Source: an uncultured Acidimicrobiales bacterium (lineage in GTDB: Bacteria > Actinomycetota > Acidimicrobiia > Acidimicrobiales > SHLQ01). From it: a DNA stretch of 64,000 nt. Location of the stretch: contig CALLQB010000004.1 in the NCBI GenBank assembly GCA_938015295.1, positions 62,001-126,000 of the forward strand. Direction: 5' to 3'. Numbering within the stretch: the stretch's first letter is position 1; the number at the start of each line of letters is the position of its first letter. Below, in pieces: positions 1-64,000 of the stretch. Below the pieces are notes generated by a model. The model saw nothing but the letters and a program-made list of their open reading frames with translations. It was not told the DNA's origin and did not search any database. Both the position numbers and the translations under genes were made by a program.

Positions 1-857
1 GCAATGTCGGCTTCGGTGAGCTCGAACGTGCCGAGGAGCGGCGACTGTCCATCGGGCCAGATGGTGAGATCGTCCATCTTGAGGCCCGTAAGGTCGACGC
101 CATCAAGAAGGGCGCCACGGAGGTCCGCACCCTGAATGCTGGCTGACCGCAGGTCGGAACGGCGAAGATCGGCACCGCGCAGGTCCGCCCCGCGCAGGTC
201 TGCACCCTGAAGGTCTGCACCATCGAACGATGCCCGACGAAGGTCGCAGTTCATCAACGTTGCGTCGCACATGAGTGCGCCGCGGAAATCAGCGTTGTCG
301 AAGATTGCGTCGGTGAGGTTGGCGCCGATAAGCGACCCGTCGCGAAAGTCGGCCGAGTGACCAACAGCTTCAGTAAGGTCGGCGAAATCGAAGCGAGCCC
401 GTCGAGCGATGACCTTGTTGAGATCGGCGTCGAGCATGAGCGAACCCATGAGGTCGGCGGCGAGAAGATTCGACCGGGTGAGTCGAGCGCTGGTGAGGTC
501 GCGGCCTCGTAGTTGCAGATCAGCCAGATCCTGACGGCTGAGGTCGCAGCACGATAGATCGCTAGCTGTCGCGATTTGGACTTTGGTGGCCGAACCGCCA
601 CCCAGAATCTGCATCAGTGCGCGTGCGGTGACGAACGGCAGCGTCAATACTGCGCCCAACGACAAACTGCGGAGAAATAGATGCGGCGGCCCGGAGGTCA
701 GAAATGAGGCAAGCCCGGCGAGCAAGCCCACGGTAAACATCGCGGCCGTCGCAACGAGCCAGGGGTTGGTTCGCCACGCACGAATACTGGTGGTGAACCA
801 GGTGAAATCGCGCTTCTGGTGAAGATGATCATCTGCAAACGGGTCGGCCTCGGACAT
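1..857 (-). CDS. Pentapeptide-repeat membrane protein (partial)
   Basis: The reading frame opens at ATG 857 (MSEADPFADD) and runs off the left window edge without a stop, so it is incomplete. The first 40 residues are hydrophilic. Residues about 36-55 and 62-82 are hydrophobic and probably form two membrane segments. From about residue 100 the protein is a run of A(D/N)LXX pentapeptides (LAADLMGSLM, LQGADLRGADLRGADLRRSD), the signature of a right-handed quadrilateral beta helix. The family has no single function; members act as scaffolds, DNA mimics or effectors. The membrane anchor suggests a helix displayed at the membrane, which is inference. It lies downstream of the LLM oxidoreductase on the same strand with an 81-bp gap holding no obvious terminator. 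Confidence 0.85.
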   Translation of the reverse strand, partial: MSEADPFADDHLHQKRDFTWFTTSIRAWRTNPWLVATAAMFTVGLLAGLASFLTSGPPHLFLRSLSLGAVLTLPFVTARALMQILGGGSATKVQIATASDLSCCDLSRQDLADLQLRGRDLTSARLTRSNLLAADLMGSLMLDADLNKVIARRARFDFADLTEAVGHSADFRDGSLIGANLTDAIFDNADFRGALMCDATLMNCDLRRASFDGADLQGADLRGADLRGADLRRSDLRSASIQGADLRGALLDGVDLTGLKMDDLTIWPDGQSPLLGTFELTEADI

Positions 858-938
858 GTTTGGCTTTCGGCACTGTCCGGACGTAGTTGAGTACTCGCGT
901 CGAGAACCCCAGAGTGGGCAACCAGCGTTTGTTGCTGA

Positions 939-1805
939 TCAGCCCGTGACCTGCGAAATTACCCGCTCGCCCCAGCCTGCCAACTCGGTTTCGGGATCCT
1001 TGGCCAGCATGAAAGCCGGCACCATGAGACGGTGCACACCGGCGGCTTCCATCTCTTCAACGGCCGCAATCGGGTCGGACCCAAAGAGGCCACTAGTCAT
1101 CGTGCTTATCTCGATGGCCTTGGGATCGCGGTCGTTGTCGGCGGCCGTTTGTGTCGCGATGTCGATGAGTTCGACAATGTCGCCGCCGGCCGGGAAGAAG
1201 CCATCACCGATACGCCCGGCGCGTCGTGCTGCTGCTGCTGAATGCCCGCCGATATGAATCGGCACGCTGCCTTGCACCGGCGAGGGCTTCGAGCCGACGT
1301 CACTGAACGAAACAAACTCACCGGAATACTCGGCGAGATCGCTTGACCAAAGCGACCGCATGGCTTGTATGTAGTCGTCGGTGCGGGCGCCGCGACGTGC
1401 CCAGGGGATACCTAGCGCATCGAACTCTTCCTCGAGCCAACCCACACCGATGCCCAGTTCGACGCGACCACCCGAGAGATGATCGAGAGTCGCGACCTCT
1501 TTAGCCAGCACGATCGGGTTGCGCTCGGGGAGAATAAGAATGCCGGTAGCCAAGCGGAGGTTCGTCGAGTGTGCAGCGACCCAGGTGAGCCAGATGAGCG
1601 GGTCGGGAATCGAGGCGTCGTGGCCGCCGGGCATCTTGCCGCTTGGGTCATACGGGTAGGACGACTCGTAGTCCTTCGGAACAATGACGTGTTCGACTGT
1701 CCAGAGCGAGTCGAAACCGGCTGCCTCAGCTCCACGGGCTAGCAGCGCTGCGCCTTCGGCTCCAGCGAACTGCATGGTGTTTGCAAAGGCAATGCCAAAC
1801 TTCAT
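939..1805 (-). CDS. LLM-class F420-dependent oxidoreductase
   Basis: 288 residues from ATG 1805 (MKFGIAFANTMQFAG). An upstream extension exists in frame, but this start matches the family N-terminus and follows a GGAG-containing stretch. The protein is a bacterial-luciferase-like TIM barrel: the segment LATGILILPERNPIVLAKEV followed by LSGGRVELGIGVGWLEEEFDALG is characteristic of the probable F420-dependent subgroup. The substrate cannot be read from sequence. It lies 73 bp behind the enoyl-CoA hydratase on the same strand and may be cotranscribed, which would hint at acyl-CoA or terpenoid oxidation, but that is inference. Related paralogs are at 5993-6892 and 51924-52955. Confidence 0.9.
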   Translation of the reverse strand: MKFGIAFANTMQFAGAEGAALLARGAEAAGFDSLWTVEHVIVPKDYESSYPYDPSGKMPGGHDASIPDPLIWLTWVAAHSTNLRLATGILILPERNPIVLAKEVATLDHLSGGRVELGIGVGWLEEEFDALGIPWARRGARTDDYIQAMRSLWSSDLAEYSGEFVSFSDVGSKPSPVQGSVPIHIGGHSAAAARRAGRIGDGFFPAGGDIVELIDIATQTAADNDRDPKAIEISTMTSGLFGSDPIAAVEEMEAAGVHRLMVPAFMLAKDPETELAGWGERVISQVTG

Positions 1806-1878
1806 GATGTCTCCATCTTCGTAAAGGTGCTGCGGATCGAACCGCTTACTCGCGTCGCAAAAGTGCGACCAACGAACG

Positions 1879-2652
1879 TTAGTGCCCTTTCCAGCTGGGC
1901 TTTCGTTTCTCCTGAAAAGCTTGTCGTCCTTCTGCGGCGTCGTCGGTGTTGCCGGCATAGAGGCGAAGCGTCTCACCCATTCGTACCGCTTCGGTCCACG
2001 GCATCTGGGTACCTCGATACGCCATTTCTTTGGTAGCCCGTACCGCTAGCGGGGCACCCTGGCACAGACGCTCAGCGAGGTGGTTGGCCTCGTCGAGCAA
2101 GTTGTCGTGTTCGACCACTCGCCACACCAACCCCATTTCTTTTGCGGCATCGGCACCGACCGCGTCGCCGGTGAGGAGTAGTTCCAGCGCGTCTGCCCAG
2201 CCAACGCGGCCCGGCAGCCGCAGAGCGCCGACGATTGTTGGCACGCCGATCCTGACCTCGGGGTAGGCGAAGGTTGCGCGGTCGCTTGCGATCACAAAGT
2301 CACACGTCGCCACGGCGGTCAACCCATAACCAATACAAGGCCCATTCACTGCAGCGATGGTCGGTTTCCAGACCTCAAGGCCGCTCTCGAATGAGTTGAT
2401 GGTCGGCTTTTCGAAGAAGCTGCCCGGAAAGGTTCCGACGCTTCCAGCGCCGTCTTTAAGATCCGCGCCTGCGCAGAACGCCCGCCCTGAACCAGTGACG
2501 ATCGCGACCCAAGCGTCTTCGTCGGCTTGAAAGTCAAGCCAAGCCTGGTTCAAACACTCGCGCATCTCGCCGTTGACTGCGTTGAGCGCCTCGGGGCGGT
2601 TGTACGTGATGGTCGCAATGTTTCCGGTTCGTTCATAGGTAGCGGCTGCCAT
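1879..2652 (-). CDS. Enoyl-CoA hydratase/isomerase (crotonase) family protein
   Basis: 257 residues from ATG 2652 (MAAATYERTGNIATITYNRP). Crotonase hallmarks are the N-terminal NRPEALNAV segment, the first oxyanion-hole block SGRAFCAGADLKD, the second block AAVNGPCIGYGLTAVATCDFVIAS, and the motif RIGVPTIVGALRLPGRVGWADALELLLTG. Family members hydrate or isomerise acyl-CoA thioesters in beta-oxidation and related routes. The Glu usually found in the second block is not obvious here, so the exact reaction is uncertain. It reads divergently from the OsmC gene across 45 bp and is followed by the LLM oxidoreductase on the same strand. Confidence 0.9.
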   Translation of the reverse strand: MAAATYERTGNIATITYNRPEALNAVNGEMRECLNQAWLDFQADEDAWVAIVTGSGRAFCAGADLKDGAGSVGTFPGSFFEKPTINSFESGLEVWKPTIAAVNGPCIGYGLTAVATCDFVIASDRATFAYPEVRIGVPTIVGALRLPGRVGWADALELLLTGDAVGADAAKEMGLVWRVVEHDNLLDEANHLAERLCQGAPLAVRATKEMAYRGTQMPWTEAVRMGETLRLYAGNTDDAAEGRQAFQEKRKPSWKGH

Positions 2653-2697
2653 GCGGATTCTCCCAACTAGCTGATGCTGAAACCGTAGTCTTGGTTG

Positions 2698-3129
2698 ATG
2701 ACAACTATTACTGCCGATCTCACATCCGGAACCCTCGTCGAGATTCGAAACGGCCGCCATGTTTGGTACGCCGACGAGCCGCTCGACCTCAACGGCACAG
2801 ACACTGGCCCGAACCCGTACGAAATGTTGCTCGGGTCCCTCGCGGCTTGTACCTCGATCACCTTGTCGTTCTACGCCCAGCGCAAGGGTTGGAGTCTCGA
2901 TTCGGTATCGGTGCGCTATGAATACGAAAGGTTGCACGCCGACGATTGTGTCGAGTGTGACGACGATGCCCTTGGCTGGCTCGACGGCGTCCGCAGCGAA
3001 ATTTTCATCGAGGGAACCTTCGACGACGAACAGCGTCAACGGCTTGCTGAAGTAGCGCAGCGATGCCCGGTGCACAAAACACTGGCCAACGGCATCACCT
3101 TTGTTCGCGAGAAGATCACGGTGGGTTAG
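2698..3129 (+). CDS. OsmC/Ohr family peroxiredoxin-like protein
   Basis: 143 residues from ATG 2698; a TTG directly in front of it could also serve. The sequence matches the OsmC family: GPNPYEMLLGSLAACTSITL with the first reactive cysteine at residue 51, and QRCPVHKTLANG with the second at residue 123. OsmC and Ohr proteins reduce organic hydroperoxides with this cysteine pair. The short GLY-poor N-terminus and the CPVHKTL motif fit the YhfA/OsmC-like subgroup better than Ohr. It is divergent from the enoyl-CoA hydratase and followed on the same strand by the alkylation repair genes, 73 bp away. No strong Shine-Dalgarno precedes it. Confidence 0.9.
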   Translation: MTTITADLTSGTLVEIRNGRHVWYADEPLDLNGTDTGPNPYEMLLGSLAACTSITLSFYAQRKGWSLDSVSVRYEYERLHADDCVECDDDALGWLDGVRSEIFIEGTFDDEQRQRLAEVAQRCPVHKTLANGITFVREKITVG

Positions 3130-3202
3130 CGGCAAACTTCTCAGAAACCTGGTTGTCCGATTTCCGCTAGATGTTGGGCGGCGTACCCGTCAGACTGAGG
3201 TC

Positions 3203-4714
3203 ATGACTTCGACCATCGACTTCGACCGCTGTTACCGGGCTGTCGAGTCGCGCGACGCTCGCTTTGATGGTTGGTTCATCACCGCCGTCACCTCGACGGG
3301 TATTTATTGCCGGCCGAGCTGTCCCACGCCGATTCGGCCGAAACGCAAAAACGTCGCGTTCTATCCCACGGCAGCTGCCGCTCAGGGGGCGGGATTCCGG
3401 GCGTGTAAGCGGTGCCGACCCGATGCGTCGCCGGGGTCGCCAGAGTGGGATCTTCGAGCTGATCTGACCGGCCGGGCGATGCGTCTGATCGCCGACGGAT
3501 GCATCGACCGGGTCGGCGTGACGGGGTTGGCTGCATCGCTCGCGGTGAGCGAACGAAACCTGACCCGGATCCTGCAACGTGAGCTCGGAGCGTCGCCACT
3601 GGCAATTGCCCGGGCGCAGCGGGCACAGACGGCGCGTGTGCTGATCGAGACAACCGATCTCAAGTTCAGCGATGTTGCTTTTGCTGCCGGGTTCTCGTCG
3701 ATCCGCCAATTCAACGACACCGTCCAGCAGGTGTTTGCACAGACGCCAACGGTGCTCAGGCGCGCCGCCTCAACAGCTGACGGCCATAGCGACAAAGACA
3801 ACAAGCAACGGGGCGTTCAGGGCGCAGTCGGTCTCCGTTTGGCGATTCGCCAACCGTTTCAGAGCGAACCGCTACTGGCGTGGTTTGCCGGTCACCTCCC
3901 CGCCAATGTGGCCCAGGTCGACGCTGCCGACAACACCATCCGTCGCACCCTTCGCACACCGCATGGTGCAGGGTTCGCCGAACTCACGCTGCACGAGGAT
4001 CACGTGTGGTGCACTATCTCGTTGGCAGATCTTGCCGACCTCTCGGTGGCGGTCAGCCGTCTTCGTCGCCTCCTTGATCTCGACGCCGACCCCGAGAGTG
4101 TGCAGAGCCATCTCGAAGGAACCGAACTGGGTTCACTGGTGGCCAGGGACCCCGGTTTGCGTGTTCCGGGAGCGGTCGACGGTTTCGAACAAGCTGTCCT
4201 GACGGTACTTGGACAGCAGGTTTCGGTGGCTGCGGGTCGAACCTTTGCCACCCGACTCGTCGAGGCCTTCGGCGAACCGACCGACAGCGGCCGCAAAAAC
4301 GACCCCGTAGCATGGCGACTCTTTCCAACTGCGGAGACGTTGACATCAGCCGATCTGGGCTCACTTGGCATCACCGGTAGCCGTCAACGCACTCTTGGCG
4401 CCCTCGCCCAAGCGGTCGTCAACGGCGAACTCGACCTGAGCCCGGGCGCCGACCGCGCTCGCACCCGAAGCGACCTGCTTGCGCTGCCCGGCATTGGACC
4501 GTGGACCGCAGACGTCGTGGCGATGCGCGCCCTTGGTGATCCCGACGTTTTCCCAACCGCCGATCTTGTGCTCGTCAAGGCAGTCGAAAGGCTCGGGCTT
4601 CCCACTGATGCGAAGCGACTCGCGCAGGTTGCCGCATCGTGGGCGCCGTGGCGGAGTTACGCCGCACACCACGTGTGGGCCAGTGTGTATCCCCAACCCT
4701 GTGAGGTTTCCTGA
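3203..4714 (+). CDS. Ada-type regulator fused to AlkA DNA glycosylase
   Basis: 503 residues from ATG 3203. Residues 1-75 are the Ada zinc domain with four cysteines (C36, C40 in IYCRPSCP; C68, C71 in ACKRCRP). In Ada the first of these accepts a methyl group from DNA phosphotriesters and switches on the regulon. Residues about 85-190 form an AraC-type helix-turn-helix (LAVSERNLTRILQRELGASP). Residues about 205-500 are AlkA: an N-terminal fold followed by the HhH-GPD block ALPGIGPWTADVVAMRALG with the downstream Asp of FPTADLVL as catalytic residue. It senses alkylation, activates transcription and excises 3-methyladenine. This Ada-AlkA fusion is known in actinobacteria. Ogt follows after one base. 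Confidence 0.93.
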   Translation: MTSTIDFDRCYRAVESRDARFDGWFITAVTSTGIYCRPSCPTPIRPKRKNVAFYPTAAAAQGAGFRACKRCRPDASPGSPEWDLRADLTGRAMRLIADGCIDRVGVTGLAASLAVSERNLTRILQRELGASPLAIARAQRAQTARVLIETTDLKFSDVAFAAGFSSIRQFNDTVQQVFAQTPTVLRRAASTADGHSDKDNKQRGVQGAVGLRLAIRQPFQSEPLLAWFAGHLPANVAQVDAADNTIRRTLRTPHGAGFAELTLHEDHVWCTISLADLADLSVAVSRLRRLLDLDADPESVQSHLEGTELGSLVARDPGLRVPGAVDGFEQAVLTVLGQQVSVAAGRTFATRLVEAFGEPTDSGRKNDPVAWRLFPTAETLTSADLGSLGITGSRQRTLGALAQAVVNGELDLSPGADRARTRSDLLALPGIGPWTADVVAMRALGDPDVFPTADLVLVKAVERLGLPTDAKRLAQVAASWAPWRSYAAHHVWASVYPQPCEVS

Positions 4715-4715
4715 G

Positions 4716-5207
4716 ATGTATTGCACAACCTACAAGTCGCCACTTGGTGCCCTTGAACTCGTGGCATCAACAACGGGTCTGGTGGCCGTGCTGTGGCCCG
4801 AAGATACCGACGCCCGGGTGCCGCTAGCCGATGCGCCTGTCGAAGACCCCACCAACCCCACGCTGTGTCGAACTGCCGAACAACTCGACGAGTACTTTGC
4901 TGGCACACGCAAAGAGTTCGACTTGCCGCTCGACCTACGCGGTACCGATTTCCAAGTCGAAGCCTGGCTCTCGTTGGCGCGTATTCCGTATGGATCCACT
5001 GCTACTTACGGCGAGCAAGCGGCATCGCTCGGCCGCCCCAAAGCGGTTCGCGCAATTGGCGCCGCAAACGGGCGAAACCCCGTGTCGATCGTGCTCCCGT
5101 GCCACCGAGTTGTTGGGGCGAACGGTTCGCTTACCGGGTTCGCCGCCGGGCTTGAAGCAAAACAGTTCCTTCTCGACCTCGAACAGGGCGAACACCGGCT
5201 TTTCTGA
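4716..5207 (+). CDS. ogt: Methylated-DNA--protein-cysteine methyltransferase
   Basis: 163 residues from ATG 4716, one base after the TGA of the Ada-AlkA gene, so translation is probably coupled. The C-terminal domain carries the suicide active site PCHRV with acceptor C129, preceded by IPYGSTATYGEQA and GRPKAVRAIGAANGRNPVSI, which form the DNA-binding wing and Asn hinge. It removes methyl groups from O6-methylguanine and O4-methylthymine in a single-turnover reaction. With the preceding gene it makes a compact adaptive-response operon. It converges on the NYN gene 11 bp further on. Confidence 0.95.
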   Translation: MYCTTYKSPLGALELVASTTGLVAVLWPEDTDARVPLADAPVEDPTNPTLCRTAEQLDEYFAGTRKEFDLPLDLRGTDFQVEAWLSLARIPYGSTATYGEQAASLGRPKAVRAIGAANGRNPVSIVLPCHRVVGANGSLTGFAAGLEAKQFLLDLEQGEHRLF

Positions 5208-5218
5208 CCCCGGCAGCC

Positions 5219-5926
5219 CTAGCTATCGAGATCTTCGCTCGCCTGGCGATTCGTGCCCTCTTGCTCGAGACTCGCGAGAAAACCAGCCACTTTCTTGCGC
5301 GGCAGCTTCGAGAAATAGTCGAAGTTGTCGTTGATGCGTGCAACCAAATCGCGATCGATGAAATGCGTGAAGTCGTAGCCTTCCATGATGTGGCGATATT
5401 TGTCGCCGACCGGGATGGCAACTTCGACTCGCACATGTTGCGAAGCCGCACGTTCATGGATTTCGCGGGCCACCTCAGAGAGGTCACGGTCGCGGCTGAC
5501 GATGATGATGGTGTCGCAGGTATGGGTGAGAGCCGCCTCCATGGCGTCGAGGCCCAAGGCGAGGTCGATACCTTTCTCGCGTGCCTGATGTCGCCGCTCG
5601 ACGGTCACCTCATGGGTGTCGTCATCGTCGGCTTTCATGGGGTTGGGGAGCCGGTCAACCACGCTCCATTCCCAGTGGTATTGCAGCGGGCGTTCGATGA
5701 CCTCAACTCCGGTGCGCCGCATCAGTTTGTGTCGACGCATCGACATTGCGTGGATCTTTGGGTTCTCGCGGGGCTGATGCACGCCGCTGTAATACTTGGT
5801 CTGGAGAAGCGACCGGTCGCCAGCTAGCTCGCGAGCGAGAAGAATCGGGTGGACTCGGGTACGAAAGAGTTTCGAGACACCCTTGTACAGGTTCTGACCA
5901 TCGATAAAGACCGACACTGTCGACAT
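5219..5926 (-). CDS. NYN-domain (LabA/DUF88-like) putative ribonuclease
   Basis: 235 residues from ATG 5926. The N-terminal VSVFIDGQNLYKG, the central EKGIDLALGLDAM and DTIIIVSRDRDLSEV give the acidic residues of the NYN/PIN-like nuclease fold (D9, Asp of GIDLALGLD, Asp of SRDRDL). NYN proteins are metal-dependent RNases or regulatory RNA-binding proteins. The C-terminal 60 residues (DKYRHIMEGYDFTHFIDRDLV) are not a domain I recognise. The gene stands alone between the ogt end and the second LLM oxidoreductase. RNA target unknown. Confidence 0.85.
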   Translation of the reverse strand: MSTVSVFIDGQNLYKGVSKLFRTRVHPILLARELAGDRSLLQTKYYSGVHQPRENPKIHAMSMRRHKLMRRTGVEVIERPLQYHWEWSVVDRLPNPMKADDDDTHEVTVERRHQAREKGIDLALGLDAMEAALTHTCDTIIIVSRDRDLSEVAREIHERAASQHVRVEVAIPVGDKYRHIMEGYDFTHFIDRDLVARINDNFDYFSKLPRKKVAGFLASLEQEGTNRQASEDLDS

Positions 5927-5992
5927 GAGACTCGACTCTAGGTTCTGGCCGACCGTTAGTGGCGCGGACGGGCACCGTTGGCGACGATTGAT

Positions 5993-6892
5993 TCAGTCGA
6001 TCTGACTCATGACGTCGGCATGGAAGCGTTGGTAGGTTTCGCGCCGAACCTGTTCGGTGTCACCGAACAGAAAGTCGGCGACGATGAACTCGTCGAACCC
6101 AAGATCGCTGTAGCGCCCAAGCTGATCGACGATCTGCGATGGCGAACCCTTGATAACTCGGTCGCCCATCTCGTCGGTTGTGGCAGTGTCGTCGGTGGTT
6201 TGCACGACGAGAGCCTGCACCGATTTCCACATCGTTGCCGGGTCTCGACCCACAGATTCGCATGCGGTTTCGAGCGAAGCGAGCCCCTGCCCGGCGAGGG
6301 TTGGATCTCCCCAGGTGTTCCACTCCTGCGCGTGGCGAGCGGTGATCCGCAACATGCGCGGACTGCTGGTGCCTACAAGGATCGGCAACGGTGACTGCAC
6401 CGGCGACGGGTCGCTTGGCGCACCTGCAAGCGAATAGAACTCGCCGTCGAAGGTGGTTTCATCGTGTGCGAGCAACGACGCCATGATTTGTAGTGCTTCG
6501 TCGAACCGGCTCACTCGCTGCCCCGGCGCTTCGAGTTCGATGCCGTACGCCGTGTGTTCGTTGATCTGCCAGCCGGCGCCGACACCAAGCACCATTCGTC
6601 CATCGGAGATGTGGTCGATCGTCGCGGCGCGGTTCGCAAGCACAGCTGGGTGATGAATCGACGTTGGGGCAACCAGCGAACCAATTCGAATGCGTTCGGT
6701 CGTCGCGGCAACTGCAGGGAGCATCGCCCAACATTCGTGCACGTCGCCACGAGCGACTTCGGCCGAATCGGTGTTTGACATGTAGTGGTCGGCGTACCAG
6801 AGGCCGTACCACCCGTCGGCCTCGGCCATTTGGGCGAGCGACAAAACTTCTTTGGGCGAGTGGGACGGATTCGGCCAGACGGAGAACTTCAT
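5993..6892 (-). CDS. LLM-class F420-dependent oxidoreductase
   Basis: 299 residues from ATG 6892 (MKFSVWPNPSHSPKEVLSLA). Family features are ADGWYGLWYADHYM near the N-terminus, IRIGSLVAPTSIHHPAVLANRAATIDHIS, and GRMVLGVGAGWQINEHTAYG. These are luciferase-like barrel segments typical of TIGR03560-like F420-dependent enzymes. Substrate unknown. It lies between the NYN gene and the terminator of the addB-addA operon on the same strand, so it probably has its own promoter. Confidence 0.9.
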   Translation of the reverse strand: MKFSVWPNPSHSPKEVLSLAQMAEADGWYGLWYADHYMSNTDSAEVARGDVHECWAMLPAVAATTERIRIGSLVAPTSIHHPAVLANRAATIDHISDGRMVLGVGAGWQINEHTAYGIELEAPGQRVSRFDEALQIMASLLAHDETTFDGEFYSLAGAPSDPSPVQSPLPILVGTSSPRMLRITARHAQEWNTWGDPTLAGQGLASLETACESVGRDPATMWKSVQALVVQTTDDTATTDEMGDRVIKGSPSQIVDQLGRYSDLGFDEFIVADFLFGDTEQVRRETYQRFHADVMSQID

Positions 6893-6917
6893 TGGGCGAA
6901 GCTAGCAGGGTGCCAAA

Positions 6918-6976
6918 AGAGAAAAAACCCCGGTCGTTCCCCTTAACTACAAGAGCAAGGTGGAAGGCCGGGGTTG
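6918..6976 (-). terminator. Rho-independent terminator of the addB-addA operon
   Basis: On the minus strand, 50 bp past the addA stop, an 8-bp perfect stem AACCCCGG / CCGGGGTT (6968-6975 with 6926-6933) is followed by a run of six T residues (the A run at 6922-6927). Nested inside is a second short stem CCTT / AAGG. Position, stem and T tract together make a convincing intrinsic terminator. It also separates addA from the following LLM gene. Confidence 0.8.
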
Positions 6977-7027
6977 TACGTCTTCGAGTATAGCGCATGC
7001 GGGCGGGAGTTTCGCCGCGGTAGCGAG

Positions 7028-10000
7028 CTACTCGAGAACAGATGCTGAGTCTGTCGAGGTGAGGCCCCCAAGAGCGGTCGCCCGTACCTCATCGATCGCG
7101 GCGCGAAGGTTGACGACGTCGCGTTCGATAGCCGACTCTTCGTCAAGGAAAACAAAGACCACGCGTGCCACCGTTTCTGCGGTGGCCTCTTCGACAGCGA
7201 GAGCGTAGGTGGCCCCTTGCAGTCGGTAGCGGCTCAGTTTGGCCAGCAGCGTTTCGTCATCGGGAACGGCATCGGTTTTGTAGTCGACCACCACGAGTCC
7301 ATCGGGCGTGCGGTACAGCAGATCGATGTAGCCCTCGATCACAAGGTCGTCGGAGAGTGGTGCGGCGACATACATTTCGCGCCAATACCTCGACGATACG
7401 GCTTCGCGTACCACCGTTGCCGCCAATGCCGATCGCGACAGCGACTCGACGATTGCTTCCCTGCCAAGCACTCCTTCGGCGGCGGCCTGCGCCGCTGCGG
7501 TCTCGGCGATGCCGACGCCGTTGACCAGGTCGGTTGTTTGCAGGGTGCCGTGCACGGCCCGACCAATGGCGGTGCCATACCGGCCCTTTTGCCACGGCGG
7601 GAGATCGAGGTTGCGCGAGTCTTTTGCCAATCCAGGGTCGCGAGCTGGGTCTTCAACCAGCGATGGCGCCGACGCCTCGGGTGGAGCCGCCGCGGCGCTG
7701 GCCAACTTCGCAATAGTGGTGGCGGCGAGCACCCGTTGTCGGGCGCCGAGTTCCAACGCCTGCGACAGCTCGACTTCCCAGACGCTTCGATCGAGGAGTG
7801 GGTCTGCGGGCTGCAGCGCTGGTGGTTCGACCGCGCTGTCGTCGGGGTCGAGATGTTCAAATGGTGGCGCGTCGTCGAGGACGCATGCGATGAGTTCGGC
7901 CATCGTCAACTTCGACAGGTCGGTGGCCGCATTTTTACGCTGCTTGTGATGGGTCGAAACCACCAGATGGTCGCGCGCACGGGTGGCGGCAACGTACAGA
8001 AGGCGCAGAGTCTCGTGGAAACCAAGTTGCTCATCGAGCGCCGCGTACTTCTCGAAGTCGAGACTTTCGAGATCCTTCTTGACCCGAATCACCCACTCGC
8101 CGTCGCCGGGGAAGATCACCTGCACGCCGCCCCGCTTGCGTTGGGCCTGTGTGGTGAGGCCCGACAGGATTGTTATGGGGAACTCCAGGCCTTTCGAGCC
8201 GTGGATCGTCATAATCCGCACCGAGTCATCGTCGGTTTCGGGAAGCACGGCCTCGGCTACCCGCGCCCCTTCGGCACTCTGCAGTTCGGCCCAAGCGAGG
8301 TAGTCGCGTAGACCGCCACCCTCAGATTCGGCGTACGCTCGAGCCTGATCGATCAAAAACCGAATACGGCGCCACAAATCGCGTGGCCGGCGGTCGGTAA
8401 ACCCGAGCTCGAGCAGCCGGCGCTCGCGCACAATGCGTTCGAGCAATTCGCTGGGCGTCATCCACATTTGCGACTGGTGGAGCTCACCAAGGAACACCAG
8501 GGCCTCGGCAACTGGATGGTCGTGGGGGAGGGTTTCGGGAAGTTCGGTCTGGTGATTCCACGCCCCTTGATGTTCGATCTTGAAGGTGTAGAGGTCGTCG
8601 TCGCCGCAGCCAAACAGGGCCGACCGAAGTGACGTGGCGAGGGCAAGTTCATCGGTGGGGTCGGCGATCGAACGCAGAACGGCGAGCAGGTCGCGCACCT
8701 CGCTGGTGTTATACACCAGCGAACTGCTCTCCGCGCGGTAGGGGACCTCGACGCGTTCGAGCTCGCGTTCGAGAGCAACCAGCGACGTGCGAGCTGGGAG
8801 AAGAATGGTGATGTCGCCGAGCTGTGCATCGCGCCAACCGCCGTTGCCGTCGTCGACCTGCCAACGTTCCTGCATTGCGAGACAGATGGTGTTGGCGACA
8901 TCAGCAGCCTCGGCGCGCCGCAGCGTTTCGGCATCGGCGGTATCGGGGTGGCTTCGGCCGATCACCGCAACCGGATTGCCGCCCGGTGCCGCAGCGCGCA
9001 CCGCGGTGAGTGGCTGATACTCGGGTTGGGAGCCTTCCTTGAACTGGATCAGCCGCCCGAAGACATGGTTTACCCAGTTGATGATGGGTGTTGTGGTGCG
9101 GAAATTGCTGGTGAGTTGCACCGGTTCGTCGGCGAACGAGGTGCGCGCGTCAAGGAAGAGGTTGATGTCGGCTCGCCGAAAGCGATAGATCGACTGTTTG
9201 GGGTCGCCGACAAAAAAGAGTGAACCGGGCGGGATGGTGAGCTCGTTCCAAGGCGTGGTGCCGTCGGGATCGGGGCTAGCGATAAGGCAGGCGAGTTCGA
9301 TTTGAATCGGGTCGGTGTCCTGAAACTCGTCAAGTAGCAGGCGGGAGTACCGTTCGCGCATGGTGGCCCGTACCGTTTGCCCCGAAACGGGATTGCGCAA
9401 CAGCTGGCGAGCCCGCACGAGAAGATCGTGGTATTCGAGCCGTCCTTCGGTTCGTCGTTCTTCGGCCGCGTCGAGGGTCCACACAGCAACATGTTCGGCG
9501 AGTCGGTGCAATGCTTGGTTCGCAACCTCGGCAATCGCTTCCTCAATTGCGGTTCGGGTGTCGACGACTTCTTCTCGCACGTCGGCGACCGAAAACCCGG
9601 TAGCTGGCCAGCTGCCCTGCTTACCTACATTGCCAACCTTGAGACTGACCGACGGATGCACCAGCCGTTCGAGAAGTTCAATGTCGTCAAAGCTGCTGCG
9701 AAGGTCGGCAACATAGTCCTCGAGGTCGTCGAGCTTTTGAAACAACCGATCGGTTGGGTCGGCACACTCGTCGCGAAGTTCGGTCAGCGCAGCAAGTTGA
9801 TCGACCAGGTGTGCAAGGTCGAGCTGTAACGGTTCGGCGGTAGCAGCAGGATGTAAGGCAACATGTTCGGCCACGAGGTCCCAGTTGTTGTTGAACTGCC
9901 GGGCGAGTTGTTGCAGGTGATCGAGCGAAACGCCCACGGCGTTTGCGATGAGAAAGTCGTTGCCGTTGCCTTGGTCTTCGAGAAGCTGGTCGAGGAAGCG

Positions 10001-10576
10001 CTGCCACCGTTCCTCGAACGCCACCTGCGAGCTGATTTCGTCTTGCACCTCGACCGCCGGTGGCAGTTCGGCCTCGACGGGATGTTCCGAAAGCACCCGC
10101 TGCGCGAACCCATGCAGCGTAGAGATGGCCGCGCCGTCGAGGGCATCGAGCGCGGCATCGAACCTTGCTCGGTCGGCTGGCGAAGTGGCAGGTTCGTCGA
10201 CTTCATCCTCAAGCTGGCGTCGAATACGGTCGCGAAGCTCTGACGATGCCTTCTCGGTGAACGTGATCGCCGCGATGTTGTCGACGTCGATGCCCGAACG
10301 AATCAGCGACACCACTCGGGCAACGAGCGACCTGGTTTTGCCTGATCCGGCACCCGCTTCAACGAACAACGTTTCGTCGAGCGCGTGGGCAATGCGGTCG
10401 CGGGCTGTTTGGTCGATAGGCACGAAGTCGGTGACAGCCCCAGTCGCAGGAGGTTGTTCGACGTCGTTGCTTTGGTCTGGCTGGTTTTTCGCAATCGCGG
10501 TTTCGTTCGGCGGTGCGGCCGCCGCCTTGTCGCGCTTCGGTGGCTCGTTGTCGAAGAGCCCCAGTTGTTCAGACAT
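7028..10576 (-). CDS. addA: AddA-like UvrD-family helicase-nuclease
   Basis: 1182 residues. After a charged N-terminal tail, the UvrD/Rep superfamily 1A helicase begins with Walker A AGAGSGKT at 74-81, followed by ITFTEKASSELRDRIR (motif Ia), Walker B LLLDEFQDTD at about 413-422, GDPKQSIYRFRRADI (motif III), TSNFRTT (motif IV), MTIHGSKGLEFP (motif V) and LLYVAATRARDHL (motif VI). The C-terminus holds a RecB-type nuclease with GRAVHGTLQ and VVVDYKTDA. It resects double-strand breaks for recombination together with the B subunit. The start overlaps the end of the B gene by 8 bp, so the two are coupled. Confidence 0.93.
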   Translation of the reverse strand: MSEQLGLFDNEPPKRDKAAAAPPNETAIAKNQPDQSNDVEQPPATGAVTDFVPIDQTARDRIAHALDETLFVEAGAGSGKTRSLVARVVSLIRSGIDVDNIAAITFTEKASSELRDRIRRQLEDEVDEPATSPADRARFDAALDALDGAAISTLHGFAQRVLSEHPVEAELPPAVEVQDEISSQVAFEERWQRFLDQLLEDQGNGNDFLIANAVGVSLDHLQQLARQFNNNWDLVAEHVALHPAATAEPLQLDLAHLVDQLAALTELRDECADPTDRLFQKLDDLEDYVADLRSSFDDIELLERLVHPSVSLKVGNVGKQGSWPATGFSVADVREEVVDTRTAIEEAIAEVANQALHRLAEHVAVWTLDAAEERRTEGRLEYHDLLVRARQLLRNPVSGQTVRATMRERYSRLLLDEFQDTDPIQIELACLIASPDPDGTTPWNELTIPPGSLFFVGDPKQSIYRFRRADINLFLDARTSFADEPVQLTSNFRTTTPIINWVNHVFGRLIQFKEGSQPEYQPLTAVRAAAPGGNPVAVIGRSHPDTADAETLRRAEAADVANTICLAMQERWQVDDGNGGWRDAQLGDITILLPARTSLVALERELERVEVPYRAESSSLVYNTSEVRDLLAVLRSIADPTDELALATSLRSALFGCGDDDLYTFKIEHQGAWNHQTELPETLPHDHPVAEALVFLGELHQSQMWMTPSELLERIVRERRLLELGFTDRRPRDLWRRIRFLIDQARAYAESEGGGLRDYLAWAELQSAEGARVAEAVLPETDDDSVRIMTIHGSKGLEFPITILSGLTTQAQRKRGGVQVIFPGDGEWVIRVKKDLESLDFEKYAALDEQLGFHETLRLLYVAATRARDHLVVSTHHKQRKNAATDLSKLTMAELIACVLDDAPPFEHLDPDDSAVEPPALQPADPLLDRSVWEVELSQALELGARQRVLAATTIAKLASAAAAPPEASAPSLVEDPARDPGLAKDSRNLDLPPWQKGRYGTAIGRAVHGTLQTTDLVNGVGIAETAAAQAAAEGVLGREAIVESLSRSALAATVVREAVSSRYWREMYVAAPLSDDLVIEGYIDLLYRTPDGLVVVDYKTDAVPDDETLLAKLSRYRLQGATYALAVEEATAETVARVVFVFLDEESAIERDVVNLRAAIDEVRATALGGLTSTDSASVLE

Positions 10577-13500
10577 CGAGGGTCTCCGGTTCTACCAAGC
10601 GTCGGAAGGCATCGAGTTCGGGGCTCATCTTTTTGTGCTCCCACTGGCGGTAGCGTTCGGCGGTGCCGAGACGGTCGGGGTCGCAGTAGGGGCAGTTGAA
10701 CTTGTTGAAGGTCGACGGCACTGGCGGATGCGGCGGGAAGACGCCGGCTTCGATGTTGTCGACGATGGTCCGCAGCACGGTGTCGACCGTTGCGGCTACT
10801 TCGGGCGTGATGCGGTAGCCAATAGTGGTGAACTTTGACCGCTCGTTAATGAACCAATAACCCGCCCAGACCTCGGCGTCGGGTCGGCCAACATGGGCAC
10901 GGGCGGCCATGGCATAGACCGGCAACTGCAGGCGAGTTCCGTTGTCGACCGGATTGGTCTCATCGAGGCCTCTGAACTTTTCGTGCTTGCCGGTCTTGTA
11001 GTCGAGCACCACCAGCTCGCCGTCGACGGTCTGGTCGAGTCGGTCGATGCTGCCGATGAACCGCAGAGTGCGCCCATCGCTCAGTTGCAGATCGACCGGT
11101 GGATTGGTGGATCCGGACACGCCGAAGCCCAGTTCGCTTCGCAACGGGTAGGAACGCCACAGTTCGCGGTTGCTGTTGTCGGAGTCGAGGAATTTGTCGA
11201 CGTCGGCCAGGATGCGACGTTTATCGCGCTCCCAAAACAATTTCTTGCCGGTGAGGCCCCGGTTTTCGTAGTGGGTGCAACGCTGATCGGTAAGCGTCTG
11301 CAAACGGCGGCGGTGATCGTCGGTCCATCGCTCGCCTGGGGCTGGGGCCCCGTAGTCGATGACCTCGGTGAAGAAGTCGTCGAGCGACGCGTGGATGATG
11401 TTGCCCCAGTCGAGCGGCGAGATGCGCAGCTGTAGGTCGGGTCGTTCGATCTCGTTGATCTTCAGAATCGATTGCATCAGGTAGCGGTGGGGACAGTCGG
11501 CCCAGCGCTCGAGTCGGGTGGGTGACATGACCGACCGGGGGCCTGCGGGGGAGGGTACCTCGAGGTGCGATAGGTTGCCGTCGAACCGGCTGAAGTCCCA
11601 ATGCCAACGCGCCTGGCGAAGCTCGGAGCCACGGCGGAACGCTGCATTGGTCGACGCGAGCTGATGTTCGAGCGGCACGCCATGGTCGGCGCGGTGCTCG
11701 AGCAGGCTGCGGAGAGAAAACTCTTGGTCGGTCGCGGGGAACGCCAGTCGCGCCAGCCCGCCAGCAAAGGAAGGAACTTCGGTGAGCCAAGGTTCGGACC
11801 GGTGGTCGGCGAGTGTGTCGCCCGCAACCCGGGCGTCGCCAGCGAGGTGCCCGGCAACGGCGAGCAGCCACCTCGAGGCGGTGCGTTCTGTCGAGCGTCG
11901 GAGGTCGCCTCGGGGGAAACAGAGCACGTTACCCATCGACGCTGATGCCAGTGCTGCGAGGAGGTCGCGGTGCTGATCGGCCATGTGGTCGCGGCGCAGC
12001 GGTAGCTGACCGCCCAGCAGTCGGCGTTCGTGATCGGGGAGCAACGAGTCGTCGCGGGGATGGTTCGGATAGATGCCTTCGGCCAGACCGACCACGATCA
12101 CTCGGTCGAGGTCAAGCCCGAACGCTGACGCGACGGACCCAACCAGCACACCCTCGCCGAACCGGCCCTGGCGGCCGAGCCCGGAATCGAGTTCGAGTTC
12201 GAGCGTGCGGCGAAACACCGCGAGACTGGGGTTAGGGTCGACGGTGTCCAAGCTGCTCAGTCGTTCGAGGGCAGCTTCAACTTTTTCGGCTGCCGCAATT
12301 TCGATGGCAGGCCAGCGGTCGCGTGTGTGTTCGCCGCCAACGTAACGGCGGATCAGGTTCTGTGCCCATCGCGATTTCGCGCGCCACGAGGCCGGGATAT
12401 TTGCCGGATCGAGATCGTTGGTGAGTTCGGAAATGAAGTCGAAAAGACTGGTCGCCCAATCGATCTGGCGTTGGGTTTGGCGGATGACCCACTCGCGCCC
12501 TTCGGTGGTCTGTTCGCCTTCGAGGTCGAGGTGGAGATCTTCGACGTGGTGGGTGAGGCGGTCGGACCATTGTTTTACGCCACCGACGATGCCAGCGGCT
12601 CGCGACACGCGCTCCCATGCGGAGGTGGGCACGAAGCGGCCTTCGGCGTCGCGTAGCGACGCGCTGCCAAGCACCATGAAGACGTCGTCGCGTCGGAAGT
12701 CGCGATCGCCGAGGGCTATCAGGCGAAGCAGTGTCTTTCCGAGCAACGCATCGCCGACCGTGCGCACTGCAGCGCCGTTGAACGGAATGCCGGCGGCAGC
12801 AAGTTGCTCGTGGAGTTGACGCGAGTAAGGACGGTCGGTGCCGTAGAGCACAGCTATTCGTTCGAGCGCGACGCCGTCGCGTGCGGCATCGACCACTCGG
12901 CGAACGGCGATGCGGACTTCGTCGTCGGCATCGGCGGTGCTGATGATCTCGCGGGTGTCGGCGCCCAGGGTTGTCGCTTGCGGCTCGGGTGCCTGCTGAT
13001 TGGGCAGGCCAAGGCGGTGCAGGGTGTCGAGCAGCGTGACATCGGCCTTGGGTTCGCCCGTGAACCCGGCGATCACCGTGACCGGTGTGCGGTCGGCGAG
13101 CGATGCCAACATGCGGGTTGCGCCGTTCGAGAGCCGCAAGGGGAGGTGCACAAGCACGAGCCCGAGCTCTTCAAGGAACGGGGCACCGTCGATAGTGGTT
13201 TGGGTCGCGCTCTGCATCAGGTCGAACTCGTCATACCAGTCGTCGGCGAGCAGGGCCCGGGTCGCGCGGTGCACGCGGACCACCTCGTTGGCCCGGCGGC
13301 TGGCACTGGCCAAAACGTCGAGGCCCTCGACGGTGATGTCGCTGAGTTCTCGATGCGCTCGAAGCAGAGCGCGCTCGGTAGAGGGGTGGCCGACGACGGC
13401 CGCGAACATGCCGGGTTCGTCGCCGAGAACCCGACGAATCGCCGCGGCGACGACGGGGGTCGAAACTGGACGCCGCGCTTGCGCCGCAAGCGATGCGGCA

Positions 13501-13748
13501 CCAAGAAGCTCGGCGAGCCGGTAGGGGGTGAGAAAGGTGACGCCGGCAAGGCCTTTGTCGCGAGCGAGCGAACGACGAATGGACAATCCGACATAGTTAG
13601 AGGGAACGATGACGGTGACCGGCGCAAGCGGGTCGCCAGTTTTTTCGTTGTCGATCGCCGAATGCAGCGCTTCGACAGCGGGGGCCCCGACGAGCGCGGG
13701 GATACAACCAAGGGGCATTCCCTCGACAATAGATCGGCGCACCGACAT
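10569..13748 (-). CDS. addB: AddB-like PD-(D/E)XK nuclease subunit
   Basis: About 1059 residues from ATG 13748, chosen because a GGAGAG precedes it; an in-frame ATG at 13808 would overlap the divergent gene. The N-terminal half is an inactivated helicase fold: VTVIVPSNYVGLSIRRSLA stands where a P-loop would be, with no GKT. The C-terminal nuclease contains SPTRLERWADCPHRYLMQS, GNIIHASLDDFF, GSIDRLDQT and ELVVLDYKTGKHEK. AddB proteins normally use four cysteines around this domain to hold a 4Fe-4S cluster. Here the first is present in ADCPHRY and two more in FNCPYC, but the fourth expected position reads Gly. It is the scaffold and second nuclease partner of the AddA-like subunit. Confidence 0.85.
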   Translation of the reverse strand: MSVRRSIVEGMPLGCIPALVGAPAVEALHSAIDNEKTGDPLAPVTVIVPSNYVGLSIRRSLARDKGLAGVTFLTPYRLAELLGAASLAAQARRPVSTPVVAAAIRRVLGDEPGMFAAVVGHPSTERALLRAHRELSDITVEGLDVLASASRRANEVVRVHRATRALLADDWYDEFDLMQSATQTTIDGAPFLEELGLVLVHLPLRLSNGATRMLASLADRTPVTVIAGFTGEPKADVTLLDTLHRLGLPNQQAPEPQATTLGADTREIISTADADDEVRIAVRRVVDAARDGVALERIAVLYGTDRPYSRQLHEQLAAAGIPFNGAAVRTVGDALLGKTLLRLIALGDRDFRRDDVFMVLGSASLRDAEGRFVPTSAWERVSRAAGIVGGVKQWSDRLTHHVEDLHLDLEGEQTTEGREWVIRQTQRQIDWATSLFDFISELTNDLDPANIPASWRAKSRWAQNLIRRYVGGEHTRDRWPAIEIAAAEKVEAALERLSSLDTVDPNPSLAVFRRTLELELDSGLGRQGRFGEGVLVGSVASAFGLDLDRVIVVGLAEGIYPNHPRDDSLLPDHERRLLGGQLPLRRDHMADQHRDLLAALASASMGNVLCFPRGDLRRSTERTASRWLLAVAGHLAGDARVAGDTLADHRSEPWLTEVPSFAGGLARLAFPATDQEFSLRSLLEHRADHGVPLEHQLASTNAAFRRGSELRQARWHWDFSRFDGNLSHLEVPSPAGPRSVMSPTRLERWADCPHRYLMQSILKINEIERPDLQLRISPLDWGNIIHASLDDFFTEVIDYGAPAPGERWTDDHRRRLQTLTDQRCTHYENRGLTGKKLFWERDKRRILADVDKFLDSDNSNRELWRSYPLRSELGFGVSGSTNPPVDLQLSDGRTLRFIGSIDRLDQTVDGELVVLDYKTGKHEKFRGLDETNPVDNGTRLQLPVYAMAARAHVGRPDAEVWAGYWFINERSKFTTIGYRITPEVAATVDTVLRTIVDNIEAGVFPPHPPVPSTFNKFNCPYCDPDRLGTAERYRQWEHKKMSPELDAFRRLVEPETLDV

Positions 13749-13806
13749 GCTCGCATCAGCTCTCCGGCTCGACACAGCTAGCGCAAGCGTGTGAACTAGT
13801 GAGATC

Positions 13807-14079
13807 ATGATCAGCTCCCAGTCGCAGCCTTCTGTACCCACGATTGCGCCAGCTTCGCCGACGCCCACCATCGTCGATGAACCCCTGCTCGAGGACGCCG
13901 AACCAGGCGATCACGATCGATTTTCGCACTACGTGCCGAAAGCAAAATTGACCGAGGCTCTAATTAACGGCACGCCAGTTATCGCGCTGTGCGGCAAAGT
14001 TTGGGTGCCGTCGCGTGACCCGGAGAAGTATCCGGTGTGTCCCGAGTGCAAAGACATCAAAGAGAAGCTGCCGCGCTGA
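13807..14079 (+). CDS. DUF3039 domain protein
   Basis: 90 residues from ATG 13807. The N-terminal half is Pro/Ser-rich and acidic. The conserved part is FSHYVPKAKLTEALINGTPV and ALCGKVWVPSRDPEKYPVCPECKDI, with three cysteines (ALCG, CPEC) arranged like a small zinc-binding ribbon. This matches DUF3039, a family found mostly in actinobacteria, whose role is unknown to me. It is divergent from addB. It precedes the next gene by 32 bp on the same strand. Confidence 0.85.
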   Translation: MISSQSQPSVPTIAPASPTPTIVDEPLLEDAEPGDHDRFSHYVPKAKLTEALINGTPVIALCGKVWVPSRDPEKYPVCPECKDIKEKLPR

Positions 14080-14111
14080 CTCCACCCGGACCCTGAGGTG
14101 TTAGGAGACCT

Positions 14112-14984
14112 GTGGACGCTCTCGCGCAGTATGTGATCATTGGCGCGGACGGCGTCGAGTTATACGTCAACCCGAGCGGTGCGGACACGCTCGATACCGA
14201 CATCTTCTGGGGGCCAGATCGAGGTCTGGCAATGATCCGGTCACAGGACCCGACCGATCAGTGGCACGACGAGGTCTGGTGCCAGGCGGCAGTTGTGGTC
14301 GATATCGCCAAGACGTCGATGCTGATCTTCATCAACGAGATGACCGTCGTGGCTCGCACGGCGTATCTCGATCTGCTTCGAGCAGCGTGGCCAGGTTGGA
14401 CGGTCAGGTGGGCCAACGATCGGCTCGCCGAAGTGCTTACCCTCGCCGGCGTCGACCCGGCGACGGTGATCAGTCCGTTGGTCTGGGATGGCCCAGCCGC
14501 TGTTCTTGAACCGGCGTCGGATTTTGTCGCACCGGCAACCGTGGTGACCGTGCACACCGATCAGACCGAGGTGTTCTTTTCGACTGGGCTGCTGATCGAT
14601 GTGCTGAGCCGTGGTTCAGAATTGGCCGAGTTAGCCGGCGGTGCGACCGCTGCGACGATTAGCCGCCCGAGGGCCGGGCTCCACCTTGAAGTCGATTCGC
14701 GCACGTTGTGGTTCTGGAGCGATGACACCACAACAGGGCTTCTCGACGCGTTGCCCGAGCGATGGCCCGGTTGGACCTTGCGCAACCTCAATGGCGACGC
14801 GTCGATCCATGTCGAGTTGGCCGAGGACGCCATTCAGATCATCGAGCCTGATACCGACGACGTGCTGGCTGATCTTGTCGACCGCCTCGTGCAGGCCAGC
14901 GTCGTTTCGCCCGACGGCGACGAGATGCGTGCGCATCTCGCCAGAGCCTTAGCCGCCATCGGCAAAACCGAAGCCGGCCACTAG
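14112..14984 (+). CDS. Unknown protein with internally duplicated W-rich module
   Basis: 290 residues from GTG 14112 with a good site TAGGAG just upstream. I do not recognise the family. The protein is soluble and acidic, without signal peptide or membrane segment. Two halves look related: MLIFINEMTVVARTAYLDLL then AAWPGWTVRWANDRLAEVL in the first, and TLWFWSDDTTTGLLDAL then ERWPGWTLRNLNGDASIHVEL in the second. It is probably cotranscribed with the DUF3039 gene. It ends at a REP-like element that separates it from a convergent glycosylase gene. Confidence 0.75.
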   Translation: MDALAQYVIIGADGVELYVNPSGADTLDTDIFWGPDRGLAMIRSQDPTDQWHDEVWCQAAVVVDIAKTSMLIFINEMTVVARTAYLDLLRAAWPGWTVRWANDRLAEVLTLAGVDPATVISPLVWDGPAAVLEPASDFVAPATVVTVHTDQTEVFFSTGLLIDVLSRGSELAELAGGATAATISRPRAGLHLEVDSRTLWFWSDDTTTGLLDALPERWPGWTLRNLNGDASIHVELAEDAIQIIEPDTDDVLADLVDRLVQASVVSPDGDEMRAHLARALAAIGKTEAGH

Positions 14985-14993
14985 CCACCCAAA

Positions 14994-15038
14994 GGGGTCA
15001 GGCACTTATGGGGTCAGGCACCTAAAGTGCCTGACCCC
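14994..15038. repeat. REP-like palindromic element, copy 1
   Basis: A 45-bp element made of three 12-bp arms: GGGGTCAGGCAC, spacer TTAT, GGGGTCAGGCAC, loop CTAAA, GTGCCTGACCCC. The last two arms form a perfect 12-bp hairpin, and the first arm is an alternative partner. It sits exactly between two convergent gene ends (14984 and 15050). A second copy lies at 51861-51905 in the opposite orientation with one base different. Likely roles are bidirectional terminator, mRNA 3-prime end protection, or a REP family spread by a RAYT transposase; none is encoded in the window. Confidence 0.85.
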
Positions 15039-15049
15039 TTTACAACCCT

Positions 15050-15937
15050 TTACAGTTTGGCGGGGGACCAGACTTCGAGGCGGGGGCCATATTTGGGGGC
15101 ACTGATGCCGGCGTACTTGAGGAGCAGGGTGACGCGGCCGCGGTGGCCGGCGTAGGGCTCGAGCAGTTCGAGCATGCGAGTGTCGTCGCCACGCGGTTCT
15201 TTGGCCAGCGCCCACGCCACGGTGTTTTTCAAGTGATAGTCGCCGACGGCCACCGCATCGGGGTTGCCGAGAGCGACCTGCATGACCAAGCCGGTTGTCC
15301 AGGGACCGATGCCGGGAAACGCGAGCAGTCGCTGCTCCGCCGCGGCGAAATCCATCTCGGCGATTTCTTCGAGTCGATTCGCGCGGCGGGCGCACTGGAG
15401 GATGATGTCGGCCCGTTTACGCTCGACACCGAAGGAATGAAAGTCGGTGTAGTGCATCTTCGCGAGTTGCTCGGTGGTGGGAAGCAGTTGGATCGGACAC
15501 GGACCCGGCGCGGGTTGGCCGAATTTGGCGCGCATCATTCGGGCGCTGCGGTGCGCCTCACTTGCCTGGATCTTCTGGCCAAGAATCGTGATAAAGAGCG
15601 CCTCCATCACTCGCTCGCTGCGAGGCATACGGAGCCCTGCCATTTTCCGAGAAAGGTCATAGACCACGTCGTGGGCCCGGGGGAGCGTTGCAGGATCGTC
15701 GTCGACGCCGACGACGCCGGGCGATTTCTCGAGCATCCAATCAGCGCCTTCACCCCATGCCTCGGCAACGATCTGGTCGCCGTCGAGGTGGAGATGCACC
15801 GACCCGGCCCCGATAGGCGTGTTGGTCGCCCACCACATGCCAGTTGCCGAACGACGAGATCCCTCGTTGAGCAGCCGAAGAGTCAGCGAGAGGTCGACGG
15901 GTTTGGGGGCAAGAAACCTTCGGATCGTCGACGTCAC
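15050..15937 (-). CDS. DNA-3-methyladenine glycosylase 2 family (HhH-GPD)
   Basis: 295 residues from ATG 15937. The C-terminal HhH-GPD block LLAFPGIGPWTTGLVMQVAL followed by GNPDAVAVGDYHLKN supplies the helix-hairpin-helix and the catalytic Asp (in GDYHLKN), as in AlkA. The N-terminal 90 residues resemble the AlkA N-terminal domain (LSLTLRLLNEGSRRSATGMW). It lacks the four cysteines of an FeS loop, so it is not MutY or Nth. It should excise alkylated or otherwise damaged bases. This is the second AlkA-type domain in the window, after the Ada-AlkA fusion, but without a regulator domain. Confidence 0.9.
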   Translation of the reverse strand: MTSTIRRFLAPKPVDLSLTLRLLNEGSRRSATGMWWATNTPIGAGSVHLHLDGDQIVAEAWGEGADWMLEKSPGVVGVDDDPATLPRAHDVVYDLSRKMAGLRMPRSERVMEALFITILGQKIQASEAHRSARMMRAKFGQPAPGPCPIQLLPTTEQLAKMHYTDFHSFGVERKRADIILQCARRANRLEEIAEMDFAAAEQRLLAFPGIGPWTTGLVMQVALGNPDAVAVGDYHLKNTVAWALAKEPRGDDTRMLELLEPYAGHRGRVTLLLKYAGISAPKYGPRLEVWSPAKL

Positions 15938-15991
15938 AATTGCCCCGGCAGCAGAGCAGTTAACAGGTCAGTCAACAAAGCACGCATTGGC

Positions 15992-16267
15992 TCAGGCTTG
16001 CAGGAGCAGAAAGACAACGCTGAGAAGCAATGCACAGACGCCCATAACGGCGCCCCCCTTGGCCATGCGTTCCGCTTTGGGTTGCTGCTCGATCTCTTCG
16101 TCTTTCAGGTACTTCAAACCAAGGCCAAGCGCAACGATCGAGAATCCGGCGCCAGCCAGCGCGCCTACGTACGTCGCGGTCATGATGATGGCACCGACCC
16201 CAAAGAGCAGGCTCGAGGTGGCCGTATTTTCGCCAGGCGAATCCTCGCGAAAGAGGTTGTCGAACAT
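15992..16267 (-). CDS. Small two-helix membrane protein
   Basis: 91 residues from ATG 16267. Residues about 19-48 (LLFGVGAIIMTATYVGALAG) and 72-90 are strongly hydrophobic, separated by a charged loop LKDEEIEQQPKAER. The pattern resembles DUF4190-like small membrane proteins, but I cannot name it with confidence. It is 54 bp upstream of the glycosylase on the same strand and divergent from the HD-domain gene across a region rich in inverted repeats. Confidence 0.65.
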   Translation of the reverse strand: MFDNLFREDSPGENTATSSLLFGVGAIIMTATYVGALAGAGFSIVALGLGLKYLKDEEIEQQPKAERMAKGGAVMGVCALLLSVVFLLLQA

Positions 16268-16303
16268 CTCGTGATCATAAACCCCAGCCCTGAAGGCTCG
16301 CGG

Positions 16304-16320
16304 ATTGGGCTCCGCCCAAT
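16304..16320. promoter_or_regulatory. Perfect 7-bp inverted repeat in divergent promoter region
   Basis: ATTGGGC, spacer TCC, GCCCAAT. It lies 37 bp upstream of the small membrane protein start on one side and 124 bp upstream of the HD gene on the other. It could be an operator or a leader hairpin. No T tract follows on either strand, so a terminator is less likely. Confidence 0.5.
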
Positions 16321-16333
16321 GTGCGGGCTTCGT

Positions 16334-16382
16334 GAAACTCAGCGGATGGCAGTATATGTCGAGTGCCTATCCGCTGAGTTTC
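16334..16382. promoter_or_regulatory. Long inverted repeat upstream of the HD gene
   Basis: The arm GAAACTCAGCGGATGGCA (16334-16351) is answered by TGCCTATCCGCTGAGTTTC (16364-16382), giving 18 paired bases with one bulged base and a 12-nt loop. A -10-like TATACT follows at 16385-16390. The position just upstream of the HD gene promoter suggests an operator or a structured leader. I see no known riboswitch consensus. Confidence 0.6.
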
Positions 16383-16443
16383 CGTATACTTATACGTTGC
16401 CCGCACCGGTCTTGTTCTGGTGCGTCTTTCACCGGAGCATCTG

Positions 16444-17223
16444 TTGAACCAAACCATGACCGCAGCCGATCGGCTTTCGGAGATCCTTCTTGCCGACGAT
16501 GTCGCCGAGTCTCTTTGGGCGGCTGTCGACTCTGGCGAGTTCGATGAGATCCTGCCGGAGTTCCCGGTGCTGCGGATGGAGCAAGACCCCATCCATAAAC
16601 ACAAAGACGTGCTGTCGCACACCATCGCGGTGGTTGCGAAGACCAGCCCCGACCTGGTGCTGCGACTTGCGACGCTCTTCCACGACATCGGCAAACCAAA
16701 AACCCGTTCGTTCGAAGGCGGTGCTGTCACCTTTCGGCACCACGAAGTCGTCGGCGCACGCATGGCACGCAAACGCATGGCGCAGATGGGTTACGACGAC
16801 GACCTCATTGAGGCGGTCAGCGAATTGGTGCGCCTATCGGGTCGTTTCAAAGGGTATGCCGACGGCTGGTCCGATTCTGCGGTGCGCCGCTATGCCCGCG
16901 ACGCCGGCCCGTTTCTTGGGCGCCTCAACGAACTCGTTCGCTGCGACTGCACTACCCGCAACAAGGTCAAAGCCGCCCGTATTCAGGACGCCGTCGATGA
17001 CCTTGAGCGGCGTATTGCGATCCTGGCTGAAGCCGATCGCAAGGCGGCCGAGCGTCCGGGGATGGATGGTCAGGCCGTTATGGAATATCTCGATCTGCCG
17101 CCCGGGCCCGGCGTGGGCAGGGCCCTCAAGTTTTTGCTCGAGCTCAAACGTACCGAGGGCGATATGCCACGCGACGAACTCGAACGGCGACTCGATGCGT
17201 GGTGGGCCGAACAGCCGAAGTAG
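16444..17223 (+). CDS. HD-domain protein like the C-terminal half of CCA-adding enzymes
   Basis: About 259 residues from TTG 16444, which has GGAG six bases upstream; ATG 16456 and GTG 16420 are in-frame alternatives. The HD site is in HKHKDVLSHTIAVVAKT and LRLATLFHDIGKPKTRSF, followed by FRHHEVVGARMARKRM. The remaining helices, ending MPRDELERRLDAWW, match the C-terminal arm of bacterial tRNA nucleotidyltransferases. Whole enzymes are usually 400-480 residues and start with a nucleotidyltransferase head with a DxD motif. That head is absent, and the upstream region does not encode it. The remaining protein may be a stand-alone metal phosphohydrolase. Confidence 0.8.
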   Translation: MNQTMTAADRLSEILLADDVAESLWAAVDSGEFDEILPEFPVLRMEQDPIHKHKDVLSHTIAVVAKTSPDLVLRLATLFHDIGKPKTRSFEGGAVTFRHHEVVGARMARKRMAQMGYDDDLIEAVSELVRLSGRFKGYADGWSDSAVRRYARDAGPFLGRLNELVRCDCTTRNKVKAARIQDAVDDLERRIAILAEADRKAAERPGMDGQAVMEYLDLPPGPGVGRALKFLLELKRTEGDMPRDELERRLDAWWAEQPK

Positions 17224-17234
17224 GCGCTGGTGCG

Positions 17235-18107
17235 TCAGTCGGTTTCGGTGAAGGCGTAGGCCAGCATCGAGCACGACAGACCTACCGTGGCGACCGCGAG
17301 CGTGGGTCCCCACATGTAGGTGCGGTACACCGTGATGGCATCGCTGGGTATCGCTACCGGCAGCCCGAGGTTGAGTTGGGTCCAGACGTAACCCATCGAA
17401 AATGAGATCACCGCCAGGGTGAAGGCGAGCGTGAGGTTCCAGCGTCCCAAAAACCTCACCACCGACAACTTGTTGGAATGCAGGCCGAGCCCGCCAAGAA
17501 ACAGCACGCCTGCGGCGGCCGGACCGATCCGAGCAATGTCGGCGAGCACTTCGAGGTTTCGGCTGACGTCACGGGGGCGGGGCAAGGTGATGTGCAGCTT
17601 GGCGCCCTCGAAGTCGATAAACGAACCGAGCACGGGGGCGAGTCGTCGGGTTTCGGTTTCGAGCACGGCGGCAAAGACGTCGCTGTTGACGGTGGCCGGA
17701 TTGGGCGACAGTCCAGTTGCATAGCGGTGGGACTGGCGGATCGCTCGAGCGAATTCTTCGAGCAGTACCGGACTCTGCGAGGTTCGTTCGGCCAACAGCT
17801 CGACTTCGGCATCGACATCTCGGCGACTCACGCCGAGGTCGGCGAGCTGCGCGCCATACAGGTCGAATCCTTCGTCGACGCCCTGGTCGAGTACCTCGCG
17901 AAGGGTTGTTCGCAAAAGCTCGGTCGTGCCGGGGTCGTCGACAATTTCGGCGACGGCCCGTTCGAAGATGCCGGAGTCGAGTGCCATCGCCCGAATCCGA
18001 AACGAGACGAGCGCGCTGGTGCCAACGACGACACTAAGAACGACGAGCGTCCAAGAAAGGAACGAGCAGCAACGTTTTGAGGTGCGGCCCGCCGGTGGGC
18101 GGAACAT
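17235..18107 (-). CDS. Integral membrane protein of unknown function
   Basis: 290 residues from ATG 18107. Hydrophobic spans are about 14-37 (LSWTLVVLSVVVGTSALVSF), 195-212, 222-246 and 260-284. Between the first and second spans lies an extracytoplasmic-looking domain of about 155 residues, rich in acidic and alpha-helical sequence (GIFERAVAEIVDDPGTTELL). Such one-plus-three helix proteins with a large loop are common in actinobacteria and are usually uncharacterised. It converges on the HD gene with an 11-bp gap. Confidence 0.75.
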   Translation of the reverse strand: MFRPPAGRTSKRCCSFLSWTLVVLSVVVGTSALVSFRIRAMALDSGIFERAVAEIVDDPGTTELLRTTLREVLDQGVDEGFDLYGAQLADLGVSRRDVDAEVELLAERTSQSPVLLEEFARAIRQSHRYATGLSPNPATVNSDVFAAVLETETRRLAPVLGSFIDFEGAKLHITLPRPRDVSRNLEVLADIARIGPAAAGVLFLGGLGLHSNKLSVVRFLGRWNLTLAFTLAVISFSMGYVWTQLNLGLPVAIPSDAITVYRTYMWGPTLAVATVGLSCSMLAYAFTETD

Positions 18108-18275
18108 GCTGTTCTTTGCATCGACACCCGATGCACGACAATTGATGATTCAACCGGTCTGAACGCGCAACAATCCTGTGATTCTGTTGATTTTTCAACT
18201 GTTTGGCTCATCTGGGCGGTGGCTGGCCGCCCCACCGGGTCGAACGACTCAGCTGCAGTTGCGATGAAACACCGT
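18108..18275. other. Intergenic region with two weak hairpins
   Basis: 168 bp between the end of the D-aminoacylase gene and the start of the membrane protein gene, both minus strand. It holds GGGCGG / CCGCCC (18214-18219 with 18227-18232) and a small GTTGA / TCAAC hairpin near 18186-18199. Neither is followed by a T tract on the minus strand, so I do not call a terminator. No RNA gene or short coding frame is evident. Confidence 0.4.
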
Positions 18276-20018
18276 CTACAAGCTGATCGGAATAGCGACC
18301 GTGCTGGTGTCCTCGCCAGATTTGAGTACCTTGCCGGGCAGCGCATCGGTGGCCTGGCCATCGATGACGGTGGTGACGCCGTTGACCAGCACGCGACGAA
18401 CGCCGAAGGCGTCGGCGACCAAACGGCCAGCTCCGCCTGGGAGATCGTTGACCATTACGACATCGCCCGACTTCACCGTCTCGGGGTCGAACAGGACGAT
18501 GTCGGCGTGCCATCCCTCGCGCAGCACGCCGCGTTCGTTGAGGCCAAAGAGGCGGGCCGGAACTTCGGTGAGGTGATGGATGGTCTCTTCGAGTGTGGTG
18601 AGGCCCTTGCCGTGAAGCGTGTCGTCGAGCCAGGAAGTGGTGTACGGCGCACCCGAAATGCGGTCGAGGTGTGCTCCGGCGTCGGAGCCGCCAATGATGA
18701 CCTGTGGGTGACTCCACGTTGATTGGCGCATGCTCCACGATGCCGGATCGTCATCGGTAGGGCCGGGCCAAAGAACGGTTTGGAGGTCGTCGGCCAACAC
18801 AATGTCGAGTAGGCAGTAGAAGTCGCGCACCCCGCGTTCGCGGGCGATCTCCGCGACCTTGCGACCTTTCAAGCCTTCGTTCTCGGGGGAGACCGTGTCG
18901 CCGATTTCGTACAGGCCCCATCCGGCGAGCCGGGAGAAGACACCAGCATCAGGTGAGGCTGCTCGCTCTTCCATAAACCTGCGCACGTCGGGGTCGCGAA
19001 GTTTGGCCATCCGCTCGGGCACCGGCAGGCCCAGGATGTCGCCCCAATCGGGCATGAGGTTAAGCCCACAGAACGTGAGGAAGCTCATGTTCATGCCCAC
19101 CAGCACCGGCATCGTGAGCGCGATCGAACTAGCGCCGCGTCGGTTGACCTCGTCGATCGCTGCGAGCTGATTCTTGTAGTCGTCGGGGCGGGCGGCATCG
19201 ATAGTGAGCACGTTCCAGTTGAGGGGGCGTTGTGCGGCGAGTGACATGTTGGTCATCAGGTCGACTTCGGCGTCATCGAAGCCACTCAGACAGCCATCGC
19301 TTGCCCATTCGAGTGTGGTGCCTTCAAAGTCGCTGACCACACGACAGAGTTCGACCAGTTCTTCTTCGCTGGCGTGGCGCGACGGCACGGGTTTGCCGTC
19401 GCCATCGCTGTGGGTTTTCGACCTGGTGGTCGAAAAGCCGAGCCCGCCGGCCGCGATTGATTCGCGCAGCAGGCCTTTCATTTCCTCAAGTTGTGCAGTG
19501 TTTGCTTCGCCGTTGGTGGCGTCTTCGCCCATTACCGCTCGGCGGATAGCGCAGTGGCCGACCATCACGCCGACGTTGATACCCACCTGGCCTTCAAGTC
19601 GGGCGAGGTAGTCGGCAAAGGTGGTCCAGTCCCACTCGATACCCTGCTCAAGGGCTTCGAGCGGCATGCCTTCGACCTTGACCATCATGTGGCGGATGTA
19701 GTCGGCGTCGGCCTCGTTGCCAAGCGGAGCGAGCGTGAACCCGCAGTTGCCCATGACGGCGCTGGTTACGCCATGAATATTGGAAGGGGTAGCCCGGGGG
19801 TCCCAGAAGAGTTGCGCATCGTAGTGCGTGTGTGGGTCGACGAATCCGGGGGCGACCACAAGACCGGTCGCGTCGACGACTTCTGCATCGCCGGCATCGA
19901 GCGCTCCGGGTTCAGCGATGGCGGTGATACGGGTTCCGGCGATACCAATATCGGCTGGTCGGCGGGGCCCACCAGTGCCATCGACGATCGTGCCCCCGGT
20001 GATTACAACGTCAAACAT
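18276..20018 (-). CDS. N-acyl-D-amino-acid deacylase family amidohydrolase
   Basis: 580 residues from ATG 20018. The amidohydrolase metal site is in APGFVDPHTHYDAQ (H63, H65). The D-aminoacylase signature GNCGFTLAP contains C92, a metal ligand in this family. Downstream are VGHCAIRRAVMGEDATNGE, GGLGFSTTRSKTHSDGDG and GGSDAGAHLDRISGAPYTTS, all typical of amidohydrolase family 3 (D-aminoacylases and dihydropyrimidinase-like relatives). It should hydrolyse N-acyl-D-amino acids or similar amides in the cytoplasm. It is divergent from a complete peptide-type ABC importer, which makes an uptake-and-hydrolysis unit plausible. Confidence 0.88.
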   Translation of the reverse strand: MFDVVITGGTIVDGTGGPRRPADIGIAGTRITAIAEPGALDAGDAEVVDATGLVVAPGFVDPHTHYDAQLFWDPRATPSNIHGVTSAVMGNCGFTLAPLGNEADADYIRHMMVKVEGMPLEALEQGIEWDWTTFADYLARLEGQVGINVGVMVGHCAIRRAVMGEDATNGEANTAQLEEMKGLLRESIAAGGLGFSTTRSKTHSDGDGKPVPSRHASEEELVELCRVVSDFEGTTLEWASDGCLSGFDDAEVDLMTNMSLAAQRPLNWNVLTIDAARPDDYKNQLAAIDEVNRRGASSIALTMPVLVGMNMSFLTFCGLNLMPDWGDILGLPVPERMAKLRDPDVRRFMEERAASPDAGVFSRLAGWGLYEIGDTVSPENEGLKGRKVAEIARERGVRDFYCLLDIVLADDLQTVLWPGPTDDDPASWSMRQSTWSHPQVIIGGSDAGAHLDRISGAPYTTSWLDDTLHGKGLTTLEETIHHLTEVPARLFGLNERGVLREGWHADIVLFDPETVKSGDVVMVNDLPGGAGRLVADAFGVRRVLVNGVTTVIDGQATDALPGKVLKSGEDTSTVAIPISL

Positions 20019-20105
20019 GACCAGAATGTAGCCGCCGGAGCCGAATCTGACGAGGTGTCACAAAATGTTGACGCTGCGTCGGGTGGTCAGATTGGGTCGG
20101 CCACG

Positions 20106-20136
20106 TTGACAAAGGCATCGAGAAAAGACGTAACCT
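20106..20136 (+). promoter_or_regulatory. Candidate sigma-70 promoter for the ABC importer operon
   Basis: TTGACA at 20106-20111 matches the -35 consensus and TAACCT at 20131-20136 could be a -10 element, with a 19-bp spacer that is longer than ideal. It lies about 140 bp upstream of the lipoprotein start in a 255-bp divergent gap that has no other gene. Confidence 0.4.
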
Positions 20137-20273
20137 ACCGCGCAGTAGTAACACTGTGACCTGTGCCACTATTGTTGTTACTCGAAAATTCCTCGACGCG
20201 GGACAGAACCACTATGGTCACTGCTTCCGTGTCAATTCGATGCTTGTTTCCCTTTGGAGGGCACACGTTAATC

Positions 20274-22046
20274 ATGTTTACTCTGCGCCGTATACGGCTT
20301 TTACCTCTTCTCTCGCTCCTCGTTGCGTTCGCCATGTTCGCCGCAGCTTGCGGCGGCAGCGACTCGTCAGCCGACGACGAGGTCTCTACCCCCGACGCTG
20401 AAGAGAGCGATGGCGGAGGCACCTCTGAAGAAGAAGCACCCGAAACCACCGAAGCTACCGATGGCGGCAGCGAAGAAAGCGAAGCCATCGTCACCGAAAC
20501 ACCCGACGATTCGGGCGTAGAAGAGGTCGTCGGCGGCGTCCTTCGCATCGGCATCGAAGCCGAGGTCGACGGCATCAACCCGACGGGTTCTGCGCTTTCC
20601 CAGCCTGGTCTACTCATGGCGAATCAGGTATTCGACAGCCTGGTGCGATTCAACACTGACGACCAGTGGGTTCCGTACCTCGCTGAATCTCTCACCCCGA
20701 ACGATGACTTCACGTCGTGGACCCTCAAGCTGCGTGAAGGCATCAGCTTCCACGACGGCACGCCGCTCGACGCCGAAGCACTTCGTGTCAACTTCGAAAC
20801 GGTGATCGCCGACCCGCTTGTGGGCCTGGCAGTTGCGCCGTACTACCCAGCGGTCGACGCTGGAGCCTTTGAGATCGTCGACGATCTCACTGTTACCTAC
20901 AACCTGCTCGACTCCAACGCGAACTTCCCTACCTCGCTTGCCGGCCAGCTCGGTTTCGTGGCCTCTCCAACGTGGCTAGCCGCAGCGGCAGAAGATCCCA
21001 CGCTGAACCAGGCGCCCGTTGGTACCGGTCCGTTCGTCTTCGAGAGCCGAAGTGAAGATTCCGTCACACGTTTCGTTCGAAACGAGGCATACTGGGGCAC
21101 CCCAGCGCTACTCGATGCAGTGGAATTCTTGCCGGTTACCGATCCGGACGTGCGGGCAAACCTGCTCCTCGAGGGCGAACTCGATGGCCAGGTGACCACC
21201 AACATTGCCTCTACCGAAACAATCGCTGAGGGTGATCCGACTGTTCAGAACTTGCTCGATGACACCGGCGATGAGAGCTTTGTCATGCTCAACACGTCGA
21301 CGCCGCCGTTCGACAACATTCTGGCTCGCCAAGCTCTAACTTTTGCCACACCGCGCGACAACTACAACACGCTTATCGGCCTAGGCATCAACCGTCCGGC
21401 CGATGGCATGTTCACTCCCGATAGCCCCTACTACAACCCCGATGTTGTACAGGAAGCTGACGACCCAGACCGTGCGATCGAGGTTGCTGCCCAGTACTGC
21501 GCTGAAGTTCCCGACGGCTGCACCGATGGCAAAATCAACATGGAACTCCAGTGGTCGGGCCCTTCGGTTGTCCAGACCCGGATCGCCGAAATCCTCGACG
21601 AGGGTTGGAGCGTTGCCTTCAACGTCGAATTCCAAGAACTTCCTCAGGACTCGCACATTCAGGAGACCGCCTTCGGTTTATACAACGCCGTCACCTGGCG
21701 TCAGTTCGGTGCGCCGAACCCCGCTGACGATGGCGTCTGGCTGTTGTGCCGCACCATTGGTGGCATTTCGCTCAACTGGCCGAAGAACTGCAACGAGAGC
21801 CGCGACGCTCTGTTCCTCGAAGCGATGGCGTCGACCGATGAAGCTCGTCGGGTGGAGCTCTTTAAAGAGATTTCCCAGAAGATAAATGAGGACTACACCT
21901 ATGTGTTCCTTTACCACACCATCTGGGCGACCTCGTTGGCTGAGAATGTGAAGGGTGTCTGCAACTCGCAGTCGCCAGAAGGCGAAACCCTTCGCTGCAC
22001 GCTGAACGGCCGCATGTGGTACGACAACACGTTCCTCGCCGAGTAA
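20274..22046 (+). CDS. ABC transporter substrate-binding lipoprotein, family 5 (DppA/OppA type)
   Basis: 590 residues from ATG 20274, with GGAGG about 12 bases upstream. A signal peptide RRIRLLPLLSLLVAFAMF leads to the lipobox AAAC with C26 as lipid anchor. An acidic Ser/Thr-rich linker of about 80 residues (SSADDEVSTPDAEESDGGG) separates the anchor from the binding domain. That domain begins GGVLRIGIEAEVDGINPTGS and includes WTLKLREGISFHDGTPLDAE, the family 5 signature. It would capture peptides or related solutes outside the membrane and hand them to the permeases encoded next. First gene of a five-gene operon. Confidence 0.93.
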   Translation: MFTLRRIRLLPLLSLLVAFAMFAAACGGSDSSADDEVSTPDAEESDGGGTSEEEAPETTEATDGGSEESEAIVTETPDDSGVEEVVGGVLRIGIEAEVDGINPTGSALSQPGLLMANQVFDSLVRFNTDDQWVPYLAESLTPNDDFTSWTLKLREGISFHDGTPLDAEALRVNFETVIADPLVGLAVAPYYPAVDAGAFEIVDDLTVTYNLLDSNANFPTSLAGQLGFVASPTWLAAAAEDPTLNQAPVGTGPFVFESRSEDSVTRFVRNEAYWGTPALLDAVEFLPVTDPDVRANLLLEGELDGQVTTNIASTETIAEGDPTVQNLLDDTGDESFVMLNTSTPPFDNILARQALTFATPRDNYNTLIGLGINRPADGMFTPDSPYYNPDVVQEADDPDRAIEVAAQYCAEVPDGCTDGKINMELQWSGPSVVQTRIAEILDEGWSVAFNVEFQELPQDSHIQETAFGLYNAVTWRQFGAPNPADDGVWLLCRTIGGISLNWPKNCNESRDALFLEAMASTDEARRVELFKEISQKINEDYTYVFLYHTIWATSLAENVKGVCNSQSPEGETLRCTLNGRMWYDNTFLAE

Positions 22047-22094
22047 CCAACTCGTCGAACACCATCACTAACGAACAGGGGGACGTTCAAAGCA

Positions 22095-23066
22095 ATGCGG
22101 TATTGGCTTCAGAGACTCGCGATGATGATCTTGTTACTCATCGCCGTCAGCATGTTGACCTTTGCCGCCATGAGCTTCTTGGGCGACCCCCTGTTCAACA
22201 TTCTTGGTCCGGTAGCCGGCGATACCGAGAACCCGGAAAACCTGGCCAAAATCGAGGCCGCCAAGGAGCAGTACTACCTCGATAAGCCGCTTCCCGAGCG
22301 TTATGCCCGCTGGGCAGGCGACTTTGTCACCGGTGATTTTGGCGTGCAGTTCTCCACCGATGGGCAGCCACCGGTAAGTGGGCTACTCAAAGAACGGTTG
22401 CCTCGCACGCTGCAACTGATGCTGATGGCGCAGTTTCTTGCATTGGCCATTGCTATTCCCTGGGGTGTGGTGACGGCGTCGAGAGCCAATGGAGTTGTCG
22501 ATCGCGCATCGACGTTTACATCGTTCATGTTTGTGTCGTTGCCTAACTTCGCGTTGGCAGTGATTCTGTTCTACATCTTTGCCCTGAAGCTCGACTGGCT
22601 TCCCGATACATACCACGCCACCGATCCGTTCTGGGGCCTCACCCATCGGCACCGACTAGTGCAACTAGTGCTACCGGCGTTCACCCTCGCCCTGCCTGGA
22701 GCGTCGGTGTATCAGCGGCTGCTTCGCACCGATCTGATTACCACTTTGCAAGAAGACTTCATCTTGATGGCGCGGGCCAAAGGGGTACCGAAGTGGCGTG
22801 TGTTGTTCCGTCACGCCCTACGCCCGTCGATGTTCTCGGTCATCACGATCTTTGGCATCAATGCCGGCGCACTTATCGGTGGAGCATTGGTCGTGGAAAT
22901 CTACTTCCGGATCCCCGGAGTCGGCACCGCAATCGTCGAAGCCGTGCTGCGCGAAGACTTCCCCGTGGTGCTTGCGCTGGTCATGGTCATCGCTACCGCG
23001 TTCGTTGTCCTCAACTTCATCGTTGATGTGTTCTATACCTTTCTCGACCCGAGGGTTCGCCGATGA
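22095..23066 (+). CDS. ABC transporter permease, DppB type
   Basis: 323 residues from ATG 22095 with a GGGGGA site. The N-terminal helix MMILLLIAVSMLTFAAMSFL and about five further spans fit the DppB/OppB topology. The cytoplasmic EAA loop reads ARAKGVPKWRVLFRHALRP. It forms one half of the transmembrane channel. A 48-bp gap follows the substrate-binding gene, and it overlaps the next permease by 4 bp (ATGA). Confidence 0.93.
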   Translation: MRYWLQRLAMMILLLIAVSMLTFAAMSFLGDPLFNILGPVAGDTENPENLAKIEAAKEQYYLDKPLPERYARWAGDFVTGDFGVQFSTDGQPPVSGLLKERLPRTLQLMLMAQFLALAIAIPWGVVTASRANGVVDRASTFTSFMFVSLPNFALAVILFYIFALKLDWLPDTYHATDPFWGLTHRHRLVQLVLPAFTLALPGASVYQRLLRTDLITTLQEDFILMARAKGVPKWRVLFRHALRPSMFSVITIFGINAGALIGGALVVEIYFRIPGVGTAIVEAVLREDFPVVLALVMVIATAFVVLNFIVDVFYTFLDPRVRR

Positions 23067-24031
23067 CCGACACGCTGTCTTCACCTTCTTCTCCGTCGGG
23101 CGACCCAATTGTCGAGATCATCGACACGGCCGACGAACGGGCAAGCGACACGATCGAGAAACGAACCCTGGGATTGGGCTTCTGGCTTTGCATTGGTTGG
23201 CTCGTCTTTATCTGTGGTCTGGCAGCGTTAGCGCCAATCCTGCCGCTGAAGGATCCCGACGAAAACTTCCTGCAGTTTGAAGAAAAGGAAAGCGCCCTTA
23301 CCGGCCGCGTAACCGAAGCACCCGTGCAACCGCCTTACGGGCCGTCGGCCGAACATTGGTTCGGCACCGATCTCGATGCACGCGACATGTTGAGCCGAAC
23401 CATCTACGGTGCGCGTGTCTCTTTGGTCGTTGGTTTCGCCGCTATTGCGTTCGGCATGCTCGTTGGCGGGTCGCTGGGTATGGTCGCTGGTTTCGTCGGT
23501 GGCTGGTTCGACCGCGTCGTGTCGTTTTGTTTTCTGGTGCTGTTGTCGTTCCCTGCGTTGATCCTGGCCATCCTCATCACGTCGCTGGCCAGTAGATCGT
23601 TGTTCACGATCGCACTTACCCTCGGAATCCTCAGCGTGTCGCCGGTCGGCCGACTTGCCCGAGCCGCCACCCTGGTGTTTGCCGAACGCGAGTTTGTGAC
23701 AGCGGCACGCACCTTGGGCGCCAAACCAAGCCGCATTATCAGGCGCGAAATTCTGCCCAACGTGATGATTCCGATGAGCGCGTTGGCACTGCTTGGTATG
23801 GCGGTGTCCATCGTTGCCGAAGGCGCCCTTGCTTTCCTTGGACTGTCGGTAGAAAAGGGCAGTACCTGGGGCAAGCTCATTCGCACCGCCGTGAACTCCA
23901 CCTCCGACCTCGAAAGCGCCCCGTGGATGGCGTTCACGCCCATTGGTTTCCTGTTTCTCACCGTGATGGCCCTGAACTTTGCCGGCGACCGGCTCCGCGA
24001 TTACTTCGATGTGAAGGAGCTGTCGATCTAA
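23063..24031 (+). CDS. ABC transporter permease, DppC type
   Basis: 322 residues. After a hydrophilic N-terminal 40 residues, the helix GFWLCIGWLVFICGLAALAP is followed by the periplasmic segment GPSAEHWFGTDLDARDMLSR typical of DppC. The EAA loop is AARTLGAKPSRIIRREILPN. It pairs with the DppB-type subunit. Stop and next start overlap as TAATG at 24029-24033. Confidence 0.93.
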   Translation: MTDTLSSPSSPSGDPIVEIIDTADERASDTIEKRTLGLGFWLCIGWLVFICGLAALAPILPLKDPDENFLQFEEKESALTGRVTEAPVQPPYGPSAEHWFGTDLDARDMLSRTIYGARVSLVVGFAAIAFGMLVGGSLGMVAGFVGGWFDRVVSFCFLVLLSFPALILAILITSLASRSLFTIALTLGILSVSPVGRLARAATLVFAEREFVTAARTLGAKPSRIIRREILPNVMIPMSALALLGMAVSIVAEGALAFLGLSVEKGSTWGKLIRTAVNSTSDLESAPWMAFTPIGFLFLTVMALNFAGDRLRDYFDVKELSI

Positions 24032-25101
24032 TGGCTGCTGCCGACGCAAACAACGAGCCACTTCTCGTCGTCGAAGACTACGAGGTCGGGTTCCGCACCG
24101 AACGAGGCCTAGCCCGGGCGGTCGACAAGGTGTCCTTTGAGCTCGACCGGGGCGAAACGCTGGGCATCGTTGGCGAATCGGGCTCGGGAAAGTCGGTACT
24201 CAACCGCGGCATCATGGGCCTGGTTTCGAGCAACCGGATGATCGAAGACGGCTCGGTGCTTTTCGACGGTGGCCAGATGGTCAACCGAAACCGCCAGGAG
24301 TTCTGGGGGGCGAAGATCGGCATGATCTTCCAGGACCCAATGACGTCGCTCAACCCGGTGATGAAGATCGGCAAACAGATATTCGAGCCGCTGCGTCAGC
24401 ACCTCGGACTCGACAAAGGCGAAGCTGAAACGCGGGCAATCGAATTATTGACCCAGGTCGGCATCCCCGAACCAGCGCGACGCATCAAGCAATACCCTCA
24501 CGAACTGTCGGGCGGCATGCGCCAGCGGGTGATGATTGCCATCGCCCTGGCCGCCGAACCCGAGATGCTTATTGCCGATGAGCCGACCACTGCCCTCGAT
24601 GTCACCGTGCAGAAGTACATCCTCGATCTTCTGCGCCAGCTGCAACTCGATCGTGGTATGGCGATGACTCTCATCACCCACGACCTTGGCGTCGCTCGTG
24701 GACGCACCGACAACGTGATGGTGATGTACGGCGGACGGGTTATGGAGCACGCCCCGACCGACACGATTTTCGCAGAGATGCGCCACCCGTACACCGAGGC
24801 GCTCCTGGCTTCGGTGCCAAGCCTCAAACACGCCAAACACACTCGTCTCACGCCCATCCCGGGCGCACCGCCGGACATTGTCAACCCGCCTCCGGGCTGT
24901 CGTTTCTCGCCGCGTTGTAAGTACGCGCAACCCAAGTGCACCGAGCAAGCTCCCGAGCTCAACGAGGGCGAACATCGCTACGCGTGCTTCTATCCGGTCG
25001 GCACCGATGCATCGGCCGAGGCACTCGAGAAAAACATGGCCCAGGGACACACCGCAACCGGACTCAAGATCGGCCTTGCGCCGGCAAAGGCGGCAGGCTG
25101 A
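24031..25101 (+). CDS. ABC transporter ATP-binding protein, DppD type
   Basis: 356 residues from ATG 24031. Walker A is GESGSGKS, the Q-loop region is [16 protein letters not shown], the signature is [15 protein letters not shown], Walker B is [14 protein letters not shown] and the H-loop is LITHDLGV. The C-terminal oligopeptide/dipeptide extension has the cysteine-rich block [17 protein letters not shown], which in related ATPases can hold an iron-sulfur cluster. It energises the transporter as one half of an ATPase pair. Start and stop overlap with both neighbours. Confidence 0.93.
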
Positions 25102-26141
25102 TGGCTGGCTCAGGTAGCGCACACCTCCGCAACGAACGCGACGACATCTTGATCCGGGTCGAGAACCTGGTGATGGAGTTTCCCGCCGGTAAAGGTCAGG
25201 TCGTCCACGCGGTTTCCGATGTCAGCTTCGACGTTGCCAAGGGCGAGACACTCGGCCTGGTCGGCGAGTCGGGCTGCGGCAAATCCACGACGGCGAAGGC
25301 CGTTATTCAGCTTCCGCCGCCGACGTCGGGTTCGGTCAACTTCAACGGCACCGACCTCACCTCGTTGAGCGGCGAGGAACTTCGGGCGATGCGGCCCGAA
25401 ATTCAGATGATCTTCCAGGATCCAATCTCGTCGCTCAATCCTCGGCGCAGGGTGCACGACATCGTCAGCGAAGGTCTGCAGATCTGGAGCACAAAAGCCG
25501 AACGAGGTGCGTTCAGCGAAGGCCGTGTGGACGAAATCATCGAGGCGGTCGGCCTCGATCCGGTCGAAGCACACAAGCGGCGCCCGCACGAATACTCAGG
25601 CGGTCAGTGTCAACGAATCTCGGTAGCTCGGGCGCTTGTGCTCGACCCTCAGGTCATCATCTGCGATGAACCCGTCTCGGCGCTCGATGTGTCGGTGCAG
25701 GCGCAGGTGCTGAACATGCTCGAGGACATGAAAGAGCGCTACGGGCTTACGCTGTTGTTCATCAGCCACGACTTGTCTGTGGTGAAGAACGTGAGCGACC
25801 GCGTCGCCGTGATGTACCTGGGCAAGATTTGCGAGATTGGCGACGGCGATGAGATCTTCGCCAATCCAGTGCACCCCTACACGCGGCTGCTGCTCGCCGC
25901 AGTGCCCGACCCCGACAATCCGCTGGCCAATGAGTCCGAAACGTTGGTTGGCGAATTGCCGTCGCCCATCGATCCGCCAAAGGGTTGCCGTTTCAATACC
26001 CGGTGCCCGCGTGTGCAGGACAAATGCCGCACCGACGAACCGGTGATTGAACAGATCGGCGACGGCGATCACTGGACTGCCTGCTGGTATCCGGTGCTCG
26101 AGGGTGTGGGCGAGACACCGGTAGCTACGCCGACCGCCTGA
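25101..26141 (+). CDS. ABC transporter ATP-binding protein, DppF type
   Basis: 346 residues from ATG 25101, overlapping the previous stop as TGATG. Walker A is GESGCGKST, signature [15 protein letters not shown] (one Cys in place of the usual Arg at GGQ-x-QR), Walker [15 protein letters not shown] and H-loop FISHDLSV. The C-terminal extension has [17 protein letters not shown]. It completes the Dpp-type importer. The last 17 bp overlap the 3-prime end of the convergent yaaA-like gene. Confidence 0.93.
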
Positions 26142-26898
26142 AAATGGCTGCCGACGCCGACCCGTTCGTGAACGAAAGATTCATGTCGAGGTAGTAGCCG
26201 CTCGGGTGCGTGAAGCCTTCGAGTTGGTCATAGGTAGTCGCTTGTTGCTTGAGAATGGCGGCGACGATTGCACCGCGTGGTCGCTCGCTGTCGTCGACGG
26301 TTCGCTGCCCGACGTGTCGAGCCTGATCGTCACGGAACCGGACGGTGATGTGGCGACGGTGACGAGGTTGATCGGCCCAGGTCCAGACTCTGGCGGCGTT
26401 GGCGGGTTGGAAATCCCACACCACCCGGTCGGCGGCCAGCGTCGTGAGGGCCACACTCACGAGAGGTTGCCAGGTGTCGACCAGCGAGCCGACCGGCGGT
26501 ACTTTCGCGGTGATCGGCAGTTGGTAGTCGGCGATCATATCGGTCGGCCGAACCATGCCCCACATGCCGGAGATCACCAGCAACTGCTGGTCGATGCGCT
26601 GTTGCATGTCGAGCGACCGGCTGGGGTAGTCGAGTTCTCGAAACAACGAGTTGTGGTAGCGATCGATGGCGCGCATCGTTGGCCGGTCGCGCAGGCCCTG
26701 GTTTCGTTGTAGACGTTCGACCGACGTCTTCCCACTCGGGCTGTAGCGACCCCCGACCGCGAGATACTGGTCGACAGTGTCGATGATGCGGTGCCGGGTG
26801 TCATCGAACGCCGGGAACGACGATATCCAGCGGTTGCTGGTGCCGCCGTCGCGTTTGCGATCCGACGACGACACCAGAATCAGCGGTGCATCTCGCAC
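26125..26898 (-). CDS. yaaA: YaaA family peroxide-stress protein
   Basis: 257 residues from GTG 26898. The DUF328/YaaA pattern is present: SSSDRKRDGG near the N-terminus, RAIDRYHNSLFRELDYPSRS, QQLLVISGMWGMVRPTDMIADY and a C-terminal GFTHPSGYYLD. In Escherichia coli YaaA limits free iron and protects DNA during peroxide stress. The N-terminus is somewhat divergent. Its stop lies inside the dppF-type gene on the other strand, and its start is 11 bp from the thiolase stop on the same strand. Confidence 0.85.
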   Translation of the reverse strand: MRDAPLILVSSSDRKRDGGTSNRWISSFPAFDDTRHRIIDTVDQYLAVGGRYSPSGKTSVERLQRNQGLRDRPTMRAIDRYHNSLFRELDYPSRSLDMQQRIDQQLLVISGMWGMVRPTDMIADYQLPITAKVPPVGSLVDTWQPLVSVALTTLAADRVVWDFQPANAARVWTWADQPRHRRHITVRFRDDQARHVGQRTVDDSERPRGAIVAAILKQQATTYDQLEGFTHPSGYYLDMNLSFTNGSASAAIFRRSA

Positions 26899-26909
26899 CA
26901 GCTGGTTAC

Positions 26910-28088
26910 TCAGACTCGAATCAGCAGGGCGTCGCCTTGGCCGCCGCCACCGCAGAGCGATGCCGAGCCGAGGCCGCCACCGCGACGCTTGAGCTCATAA
27001 GCGAGGGTCAGTACAAGGCGGGCGCCGGTCATGCCGATGGGGTGACCCAGGGCGATCGCGCCGCCGTTGACGTTGACGATGTCGTCGGGAATGCTGAGTT
27101 CGTCCATCGATGCGCACGCAACAGCGGCGAACGCCTCGTTCATCTCGAAGAGGTCGACGTCGCTTACCGACATGTCGACCCGCTCGAGCGCTTGAAGAGC
27201 GGCTTGCGACGGCTTGGTGAGCAGCGATGTGTCGGGGCCAGCCATTTGTCCATAGCTGACGATTTCGGCCAGCGGCTCAATACCCAACTCTTCGGCCTTG
27301 GCTTTGGAGGTAACGACCATGGCGCAGCCGCCGTCGGAGATCTGACTGGCGTTGCCCGCGGTGATGTTGCCAGCTTCGGCGAACGCGGGGCGGAGGCCAC
27401 CAAGGGTGTCGACGGTGATGCCAGCGCGAACGCCTTCGTCGGTGTCGAGGACAACCGGATCGCCCTTGCGTTGCGGAATGCTGACGGACGCAATTTCTTC
27501 GGCCATGATGCCGTCTTTGATGGCCCGGGCTGCGCGCTCGTGCGACATCGCAGCGAGGGCATCCTGACGGTCGCGGTTGATGCCTGCCGACTCGGCATAC
27601 TTCTCGGTGGATTCACCCATCAACACGGCGTCGAGGGTACAAAAGAGGCCGTCGAAGTTGAGCGAGTCAAGCATCTCACCGTGGCCGTACCGGTAACCGG
27701 CGCGGGCATTGGGAAGCAGGTACGGAGCATTGGTCATCGACTCCATGCCGCCGGCCACCACGATCTCGGCGTCGCCAGCCTCGATGAGTCGGTGAGCGAG
27801 ATACACCGACTCCATGCCCGACAGGCATGCCTTGTTGAGCGCGGAGGAGGGTGTGGTGAGCGGAATGCCGCCAAGGGCGGCCGCTTTACGGGCTGGCACC
27901 TGTCCGGCGCCCGCCTGCACGACCTGGCCCATCCAGACATAGTCGACCTGGTCGCCCGAGATACCCGACCGGGCTAATGCGGCGGCGATGGCATGGCCGC
28001 CGAGTTCGGGGCCGGACTGGCTGGAAAGGCCGCCGGAAAGTTTGCCGATAGGCGTGCGTGCGCCGTCAAGAATCACCGTGTTCGTCAT
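26910..28088 (-). CDS. Acetyl-CoA acetyltransferase (thiolase)
   Basis: 392 residues from ATG 28088; an in-frame ATG three codons earlier is possible. The nucleophilic cysteine is C88 in LNKACLSGMES, the catalytic His is H349 in GGAIALGHPIGMTGAR, and the second cysteine is C379 in SLCGGGGQGDAL. Length and motifs fit biosynthetic or degradative acetyl-CoA C-acetyltransferase. It condenses or cleaves acetoacetyl-CoA. It sits upstream of yaaA on the same strand and 34 bp downstream of a secreted protein gene. Confidence 0.93.
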   Translation of the reverse strand: MTNTVILDGARTPIGKLSGGLSSQSGPELGGHAIAAALARSGISGDQVDYVWMGQVVQAGAGQVPARKAAALGGIPLTTPSSALNKACLSGMESVYLAHRLIEAGDAEIVVAGGMESMTNAPYLLPNARAGYRYGHGEMLDSLNFDGLFCTLDAVLMGESTEKYAESAGINRDRQDALAAMSHERAARAIKDGIMAEEIASVSIPQRKGDPVVLDTDEGVRAGITVDTLGGLRPAFAEAGNITAGNASQISDGGCAMVVTSKAKAEELGIEPLAEIVSYGQMAGPDTSLLTKPSQAALQALERVDMSVSDVDLFEMNEAFAAVACASMDELSIPDDIVNVNGGAIALGHPIGMTGARLVLTLAYELKRRGGGLGSASLCGGGGQGDALLIRV

Positions 28089-28122
28089 GAGATCCATGCT
28101 ACTTGTCGGCCGCGCTGTACCA

Positions 28123-29781
28123 CTAGTGCCGTCGTTTCCGCCGAACCAGCGTCGCGCCAAGCGCAACCAGTGCCACGACCACCACGAGTGCGATGGCGAT
28201 TGGCACGGCGAGGCCTGTTGCGGTCTCGTCTGACTCTTCGATTGGTGAAGCCATGTTGGTTCGTGGTGTCGCTGGTGCTTCACCCGTTGTCGTGCCGTCG
28301 GCAACAACCGGCACAATGGTCAGCTGATTGGCAGGGCTCGCGACGTCGATGGTGAAGTCTCCGGCGTCATAGAGGCTCGCGAGCGACAGCGATCGATCGA
28401 CGTAACCGTCGGTGACCGGCGCAGGGTCGCCTGGGGTCACCAGTGCATCAGGCCGCACCAGTTCGATGCCACCATTGCGAGCTCGAAGTACGCCACTCTG
28501 CACCGCTGCTGAACCCCAACCCCAGCCGACATCGGTAGGAGCGGTTATCTGTTTGCCGTCCAACGAGACGAACTCCATCTTCTTGGTGGACTCCGTCTCG
28601 TATTCGACAACCATCGATGTTTGGTCGACCCAATGAATCCACCTCGCAGCGCCGTTTCCTGTGGAGACATTGGCGCCGGGGTTGTCGAGAGCGAGGACCT
28701 GAGCCGACTCAGCGACCGGACCGCCGTCGACGACATCGAGCAACACGATGTGGGTGGCGCCGGTGTCGTACTTGAGGTTGGTGCCCGAAAGTGTGGCTAG
28801 CAGGGCGAGTGTGCCGTTGGTAGACAGCTGGCCATCGAGTACCGAGGTGCCGTCGGGAAGAGCGACCTCGCCGTTTTCGATGAGCTGAAGGTCGTCCGAC
28901 GATACTGTCCGCAGCGGGCCGCCTGCCGTGCTCGGTAGGAGCGAGACCGCTCCGTCGGGATGCAGTACCGCTCGACTGACGTTCGAAAAGCTCTTGGAGA
29001 CGTCCTCGAAACCAGCTTCGGGACTGTTGCTGGTGGCAATCCGTACGGAGCCATTGTTCGGGCCATAACCGGTTGCCGCAACGACTCGGTTGCCGCCGTC
29101 GAGACAGGCAACGCGGTCGCGGGCGAACGACACATAGTCGATCCCGATAGGTCTCTCGTCGAGAACGGAGAAGGTCGTGAGATCCACAATCGCAACCGTC
29201 ACTGGACGCGAAGCCGATGCCACCACAGCCGCCAGCGTTGTGCCAGGGCAGTGCGCAACGACACCGCCGAAACCGGTAGCACCCCTGGCGATGGTGCGGC
29301 CACGGTTGTCGAGAACTGCGATGTCGCTTGAGCCGACAACCCCCGAAAGGACCGCTGCCGGCGGACCCTCACCGGTAGTCGGGAGCACCTGGGAGATCTC
29401 GCGCTCAAACTCATCAGCACTCGGCGTCGGCACACAACCCATCGCCTGAAGGTCCGAACCGTCGTAGCTGGCGAAGACAACGATCGAACCACTGAAGCGA
29501 CCGAAGTTGGTGCCACACCCGCCGCCCCAGTCTTCGCCAATCACGGTTTCAACAGGCGACACCTCGCCCTTCACCACACCGTCGACCGCGAACTCCCACA
29601 CAGGCTCACGTTCGCTACCTATCTGCTCGACGACTGTCCCCGTGAAAACGACGTCGGCCGACCCCACCACATCGATGGGGTCGGCGGAGGCGCACGAACA
29701 TGCTTGAGCAGTTGGGGGGTTTGCCATCAGCGCTGTGGCGATGAGCAGCAGCACGGTGAGACATCGGAGAGGTGTCGACAT
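28123..29781 (-). CDS. Secreted membrane-anchored protein with TIMP/NTR-like N-terminal domain
   Basis: About 552 residues from ATG 29781; ATG 29820 is also possible. A signal peptide (LTVLLLIATALMANPPTAQA) is followed directly by CSCASADPIDVVGSADVVFT. Such a Cys-x-Cys N-terminus with VVFTGTVVEQ and later cysteines (GGGCG, AMGC) resembles the netrin/TIMP-like fold. The next 350 residues are beta-rich and propeller-like. The C-terminus has a hydrophobic helix and a basic tail (VRRKRRH), so the protein is anchored with its bulk outside. The function is not known; the NTR assignment is by pattern. Confidence 0.7.
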   Translation of the reverse strand: MSTPLRCLTVLLLIATALMANPPTAQACSCASADPIDVVGSADVVFTGTVVEQIGSEREPVWEFAVDGVVKGEVSPVETVIGEDWGGGCGTNFGRFSGSIVVFASYDGSDLQAMGCVPTPSADEFEREISQVLPTTGEGPPAAVLSGVVGSSDIAVLDNRGRTIARGATGFGGVVAHCPGTTLAAVVASASRPVTVAIVDLTTFSVLDERPIGIDYVSFARDRVACLDGGNRVVAATGYGPNNGSVRIATSNSPEAGFEDVSKSFSNVSRAVLHPDGAVSLLPSTAGGPLRTVSSDDLQLIENGEVALPDGTSVLDGQLSTNGTLALLATLSGTNLKYDTGATHIVLLDVVDGGPVAESAQVLALDNPGANVSTGNGAARWIHWVDQTSMVVEYETESTKKMEFVSLDGKQITAPTDVGWGWGSAAVQSGVLRARNGGIELVRPDALVTPGDPAPVTDGYVDRSLSLASLYDAGDFTIDVASPANQLTIVPVVADGTTTGEAPATPRTNMASPIEESDETATGLAVPIAIALVVVVALVALGATLVRRKRRH

Positions 29782-29839
29782 ACTTCTTCGACGAGTGGTA
29801 CCAAGCATCTGGTTCCCCAACCCACTGTGGGCGAGTGTG

Positions 29840-31534
29840 CTACATCTTCACGGGACCCGTTGAGTATGCCCTGGTAACAGTGCCACTCGGGTCGGTGATC
29901 TCGACGTAGACCCACTTCTTGCCGCGGCCGGTGTCGGCCCGATTGATCACCGCGGTGTTCTTTCCGCGCTCAACTGGTTGTTCGGCAACCAGCTTGCCGT
30001 CGAAGCCCTGGTTGTCGTTGTCGACAAAGATGCGGGCTGTCGAGCCGGCCTCATGGGCTTTGTCGCGGAACTTCACGGTGAACTTGCGTTTGGCGGCCCG
30101 GTCGTCGCGGCTGAGGTGCACATAGTCGACCTTGAACTGTCGAACGCCGGCGTCTTCATGCAGGTCGATACGGAACTGATCGATGAGTAGACCCTTCCAC
30201 TTGAATCCAGCAGCGTACGGCTCAAGCAGCTCGGCTGCGGTGAAATCGGTGAGGTCGATTTGAATCAGATTCCAGCCCGGCGCAACAACGATGTCGTCGC
30301 TGGTGAGGTACTGGCCGGTGTCGGCACGGTGCCACGCAAGACGGGCGTTCATGCCGCCGCCAGGGTTGGCAGAAAGGTCGAATTGGCCAGCCAGAAACAC
30401 CTTCATCGTTAGGCGATGAAATTGTGTGGTGTTGATCGGTTTACCGTCGGCGAGGGTCAGGTACATGCCCGAATCGGTCAGGTCTGGAGCGGTGTTGATG
30501 CCTACCGCCTTGCCGCCAGCAACCGAGACACTCGCATTCGGCGTGATGTTGTAGTCGGTTGCCTGCTTGAAGTCCCAGGGGTCACGGCGCACCTTCTTTG
30601 CATAGCTAGCGCCGCCGCCGATGTCAGGGTCGATGACGACAACTCGTGGCCGGGCGTCGATCTTTACCGGTGACGAATACGACGAGCGGCCTGCCGCGTC
30701 GACGCTATAGAAGTGGTAGATGCCAGGCGGGTAGGCTTTTGCGTTGAAGGTCACCGAGCCGCCAGTGCTGGTTGCAACCGGTCCCCAGTTGGGGTTCGTT
30801 GCAGTGTTGTTTGTGGGGTCGGTGTCGCGGTCCCAGAACACGTCGCCAGCAGTCGCTGGGGTGACGTTGACTGCGGTGCCCGTGTCGGAGTCATACAGCC
30901 GGATCCAGTCGAGCTCGACATCGGTGCCCATTCGGCTTGGGATGAGCGAGAGGCCCCGGATCATGCCCGCCCAGGCCACGGGGTATTCGCCACTGTCGTT
31001 GACGAGCGGAACGTCGTAGGTGTGCCAGCCGGGTTCGCTGACGAACTTCGTGCCACCTTGGCACTCGGCTCGCAGCTGTCCGCAGTCGTACCAAACGACT
31101 CGGCCACCGGTGCGCGGCTGATCGAGACTGGTTTTCATGCGAAACGAGATGCGGTCGTAGGTTGCGGTGTCGATTTCATGCAGGGCGCCGTCTCGGCCCC
31201 ACGGGATGCCACTGTTGTCCCAACTCTGCAGCAGACGGATGAACGCGAAGGGTTCGCCGGTGCCCTTCCAGACTCCCTGCGAACGAGACACGTTGGTCAT
31301 CTTGAAGTGGTTCAGGTTGGCAAAGTTGGGTACGTCGGAGTTGGAGGAGAAGTCCCAAGCATCAACGAACTCGGTGGTGGCAAAGTCGACGCTTTCGTCG
31401 ACTTGGCTCTGCGACACCGAGGGTGCCGAGGCTGCTGCTGAAGACGGGGGAGCAAAGACCGTAAGAGTCGCAAGCATTGCCGCCGTCAGCAACAACGAGA
31501 GGATGGTTCGAGCCCGGTTCGGGACCTGAGTCAT
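29840..31534 (-). CDS. Secreted protein with two carbohydrate-binding-like beta modules
   Basis: About 564 residues from ATG 31534, with GAGAC upstream. The signal peptide is TILSLLLTAAMLATLTVFAP then SSAAA. Two similar modules follow. The first starts at WDFSSNSDVPNFANLNHFKM and ends DVELDWIRLYD; the second starts at PWDFKQATDYNITPNASVSV and ends FKVDYVHLSRD. Both look like jelly-roll modules that bind carbohydrate. A fibronectin-like segment separates them, and an Ig-like segment closes the protein. No catalytic domain is evident. The gene is 58 bp upstream of the NTR-like gene on the same strand. Confidence 0.7.
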   Translation of the reverse strand: MTQVPNRARTILSLLLTAAMLATLTVFAPPSSAAASAPSVSQSQVDESVDFATTEFVDAWDFSSNSDVPNFANLNHFKMTNVSRSQGVWKGTGEPFAFIRLLQSWDNSGIPWGRDGALHEIDTATYDRISFRMKTSLDQPRTGGRVVWYDCGQLRAECQGGTKFVSEPGWHTYDVPLVNDSGEYPVAWAGMIRGLSLIPSRMGTDVELDWIRLYDSDTGTAVNVTPATAGDVFWDRDTDPTNNTATNPNWGPVATSTGGSVTFNAKAYPPGIYHFYSVDAAGRSSYSSPVKIDARPRVVVIDPDIGGGASYAKKVRRDPWDFKQATDYNITPNASVSVAGGKAVGINTAPDLTDSGMYLTLADGKPINTTQFHRLTMKVFLAGQFDLSANPGGGMNARLAWHRADTGQYLTSDDIVVAPGWNLIQIDLTDFTAAELLEPYAAGFKWKGLLIDQFRIDLHEDAGVRQFKVDYVHLSRDDRAAKRKFTVKFRDKAHEAGSTARIFVDNDNQGFDGKLVAEQPVERGKNTAVINRADTGRGKKWVYVEITDPSGTVTRAYSTGPVKM

Positions 31535-31612
31535 TGGCGTCTCATTTCGTTGATTGCACTGCTGATTCACTGGGTATCGGCCTCGGCGTCACAAATCTGT
31601 AGGGTGCCAGAT

Positions 31613-32353
31613 ATGGATACTTCACGCCTCCACGAAGCAGTACGTGTCGACGGTCTCCGGCTTGGCGAAGTGGCCCGCGACAACCTTGATGCCCGAATCG
31701 AACACTGTCCCGAGTGGGATATGGCCGCTCTGGTTGAGCACACGGCGATGGTCTACCGGTTTATGGCCGCGTGCCTCAAGAGTTCGACACCCGACGCCCC
31801 GCCCAAGCTCGAAGCTGAAGACGCACCAAGTGGCGATGCGGTTGTCGACTACTTCGGCGAGAAACACACCCAGTTGCTTGAGGCTCTCGCCGGCGCAGAC
31901 CCCGACGCGGCGGCCTGGAACTGGACTTCTGACCCAACCGCACGATTCTTCTGGCACCGGATGGCGAGCGAAACCGCGATTCACCGCTGGGATGCCGAGA
32001 ATGCCGTTGGCGAGGCAACGATCGACGGAGCCTTCGATGCCGACTTGGCTGCAGATGGTATCGATGAGGTCATCGCCGTTGGCATGCAGCACACGATGCG
32101 CGGTCCGGTTTCTGACTACCCACCAGGTTCGTTACACCTGCACCGCACCGACGGTGAAGGCGAATGGATGCTCACGAGCGCCGATGGCGCACTTGTAGTG
32201 ACCGAGGAGCACGGCAAGGGTGACGCCGCCGTTCGTGGATCAGCTTCAGCTCTGTTTTTATATCTGTGGGGCCGAGTGCGCCTGAGTGATGACGCGTTAC
32301 AAATCTTCGGCGATTCCGACATTGCCGCCGCATGGGCGCAGGTCGCTCCGTAA
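31613..32353 (+). CDS. Maleylpyruvate isomerase family mycothiol-dependent enzyme
   Basis: 246 residues from ATG 31613. The DinB-like helix bundle carries ARIEHCPEWDMAALVEHTAM, an N-terminal metal-site pattern, and ETAIHRWDAENAVGEA, with His residues placed as in TIGR03083 proteins. The C-terminal part (GDAAVRGSASALFLYLWGR) matches the MPI sterol-carrier-like domain. Family members use mycothiol, which supports an actinobacterial host. The substrate is unknown. It is divergent from the secreted modular protein and converges on the VOC gene. Confidence 0.88.
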   Translation: MDTSRLHEAVRVDGLRLGEVARDNLDARIEHCPEWDMAALVEHTAMVYRFMAACLKSSTPDAPPKLEAEDAPSGDAVVDYFGEKHTQLLEALAGADPDAAAWNWTSDPTARFFWHRMASETAIHRWDAENAVGEATIDGAFDADLAADGIDEVIAVGMQHTMRGPVSDYPPGSLHLHRTDGEGEWMLTSADGALVVTEEHGKGDAAVRGSASALFLYLWGRVRLSDDALQIFGDSDIAAAWAQVAP

Positions 32354-32363
32354 TACGCCTGAG

Positions 32364-32825
32364 TTACGGCGAGAGGTCGGGAGTGTCGAACTCACCGACG
32401 AGTGTCGTGCCGCTGAGCGGCGCCTCGCTGGCAAGAAAGTGTTCGTAAAACCTAGTGAACCGACCGGGGCCATGTCGCGCATCGATTGTCGCTTGGTCGT
32501 AGTCGAGGGTGTAGTAGGTGTCGATACCGTTCGCGGCCGCGGTGTCGCGGCTTGCATCGGCATCGGGAACGGCAAACACCACACCGATGACACCCTCGCC
32601 TCGCTCCTCGAGCGTGGTTCGTAGCTGACTCTCGCGGTCGGGGAGAGGTGCGACGAGTTCGACGCCGGCGTCGAAGTTGATCGCCACGCGAACCCCAAAG
32701 TCGGCCGCTTCGCCGCCAAGGGACTCAACGAAGCTGGTCTGCAGGAGTTCGCCAAAAAACCTCATCCCAGCGTCGAGGTCCCAGACCCCCATCACCACTC
32801 GGTTGACGCCACGCTGTCGAGCCAT
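32364..32825 (-). CDS. VOC (glyoxalase-like) family protein
   Basis: 153 residues from ATG 32825. The beta-alpha-beta-beta-beta pattern is seen in VVMGVWDLDAGMRFFGELLQ and GVVFAVPDADASRDTAAANG. Conserved residues are less clear than in glyoxalase I, so the reaction is open. It lies 27 bp behind the DMGDH-like gene on the same strand and is likely in the same transcript. Confidence 0.75.
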   Translation of the reverse strand: MARQRGVNRVVMGVWDLDAGMRFFGELLQTSFVESLGGEAADFGVRVAINFDAGVELVAPLPDRESQLRTTLEERGEGVIGVVFAVPDADASRDTAAANGIDTYYTLDYDQATIDARHGPGRFTRFYEHFLASEAPLSGTTLVGEFDTPDLSP

Positions 32826-32852
32826 AAGCCGACTGTAGTTCGCTCGAAAGTG

Positions 32853-35282
32853 TCAGCTTCGCAGGTGGCTGTTTTCTGGGTCGTAGACCGGACCGTCCAA
32901 GACCGTTGCTTTTACTCGTTCGGCCAATAGCAGCACATCGAGTTCGGTGCCCGGAGCCGCGTGCTGGGGTCCGACGTAGGCGAACGCAAGGCTCTTGCCG
33001 ACGGTGAATCCGTAGCCGCCGCTAGTGGTTAGGCCAACCGCGGTGTCGCCGGAGAAGACACCCTCGCCGCCATGACAATCGGCGATGTCGCCGGTCAAGC
33101 TGTCGACGTCGATCTCGAGATACACAAGCCGCCAATCGTTGCCCGACGGTGTGCGGTTGACCATGTCGCTGCCGATGAACTCTTTATCATCGCGTACGAA
33201 GAAGTCGACCCCCGCCTGCACCGGGCCAATGTCGTGCGTGAGTTCGTTGCGGGTGAGGTAGGCCTTCTCCATGCGCAGCGAATTGAGGGCGTGCGAACCG
33301 AAGTCGGCGATGCCATGGTCCTGGCCGGCCTCCCACAGTCCGTCATACACCGGCAACATATCGGCGATGGGGCCGTGGAGCTCCCAGCCGAGAGCGCCGG
33401 TGAAACCGACGCGAAGTGCGAGCAGCGGCACGCCGCACACGGTGATCTCCTGGGCCGTTAGCCAGCGGAACGCTTCGTTGGTGACGTCGGTGTCGGTACA
33501 CGCTGCCAGAACGTCACGCGACAGCGGGCCGGCGATGACCAAGGTTGCGCGGTCGGTGGTGACGTCAGAAACGGTGACGTTTTCGTCGGCCGCGATGTGT
33601 TGGTCGAACCAGTCGAAGTCGCGCTGCTCGCCCATTGGCCCCGACACCATATAGAAGCGGTCGTCGGCGAGTTTGGTGATGGTGACTTCGGTTTCGATGC
33701 GACCGGTCGGTGTCAGGACATACCCGAGCGACATGCGGCCGAGCTTGGTCGGAACTCGGTTGGTGGTCATCCGATCGAGGAATGTTGCTGCGTCCGCGCC
33801 GGTGACTTCGTATTTGGCGAACGCGGTGAGGTCCATGAGCGCGACGCGCTCACGGACTGCCTTGTGTTCTTCGGCGACGACGTCAAACCATTCGACCCTG
33901 CGATGGCCGAAAGCGTCTTCCATCGGCATCGACTCGGGAACAAACCACTTCGGCTGCTCCCAGCCAAAGGCCTGGGTGTGAACCGCTCGATGTTCGAGCA
34001 TGCGTTCGTAGAACGGTGAGGTGCGCACGGGGCGATGTGCGTAGCGTTCTTCGTCGGGTACGTGGGCTCGGAACATCCATTCGTAGTCTTCGATGGCTTT
34101 GGCCTCGGCGTACTCGGGAGTGATCCACCCGAAGCGGCGGGGGTCGTAGTGGCGGATGTTGTATTCGACCTCGCCGTGTACCATCCAGCGAGCGAGCTCT
34201 CGGCCGGCGCCGGGGCCCCAGGCAAGTCCAATCGACGAGCCGGTGTTGAGCCAGAAGTTGCGCACACCGGGCGCTGGACCAAGCAACATGTTTGCGTCGG
34301 TCGTGTGCGTGATAGCGCCTCGGATCGCTCGACGAATACCGAGGTCGGCGAGGATCGGCATGCGGTTGAAAGTTTCTTCGAGCCATGGCGCAAGCAGATC
34401 GTAATCGGCGTCAAAGAGTGGGTTCTCGGCATCCCACGGCACGCCGTCGGCCCATTCCGGAACCGTGATTGCTCCGGCCTTCTCATAGATGCCGATGAGC
34501 GCCGCCTCCTGTTCTTGGCGGATGTAGCCGGCGAGTTTGTTGTCGCGCATGACCGGCATTTCGGGCTGGCCAGCAAACTCGGGAACCGGATCGGTAACCA
34601 GGTAATGATGCAGGACGTTGGCCTGCGGAACCCGGAGACCAACCATCTGCGCTACCTGGTCGCCATAACAGCCGGCCGCGTCGACGACGTGTTCGCAGAA
34701 ATAGGTGCCTTTCTCGGTGACAACTTCCCACTCGTCGTCGGGTGCTCGACGGATGTCGGTGACCCGGTTATGTCGAACGACGGTCGCCCCCATGGCCCGA
34801 GCGCCAGCGATGAACGCCATGGTGGCGCCAGTGGGGTCGACATGGCCTTCGTTTGGGGTCCAGATGGCGGCGAGGACCCCGTCGATGTTGTAGTTCGGGT
34901 TGAGTTCGGCGACGCGATCTGGCCCGACCAGTTCGATGTCGTAGCCGAGGTATGCGCCGATGCCGAGTTGCGCCTTCAGCGCGTCGAGCTCGTGGTGGTC
35001 GTAGGCGACGCGTAGGCCACCGGGCTGATGAAACGACACCGCTTGGCCGGTTTCTTCTTCGATGGTCTCATAGGTCTCGATGGCGTACTGATGAAACGCC
35101 GCGGTGGTGTAGTCGCCGATCGAGTTGGTGATTTGACCAGCAGCGTGCCAGGTCGAGCCCGAGGTGAGCTCGGCTTTTTCGACCAGGACACAGTCGGTCC
35201 AGCCCTCTTTGGCTAGGTGGTACAGCAGTGCTGCACCATGGATGCCGCCGCCGATGACTACTGCGCGCACACGTTCGCTCAA
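32853..35282 (-). CDS. DMGDH/sarcosine dehydrogenase-like FAD oxidoreductase with GcvT domain
   Basis: 809 residues. The N-terminal FAD site is AVVIGGGIHGAALLYHLAKE. STWHAAGQ places H46 where dimethylglycine and sarcosine dehydrogenases attach FAD covalently. The middle of the protein continues the DAO fold (YIRQEQEAALIGIYEKAGAI). The C-terminal half is a GcvT-like folate-binding domain (ALMDLTAFAKYEVTGADAAT, SLGYVLTPTGRIETEVTITK, GWELHGPI). It should oxidatively N-demethylate a methylated amine and pass the carbon to tetrahydrofolate. The substrate is inferred from the family only. Confidence 0.9.
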   Translation of the reverse strand: MSERVRAVVIGGGIHGAALLYHLAKEGWTDCVLVEKAELTSGSTWHAAGQITNSIGDYTTAAFHQYAIETYETIEEETGQAVSFHQPGGLRVAYDHHELDALKAQLGIGAYLGYDIELVGPDRVAELNPNYNIDGVLAAIWTPNEGHVDPTGATMAFIAGARAMGATVVRHNRVTDIRRAPDDEWEVVTEKGTYFCEHVVDAAGCYGDQVAQMVGLRVPQANVLHHYLVTDPVPEFAGQPEMPVMRDNKLAGYIRQEQEAALIGIYEKAGAITVPEWADGVPWDAENPLFDADYDLLAPWLEETFNRMPILADLGIRRAIRGAITHTTDANMLLGPAPGVRNFWLNTGSSIGLAWGPGAGRELARWMVHGEVEYNIRHYDPRRFGWITPEYAEAKAIEDYEWMFRAHVPDEERYAHRPVRTSPFYERMLEHRAVHTQAFGWEQPKWFVPESMPMEDAFGHRRVEWFDVVAEEHKAVRERVALMDLTAFAKYEVTGADAATFLDRMTTNRVPTKLGRMSLGYVLTPTGRIETEVTITKLADDRFYMVSGPMGEQRDFDWFDQHIAADENVTVSDVTTDRATLVIAGPLSRDVLAACTDTDVTNEAFRWLTAQEITVCGVPLLALRVGFTGALGWELHGPIADMLPVYDGLWEAGQDHGIADFGSHALNSLRMEKAYLTRNELTHDIGPVQAGVDFFVRDDKEFIGSDMVNRTPSGNDWRLVYLEIDVDSLTGDIADCHGGEGVFSGDTAVGLTTSGGYGFTVGKSLAFAYVGPQHAAPGTELDVLLLAERVKATVLDGPVYDPENSHLRS

Positions 35283-35350
35283 CGTTGTTACCTCGGTGAT
35301 GCCTAGAGTTTCGGGCGAGTTATACCCTCTGACGTATTAGTAAGAGTCTT

Positions 35351-35932
35351 TCACAGAATCGTTCGGTCAGATTTGTTGAGCAGGCCCTCTAGGAGGCTGC
35401 GGTACTCAAGGACTTCGGTCGCCGCTTTTCCGACGACCTTGGCTTGGTCATCGAATCGACGGACCATCGTTGCGGTTTGGTGGCCATCGAGTTTTTCGAA
35501 GGCCTGAACCTCGTCGTCGGTCGATGGACCGCCCTGCAGTTGCAGGGTCGCCGCCGACGCTGCGCTGAGTTGTGCAAAGTACGCCGGTTCGGTGGCGCAC
35601 AAATAGCGCTTCGCCTCGACGTGAAGTGCTATTGGCTCGACTATCGATCGAGGAAAGTGCGGTGCGAGGAACTGGCGAGCGACGGTTTCGTGGCGAAGGT
35701 CGCGTGCCCGGTGTCGTTGCTCGGCGTTGAGGATGTTTCGGTCCGCCAAAACAAGGTGTCCGACATCGTGCAGAAGCGCAGCGGCAACGACGCTGTCGTT
35801 GCAGCCCGCGTTGGCCGCAAGTTGCGCGGACTGGCTCATATGTTCGGTCAGCGACAACCGCTCGTCATAGGTTTGCTCGCCGTGACGTTCGAAGAGCGAA
35901 AAGAGGGTGTCGATGATTGTTGGTGCGTGCAC
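35351..35932 (-). CDS. PhnZ/TmpB-like HD-domain oxygenase candidate
   Basis: 193 residues from GTG 35932. The HD residues H31, H55-D56, H81, H104 and D161/D162 sit close to the positions of the mixed-valent di-iron ligands of PhnZ (H34, H58, D59, H80, H104, D161, known from the family). Helpful motifs are ALLHDVGHLVLADR, ARDLRHETVARQFLA and ATMVRRFDDQAKV. The PhnZ gate residues Tyr and Glu have Y22 and E24 as possible counterparts, but one residue shorter, so the substrate may differ. It is 9 bp behind prmA and 68 bp ahead of the DMGDH-like gene on the same strand. Confidence 0.75.
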   Translation of the reverse strand: MHAPTIIDTLFSLFERHGEQTYDERLSLTEHMSQSAQLAANAGCNDSVVAAALLHDVGHLVLADRNILNAEQRHRARDLRHETVARQFLAPHFPRSIVEPIALHVEAKRYLCATEPAYFAQLSAASAATLQLQGGPSTDDEVQAFEKLDGHQTATMVRRFDDQAKVVGKAATEVLEYRSLLEGLLNKSDRTIL

Positions 35933-35941
35933 GGTGGCCCC

Positions 35942-36766
35942 CTAGGCCGTATCGATGTCGCCACCTGCGGGGCGAGGATGGCTGGGGCGAGGACGAATGG
36001 TAAGGACGTGGCAACCCCAGTCGCCGAGCTGCAGAGAGTTTTCTTGAAAGGGTAGTGGGTCGGTCGCGAGCATTCCGGTGAGGATCAGTACCCGGTTGGT
36101 GCACGTGCGGAGTTCATCGAGATGCTCGAGGAGCACCGGGCGAGCCATGTTGGCGACGACGATATCGAATGTCGACGCGAGGTCGTGAAGGCGGGTTGCC
36201 GAGGCCTCGATGGCCTCGGGAGCCAGTCCGTTTGCTGCCGCGTTGAGCTGTGTCTGTTTGACCGCTTCGAGGTCGATGTCAATTGCGCGAATGGTCGTTG
36301 CGCCGAGCTTTGCTGCTGCGATTGCGAGGACGCCCGACCCGCAGCCGACGTCGAGGACGGAGTCGTCGGGTCGGAGGTGCGTGCGCAAGGCTTCGAGGGC
36401 GAGTTGTGTGGTGGGGTGGCCGCCGTGTCCAAACGTGGTACCGGGGTCGACGATGAGTTCGATGTGGCCTGTTGTCGGAGAAACCGGACTGTCAGGACCG
36501 TCGAGGTTGAGCCAGGGTGGTCGGATGACAAACTGGTCGTGAGTGGTAACCGTTGCGTACGTGTCCCAACTCGACAGGGGCGCAACAGGCGTAATCGTCC
36601 AGGTGAGATTGGCCGGTAATGCCGCAGCAGCCGCCTCGGCGGTGGTGAGGTCGTCAAAGCCCACTCGGCAATCGTGGTCTCGCTCTTCAATCCCGGTCGC
36701 GCCAGATACCCACATATTGTCCATAATTGCCGGGTCATCTGTCGATATGGTCAAAAGATACGTCAT
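35942..36766 (-). CDS. prmA: Ribosomal protein L11 methyltransferase family (PrmA)
   Basis: 274 residues from ATG 36766. PrmA hallmarks are the distinctive segment VDPGTTFGHGGHPTTQLALE before the SAM site LDVGCGSGVLAIAAAKLG, and the NxARP-type active loop DIVVANMARPVLLEHLDEL. It trimethylates ribosomal protein L11 in the cytoplasm. The N-terminal substrate domain is shorter than in Escherichia coli. It is divergent from the ECF sigma factor by 61 bp. Confidence 0.88.
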   Translation of the reverse strand: MTYLLTISTDDPAIMDNMWVSGATGIEERDHDCRVGFDDLTTAEAAAAALPANLTWTITPVAPLSSWDTYATVTTHDQFVIRPPWLNLDGPDSPVSPTTGHIELIVDPGTTFGHGGHPTTQLALEALRTHLRPDDSVLDVGCGSGVLAIAAAKLGATTIRAIDIDLEAVKQTQLNAAANGLAPEAIEASATRLHDLASTFDIVVANMARPVLLEHLDELRTCTNRVLILTGMLATDPLPFQENSLQLGDWGCHVLTIRPRPSHPRPAGGDIDTA

Positions 36767-36790
36767 AGAGAACTTTCTTTGGGGCCATGT

Positions 36791-36816
36791 CAACCGACCT
36801 GGGTCCTCAATCGTAT
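36791..36816 (+). promoter_or_regulatory. ECF-type promoter motif upstream of the sigma gene
   Basis: CAACC at 36791-36795 and CGTAT at 36812-36816 are separated by 16 bp, the arrangement of many ECF sigma promoters. The sigma gene starts at 36828. This suggests autoregulation, which is inference. Confidence 0.5.
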
Positions 36817-36827
36817 GTATAGGTGGA

Positions 36828-37343
36828 ATGGCAACAAGCGCTGACGTCGAGTTTGCTGAATTTTTCGATAGCACGTACGCAAAAGCCGTGCGAGTGGCTC
36901 GCCGGATCACCGGAGATGCGCAGCTGGCGGAGGACTTGGCCGCCGAAGGGCTCGCGCGCGCCTACGCCCGGTGGCCGCAACTCCGCCGAACCGAAACCGC
37001 CGAGGCCTGGACCCTGCGAGTCGTGGTCAACCTATCGATCGATGCTGGACGGAAACGCAAAGTGCAGCTGGCCTCGGTCGACTCGATCGATCATGCGGAC
37101 TCGATCGCCATCCGCATGGCGTTGATCGAGTCGCTGCGCCAATTGCCCAAACGGCAACGCCATGTGGTTGCACTTCGCTATCTGGCCGATCTGCCCGAAC
37201 GCGAGGTTGCCGAAACACTGGGTGTATCCCAAGGAAGCGTGAAGACCCATCTGCATCGAGCGATGCGTAAGTTGAAGATCGACCTCGACGCACAGATGGA
37301 TCTCGCCAACATCGATGGGGAGGCAGCTCTTGGCACCGACTAG
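36828..37343 (+). CDS. ECF-type RNA polymerase sigma-70 factor
   Basis: 171 residues from ATG 36828, preceded by AGGTGG. Region 2 is FAEFFDSTYAKAVRVARRIT and AEDLAAEGLARAYARWPQLR; region 4 is LRQLPKRQRHVVALRYLADL then EVAETLGVSQGSVKTHLHRA. There is no region 1 or 3, as expected for ECF factors. Its gene overlaps the start of a single-pass, Thr/Pro-rich membrane protein, which sits where an anti-sigma factor is usually encoded. Confidence 0.92.
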   Translation: MATSADVEFAEFFDSTYAKAVRVARRITGDAQLAEDLAAEGLARAYARWPQLRRTETAEAWTLRVVVNLSIDAGRKRKVQLASVDSIDHADSIAIRMALIESLRQLPKRQRHVVALRYLADLPEREVAETLGVSQGSVKTHLHRAMRKLKIDLDAQMDLANIDGEAALGTD

Positions 37344-37992
37344 TTCTCCCGGACGCGACGAGATTCTCCGAAGCGTCATCGCTCGGGGCCGTGTGCTTCG
37401 ACGCCTCTACGCTGCGGCGTTGGTTGGCAGCATGGTGCTGGTGGCAACCATCGTGGTAGTCGCCATGTCGGTGTTTGGTGGCGAGACGCCGATACCGCAA
37501 ACGGTTTCGCCGACGACGCTTCCTCCAGAAACGACTTCGACTTCTACCACCTTGTCGCCAACGACAGCTGCCCCAACCACGACCGTGGCACCCAGCACCG
37601 TAGCGCCGACCACCATCACGACAACGACCACTACAGCGGCATCACCACCCACCCGCACACCGGTTCCGACACCCCCGGCAACGACAACGTCGTCCACCAC
37701 CACGGTTCCGGCAACGACCGCTGCCCCAACGACGATCACCACAACTACCGCTGCGCCGACCACTACCGCTGCACCGGCAACGACCGCTGCCCCAACGACG
37801 ACCACCACAACTACCGCTGCACCGGCAACGACCACCTCGACCACCACCTCGAGCACGACGGTGCCTTCTGAAACGACGGTGCCTTCTGAGACAACGGTGC
37901 CTGAAACGACGGTGCCGCCTGAAACCACCGTCTCGCCAACGTCTTCAACCAGCAGCACCACAACGACGACGGTGGCGAAAAAGACGAAGTAA
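37330..37992 (+). CDS. Single-pass membrane protein with mucin-like Thr/Pro-rich ectodomain
   Basis: About 220 residues from TTG 37330, which has GGGGAGG six bases upstream; ATG 37315 is in frame. The first 25 residues are basic and cytoplasmic. YAAALVGSMVLVATIVVVAM is the only membrane helix. The rest is almost only Thr, Pro, Ala, Ser and Val, with units such as AAPTTTAAP and PSETTVPSETTVPETT, ending VAKKTK. No zinc-binding anti-sigma motif is present. Overlap with the sigma gene suggests coupled expression and a possible anti-sigma or cell-surface sensor role, which is inference. Confidence 0.75.
   Translation: MAPTSSPGRDEILRSVIARGRVLRRLYAAALVGSMVLVATIVVVAMSVFGGETPIPQTVSPTTLPPETTSTSTTLSPTTAAPTTTVAPSTVAPTTITTTTTTAASPPTRTPVPTPPATTTSSTTTVPATTAAPTTITTTTAAPTTTAAPATTAAPTTTTTTTAAPATTTSTTTSSTTVPSETTVPSETTVPETTVPPETTVSPTSSTSSTTTTTVAKKTK
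37708..37820 (+). repeat. 66-bp-period repeat inside the Thr-rich coding region
   Basis: The 47-bp stretch at 37708-37754 returns at 37774-37820 with one base different (GATCACC versus GACCACC). The sequence between adds simple Thr/Pro codons. It shows recent expansion of the ectodomain by slippage or unequal recombination. Confidence 0.7.
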
Positions 37993-38115
37993 CACGGATC
38001 TTTCACAGAGCGCGGCGGATCCCGCGCAGGGGCAGGTCGCCCGGATCACCTTCCCGCCGGTGGTTCGGTGCGACCAGCCCTGCCGGCATCGCTGACCCGC
38101 CAGCTTGCGGTAGAC
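37993..38115. other. Convergent intergenic region without clear signal
   Basis: 123 bp between the end of the Thr-rich gene and the end of the amidohydrolase gene. It is G+C-rich with a poor inverted repeat (GGTCGC / GCGACC) and no T tract. I see no gene and no convincing terminator. Confidence 0.4.
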
Positions 38116-38970
38116 CTACGGCAGGTTAAACACCCGTTGGGCGTTGGTTCGCAGAAACTTCGGCCACACCTCGTCGCGCAGCGGCACGTTATCGAGCTCG
38201 GCGAAAATCCGCGAAAGCTGCAAACCCATCGGGTAGTAGCCGGCGTACATCACCTTGTCGGCACCCCGACTGTTGGCGTACGCAACGATCTCCTCCGGGT
38301 AATGTTTCGGAGCAAACGCCGAGGTCATGTACGACAGGCCGGGCCACTTCAGCATCAATTTGATGGCAAGTGCTTGCCAAGGCTCAGCGCCATGGCGCAT
38401 CACCAACTGCAGCTCGGGAAAGTCGTAACAGACGTCATCGAAGTGCCGAACATGTTGCACCTCGGCCGGAAAGCGGGGACCGGGCACCCCAGCGTTGGCG
38501 ACCAACGGAAGGCCGAGCTCGACCGCCAACGCATGAAACGGATAGAGCATCGGGTCGGCGATCGACTGAAGCGGCATCAAACCTGCTTGGAAAACGCCAA
38601 GAGCAACCAAACCAAGGTCGGCGTGTTGTTGGCGAAGTCGTCGCACCTCCTCGGCGCCACCGTTTGCATCGATGGCACCGATCAGGTGCACACGTTCCGG
38701 GTGAAGTTTCTTCGCGGTGATCGCCACGTCATCCACCGAGAACATGCCCTGCTCCACACCAAACTCGTCCATCGCAGCGACTGTCGTCGCGATGGCTTCG
38801 AGATCGTCGCTCGATTCGCCCGGCAGATCGCTGAACAGAAACCCGGCCGGCATCTCGAGCGATTCGCTACCTTCATCTTTCAGCCCAGCGAACTTGTACG
38901 AAGACCGACGCTCAGGCGACGGGAAGCCAATCATGAGGTCGATCGTGCCAACATCATTTGGTCGAGGCAT
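38116..38970 (-). CDS. Amidohydrolase family 2 protein (TIM barrel)
   Basis: About 284 residues from ATG 38970 (MPRPNDVGTIDLMIGFPSPE); ATG 38988 is also possible. The fold is like ACMSD: LGLPLVANAGVPGPRFPAEV, LQLVMRHGAEPWQALAIKLM, YMTSAFAPKHYPEEIVAYAN and DKVMYAGYYPMGLQLSRIFA. The first strand reads IDLMIGFP rather than the usual DxHxH metal motif, so metal binding is uncertain. It may act on an aromatic-derived carboxylate. It is divergent from an alpha/beta hydrolase by 27 bp. Confidence 0.8.
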   Translation of the reverse strand: MPRPNDVGTIDLMIGFPSPERRSSYKFAGLKDEGSESLEMPAGFLFSDLPGESSDDLEAIATTVAAMDEFGVEQGMFSVDDVAITAKKLHPERVHLIGAIDANGGAEEVRRLRQQHADLGLVALGVFQAGLMPLQSIADPMLYPFHALAVELGLPLVANAGVPGPRFPAEVQHVRHFDDVCYDFPELQLVMRHGAEPWQALAIKLMLKWPGLSYMTSAFAPKHYPEEIVAYANSRGADKVMYAGYYPMGLQLSRIFAELDNVPLRDEVWPKFLRTNAQRVFNLP

Positions 38971-38997
38971 GCGGCCGACGATAGACATAGCGACGCC

Positions 38998-39849
38998 ATG
39001 ATCCAAACAGCAACTTTCTCCGGAGCCGACGACAACACCCTCGTCGGCGATTGGCGAGGAGCTGTCGACGACCCGGGAATCGTCTTTCTCCACGGTGGCG
39101 GGCAGACCCGCCATAGCTGGGGCGGTTCAGCAAAAACATTGGCATCGGCCGGCTATCGCACGCTGAGCCTCGACCACCGGGGCCATGGCGAGAGCGACTG
39201 GGTAGCCAATGGCGACTACGGCCTCGACCGTTTTGCCCTCGACGCCCAAATCGTCACCCAGCAGTTCGCCGAACCGCCCGTGCTGGTCGGAGCGTCGCTT
39301 GGCGGCTTGACCGCAATGGTGCTTGAAGGAATCATCGCCCCCGGCTCCTGTGCTGCGGTCGTGCTCGTCGATATCGTCCCCGACATGGACCTCGAAGGGG
39401 TGCAACGCATCAAAGACTTCATGGCCGACCGGCTCGATGAAGGTTTCGTGTCGCTTGAGGAGGCTGCCGAGGCGGTCGCAGCGTATAACCCACACCGCAC
39501 AAAGGCGGTCGATCCCGAGGGGTTACGCAAGAACCTTCGCCTTGGCGAGGATGGTCGGTGGCGTTGGCACTGGGACCCCGAGTTCATGCGGCCAGCATTT
39601 CGCGACGTAGGACGGAGCGACTTCTACGATCTCGACCGCTTGCATGACGCTGTCGCCGCAATCGAGGTGCCGATACAACTAGTGCGGGGTCAGCTGAGCG
39701 ACATCGTCAGCGAAACCGGAGCAGCCGAGTTTCTCGCCCGGTTCCCACATGTCGAATTTGTCGACGTCTCCGATGCCAGCCACATGGTCGCCGGCGATCG
39801 CAACGACGTGTTCACCGACGCCGTCGTGCAATTTCTTACGAAGCTCTGA
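38998..39849 (+). CDS. Alpha/beta-fold hydrolase
   Basis: 283 residues from ATG 38998. IVFLHGGGQTRHSWGGSA supplies the oxyanion HGGG. The nucleophile elbow is VGASLGG with Ser as nucleophile. The acid and His are probably in LVRGQLSDIV and DASHMVAGDR. Lid-like insertions lie between. It could be an esterase, epoxide hydrolase-like enzyme or C-C hydrolase. Its neighbours, an amidohydrolase and a Rieske oxygenase, suggest a role in aromatic or ester catabolism. Confidence 0.88.
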   Translation: MIQTATFSGADDNTLVGDWRGAVDDPGIVFLHGGGQTRHSWGGSAKTLASAGYRTLSLDHRGHGESDWVANGDYGLDRFALDAQIVTQQFAEPPVLVGASLGGLTAMVLEGIIAPGSCAAVVLVDIVPDMDLEGVQRIKDFMADRLDEGFVSLEEAAEAVAAYNPHRTKAVDPEGLRKNLRLGEDGRWRWHWDPEFMRPAFRDVGRSDFYDLDRLHDAVAAIEVPIQLVRGQLSDIVSETGAAEFLARFPHVEFVDVSDASHMVAGDRNDVFTDAVVQFLTKL

Positions 39850-39869
39850 CGACCCAGACCGCTGGCATG

Positions 39870-39885
39870 ACAGCTGTGCAGCTGT
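39870..39885. promoter_or_regulatory. Inverted repeat upstream of the Rieske gene
   Basis: ACAGCTG, spacer TG, CAGCTGT: a perfect 7-bp inverted repeat 76 bp before the Rieske start, in the gap after the hydrolase. It could be an operator for a regulator encoded elsewhere. Confidence 0.45.
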
Positions 39886-39961
39886 GGGTGAGTTGAGTAA
39901 GGTCTGCCAAGGCACGCCAAACCGGGGGAACCGTGAACTTCGCATCGACCGAGTCCGCATC

Positions 39962-41170
39962 ATGAGCCGCGACCTCCTGGTACAGATGGGGCGGCGAACG
40001 TTGGCCCATGCCAAGGCCGGGACAACACCCCAGGCCGACGACGTAGTGAAAATTCCATCGACCACTTACTACGACCCCGATCGGTGGAAGTTGGAGATGG
40101 ACCTGGTGTTCCGCCGGGTGCCTCTGGTGCTTGGTTTGAGCGCCGAGCTTCCCGACGCTGGGTCGTACCGGGCGCTCACCGTTGCTGGTGTCCCCATTCT
40201 TCTCTCCCGTGGCAGCGACGGCGTGGTTCGATCATTTGTCAACATGTGCAGCCACCGCGGCGCCATCATCGTGGAAGAAGGCAACGGCAAGGCTCGCCGT
40301 TTCCCCTGCCCGTACCATGCCTGGACCTATGACCCCGAGGGCACCCTGGTGGGCATTCGCGGCAAGGAAATGTTTGGCGATGTGGACATCGACACCCACG
40401 GCCTCACTCGCCTGGCTTGCGAAGAGCGAGCGGGACTCATCTTCGGCACTATTACCCCGGGCAACCCGTTACACCTCGACGAATTCCTCTGCGGCTACGA
40501 CGAACTGCTGGCACATCACGATTTCGGCAGCTGCTATTTCATGGGGCGGCAAACGCTGACCGGCCCCAATTGGAAGGTGGCTTTCGATGGTTACATCGAT
40601 CAGTACCACCTGCCGGTTCTGCACCGGAAGGGTTTTGGCGAGCAATACTGCGACCGGGCGGTCTACGACGCCTGGGGTCCGCACCAACGCATGAGCCCAC
40701 CGGATCAGCGTTTTTTGGCGCTGGCCGATGTGCCTGAACAAGACTGGGACACGCGCGTCCTGCTGGGTGGCATCTGGACCATCTTCCCGCACGTATCGGT
40801 GGCAATGTTCAAGGTCGGCGAGAACGACGCACCGATGTACATGCTGTCGCAACTGCTACCCGGCGACACCCCCGATACCTCCATCACCATCCAGAACTTC
40901 CTGTCCATCGATGAACCGGACGCCGCATTGATGGCTGCGATCGAGGACAAGAAGGACTTCCTTATGCAGGTGGTGCGCGACGAGGATTACTCCACCGGAA
41001 ACGGTATTCAGCAGGCGGTGAAGACCGGAGCGAAGGAGCATTTCCTTTACGGCCGCAATGAGTTGGGCGGCCAACGGTTCCACCGCTGGGTCACACAGTT
41101 GGTGGAAGCCGAAAATCAGGATGACTATCTCGCGTTGTTGCGAAGTGGAGAAGTGCTCTTCCAGCCGTGA
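39962..41170 (+). CDS. Rieske non-heme iron oxygenase, large subunit
   Basis: 402 residues from ATG 39962. The Rieske ligands are C96 and H98 in NMCSHRGAII and C116 and H119 in FPCPYHAWTYD. The catalytic domain has the two His of the 2-His-1-carboxylate site in YIDQYHLPVLHRKGF. It is of the ring-hydroxylating or O/N-demethylating class; no ferredoxin or reductase partner is encoded next to it, so electrons must come from elsewhere. It converges on a membrane protein gene. Confidence 0.92.
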   Translation: MSRDLLVQMGRRTLAHAKAGTTPQADDVVKIPSTTYYDPDRWKLEMDLVFRRVPLVLGLSAELPDAGSYRALTVAGVPILLSRGSDGVVRSFVNMCSHRGAIIVEEGNGKARRFPCPYHAWTYDPEGTLVGIRGKEMFGDVDIDTHGLTRLACEERAGLIFGTITPGNPLHLDEFLCGYDELLAHHDFGSCYFMGRQTLTGPNWKVAFDGYIDQYHLPVLHRKGFGEQYCDRAVYDAWGPHQRMSPPDQRFLALADVPEQDWDTRVLLGGIWTIFPHVSVAMFKVGENDAPMYMLSQLLPGDTPDTSITIQNFLSIDEPDAALMAAIEDKKDFLMQVVRDEDYSTGNGIQQAVKTGAKEHFLYGRNELGGQRFHRWVTQLVEAENQDDYLALLRSGEVLFQP

Positions 41171-41211
41171 TTCTGGCTAGGTGTTATCGGCCAGGAGGAG
41201 TGCGGCCAGCG

Positions 41212-41790
41212 TCAGGCGTCGACCGGGTCGGGCCAGAAGAATCGGGTGACGATCGCCGCCCCGAGCGCTCCGCCGGTGCTCGAGAGCAGCAGGTCGCCAA
41301 CGGTGTCTTCGTAGGTCAAGCCCAACCCGGCGGTGCCCAACTCTTGCACGAGGAATTCGGCTGCTTCCCACCAGATGATGGCGAGCCCACCCAGACCCCA
41401 ACCGAGCGCCCAGGCGTTGAGTCGGCCAACGGTGCCCAAGCGGGACACGGCGAGGGTGATACCAGCGATCAACAGCACCCAGTTGAAGAAGTGCAGCACG
41501 TCGTCGGTGGCGTCGAAGTTGTTGTAGAAGTTGAGAGCGTTGCCGAGCGTGTCACACAGAAACGGCGCTATGACAAGCGCATCGACCAGGTACGGGTACG
41601 GCGGATGGCTGCCCCGCTTCTTCCAAACCAGTGGCACGACGGCCATCGGTGCCAGGTAGAACGGCGCCCGGAACGCCATTCCCTTGCCTTCGAACTGCGG
41701 CAGGTTCGGAAACGCAACGCTGAACGCAATTGCTACGACTAGGGCGATACGTACGGCCCACAGAATCCGCTTTTTTGTCTCAAGTGCCAT
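41212..41790 (-). CDS. DUF2238-like (YjdF) membrane protein
   Basis: 192 residues from ATG 41790. About five hydrophobic spans are visible. Conserved polar residues occur within them: NFDATDDVLHFFNWVLLIAG, AIIWWEAAEFLVQELG and YEDTVGDLLLSSTGGALGA, a pattern I associate with the DUF2238/YjdF membrane family. The function is unknown. Its start is 4 bp after the guanine deaminase stop on the same strand. Confidence 0.7.
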   Translation of the reverse strand: MALETKKRILWAVRIALVVAIAFSVAFPNLPQFEGKGMAFRAPFYLAPMAVVPLVWKKRGSHPPYPYLVDALVIAPFLCDTLGNALNFYNNFDATDDVLHFFNWVLLIAGITLAVSRLGTVGRLNAWALGWGLGGLAIIWWEAAEFLVQELGTAGLGLTYEDTVGDLLLSSTGGALGAAIVTRFFWPDPVDA

Positions 41791-41794
41791 TCGG

Positions 41795-43099
41795 TCACCG
41801 CCTTTTGACATCTCCATCGACCCAAACCCGTGAGATATCAGCTTCGTTGGCCATCCGAACGATCTTCTCGAAGATGCGAACCGGAGAGTCGACTTCGGCC
41901 CATACGCCGATCCGTTCGGTCGTGACTTCGATGGCGTCGAACCGGCGACCCACCTCAAGTAACCCGATTGGCTGGTTCAGAACTGCTGCACCGCCCATGG
42001 TCGCCAGCCAGAATCCGGCGAGCGCGTCGATGCGCGAACCAGCGACGCCACGCTGTGCTGCTTCGATATTCGCGTCGACACCGTCTTCGAGTAGTCGTGA
42101 CGCGTTCACTGCCTGTGCGGCGTTCGCGAACAACGACGGACTCGGACCCCCAGCGATGTCGGTGCCGAGACCCACGTTGACGCCAGCATCGAGGGCTCGT
42201 CGAGCGGCGAACACCGCGTTGCCGAAGTAGACGTTCGAGAGCGGGCAGTGCGCAACGCCCGAGTGGCGGTGAGCAAGTCGGTGCAGGTCGTTGGTGGTCA
42301 GATGCCCAGCGTGGGCGAGCACGGTCGACGTTTGCAGAAGCCCGAAGCGGTCGAGCGCTTCAGCGTCGGTGGCACCGAACCGGTCGAGAACATAGCCATG
42401 TTCCCAGTCGCTCTCGGAACAATGCGTTTGCACAAGTGTTCCGGTGTCGGCCGCCAGCTGACCCAAACCGGTCAGCATCTCGTCGGTGCAGGCCGGGATG
42501 AACCGTGGAGTGACGATCGGTGCGACCAGCGGACTGCCAAGGCCATTGATACTTTCAATCGACTCGGCGGATGCTTCGAGTCCGGCCTCAGTCGTCGCGT
42601 CGCGGTACCACTCTGGTGTGCCGTCGGGATGATCCATCGCAACGCGCCCAACGAACGCCCGCTGGCCATGGCGAACACAGGCCTCGGCCAGCGCGGTTGT
42701 CGCTGGACCATGTACTGAGCCGTAGTACACCGCAGTGGTCGTGCCGTTGGCCAGCAGTCTCGGAACCATCGAGTCCCACACATCGATCGCAAAAGAAAGG
42801 TCGCTGTATTTGGCTTCGAGAGGAAAGGTGTACGCAAAGAGCCACTCTTCGAGCGGAAGGTCATAGCCGGTGCCCACCTGAGGCCACTGCGGTGCGTGGA
42901 TGTGCAGATCGATCAACCCGGGCATCAGTACCGAACCGGGCTCAACGACGTGATCGACGGTGCCGGCAAACGAGGCTGCCGGTGCGATCGCGGTAATTAC
43001 GCCGTCTTCGACCGTGATGAGTACGTCGTTGAGAACCTCGAACTGGTCGATGGCCGGCGCCTGCATCACGGTTGCCTGGACGGTCGTTGACCTACTCAT
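41795..43099 (-). CDS. Guanine deaminase-type amidohydrolase
   Basis: 434 residues from ATG 43099. The metal site is in PGLIDLHIHAPQ (H66, H68). Guanine deaminase-type substrate motifs are QTHCSESDWEHGYVLDRFGA, VLAHAGHLTTNDLHRL and GLGTDIAGGPSPSLF, the last holding the catalytic Asp. It would convert guanine to xanthine and ammonia, but related chlorohydrolases share these motifs. Likely cotranscribed with the downstream membrane gene. Confidence 0.85.
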   Translation of the reverse strand: MSRSTTVQATVMQAPAIDQFEVLNDVLITVEDGVITAIAPAASFAGTVDHVVEPGSVLMPGLIDLHIHAPQWPQVGTGYDLPLEEWLFAYTFPLEAKYSDLSFAIDVWDSMVPRLLANGTTTAVYYGSVHGPATTALAEACVRHGQRAFVGRVAMDHPDGTPEWYRDATTEAGLEASAESIESINGLGSPLVAPIVTPRFIPACTDEMLTGLGQLAADTGTLVQTHCSESDWEHGYVLDRFGATDAEALDRFGLLQTSTVLAHAGHLTTNDLHRLAHRHSGVAHCPLSNVYFGNAVFAARRALDAGVNVGLGTDIAGGPSPSLFANAAQAVNASRLLEDGVDANIEAAQRGVAGSRIDALAGFWLATMGGAAVLNQPIGLLEVGRRFDAIEVTTERIGVWAEVDSPVRIFEKIVRMANEADISRVWVDGDVKRR

Positions 43100-43130
43100 G
43101 CGTCGTTCACGGGCGTAGTCTAAACCGGCC

Positions 43131-43634
43131 ATGGATGAACCATTTCGCACTCGCCCATTTCGAATCTGCTTTGTGTGTCTCGGAAATATCTGTCGATCGC
43201 CGACCGCCGAGGGCGTCATGAAACATCTTGTCGCCGAATCCGGAGCGCATATCGAGGTCGAGAGCGCCGGAACCGCTGGCTATCACACAGGAGGATCGCC
43301 TGATCCTCGCAGCGCCGAAGAGGCGCTGCGACACGGAATCGATATCAGCGAGCAACGCAGTCGGCAGTTTCACGTCGGCGACTTCGCGTTCTTCGATCTC
43401 GTCATCGCCATGGACGAGTCAAATATGGCCGACCTGATCGACCTGGCTCCCGACGAAGCGGCCGTCAGCCGCATTCGTCGCCTGCGCGAGTTCGATCCTG
43501 CCATCGAACAGGCGACCGCATCCTCGGCTGACCTTGATGTTCCTGACCCGTATTACGAAGACGGGTTCGATGGCGTCTACGAGATGATCAAGCGAAGCTG
43601 TGCTGCTCTGCTCGAAAGTATCGAGCCCGGCTAG
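43131..43634 (+). CDS. Low-molecular-weight protein-tyrosine phosphatase
   Basis: 167 residues from ATG 43131. The P-loop CLGNICRS is the CX5R motif with C16 and R22. The general acid Asp lies in DVPDPYYEDG, a canonical DPYY. MDESN and the remaining helices fit the family. It dephosphorylates tyrosine residues or arginine residues; the target is unknown. Divergent from guanine deaminase, convergent with a methyltransferase. Confidence 0.93.
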   Translation: MDEPFRTRPFRICFVCLGNICRSPTAEGVMKHLVAESGAHIEVESAGTAGYHTGGSPDPRSAEEALRHGIDISEQRSRQFHVGDFAFFDLVIAMDESNMADLIDLAPDEAAVSRIRRLREFDPAIEQATASSADLDVPDPYYEDGFDGVYEMIKRSCAALLESIEPG

Positions 43635-43639
43635 CAGGG

Positions 43640-44233
43640 CTAGAGCCGGCGGGCGATCACCAGGTACTGATCGCCGTCATGAAGCGATTCGAGTTCCCAC
43701 GGCAACGAGGTCAGCAGCGCTTCGATAATGGGTGGAGCGATGACGCTGGTGTCGGGGTCGTCGCCGTGACGCCCGCAGAGGGCTTGGCGGCTGATGGGAT
43801 GAAAGAGTCCCAACCGGGCGCCAGGTTTGCTGATGCGAGCCAGTTCGAGGAGCGCCATCGACGGATCGGGTAGATGGGGGAGGAGGCCGGCAGCAAGAAT
43901 CGCGTCGAAGGTGGCAGCGGGGAACCCCATATTTGCGACGTCGCCAACGAATAACGACGCGTCGTTGTCGCGCCCGAGTCGTCGCGCTTCGGCGATCATT
44001 TCGGGTGTTGCATCGAAACCCACAACCTTTCCCGACGGCCCGACGAGGCGTCGCATTTGCGGGAGCACCCGGCCGGTTCCGCAGCCGGCGTCGAGAACGA
44101 CGTGGCCGGCTGCAACCCGAAGCTCGTCGACCGCTGAGGCGAAGAGCGGGTCGTCGTCGGGGAAGCGGTCTTCCCAACCAAACGCACGGCTAGCAAAAAA
44201 CTCCTGAGACTCTGCGAGATCGCGAACCGGCAT
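43640..44233 (-). CDS. Class I SAM-dependent methyltransferase
   Basis: 197 residues from ATG 44233. The SAM site is HVVLDAGCGTGRVLPQMRRL, followed by KVVGFDATPEMIAEARRLG, VGDVANMGFPAATFDAILAA and LLELARISKPGARLGLFHP. It resembles ubiquinone or small-molecule methyltransferases. The acceptor is unknown. Confidence 0.88.
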   Translation of the reverse strand: MPVRDLAESQEFFASRAFGWEDRFPDDDPLFASAVDELRVAAGHVVLDAGCGTGRVLPQMRRLVGPSGKVVGFDATPEMIAEARRLGRDNDASLFVGDVANMGFPAATFDAILAAGLLPHLPDPSMALLELARISKPGARLGLFHPISRQALCGRHGDDPDTSVIAPPIIEALLTSLPWELESLHDGDQYLVIARRL

Positions 44234-44409
44234 TTCGGCAGCGTAGGTGGCAAGAGTCGGGAATGCGATTTGTGGTCAGGTGGTTGTCGTTGTGTCGCCC
44301 CGCCGAGCATTTGGGTTCGACTCCCTAGACTGACCGTGCTGGAAACAGCGCTGAGATGGCAGAAGTGACTGCCACAACAGAGCCCGCTTCGGGCGAAGGA
44401 ACGTGACGT
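44234..44409. other. Divergent promoter region upstream of gnd
   Basis: 176 bp between the divergent starts of the methyltransferase and gnd. It contains a GGTTCGACTCCC stretch that resembles a tRNA T-arm, but a full tRNA cannot be folded. No other gene or clear promoter consensus is seen. AAGGA precedes the gnd ATG. Confidence 0.4.
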
Positions 44410-45428
<1,019 letters not shown>

Positions 45429-45429
<1 letters not shown>

Positions 45430-46832
45430 TGGCTGTCGAAGGACGCGAAGCTCCCGTCGCCGACGCACTGGTGATGTTCGGCATCACCGGCGATTTGGCC
45501 AAGAAGAAGTTGTTTCCTGCGCTGTACGAACTCGTGGGCAACGACACCCTCAAAGGCATGCCGATCATCGGCGTCGCTCGTAGCGAATGGACAGCCGACG
45601 ACCTACGCGACCGTGCCCGCGAGTCGCTTGCAGGACGCGACCCGGCTCAGGTTGAAAAGTTGTGTGCCCAACTCGACTACGTACAGGGCGACTACAACGC
45701 CCCCACGACCTTCGAGAAACTGTCAGCTGCCCTCGGCGACGCCAAGGTTCCCGTTTCGTTCCTCGCTATCCCGCCGAGCCTTTTCGATGAGGTGGTCGAG
45801 GGCCTGTCGTCGGCAGGACTCACCGACACCGGACGCGTCGTCGTCGAGAAGCCCTTCGGCCGCGACCACCAGTCGGCCATCGAACTCAACGACATCCTGC
45901 ACAAACACCTACGCGAAGATCAGATCTACCGCATCGATCACTTCTTGGGCAAAGAGCCGGTGCAGAACATCTTGGTCTTCCGGTTCGCCAACGCGCTTTT
46001 CGAACCAATCTGGAATCGCCACTACATCAGCAACGTACGCATCACGATGGCAGAGTCATTTGGCATCGAAGGACGTGGCCGGTTCTATGACCCTGTGGGG
46101 GCGGTGCGTGACGTGATTCAGAACCACCTTTTGCAGGTGGTTGCGCTTCTTGCGATGGAACCTCCTGCGTCAAACGATGCCGCCGCGTTACGCGACGAAA
46201 AGGTGAAGGTGTTCAAAGCAATTCGCCCGATCGAACCGCATCAAACCGTGCGAGGCCAGTACACCGGCTACCTCGACGAAGACGATGTTGCGCCAAACAG
46301 CGACACCGAAACCTTTGCCGCTATGCGTTTCGAGATCGACTCGTTCCGGTGGGCCGGCGTGCCGTTTTTGATCCGCGCCGGCAAAGCAATGGCTGAAACC
46401 GTCACCGAAGCTGTGGTCGAGTTCAAGGCACCGCCTCGCCTGCTTTTTGCCGACGACGACCACGAGCCGCGTCCGAACACGCTGACGTTCCGTATGAAAC
46501 CCGACGACACCATTCACATCGGGCTCCAAGCCAAGGTGCCGGGCTCAGAGATGGTCAGCAGCGAGGTCGATCTGTCGGTCGATTATGAGGCGGCCCTCGG
46601 CGGCGACAGCCCCGATGCCTACGAACGCCTTCTGCACGATGCGTTGATTGGCGATCCTCGGCTGTTTGCTCGCCAGGACGGTGTGGAGGAAGCATGGCGC
46701 ATTATCGAGCCGTTGCTCGATCATCCCGACCCGGTCGTGCCATATGAGCAGGGAAGTTGGGGACCAGCAGAGGCCGACGGCGTGCTACCCGGCGATGCCT
46801 GCTGGAACTGGTCTATTCTCGGCCGCTGCTGA
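45429..46832 (+). CDS. zwf: Glucose-6-phosphate dehydrogenase
   Basis: 467 residues from GTG 45429. The coenzyme site [18 protein letters not shown] spans about 18-35. The substrate site [13 protein letters not shown] holds H171 and K175. [10 protein letters not shown] is also present. It oxidises glucose 6-phosphate to the lactone and feeds the next gene product. The operon order is gnd, zwf, pgl. Confidence 0.95.
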
Positions 46833-46846
46833 ACAGGAGTGCACGT

Positions 46847-47539
46847 ATGCATCTTGAGATGGTCGATGACGCAGAGGCTCTAGCGGTCCGGGCGACGCAG
46901 TTCATCGCCGACTCCGCCGAGCGCCAGATAGCGCGGTCGGGTTCGTTCTCGCTTGCCGTCAGCGGAGGCTCGACACCGAGGCGAATGCTCGAACTCCTAG
47001 CCGAGCGCGACGATATCGACTGGCCCAACGTGCACATGTTTCAGGTTGACGAACGGCTTGCCCCTGCCGGCGACCCGAGTCGCAACATCGCTATGTTGCA
47101 ACCGGTGCTTGCCCGAGGCGACCTCGGCGGGTTTTACCCAATGCCCGTCGAGGGGTCACTCGCAGAAGTTATGGGCGGTGGCGTCGCTTCCTATAGCGAG
47201 AAGCTTGTGTACGTGGGTGGAAGCCCGCCGGTGCTCGATCTTGTGCAACTGGGTTTGGGTAGCGACGGGCACACGGCCTCACTCATACCGGGCGATCCGG
47301 TCCTCGATGTGGTCGATGCCGACGTTGCGGTGACCAACGAATATCAGGGCCGCCGCCGCATGACCCTCAGCTGGCCGGTGCTCGATCGAGCTCGAGCCCA
47401 ACTGTGGTTGGTTTCTGGCGAGCAAAAGAGAGAAGCGTTGCAGCTGCTACTGCTCGGCGATATCTCGATACCGGCGACGCTGCCCTCGGCCGAACGGGCC
47501 ACCATTCTGGCCGATAGGGCCGCGACGACAGGGGGTTAG
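46847..47539 (+). CDS. pgl: 6-phosphogluconolactonase
   Basis: 230 residues from ATG 46847 with AGGAGT upstream. The SIS-like fold of the glucosamine-6-phosphate isomerase/lactonase family shows in SLAVSGGSTPRRMLELLA, HMFQVDERLA and LGLGSDGHTASLIPG. It hydrolyses 6-phosphogluconolactone between the zwf and gnd steps. The gene's stop codon is part of a 14-bp tandem repeat that continues to the next gene. Confidence 0.92.
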   Translation: MHLEMVDDAEALAVRATQFIADSAERQIARSGSFSLAVSGGSTPRRMLELLAERDDIDWPNVHMFQVDERLAPAGDPSRNIAMLQPVLARGDLGGFYPMPVEGSLAEVMGGGVASYSEKLVYVGGSPPVLDLVQLGLGSDGHTASLIPGDPVLDVVDADVAVTNEYQGRRRMTLSWPVLDRARAQLWLVSGEQKREALQLLLLGDISIPATLPSAERATILADRAATTGG

Positions 47540-47601
47540 GGGCAGGAGGTTAGGGGCAGGGGGTTAGAGGCAGGGTGTTAGAGAGAGGGGGTTAGAGAGA
47601 G
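47532..47601. repeat. Five copies of a 14-bp tandem repeat between convergent genes
   Basis: The core GGTTAG (TGTTAG in unit 4) recurs exactly every 14 bp, at 47534, 47548, 47562, 47576 and 47590, with the units drifting from GGGGTTAGGGGCAG to GGGGTTAGAGAGAG. The first unit contains the pgl stop codon (TAG 47537-47539), and the last ends a few bases before the stop of the convergent gene. The complement is C-rich (CTAACCCC). Confidence 0.85.
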
Positions 47602-47606
47602 GGTGC

Positions 47607-48041
47607 CTAGCCGTGTACGTCGGCGAGTCGGGCGACCCGAGGCATCGCCGCAACAACCTGGTCCTTCGCCCCGCCTCGAAGCTTCTCGTACACCTTGACG
47701 GCAGCTTTGTTGTTGGCTTCGCCAGCGCGTTTATCGGTTACCGCCAGAAGGTCCTCAGCAACCGCATCGGCGTTGGCGGCGAAATAGCTCTCGACCCCCG
47801 CATCAGATGAGCGGGCTTCGGTCAATCGCGAGTCGAGCACGGGAACGAACATCGGCAGCATGCGCTCGATGTTGCTTTCAAAGAATCCGGGTCGAAGCTT
47901 CTTGACGGTGTTGTAGCCAACGCCGATGGCCTTGCCCTTCAGGCCTCCAAGGCCGCTGACCTCGTCTTCGACCTCAGTCATTGCGGCAGTGATAAGGGCT
48001 TGTTTGCGATCTGGGTCAGCAATGGTTTCGGCGAGGGACAT
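47607..48041 (-). CDS. DUF6918-like small helical protein
   Basis: 144 residues from ATG 48041. The sequence is alpha-helical and soluble: SLAETIADPDRKQALITAAM, EVSGLGGLKGKAIGVGYNTV, KKLRPGFFESNIERMLPMFV. I believe it matches DUF6918, an actinobacterial family of unknown role, but only by memory of the pattern. It is 27 bp behind the molybdopterin oxidoreductase gene on the same strand. Confidence 0.65.
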   Translation of the reverse strand: MSLAETIADPDRKQALITAAMTEVEDEVSGLGGLKGKAIGVGYNTVKKLRPGFFESNIERMLPMFVPVLDSRLTEARSSDAGVESYFAANADAVAEDLLAVTDKRAGEANNKAAVKVYEKLRGGAKDQVVAAMPRVARLADVHG

Positions 48042-48068
48042 GTTGGCTCCGTATGTAGTGGGGGAGGG

Positions 48069-50153
48069 CTAGGTGGGGTTGTCGGGGGTTGCCGCGGCAA
48101 CCTGGACGAGCGTGTCACCATAGGCGACGCCACCGCCCCAGTCTGACAGCGCATCGCTGGTGAGCGCGTTCACCGTCTGGCCATCAGGGTGATCGTTTGT
48201 CCACCAGCCGAACGGAATCGCCACCAGTCCGGGGCGGAGCCGCTGGCTAATGCGTACTGGCAGGGTGAGTCGGGCCCGGTCGTTAAATATCTCGGCATCG
48301 TCGCCTTCGCCCAACCCGCGGCTCGCAGCGTCGTGCGGGTCGAGTTCGACGAACGGCCCACCTTCGCGGGGTCCGTGTTTCGGTAGCGATGCATACGACG
48401 AGTTGAGGAACCGGGTGTGGTGCTTTGGGCTGGTGAGATACAACGGATAGGGCTGGTCGCCGTGTTCGGGTCGTTCTGTCGGCGCCGTGTAGGTCGGGAG
48501 CCGTGGTTGCCCCATGTCGCCGAGTCGATCACTGGCAAGTTCGGCCTTGCCAGAGGGCGTTGCGAAACCGCCGTTGGTGTAGGGATTGTGATCGGCTTCG
48601 ACGTCGATACGGACAAACCCGGTCCTGCGAAGCTCGTCGAGGTCTATGCCTCGAAGCGCCGAATCGATCAACTGCTCGTCGGTTTCGAACAGTTCAGGCT
48701 CGGTGAAACCCATGGCTGCGGAGAGCCGACGCCAGAGCTCGGTGTTCGGAACGCAGTCGCCAAGCGGCGCAATTGCTGCCTCGTTCCACCCGAGATACAT
48801 ATGTCCCCAAGCTGGTACGACGTCGATCTGTTCGAGCTGGGTTGTCGCCGGGAACACAACATCGGCGTGGGCGGCCGTATCGGTCATGAACTGTTCGCTC
48901 ACCACGGTGAACAGATCGTCGCGAAGCAGACCCTGCCTGATCAGTGCGCTGTTTGGCACCGTGACCGCAGGATTGCCGTTCCAGGCAAACAGCGCTTTTA
49001 CGGGCGGGTCATCGAGTTCGGTGAGCGCTCGTCCCAGATGGTTCATGCTGACACCTCTGCGGTGCGAGCCATCCGAAAGGTTCGGGCGGTCGAAGGTCGA
49101 CAGATCGACGTTGTCGTCGAACCACGAGCCAGAGCTCTTTGACAGGCCGCCTCCTGGGTGTCGCCATGCGCCAGTGAGAACCGGAAGGCACGCCAAAGTG
49201 CGGAAGAACATCGCACCGTTTTCGTGGTGCTCGGCCCCGATGAGGGTGGAGATGAATGACTGCGGCGTGTTGCCGTAGGTTGTGGCCAGCTGCTCGATGA
49301 CCCCAGCATCCACTCCACAAATCGCCTCGGCGCGTTGCGGAGTCCATTCCGAGACGTGTTCGGCAAGCTCGGCGAAGCCGGTTGCGTGGCTCGCGATGTA
49401 CGTGGCGTCGATGAGGTTGTCACGTATCAGCACGTGCATCATCGCGAGCATGAGAGCGACGTCGGTGCCGGGAAGCGGTTGGATGAACTCGTCGGCGGCT
49501 TCGACCGTTGCGGTGCGCATCGTGTCGATGGCGACTATTCGAGCGCCGTTTGCGCGTGCTGATTCGACGAATGGCCACAGATGGCGGTTGGTGAGTTTGG
49601 TGTTGGTCGCCCAGATGACGACCAGGTCGGCGAATTGCACATTGCTCGGCTCGGCTGCGCGCGGGCTGCCGTAGGTGCCCCAGATGCCTGCACTGGCGGT
49701 AGCGCCGCAGAGCGAACCGGTTCGGCGGCTTGATCCGAGTTTCGCGAAGAACCGGCGATCGAGCGAACTTTCCTGAATCATCCCCTGGGTACCGGCGTCC
49801 CACCACGGCAGCACTGCTTCGCCGCCATAGGTCGTGGTGATCTCGCCGATGCGTTCGGCAACCAGGGCGAGCGCTTCGTCCCACGAGGCGTTTCGAAATT
49901 CGGCTGCACCTTTGGGTCCGGTGCGGATCAGGGGGGTGAGGAGACGGTGGGGGTCATAGACACGGTCGACAAACCGGTTGACTTTCGGACACAGCTCGCC
50001 CTGGGAGAACGGATGGTCGGGGTTGCCGCGCAGTTTGACCACCACTCGTTGCGAAGATTGCACGCCACTGGCTGGTTGGTCTTCAACCGTTGCGACCCAG
50101 CCGCAGGAGTCGGGGCAGTCGTGATGGCAAGTTCCGAGGACGGTGTCGGTCAT
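48069..50153 (-). CDS. Molybdopterin oxidoreductase family protein
   Basis: 694 residues. The N-terminal 4Fe-4S site is C9, C13, C17 and C55 (HHDCPDSCGW and GELCPKV). The bis-MGD domain includes VLPWWDAGTQGMIQESSLDR, RTGSLCGATASAGIWGTYG, DLVVIWATNTKLTNRHLWP and a C-terminal dinucleotide-binding part (YPLYLTSPKHHTRFLNSSYA). The Mo ligand may be the Cys of SLCGAT. It resembles the BisC-type family (formate dehydrogenase-like or other reductases). No Tat signal or electron partner is visible, so it is likely cytoplasmic. Confidence 0.88.
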   Translation of the reverse strand: MTDTVLGTCHHDCPDSCGWVATVEDQPASGVQSSQRVVVKLRGNPDHPFSQGELCPKVNRFVDRVYDPHRLLTPLIRTGPKGAAEFRNASWDEALALVAERIGEITTTYGGEAVLPWWDAGTQGMIQESSLDRRFFAKLGSSRRTGSLCGATASAGIWGTYGSPRAAEPSNVQFADLVVIWATNTKLTNRHLWPFVESARANGARIVAIDTMRTATVEAADEFIQPLPGTDVALMLAMMHVLIRDNLIDATYIASHATGFAELAEHVSEWTPQRAEAICGVDAGVIEQLATTYGNTPQSFISTLIGAEHHENGAMFFRTLACLPVLTGAWRHPGGGLSKSSGSWFDDNVDLSTFDRPNLSDGSHRRGVSMNHLGRALTELDDPPVKALFAWNGNPAVTVPNSALIRQGLLRDDLFTVVSEQFMTDTAAHADVVFPATTQLEQIDVVPAWGHMYLGWNEAAIAPLGDCVPNTELWRRLSAAMGFTEPELFETDEQLIDSALRGIDLDELRRTGFVRIDVEADHNPYTNGGFATPSGKAELASDRLGDMGQPRLPTYTAPTERPEHGDQPYPLYLTSPKHHTRFLNSSYASLPKHGPREGGPFVELDPHDAASRGLGEGDDAEIFNDRARLTLPVRISQRLRPGLVAIPFGWWTNDHPDGQTVNALTSDALSDWGGGVAYGDTLVQVAAATPDNPT

Positions 50154-50210
50154 AGACCTAGTCTGCCAGCGCGACCTTGCCGTAACCCGCAGCCGAGCGA
50201 AAGAGTCGAC

Positions 50211-50702
50211 CTACGACGCGGTCGCGGTAAGAATCATTTTGCGCAGAATGATCTCGGCCTGCGCGTCGCCTTGGCCCGGCCGCAGCACGGTGGCGGTGAG
50301 AGCTAGGTCGCACCCAAGGTGGCCAGCGGGAAGTTTAGTTTTTACTTTCGCTCTGGCTCGGCCTTCGACGGATGCGGTTCCGTTGAAGCTCTTTGTTGTT
50401 GTATTGCCAGCATCATCAACAAGGCAGAAGTACGAGCCGTAGTAACTGACCTCGGCGACCGTCTTGTCTTTGACATCGACGGTGAATGCGCCGTTGCGGG
50501 TGCCGGTCTCGGCAAAATGGTTGACCGCTCCTTGGGCGCTGAAGACCCCGCCGCTGTTGGTGACGGTGGTCTTGGTGACCTTGCCGATCTTGCCGTTGCC
50601 AGACCGGTTAGCTGCTGCACCGACCCCGCCGATCATCAACAACGAGGCGACCGCAATAATCAGGATCGACGCACGGCGTCGGGTCACGCGAAAAGATGGC
50701 AT
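50211..50702 (-). CDS. Small secreted protein of unknown function
   Basis: 163 residues from ATG 50702. A basic start and a hydrophobic helix (ASILIIAVASLLMIGGVGAA) form a signal peptide or anchor. The mature part is beta-rich: KTTVTNSGGVFSAQGAVNHF, FTVDVKDKTVAEVSYYGSYF, with two cysteines (YFCLV and LGCDL) that could pair. No known domain. Confidence 0.6.
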   Translation of the reverse strand: MPSFRVTRRRASILIIAVASLLMIGGVGAAANRSGNGKIGKVTKTTVTNSGGVFSAQGAVNHFAETGTRNGAFTVDVKDKTVAEVSYYGSYFCLVDDAGNTTTKSFNGTASVEGRARAKVKTKLPAGHLGCDLALTATVLRPGQGDAQAEIILRKMILTATAS

Positions 50703-50836
50703 GGGGGGACCTTTCCAGTCTGCAAGCTCAAAGCTACTTTCAGTGTATTACGTGAGATTCCATCTGTCATTTCGCGCGCAGTGTGAGAATGTAGGCGCGA
50801 CGGGCAGTGGAATCGCCCAATCTGGCCGGAAAACGG

Positions 50837-50867
50837 CGAATGCCGAGGCATAACGCCTCGGCATTCG
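50837..50867 (-). terminator. Perfect 13-bp hairpin downstream of sodN
   Basis: CGAATGCCGAGGC (50837-50849) and GCCTCGGCATTCG (50855-50867) pair perfectly around a 5-nt loop. On the minus strand it lies about 70 bp past the sodN stop and is followed by CCGTTTTCC. Strong stem, short T stretch: a likely terminator or 3-prime stabiliser for sodN. Confidence 0.65.
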
Positions 50868-50868
50868 A

Positions 50869-50924
50869 CAGTGCTATACAAACCGTGCTGTACAGACCGT
50901 GCTGTACAGACCGTGATCTCTGCA
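50869..50924. repeat. 14-bp tandem repeats with palindromic core CTGTACAG
   Basis: Two identical units CCGTGCTGTACAGA at 50883-50896 and 50897-50910 are flanked by degenerate units at 50869-50882 and 50911-50924. CTGTACAG is itself a perfect palindrome. The array sits just after the sodN stop and before the hairpin at 50837-50867. Confidence 0.75.
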
Positions 50925-50936
50925 GACGTGCAGGCG

Positions 50937-51347
50937 TTACGCCTTGGTCTCCCAGAAGATTTTGTCGATGCCGGCAATGGCCGCGAGAAGTTCGTCGGCC
51001 TTCGCAACATCGGTGGTCTTCTTGGCATCGCCAGCAAGCTTGGTGGCTTCCCAGAACAGGGTGTGCAGTTCGGGGTAGGTCTCGAGGTGTGGTGGCTTGA
51101 AGTAATCGGTCCAGAGAACCCAAAGGTGATGCTTCACCATTTCGGAGCGCTCTTCTTTGATGGCTACTGCTCGTGCTTTGAAGTCAGCGTCGTCGCTGCC
51201 GTGGTACTTCTCCATGCAGCCCTTGACGGACTCGGCTTCGATGCGAGCCTGCGCGGGGTCATAGACGCCGCAGGGAAGGTCACAGTGCGCCGACACAGAA
51301 GCCGGTGCCGAGAAGCGGTCGAGCAAACGAAGTGCGGTATTCAGCAT
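50937..51347 (-). CDS. sodN: Nickel superoxide dismutase
   Basis: 136 residues from ATG 51347 with AGGAG upstream. After a 20-residue propeptide, the nickel hook HCDLPCGVYDP begins at H21 with C22 and C26. Processing exposes His1 of the mature enzyme. The rest is a four-helix bundle (AQARIEAESVKGCMEKYHGS, EERSEMVKHHLWVLWTDYFK). It converts superoxide to oxygen and peroxide. Its maturation protease is encoded divergently at 51540. Confidence 0.97.
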   Translation of the reverse strand: MLNTALRLLDRFSAPASVSAHCDLPCGVYDPAQARIEAESVKGCMEKYHGSDDADFKARAVAIKEERSEMVKHHLWVLWTDYFKPPHLETYPELHTLFWEATKLAGDAKKTTDVAKADELLAAIAGIDKIFWETKA

Positions 51348-51384
51348 TGTTGTTCTCCTCACCGGCTGCTGCCGGATGCGATGT

Positions 51385-51396
51385 GTTTCGCGAAAC
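51385..51396. promoter_or_regulatory. Perfect 12-bp palindrome upstream of sodN
   Basis: GTTTCGCGAAAC is fully self-complementary. It lies 38 bp upstream of the sodN start codon, in the position of an operator overlapping the promoter or early leader. Confidence 0.5.
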
Positions 51397-51428
51397 TCTA
51401 GCCTCCTCCGGGGAAAGGTCGCACCTGA

Positions 51429-51470
51429 GCGGTCGCATTCTTCAGGGTAGCGGTCGCATTCTTCAGGGTA
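51429..51470. repeat. Perfect 21-bp tandem duplication between sodN and its protease gene
   Basis: A 21-bp unit beginning GCGGTCGCATTC and ending TCAGGGTA occurs at 51429-51449 and again at 51450-51470 without mismatch. It is in the 192-bp divergent gap and could hold paired binding sites for a metal- or redox-responsive regulator such as a Fur-family Nur, which is inference. Confidence 0.8.
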
Positions 51471-51539
51471 GATTGCGTCGGTGACCAGATTTCTTCTGTT
51501 GGCGGCGCTGCCGTTGCCAACAACTGTGGCGTCCGAAAC

Positions 51540-51854
51540 ATGGCTATAGGCGTCGGGATGGGCAGGCTTCTCCGACGAGTTGTTGTCGAGGGCCCGTCGA
51601 TGGAGCCGACCTACGTCGCGGGCGACAGACTTCTCGTCGTTACGCGGGGACGCAAACCGCGGCCCGGCGATGTAGTCGTCATCGTCGACCCCCGACCCGG
51701 CGAAGATCGCGAGATGGTCAAGCGGGTACTAGTGGTTCATGCTGACGGTTCGGTCGATGTCGTCGGCGACAACCCCAACGCAAGCACCGACTCACGGACC
51801 TTCGGCCCCGTACCCGCCAACAATCTCCGAGGCCGAGTCCTCCGCCAGTACTAA
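51540..51854 (+). CDS. sodX: Nickel-type superoxide dismutase maturation protease
   Basis: 104 residues from ATG 51540; ATG 51558 is an alternative. This S26-family peptidase has Ser20 in VEGPSMEPTY and Lys61 in REMVKRVLVV as the Ser/Lys dyad. There is no membrane helix at the N-terminus, as known for SodX-like proteases. It removes the SodN propeptide to free His1. It is divergent from sodN, which settles its role well. Confidence 0.93.
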   Translation: MAIGVGMGRLLRRVVVEGPSMEPTYVAGDRLLVVTRGRKPRPGDVVVIVDPRPGEDREMVKRVLVVHADGSVDVVGDNPNASTDSRTFGPVPANNLRGRVLRQY

Positions 51855-51860
51855 CAACAA

Positions 51861-51905
51861 GGGGTCAGGCACTTTATGTGCCTGACCCCATAAGTGCCTG
51901 ACCCC
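51861..51905. repeat. REP-like palindromic element, copy 2
   Basis: The inverse of copy 1 at 14994-15038: GGGGTCAGGCAC, TTTAT, GTGCCTGACCCC, ATAA, GTGCCTGACCCC. The reverse complement matches copy 1 in 44 of 45 positions. Short flanks CAACAA (51855-51860) and TTGTTG (51906-51911) extend the palindrome. It again lies exactly between convergent gene ends (51854 and 51924). Confidence 0.85.
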
Positions 51906-51923
51906 TTGTTGAGGGGCGGTGTG

Positions 51924-52955
51924 TTAGCCGATGATTTCTCGGAGTTTGGCGAGTTGTTGGACGGGGTCGCCGCCGACCGGCGTGACGTTGAGGGTGGTAA
52001 CGCCGGCTTCGGCGAACGCTGCCACCTTCTCTTTGACGTAACCCTCGTCGCCGCACAGCGACGGTCCTTCGAGCATCTCGTCGGGGATCGCGGCTGCAGC
52101 TTCGTCCTTCTTGCCATCGAGGTAGAGGTCCTGCACCGTCTTTGCTTCGCCTTCGAAGCCGTACTTGCAGGCCAATTCGTTGTAGAAGTTCTTGCCACGG
52201 GCACCCATGCCGCCGACGTACAACGCAGCGGTGGGACGGGCGTACTCGCGGTACTTGGTGTTGTCGTCGCCAATCGACAGCAGTCCGCCAGCGGCAATCT
52301 CGAGGGTGCCAAGCGAACTGTCGCGCTTGGCAAGACCTCGCTCAAGATCGTCGCCCCATACCCGGTCGGAGCGATCGGGGAGGAACATGAACGGCAGCCA
52401 ACCATCGCAGAGTTCGGCGGTCATCTCGACGCTCTTTGGGCCGAGCCCAGCGACGTGCACCGGGATGTCGGGGCGATGCATGTGGTTGATGATCTTGAGT
52501 GGCTTGCCGAGACCCGTGCCCTGATCGGACGGCAACGGAAGGGTGTAGACCTTTCCTTCGTATTCGAGTTTCTCGCGCCTCCAAGCCATGCGGCAGACCT
52601 CGATAGTCTCTCGGACCCGGGTGAGCGGCATCTTGTACGGCATGCCATGGAAGCCTTCGATGACCTGGGGGCCCGAGGCTCCGAGGCCGAGTTCGAAACG
52701 ACCGCCACTGAGTGCATCGAGGCCGGCTGCTGTTTGGGCCATTGCAGCTGGCGTGCGGCTAAACACGTTGAGAATCGCAGAACCAAGCGTGATGGTCTCG
52801 GTCTTTGCGGCCAGGTAACCAAGCAGACTGACGGCATCGAAGCCATAAGCCTCGGGCACCCAGGCCATATCGACCCCGGCGCTTTCAAGGTTCTGGATGT
52901 ACTTGGCGACCTCGATCGGGTCGTCGGCGTAGTTGACAAATGTTGCGATCTTCAT
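51924..52955 (-). CDS. LLM-class F420-dependent oxidoreductase
   Basis: 343 residues from ATG 52955 (MKIATFVNYADDPIEVAKYI). The barrel segments MAWVPEAYGFDAVSLLGYLA, TITLGSAILNVFSRTPAAMA and LSGGRFELGLGASGPQVIEG match the F420-dependent luciferase-like group (TIGR03617/03559-like). The substrate is unknown. It is divergent from mutA by 91 bp and ends at the second REP-like element. Confidence 0.9.
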   Translation of the reverse strand: MKIATFVNYADDPIEVAKYIQNLESAGVDMAWVPEAYGFDAVSLLGYLAAKTETITLGSAILNVFSRTPAAMAQTAAGLDALSGGRFELGLGASGPQVIEGFHGMPYKMPLTRVRETIEVCRMAWRREKLEYEGKVYTLPLPSDQGTGLGKPLKIINHMHRPDIPVHVAGLGPKSVEMTAELCDGWLPFMFLPDRSDRVWGDDLERGLAKRDSSLGTLEIAAGGLLSIGDDNTKYREYARPTAALYVGGMGARGKNFYNELACKYGFEGEAKTVQDLYLDGKKDEAAAAIPDEMLEGPSLCGDEGYVKEKVAAFAEAGVTTLNVTPVGGDPVQQLAKLREIIG

Positions 52956-53046
52956 GTCGCAATGTCTACGCGACCAGCCGGCAAAATGCACGTCCTGTGC
53001 CGTGGCAAGTCTTTCCCGGAGGCCTCGGGTCGCTACGATCGAGGAA

Positions 53047-54890
53047 ATGAGCAGCAGCGACCCTTCAGCCCTTGCCCTTGGTTCGGAATTTCCGACGCCT
53101 GATCACGATGCATGGATCGAATTGGCCACCAAGGCGCTCAAAGGTGGGTCCCTTGAGAAGCTCACCTCTCGAACGCTCGACGGCATCGACATCTCGCCGT
53201 TGTACGTCGACCCAGGAACAGTGGACGGTTCGGGCCTTCCCGGCGAGGCGCCATTTACCCGCGGTTCGACAGCAGTCGGACGCACCCACCTGAGCTGGGA
53301 TATTCGCCAACTGCACAACGATCCCGATCTAGCCCGGGCCAACACCTCGGTGCTCAACGATCTCGAGCGCGGCGCAACGTCGTTGCTGCTCGACCTCGAC
53401 CGCCTCGGCGTCGAGACAAGCGGCGACCTCTCGTCGTTACTCGAAAGCGTCTTCCTCGATCTCGCTGGCGTACACCTTCGTCCGTCGGTGGCCAGCCTTC
53501 GCGGAGCCCGCGATCTTGTCGAACTCTGGTCGGCGAACGGCATCGCCCCGTCGAGCTGCCTCGGCGGACTCGGCATCGACCCCTTGGCGGTAGCTTCGCG
53601 CACCGGTTCTGTGCCGGCCGTCGACGACGTTGTAGCGGCGATGCAGCTTGGCGAGCCCTACCCGAACGTGTCCGCGCTTTGTGTCGACTCCTCGGTGTAC
53701 GCCGACGCCGGCGCTTCCGATGCACAAGAGATTGCCTACTCGCTAGCTACAGCAGTTGCGTACCTGCGAGCGCTCGACAGCGAAGGCGTCGACATCGACC
53801 GGTCGTGCTCGACCATAACGTTCACCTACTCGCTCGGCGCCGACCAATTTGCCGGTATTGGCAAGCTTCGGGCCGCTCGTAAGTGTTGGGCCCGAGTCGC
53901 CGAAGCTTCTGGCGCCTCGCCCGAAGCGTGCGGTCAGCAACAGCATGCGGTTACCGGCACATCGATGCTCACAACCCGCGACCCATGGGTCAACCTGCTG
54001 CGAGCGACCATCGCGAGCTTCGCCGCGGCAATCGGTGGGGCCCAAGCCATCACGACACAGCCCTTTGATGCAGCCATCGGCGTGAGCGATGAGTTTGCCC
54101 GGCGTATCGCCCGCAATACCCAGCTGCTCCTTCTTGAAGAGTCCAATCTGGCCCGAGTCGTCGATCCGGCTGGCGGGTCATGGTTCGTCGAAAAACTGAC
54201 CGACGACCTTTCGACGAAAGCTTGGTCGTTGTTTCAGGCAATCGAGGCAGCGGGTGGCATGGCTGCTGCGGTTACCTCAGGCCTCGTCGCCGACCAGATC
54301 GCGACCGTCGCCGACCAACGCGCGGCCCAAGTGGCTACCCGCAAACAGGGCGTTACCGGTGTAACCGAGTTCCCCAATATCGATGAAGAACAACTCCAAC
54401 GCGAACGGTGGACCACGGCCTCGCACGACGCCGGGTTGCCAGTGCGTCGCATCGCCGAGCCGTTCGAAACCTTGCGCGACGCTGCAGACGCTGCGAATCC
54501 TCGGCCGACCGTCTTTCTGGCGAACATGGGGCCGGTTGCGGCACACACCGCTCGGGCCACCTACGCACAGAACTTTTTCGAAGTCGGCGGCATCGCAGCC
54601 CCCGGCAACGACGGGTTCGAGACGCCCGCAGAGGCTGCCGAAGGATTCGCGGCAAGCGGCGCCCGCATCGCCGTGATTTGCTCGAGCGACGCGCTCTACG
54701 CAGACTTGGCGGGGCCGACTGCTGAAGCGTTGGTAGCAGCGGGTGCCGAACGGGTAGCTCTCGCCGGCCGACCAGGCGACAACGAAACGGCCTTCAGAGC
54801 AGCCGGCATCGATTCGTTTATCCACATCGGGGTCGACGTGCTCGCCGCCCTGCAGAACACGCACGAACTTCTCGGCCTCGGAGGCCCAGC

Positions 54891-54894
<4 letters not shown>
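53047..54894 (+). CDS. mutA: Methylmalonyl-CoA mutase small subunit
   Basis: 615 residues from ATG 53047. The barrel half resembles MutB without catalytic residues: [60 protein letters not shown] and [20 protein letters not shown]. The C-terminal B12-like domain has lost the DxHxxG cobalamin ligand. It pairs with MutB in the alpha-beta heterodimer. The stop overlaps mutB by 4 bp (ATGA). Confidence 0.93.
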
Positions 54895-57104
<2,210 letters not shown>

Positions 57105-57111
57105 GCCACCG

Positions 57112-58089
57112 ATGAAACTCCCCGATCTCGACGAACTCGTCGAAGGTGTTCTTGCCGGGAACCGTACTGCGCTTGGACGAGCGATCACGCTGGTCGAGAG
57201 CAGCCATCCCGACCACCTCCTGCACGCCCAAGATCTACTGGGCCGGCTCTTGCCCCACAGTGGCAACGCGCACCGTGTAGGAATCACCGGCGTGCCGGGC
57301 GTTGGGAAGAGTACCTTCATCGAGGCGCTTGGTACGAACCTAACCGGCGCTGGTCACCGGGTCGCTGTACTTGCCGTCGACCCAACAAGCACCCGCACCG
57401 GCGGCAGCATCATGGGTGACAAAACCCGCATGCCGAATCTGGCTATCGACGCTTCGGCCTTTATCCGCCCATCGCCGTCGTCGGGGGCTCTCGGCGGCGT
57501 CGCGAGATCGACCCGCGAGTCGATCGTGGTTGTTGAGGCAGCCGGATTCGATGTCGTGCTCGTCGAAACTGTCGGGGTTGGCCAGAGCGAAACCCTGGTC
57601 GCCGAGATGGTCGACTTCTTCTGCGTGTTGATGCTGGCGGGTGCTGGCGACGAGTTGCAGGGCATTAAGAAGGGTGTGCTCGAACTCGCCGACATGATTG
57701 CGGTCAATAAGGCCGACGGCGACAACGAACAAAAGGCCCGCCTTGCGGCGCGCGACTATCAAGCCGCCTTGCGTCTTACCCATCCAGCGTCGATCAACTG
57801 GACCCCGCCGGTGCTGACCTGTAGCGGTCTTTCGAACAATGGTCTCGATACCCTCTGGGAACAGATCGAACTACACCACAAACTACTTACCGAGTCTGGC
57901 GAGCTGGCCGAGCGTCGTCAGCTGCAGCAACTGGCGTGGATGTGGGCACTGGTCGACGAACAGTTGGTCACGTCGCTACGGGCCAACGCTGCGGTGAAGG
58001 CGTTGCTGCCGGGCTTAGAAGCAAAGGTGCTGGCGTCGCAAACAACGCCCACCGCCGCAGCACTCGACATTTTGCGAGCGTTCAGCTGA
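57112..58089 (+). CDS. meaB: Methylmalonyl-CoA mutase-associated GTPase MeaB
   Basis: 325 residues from ATG 57112. The P-loop is GVPGVGKST at 60-68. Further motifs are VLAVDPTSTRTGGSIMGDKT, ETVGVGQSE and NKADGDNEQ. MeaB loads and protects the adenosylcobalamin cofactor of the mutase. It closes the mutA-mutB-meaB operon. Its stop codon lies in an 8-bp tandem repeat. Confidence 0.95.
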   Translation: MKLPDLDELVEGVLAGNRTALGRAITLVESSHPDHLLHAQDLLGRLLPHSGNAHRVGITGVPGVGKSTFIEALGTNLTGAGHRVAVLAVDPTSTRTGGSIMGDKTRMPNLAIDASAFIRPSPSSGALGGVARSTRESIVVVEAAGFDVVLVETVGVGQSETLVAEMVDFFCVLMLAGAGDELQGIKKGVLELADMIAVNKADGDNEQKARLAARDYQAALRLTHPASINWTPPVLTCSGLSNNGLDTLWEQIELHHKLLTESGELAERRQLQQLAWMWALVDEQLVTSLRANAAVKALLPGLEAKVLASQTTPTAAALDILRAFS

Positions 58090-58122
58090 CCAGCTGACCA
58101 GCTGACCAGCTGACCAGTTGTC
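58083..58122. repeat. 8-bp tandem repeat CAGCTGAC x4 plus a degenerate copy
   Basis: Units at 58083, 58091, 58099 and 58107 are identical; a fifth (CAGTTGTC) differs at two bases. The array contains the meaB stop codon (TGA 58087-58089) and fills the gap to the end of the convergent LysE gene. Confidence 0.85.
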
Positions 58123-58126
58123 CCGG

Positions 58127-58708
58127 TTACGCGCTGAGCAGCGCAGTTGCCCCCAACGCGATCACAAAGAACCCGGCAGCGGTGCTCAGCTTTACGAGCA
58201 TCGAATCGTTGATCCGTTGGCCAAGTGCCGCGCTGGCTCCGGCGACGCCGTAGTGCCACATGGTGGTGGCGGCGATGAGTCCGGCACCAAAGATCAGCTG
58301 TTCGACCCGGTCGCTTGGAAGCGCTGTCGTGGCAAGACCGGCCCATACCGCAATGGTCGACGGGTTGGCGAGCGTTGCGGCAAAGAGGGTGCGGCCTGGT
58401 CGGCGGATCGTGCTCACCACCGCCAACGCGGTGCGAGCCTTTGCGACAAGACCAACGCCAACCGCGATGAGGCTTGTGCCGAGCACGATGCGAACTGCCG
58501 CGACGATGTTGTCGGGAAGCGTCAGGAGTGCACTTGCGCCGACCAACATCGCGACGACGATCAGCACGTCGGCCGCAATGACGCCGCTCGCTGCCGATGC
58601 GGCTGGTCGACGACCGTTGGTCGTGCCGATACCGATCAGCGCCAAGGAGATGGGACCGACCGGGGCGACAAGGGCGAGGCCGGTGAGGAAGCCAAGAGCA
58701 AGAATCAT
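58127..58708 (-). CDS. LysE/RhtB family exporter
   Basis: 193 residues from ATG 58708. Six hydrophobic segments fit the family; the N-terminal signature is LALGFLTGLALVAPVGPISL followed by ALIGIGTTNGRRPAASAASG. Members export amino acids such as lysine, arginine or homoserine. It is divergent from an Lrp/AsnC regulator, a common regulator-target pair. Confidence 0.88.
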   Translation of the reverse strand: MILALGFLTGLALVAPVGPISLALIGIGTTNGRRPAASAASGVIAADVLIVVAMLVGASALLTLPDNIVAAVRIVLGTSLIAVGVGLVAKARTALAVVSTIRRPGRTLFAATLANPSTIAVWAGLATTALPSDRVEQLIFGAGLIAATTMWHYGVAGASAALGQRINDSMLVKLSTAAGFFVIALGATALLSA

Positions 58709-58732
58709 AGACTCACTATGAACGGTAATGCT

Positions 58733-58755
58733 CCGCATGTGGCACGGAAATGCGG
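58733..58755. promoter_or_regulatory. Inverted repeat in the LysE/Lrp divergent region
   Basis: CCGCAT and ATGCGG are separated by 11 bp. AT-rich TTGATATACGTGTAATATAC follows just before the Lrp start. It may be an Lrp-type binding site; the match is short. Confidence 0.4.
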
Positions 58756-58790
58756 TCCTACATTGTTTGATATACGTGTAATATACGGCT

Positions 58791-59249
58791 ATGGATAGAA
58801 TCGACCGTGATATTCTCGGTGCACTGGTTGTCGATGGTCGTCTGTCGGTGAAAGTGTTGGCCGAACGAATAGGGCTCGGTGCCTCGGCCACGGGCGACCG
58901 GCTGCGCAAACTTGAGACGGCAGGTGTCATCAAGGGATACACCGTGCAGATCGATGCCGTGGCTGCTGGCGCCACCATCGACGCCCTCATCGATGTCCAA
59001 CTCGAACCCGGCGCCGGATTTGCCACCATCGATGAGGAGATCGCCGGCGTGGCCGAGATTGTCGACGCCGTGCACCTCACCGGAACCTACGACTACCAGC
59101 TGCGGGTGCAGTGCACCGCCATTGCCGACTTGGAACGGGTCATCACGTATTTGAAGGAGGGTCTGGGCGTGCGATCAACCCAGACCCGCATCGTGCTTCG
59201 CAACGCCGTTGGTATGCCACGCCAGCTAATCCCGGCGGAGTCGCAGTGA
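58791..59249 (+). CDS. Lrp/AsnC family transcriptional regulator
   Basis: 152 residues from ATG 58791. The winged HTH is DRIDRDILGALVVDGRLSVK and LGASATGDRLRKLETAGVIK. The RAM effector domain follows (VDAVHLTGTYDYQLRVQCTA). Such regulators respond to amino acids. It probably controls the divergent LysE exporter. Confidence 0.93.
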   Translation: MDRIDRDILGALVVDGRLSVKVLAERIGLGASATGDRLRKLETAGVIKGYTVQIDAVAAGATIDALIDVQLEPGAGFATIDEEIAGVAEIVDAVHLTGTYDYQLRVQCTAIADLERVITYLKEGLGVRSTQTRIVLRNAVGMPRQLIPAESQ

Positions 59250-59261
59250 CAGGCTGGTCGT

Positions 59262-61787
59262 TCAGTCTGCTCGCAAGACATCGAGGATGTCGGCCTTCGA
59301 GGCGTTGCGCGCTGGCAGCCAACTCGCCGCCGCCCCGCCAAGCAGACCCGCGACGATAATGAGGAGACCGGTTGCAATGTCGGTCTGTGCAGAGTTGATC
59401 TGACCCTCTGACAACGCCCGAAAGAATGCCGTTGCCGCGACCCAAGCCAAACCGAGGCCCGAGACAACCCCGACCAAGGCCAAGATGGTGAACTCAGAGA
59501 TCAGCGACCAAAAGATCTGCCGACTCGATGCCCCTGCGGCGCGGATTGCCGCAATCTCTCCCAACCGTTCAGAGATAGCCAACGACACCGTGTTCGCGAT
59601 GCCGACCAGGGCGATGATGACCGCCACAGCGAGTAGTGCGTAGACCAACGCCAAAATGGTGTCGAGATTTGAGCTCAGACTGCTGATGTAGTCGTCGAGC
59701 GTCAAGACATCAATAGTTGGCAAACCAACTGCCTGGGTCAATGCGGCCTCATCGGCATCGCCGAGGATGTAGGCCACAGTCGCTGGCGAGTTGTATCCCA
59801 GGGCGGTGCCGAGATCCAGGCTGCCGATGATCGCTGGCTGCGGGGCGCCAGGCAACGTCGTCTCCACAATGGCCGCGACCTCAAGCTCGATCGAACCGGC
59901 GATGGCAGTGACCTCGAGCGTGTCTCCGACCGCGAGCGTCATGCTGTCGGACAGAGCCTGATCAACCACCACCAACGTGCCAGCCACGTCGTCGAGCGAG
60001 CCGTCGTTCACCGTGAAGTCGTACGCAGCGCGAAGCGCCTCGACTTCGGTGACGGCGACGCCAAGCGATCCGCCGCCCGGCCCAACTCGTTCGACCTCGA
60101 GGGCATTGGTAGAAGTAACCGACGTGAGATAGAGCGGCACAACTTCGTCGACGCCGTCAGAGGATCGCAGAGCGGACAAGGTTTGGTCATTGAGGGCGGG
60201 TTCTGGTTGGCTCCCAATGCCTTGCACGACGTAGTCGACCCGTAGAGCATCGGCCGAGTCGCCAGCGATGAACTGGCCGATGGTCGCCGCCATCAAGGTA
60301 AAGAAGCCGATGAGGCTGACGCCGATCATCAGAGCACTTGCAGCAGCCGAGGTCCGGCCAGCATTTCGCTCGAGGTTTCTGCTGGCCACCGTGCCGGTGG
60401 GGCCAGCCCGGGCGAGCAAGGGACGGACGAGACGAGCCGCGATCCGGATCATGGTGTCGGCCCCGAGGTAGAGCGCGAGGAACGCGCCACCGATGCCGAT
60501 GCCCGTCACCAAGATGTCGGTCTGAACCATGCCATAGACGAGACACGCTGCACCGATCGCCAGAGCGGCCGCCCCGGCCATGAGGCGTTTTCGGCTCGCT
60601 GAAGGAGGCTCCAATTCGGCTGACCTGAGTGCTTCGATTGGTGCTACTTCTGTGGCTTTCCAGGCCGGCCAAACCGCAGCCACCACCGTGACGCCGACGC
60701 CAACCAACACGCCGATGGCGATAGCGATGGTCGAGATCGCGTTCGATCGCTCGATGCTCAGACCCAAAATGTCGAGGAACCAGCCCAAGACGTTGACCCC
60801 GAGGAGGCCGACCACCACGCCGACCGCGGTTCCGGCGAGGCCGAGAAATAGTGCTTCGAGTACCACCTGAGCCATCAGCTGTCGTCGGGTGGTGCCAACC
60901 AAACGAAGGAGCGCAAGCTCCTCGGTGCGCTGCGCCAGCGAAACGGTGAAGGTGTTGGTGACGATGACCATGCCGACCACCACAGCGATGACCGCAAAAA
61001 CCGTGAGGAAGGTGCTGAAGAAGCCAGTGAAGCTGTTGAGCAGGTCGATTTGTTCCGCGATCCAATCCGACCCCGAAAGGACTTCGGCGTTGGGGGTAAG
61101 TTCAGCAATGCCTTCGACCGTCGCGGTTTCGGTCCCGTCGGCGACCAGGACGTACGAAAAGCCTTGGGTGGGGACGAAGACGGGGTCATCTTGGTCGAGG
61201 AGCAGCGTCGATGTGTACGGATCGTTGTCGGCTCCGCCGAACGTCGCGATGCCGACCAATTCGGCCTCTTGTAACCCGTTGTCGGTGACGTAGCGAATGA
61301 TCGAGCCGATTTCGAGTCCTGCAGCATCAGCTGTGGTCGAATCGATCGCTGCCTCGCCGGGGCCTGCCGGAGCCGCGCCGGTCGAGATTTCATAGCCGTT
61401 GAGCGGCGAATCGCCGAGCCACGGCTCGGCTACGTTCGACGAGGCTTGGTCCTGACCGGCGGCGTTGCCTCCCGGATCAAGGATCTGGGCGTACGACGAC
61501 GTGAAGCCGACGGCCTCGAAGCCTGCGTTTGTCAGCGCATCAACGACGCTCGGAGCGACCGGTGCCTTGATGCCAGCGACCGGTCCATCGCCGGCCGTGA
61601 TCGACGGACCCTGCACCACGACGTCGACACCTTCGTACGCGTCGTTCAACGGCTGGCCGACATCGGCGATCGACGTGGTGAGCAGCAACGTCGACACGAT
61701 AAACGCTACCGACAGTGCGATGGCGATAATGGTCAACGAGTACCGACTGCGTTTGAACCATGCGAGCTTGAAGGTGCGGCGGATCAA
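59262..61787 (-). CDS. MacB/FtsX-like ABC transporter permease
   Basis: 841 residues from TTG 61787, two bases from the ATPase stop. The N-terminal helix LTIIAIALSVAFIVSTLLLT is followed by a large extracytoplasmic domain and the first FtsX domain (FLTVFAVIAVVVGMVIVTNT, LALLRLVGTTRRQLMAQVVL). A second extracytoplasmic part leads to the second FtsX domain (ALLAVAVIIALVGIANTVSL, IAAIRAAGASSRQIFWSLIS). It works with the upstream ATPase as an exporter or mechanotransmitter. Confidence 0.92.
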   Translation of the reverse strand: MIRRTFKLAWFKRSRYSLTIIAIALSVAFIVSTLLLTTSIADVGQPLNDAYEGVDVVVQGPSITAGDGPVAGIKAPVAPSVVDALTNAGFEAVGFTSSYAQILDPGGNAAGQDQASSNVAEPWLGDSPLNGYEISTGAAPAGPGEAAIDSTTADAAGLEIGSIIRYVTDNGLQEAELVGIATFGGADNDPYTSTLLLDQDDPVFVPTQGFSYVLVADGTETATVEGIAELTPNAEVLSGSDWIAEQIDLLNSFTGFFSTFLTVFAVIAVVVGMVIVTNTFTVSLAQRTEELALLRLVGTTRRQLMAQVVLEALFLGLAGTAVGVVVGLLGVNVLGWFLDILGLSIERSNAISTIAIAIGVLVGVGVTVVAAVWPAWKATEVAPIEALRSAELEPPSASRKRLMAGAAALAIGAACLVYGMVQTDILVTGIGIGGAFLALYLGADTMIRIAARLVRPLLARAGPTGTVASRNLERNAGRTSAAASALMIGVSLIGFFTLMAATIGQFIAGDSADALRVDYVVQGIGSQPEPALNDQTLSALRSSDGVDEVVPLYLTSVTSTNALEVERVGPGGGSLGVAVTEVEALRAAYDFTVNDGSLDDVAGTLVVVDQALSDSMTLAVGDTLEVTAIAGSIELEVAAIVETTLPGAPQPAIIGSLDLGTALGYNSPATVAYILGDADEAALTQAVGLPTIDVLTLDDYISSLSSNLDTILALVYALLAVAVIIALVGIANTVSLAISERLGEIAAIRAAGASSRQIFWSLISEFTILALVGVVSGLGLAWVAATAFFRALSEGQINSAQTDIATGLLIIVAGLLGGAAASWLPARNASKADILDVLRAD

Positions 61788-61788
61788 C

Positions 61789-62571
61789 TCAGCTCAACTC
61801 GCGGATTTTGTTGAGCACGTCGTCGACAGTCGGCTGTTGCGCCTCGCCGACTAGGCGGCCGTCCTGGACGTACACCACTCGATCACAATGGCTGGCAGCG
61901 ACAGCGTCGTGTGTCACCATGACAATGGTCTGGCCCAACTCGTCGACCGCTTGGCGCAGGTAGGTCAAGAGTTCGCCGGACGTCTTCGAATCGAGCGCAC
62001 CTGTAGGTTCGTCGGCGAAGATCACATCAGGGCGGGGAATCATCGCCCTCGCAACAGCGACTCGCTGGCGTTGACCGCCCGAAAGTTGACTCGGGCGATT
62101 CTCCAAGCGATTCGCAATGCCGAGCACCTCGGCCAATTCGGCCAGAAAATCTTCGTCGACCTCGGCCCCCGAATCGAGATCGACCGGGAGGGTGATGTTC
62201 TCGTGGGCACTCAGGGCTGGGACGAGGTGAAACGATTGGAAGATAAAGCCCAACTTTGATCGTCGAAGGACCGACAACTCTTGGTCCGACAGCGTTGAGA
62301 CATCGACGTCGCCAACGAACGCTTGGCCCGAACTCAAACGGTCAAGGCCCGATTGGCAGTACATCAAGGTCGACTTGCCCGACCCCGAGGGGCCCATAAC
62401 CGCGGTGAACTGGCCACGACGAAAGCCGATTGTCACGTCGTCGAGTGCTCTGACCACCGCGTCGCCTTCGCCGAAGACCTTTGATGCGCCGACAAGGCTG
62501 GCGACATGCTCGCTCGTAGCGCCGCTGCTCGGTGTCTCGGTCTCTACCTTTCGCGACCCTGCACTCGACAT
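61789..62571 (-). CDS. ABC transporter ATP-binding protein, MacB/LolD type
   Basis: 260 residues from ATG 62571. Walker A GPSGSGKST, Q-loop KLGFIFQSFHLVPALS, signature LSGGQRQRVAVARAM, Walker B VIFADEPTGALD and H-loop MVTHD. It is unusual in reading LMYCQSGLD just after Walker A. A 28-residue Ser/Thr-rich tail precedes the domain. It powers the downstream FtsX-like permease. Confidence 0.93.
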   Translation of the reverse strand: MSSAGSRKVETETPSSGATSEHVASLVGASKVFGEGDAVVRALDDVTIGFRRGQFTAVMGPSGSGKSTLMYCQSGLDRLSSGQAFVGDVDVSTLSDQELSVLRRSKLGFIFQSFHLVPALSAHENITLPVDLDSGAEVDEDFLAELAEVLGIANRLENRPSQLSGGQRQRVAVARAMIPRPDVIFADEPTGALDSKTSGELLTYLRQAVDELGQTIVMVTHDAVAASHCDRVVYVQDGRLVGEAQQPTVDDVLNKIRELS

Positions 62572-62844
62572 GATGCCCCTTTTCCCCGCCGTTGTCAGCC
62601 ATGCCTAGCTCACCGGGTCTGTGCACTCAAACTTTTCGTGGCGGTCTGTCGTTCCTGGACCTCAAGTAGTCCGGTTTTGACCATCAGTTTCCGAATTGTT
62701 GGGCAGGAGCAAGCCGCTGTGTGGCCACGTTTCGACCCTTTACCGAAGCTTGATGTTTGTCGCGTCAAAGCGTTGATGTTGGGTTGCTCTACTGAGAGAC
62801 ATCCCCCAATACCAACCGGCGTAGAGCTGGTGAAAGGAAATTGC
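62572..62844. other. Intergenic region before the SHOCT gene
   Basis: 273 bp between the divergent starts of the ABC ATPase and the SHOCT protein. The last 50 bp contain an AAAGGAA ribosome site before ATG 62845. No RNA gene or strong promoter consensus is visible. Confidence 0.4.
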
Positions 62845-63168
62845 ATGCTGTTAGCAGCAACCGAAATTGCATCACATGGCGGTCGTTCCGGCGGCCGTCC
62901 TGGTCCGTTCTTGTTTCTCCTTATCCTCGGCCTCTTCGGGCTCTTTTTGATTCGTCGGAAAGCGCATCGCGAAGGCGGCAGACATGGTGGAGCGAGTCCG
63001 ATGGAACACCTTCAGCGGCGATTCGTCAGCGGTGAGATCGACCAAGCCGAATTCGAACACCGCCGAGGGGTACTGCGAGCCGACAAAAACATTCCGCCGG
63101 CTCCTGCGACCATGGCACCGCCCGTGCGAAAGCCGGTCGACGACTCGCCACCCGAAGACGAGAGCTAG
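62845..63168 (+). CDS. SHOCT-domain small membrane protein
   Basis: 107 residues from ATG 62845 with AAAGGAA upstream. PFLFLLILGLFGLFLIRR is a single membrane helix. The SHOCT motif MEHLQRRFVSGEIDQAEFEH lies in the middle. The tail is Pro-rich. SHOCT segments are short oligomerisation-type domains of unclear role. It is 70 bp upstream of the response regulator. Confidence 0.8.
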   Translation: MLLAATEIASHGGRSGGRPGPFLFLLILGLFGLFLIRRKAHREGGRHGGASPMEHLQRRFVSGEIDQAEFEHRRGVLRADKNIPPAPATMAPPVRKPVDDSPPEDES

Positions 63169-63238
63169 TCGGTCGTTATCCTGCCGGCCACTGGCTCCCG
63201 CCGCCGGTGGCCGGCACCATACCCCCTAGGATTTTCTT

Positions 63239-63946
63239 ATGAGTCAGCGCATTGTTGTAGTCGACGACGAAGAACCCATTCGCGAACTCGTGTCGTCATA
63301 CCTGCGTGACGAGGGATTCGATGTCGAACAGCTGGTCAGTGGAAACGAGCTGGTGGCGCGGGTCGATCGGAAGCCCGACATCGACTTGATTGTCCTCGAT
63401 GTACGTATGCCAGGCCTTAACGGCATCGACGCTTTGCGCGAGCTGCGAGCAAAGTCACAAACGTATGTGATCTTGCTTACAGCCGCGGCCGAAGAAACCG
63501 ATCGACTCATCGGCCTCTCCGTCGGCGCCGATGACTATGTCACGAAGCCGTTCTCGCCGCGAGAGCTGGTCGCTCGAGTGAAAGCGGTGTTGCGCAGGTC
63601 TCGACCCGTCACCGCTGACCACGTCGCGCAACCTCTGCTTTTCGCGGGAATGACGGTGTATCCCGACCAGCACATTGTCGAGGTTGACGGCGAGGTGGTC
63701 GAGCTGTCGGCGCTGCAGTTCAACTTGTTGCTCACGATGGCCGAGAGCCCTGGTCGGGTGTTTGCCCGTCACCAATTGATCGACCGGGTGTGGGGTGACG
63801 ACTTCTTCGGCGAGGCACGAATTGTCGACGTTCATGTCGGCAACTTGCGAAAGGCCATCGGCGACTCCGCTTCAGAGCCGAGGTTTATCTCGACGATCCG
63901 TGGCGTCGGTTACAAATTCTCTGCGCCCGCTGGTGGTAGCACGTGA
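63239..63946 (+). CDS. OmpR-family response regulator
   Basis: 235 residues from ATG 63239. The receiver has phosphoacceptor D54 (IVLDVRMPGLNG), acidic DDEE near the start and K104 in DDYVTKPF. The winged-helix DNA-binding domain follows (LSALQFNLLLTMAESPGRVF, DVHVGNLRKAIG, ISTIRGVGYKF). It overlaps the next gene by 4 bp (GTGA), a two-component pair. The downstream gene is cut off by the window. Confidence 0.95.
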   Translation: MSQRIVVVDDEEPIRELVSSYLRDEGFDVEQLVSGNELVARVDRKPDIDLIVLDVRMPGLNGIDALRELRAKSQTYVILLTAAAEETDRLIGLSVGADDYVTKPFSPRELVARVKAVLRRSRPVTADHVAQPLLFAGMTVYPDQHIVEVDGEVVELSALQFNLLLTMAESPGRVFARHQLIDRVWGDDFFGEARIVDVHVGNLRKAIGDSASEPRFISTIRGVGYKFSAPAGGST

Positions 63947-64000
63947 AGACGTTACGCCAGAGCCTGTTTCGGTCGCATCTTGCAGTGATGGTCATTGCCC
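63943..64000 (+). CDS. Sensor histidine kinase (start only)
   Basis: GTG 63943 overlaps the regulator stop as GTGA. The 19 visible residues (MKTLRQSLFRSHLAVMVIA) have a basic start and the beginning of a membrane helix, as in histidine kinases. The rest is beyond the window, so the identity rests on position. Confidence 0.7.
   Translation, partial: MKTLRQSLFRSHLAVMVIA

Follow-up and report, generated by a model that had tools for sequence, protein, structure and literature searches.

The 45-bp element at positions 14994..15038 (+ strand) of the window, by which is meant the whole 64,000-nucleotide stretch of DNA analysed, very probably belongs to a REP/REPIN-like family spread, now or until recently, by the single RAYT-type HUH/Y1 transposase detected in the genome of this Acidimicrobiales bacterium. 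The original prediction had likened the element to REP sequences moved by a RAYT, and this likeness was borne out by the many copies found, by a RAYT gene that is itself flanked by the repeat, and by the siting of copies close to gene ends. The same arrangement, a RAYT together with a private dispersed word, was observed in two congeneric genomes.

Sequence and predicted folding of the two copies

Copy 1 has the structure R-TTAT-R-CTAAA-R', in which R is the 12-nt arm GGGGTCAGGCAC. Arm scanning and spacing analysis placed the first direct arm at 14994..15005 (+), the second, 16 bp past the first, at 15010..15021 (+), and the inverted arm, 17 bp past the second, at 15027..15038 (-). Copy 2, at 51861..51905 (-), carries the same three arms in the opposite orientation and differs from copy 1 by a single base in the 5-nt loop. 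The coordinates, the inverted relation of the copies, the 4-nt direct spacer and the 5-nt inverted loop had all been predicted correctly. Seven arm matches with at most one mismatch were counted in the window against 0.35 expected, and none of 100 shuffled sequences reached seven.

Two alternative hairpins had also been proposed. Both can form, but RNA folding predicted that they are used unequally: in three-arm copies (n = 29) the mean probability that the inverted arm is paired with the outer direct arm is 0.93, against 0.06 for the inner one. For 60 copies with two or three arms, predicted hairpin energies averaged -30 to -35 kcal/mol, on both strands.

Number and architecture of the repeats in the genome

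The genome assembly (G000) comprises 5.01 Mb in 140 contigs and is 94.7% complete; the window lies in contig C4. The genome-wide search for further copies called for by the original prediction returned 169 exact occurrences of the arm GGGGTCAGGCAC, with none for the reversed control word, and 71 distinct loci were collected, so that the genome holds about that number. Two entries were excluded before counting, namely L079, which duplicates the L043 site at contig ends, and a different palindrome, L083:861. Of the exact arms, 164 lie inside the 71 loci and three in L079, and two were unplaced among the matches listed. When up to two mismatches were allowed, 182 arms were obtained, 164 of them exact. 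Spacers and loops vary, the commonest direct spacers being TTAT (17) and TTTT (14), followed by others.

Spacing between arms is nearly fixed, at 16 bp for direct neighbours (44/47) and 17 bp for inverted neighbours (64/64). The forms R R' (31 loci) and R R R' (29 loci) predominate; R R R R' (3), R R R (3), R R (3), R R R R' R' (1) and a single arm (1) account for the remainder. A typical locus is thus a polar array of at least one direct arm at 16-bp steps followed by one inverted arm at 17 bp. Thirty-three arrays combine an inversion with at least three arms; in every one of them the inversion was confined to one end of the array, and the orders R R' R and R' R R were absent from these 33. 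The three bases flanking the outer arms were most often AAA (50/135 flanks) or ATA (31/135), and the outer three bases agreed between the two ends of an element more than expected (2.12 of 3 versus 1.82 of 3 after shuffling; 64 elements; 0/5000 shuffles as high). Either the element reaches at least 3 bp beyond the arms and occurs in subfamilies, or stem pairing is maintained. An identical copy with identical flanks was seen at two contig ends (C11:38 and C92:12589), which indicates that the assembly breaks at the repeat.

Exact hairpins numbered 57 in this genome and 0 in 18 other genomes of the family, and the same hairpin was absent from 395 other genomes of the phylum sample and from the viral contigs searched. 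To judge by these sequence searches, the repeat family is so far known from one bacterium only. Among the papers listed by the literature searches, none was on REPs or RAYTs of Acidimicrobiia; of 13 papers matching the arm word, none concerned repeats by title, and in the one checked the word stood in primers.

Position relative to genes

Both window copies lie between convergent genes, as predicted. Copy 1 begins 9 nt past the TAG stop of a gene at 14112..14984 (+) and ends 11 nt from the TAA stop of a gene at 15050..15937 (-), which we take to be an HhH-GPD/AlkA-like glycosylase. Copy 2 lies 6 nt past the TAA stop of a gene at 51540..51854 (+), presumably S26-type signal peptidase-like, and 18 nt from the TAA stop of a gene at 51924..52991 (-), assumed here to be an LLM-type oxidoreductase.

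Gene ends were called by a codon-usage gene caller, and random intergenic points served as the null. Counting overlaps with gene ends, the distance to a gene 3' end is at most 8 nt at 45 of the 71 loci, at most 12 nt at 52 and at most 30 nt at 61. Because random points cannot overlap gene ends, the fair comparison is with the overlap-free counts of 35, 43 and 53 of 71, against 9%, 12% and 22% of random points at the same distances. The copies are therefore not scattered without regard to gene ends, the pattern named in the original prediction as speaking against it.

Enrichment at convergent ends as such, also anticipated, was not upheld. The 74 context rows, which still contain L079 and L083:861 and with L071:2976 counted apart, comprised 28 convergent, 30 tandem and 7 divergent gaps, 6 sites in a called gene and 3 contig edges, compared with 16 convergent and 38 tandem gaps in the window and L032. 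These counts approximate the number of stops per gap, two in a convergent and one in a tandem gap, so the excess in convergent gaps follows from siting near stops. Convergent siting was accordingly rejected as a signal in its own right, and distance to a stop codon is the strong signal.

Twelve gene ends at 11 loci use TA plus the first G of the element as their stop codon. Stops beside elements were 54 TAA, 26 TAG and 5 TGA, compared with 61 TAA, 96 TAG and 107 TGA elsewhere; a target preference, or the AA-bearing ends of the element, could account for so many TAA and so few TGA stops. Stops made by the element were considered as the whole cause of the siting, and this was not supported, since at three of four element-free junctions in the congener G003, all read by eye, the stop is TAA in both genomes; at the fourth it is TGA in G003 and TAA in this genome. 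Both flanks could be aligned at only two of these four junctions, and identity across the four was about 70-87%, so that insertion boundaries could not be read and target duplication could not be assessed. Relative to the upstream stop, eight arrays were oriented tail-first and two cap-first, too few to use. According to PMC3733652, GTAG and CGTC REPs lie near the points where convergent or tandem genes end, and TAG stops are often supplied by GTAG REPs; the siting described here is on that account known REP behaviour in a new family.

Because 61 of 71 loci lie by gene 3' ends and the hairpins are predicted to be stable on both strands, the elements might instead be bidirectional terminators or 3'-end protectors made by the host and kept by selection, with their proximity to the RAYT incidental. 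A terminator scan agreed with this for copy 2, which was called on one strand only, and made no call for copy 1, so that it did not demonstrate the bidirectional termination suggested in the original prediction. The T tract is short, with AAA or ATA outside the arms, and 7 of the 74 context rows lie between divergent genes. The word was moreover detected in a single genome, and two congeners use other words that match their own RAYTs (see below). A host-made terminator or protector is consequently considered improbable.

The transposase gene and protein

One Y1/HUH transposase gene was detected, and a protein search gave one match; a second RAYT could have been missed, as the assembly is in 140 contigs and 94.7% complete. 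The gene, a 231-aa frame at C4:6841-7536 (-), lies outside the window, whose base 1 (C4:62001) is about 54.5 kb to the right of it. At one end of the gene, 5 bp separate a three-arm copy from the first start of the frame; at the other, a two-arm copy overlaps the gene end with the RAYT stop codon inside the element. The search for a RAYT proposed in the original prediction thus yielded one RAYT-type gene with the repeat at both ends.

The protein matched Pfam Y1_Tnp above its cut-off; its score against NCBIfam REP_Tyr_transpos was 58 bits, below the cut-off of 80, and membership in that model is not claimed. An HUH motif (N73-H74-F75-H76) and Y133 with N137-P138 are present, and N73, H74, H76, Y133, N137 and P138 are invariant in an alignment of 31 sequences that includes this protein. 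The Y-x-x-x-N-P motif is that of class 2 as defined in PMC6006769. A search of solved structures with the RAYT sequence gave no match at E 0.01. The structure model (pLDDT 90.4) had as its best fold match 4er8, E. coli TnpAREP with a REP hairpin (Z 17.6, rmsd 2.6, 158 residues), followed by IS608 (Z 11.0), and as modelled the protein is closer to TnpAREP than to the IS200/IS605 TnpA. IS200/IS605 elements are expected in several near-identical transposase copies, and one gene was found in this 94.7% complete assembly.

Short, dispersed inverted repeats would also be seen in a MITE mobilised by a cut-and-paste transposase of another family, but the copies flank a Y1 gene and related words accompany Y1 enzymes across genomes, which makes a MITE very unlikely. 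Uptake-signal words of Neisseria or Haemophilus are likewise short and fixed and also form inverted pairs at gene ends, but an uptake-like signal is hardly credible for a word that flanks a RAYT, is spaced almost invariably at 16 and 17 bp, and stands as a single arm at only 1 of 71 loci.

Related transposases and their words

A protein search (E <=1e-15) across 297 genomes of the order found homologues of the RAYT in 29. Among the best hits, the RAYTs that are short beyond the catalytic tyrosine (short-tail RAYTs) have repeats on both sides: GGGGTCAGACCCC flanks the gene in G001, G042 and G009, GGTGCCAGGCACC a second RAYT gene in G009, GGTACCTGGTACC the gene in G015, GGTACCTGGCACC that of the congener G003 and TGGAGCCTGGCAC that of the congener G004. 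These words are alike in format, with 5 nt, CAG or CTG, and 5 nt. The third-ranked hit, a long-tail RAYT of G226, had no such flanking words.

The word GGTACCTGGCACC occurs 98 times in G003 and at most 4 times in each of 11 other genomes, and TGGAGCCTGGCAC 165 times in G004 and 0 times in 11 other genomes. In this genome and the two congeners, the RAYT-adjacent word is therefore also dispersed, and it hardly occurs in the other genomes tested. The RAYTs of G003 and G004 are 42-43% identical to that of this genome; G004 has three RAYT homologues, so the one serving its word is inferred from the flanks. Nineteen of the 29 RAYT-bearing genomes hold at least five copies of GGGGTCAGACCCC, and none of the 268 genomes of the order sample without a RAYT does (at most 2 copies there); the two sets are the same genomes where both listings show them. 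The present genome is among the 19, with 8 copies; the copy examined (C107:3332) forms the middle of a different palindrome.

That palindrome (L083:861, near C107:3332) is long and centred on GGGGTCTGACCCC. Its core word has 8 copies in this genome, yet the only RAYT detected here is flanked by a different word; the core word also occurs at L153:19940 in G003. In a third congener, G002, the RAYT looked at has an in-frame stop and a longer palindrome of the L083:861 type beside it (L119). One in-frame stop was seen in some RAYT homologues of the order (G002, G122, G154, G184, G223). Separately, a 92-bp stretch of the window (16292-16383) had at least 15 matches in G003 at 82-88% identity, with the window copy alone among the matches listed for its own genome, and probably belongs to another dispersed repeat family.

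Array architecture was compared in the two congeners. For G003, the genome with 98 exact copies, 16 loci were examined with units accepted by a loose pattern, and 13 consisted of at least two direct units followed by one terminal inverted unit; the other three were one uncapped array, one plain pair and one mixed array. Direct offsets were 25 (29 pairs), 26 (9) and 50 (2), inverted offsets 26 (14) and 25 (2), and one reversed pair stood at 52. At ten of the 16 loci a gene 3' end is no more than 30 nt away. With a different word, G003 thus repeats the polar capped array, in which the inverted step is usually one base longer than the direct step. Five G003 loci (L167, L174, L181, L203, L205) all have the same variant word, GGTGCCTGGAACC, as their outermost direct unit, so that these five arrays seem to have a defined tail end besides the cap.

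The 14 loci examined in G004 hold 1-10 head-to-tail 13-bp units with no inversions; only two of the loci are 30 nt or less from a called 3' end, and six are close to contig ends. These head-to-tail arrays, mostly away from gene 3' ends, indicate that the polar capped architecture is not universal. About half share longer conserved flanks, which (L186-L199) include a small hairpin, as if the array lay inside a larger dispersed element.

C-terminal length of the transposases

For comparison of the region past the catalytic tyrosine, the best 80 of 475 loci and 30 loci of the order were used. Eleven of the 80 were left out (open ends, broken frames or no usable Y motif), as were three of the 30 order loci with internal stops (L115, L119, L134), L230 (no Y motif) and four duplicates. 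The RAYT of this genome has 99 residues after the tyrosine, its short-tail branch 82-125, and most other relatives, from many phyla to judge by record titles, about 200. CWG-centred words flanked 13 of 14 short-tail genes at both ends, and likewise 18 of 77 long-tail genes; the p value of 1e-6 overstates independence, as the short-tail RAYTs are, by record title or kinship, all from Acidimicrobiales or Actinomycetes and mutually related, and the 18 long-tail genes show that these words also occur where the tail is long. The RAYT tree was only partly resolved (4 of 24 inner branches starred) and does not distinguish one shortening from several. No second Pfam domain was found in the RAYT of this genome or in 7 other short-tail RAYTs, by a scan that is insensitive: of 13 long-tail proteins only one gave a match, to Bac_DnaA_C and under the cut-off.

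Comparison with known systems

TIRYTs are RAYT-like genes reported with few repeat families; GGGGWSAS repeats are described for some of them, and dispersed families for some, the GGGGWSAS motif being found in some terminal inverted repeats only (Di Nocera 2013, PMC3733652; the word Actinobacteria is absent from its main text). The present system resembles these TIRYTs or TIRtrons in that a RAYT-like Y1 gene lies between inverted repeats, some of which in that account also form moderately abundant, dimeric or clustered dispersed families, and in that GGGGTCAG, on both sides of the gene, fits GGGGWSAS. It differs in the short region past the catalytic tyrosine (99 residues, against about 200 in most relatives), in its polar and capped arrays, and in its short CWG-centred word.

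RAYT subclass 2.1 of Quentin, which holds 291 of the 292 Bertels group 1 sequences and probably equals the TIRYTs, is described in PMC6006769 as having HTH-like C-terminal domains and no REP-like sequences near its genes. The present protein resembles it in its motifs (NHFH and YIHRNP, compared with NH[YF]H and Y[IV]HLNP) and in length (231, against a median of 238). Unlike subclass 2.1, its gene is flanked by REP words, and an HTH-like domain went undetected in a test that is insensitive.

The REP/REPIN-RAYT systems of groups 2 and 3 of E. coli and Pseudomonas, as presented in PMC8266576, share with the present one a single RAYT, cognate dispersed short palindromes in inverted pairs, and the TnpAREP fold match. 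The family described here differs in lacking the GTAG tag, in its 12-13 nt unit, in the 5-nt gap of the inverted pair and in the confinement of extra direct units to one side; no GTAG/GTGG or CGTC tag was present at the hairpin foot among 135 outer flanks, most of them AAA or ATA. Its short imperfect palindrome, many intergenic copies, inverted pairing and flanked RAYT are those of REPs and REPINs. On the comparison with TIRYTs, subclass 2.1 and groups 2 and 3, the family is classed here as a REP family of a TIRYT-like RAYT.

Proposed mode of spread and significance

If the family is spread by its RAYT, the enzyme would recognise the word as a folded single strand, nick beside it by means of Tyr133 and link it to a further exposed single strand. 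By the gene caller, about 93% of the window is coding, and copies would for that reason persist mainly in the short gaps behind stop codons. Each copy would give transcripts from either strand a stable hairpin at the 3' end, and this hairpin may hinder 3' exonucleases or assist termination. Local 16-bp duplication or RAYT action is the probable source of the extra direct arm; the near-constant 16-bp step would suit duplication of an arm with four loop bases, or a cut set by the enzyme.

A broader scenario is put forward tentatively, as one that may well prove wrong. An Acidimicrobiales branch of TIRYT-like RAYTs may have dropped its long C-terminal part and simultaneously traded long terminal repeats for a modular code of about 13 nt, with two 5-nt half-sites around CAG or CTG, arranged in several genomes as polar arrays with one inverted cap. 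Species words would then have been fixed by exchange of half-sites (GGGGT-CAG-GCAC(C) here, GGTAC-CTG-GCACC in G003, and GGGGT-CAG-ACCCC and GGTGC-CAG-GCACC elsewhere).

Should this hold, enzyme and repeats would change together almost species by species. For the question of how RAYTs and REP words locate and keep up with one another, this genome and its two congeners offer related RAYTs, three private words and three array styles, a natural swap experiment suited to mapping the residues that read each half-site. The family also supplies REPs to an enzyme resembling a RAYT subclass that was reported without nearby REPs, and it provides, in a compact genome, repeats that directly follow stop codons.
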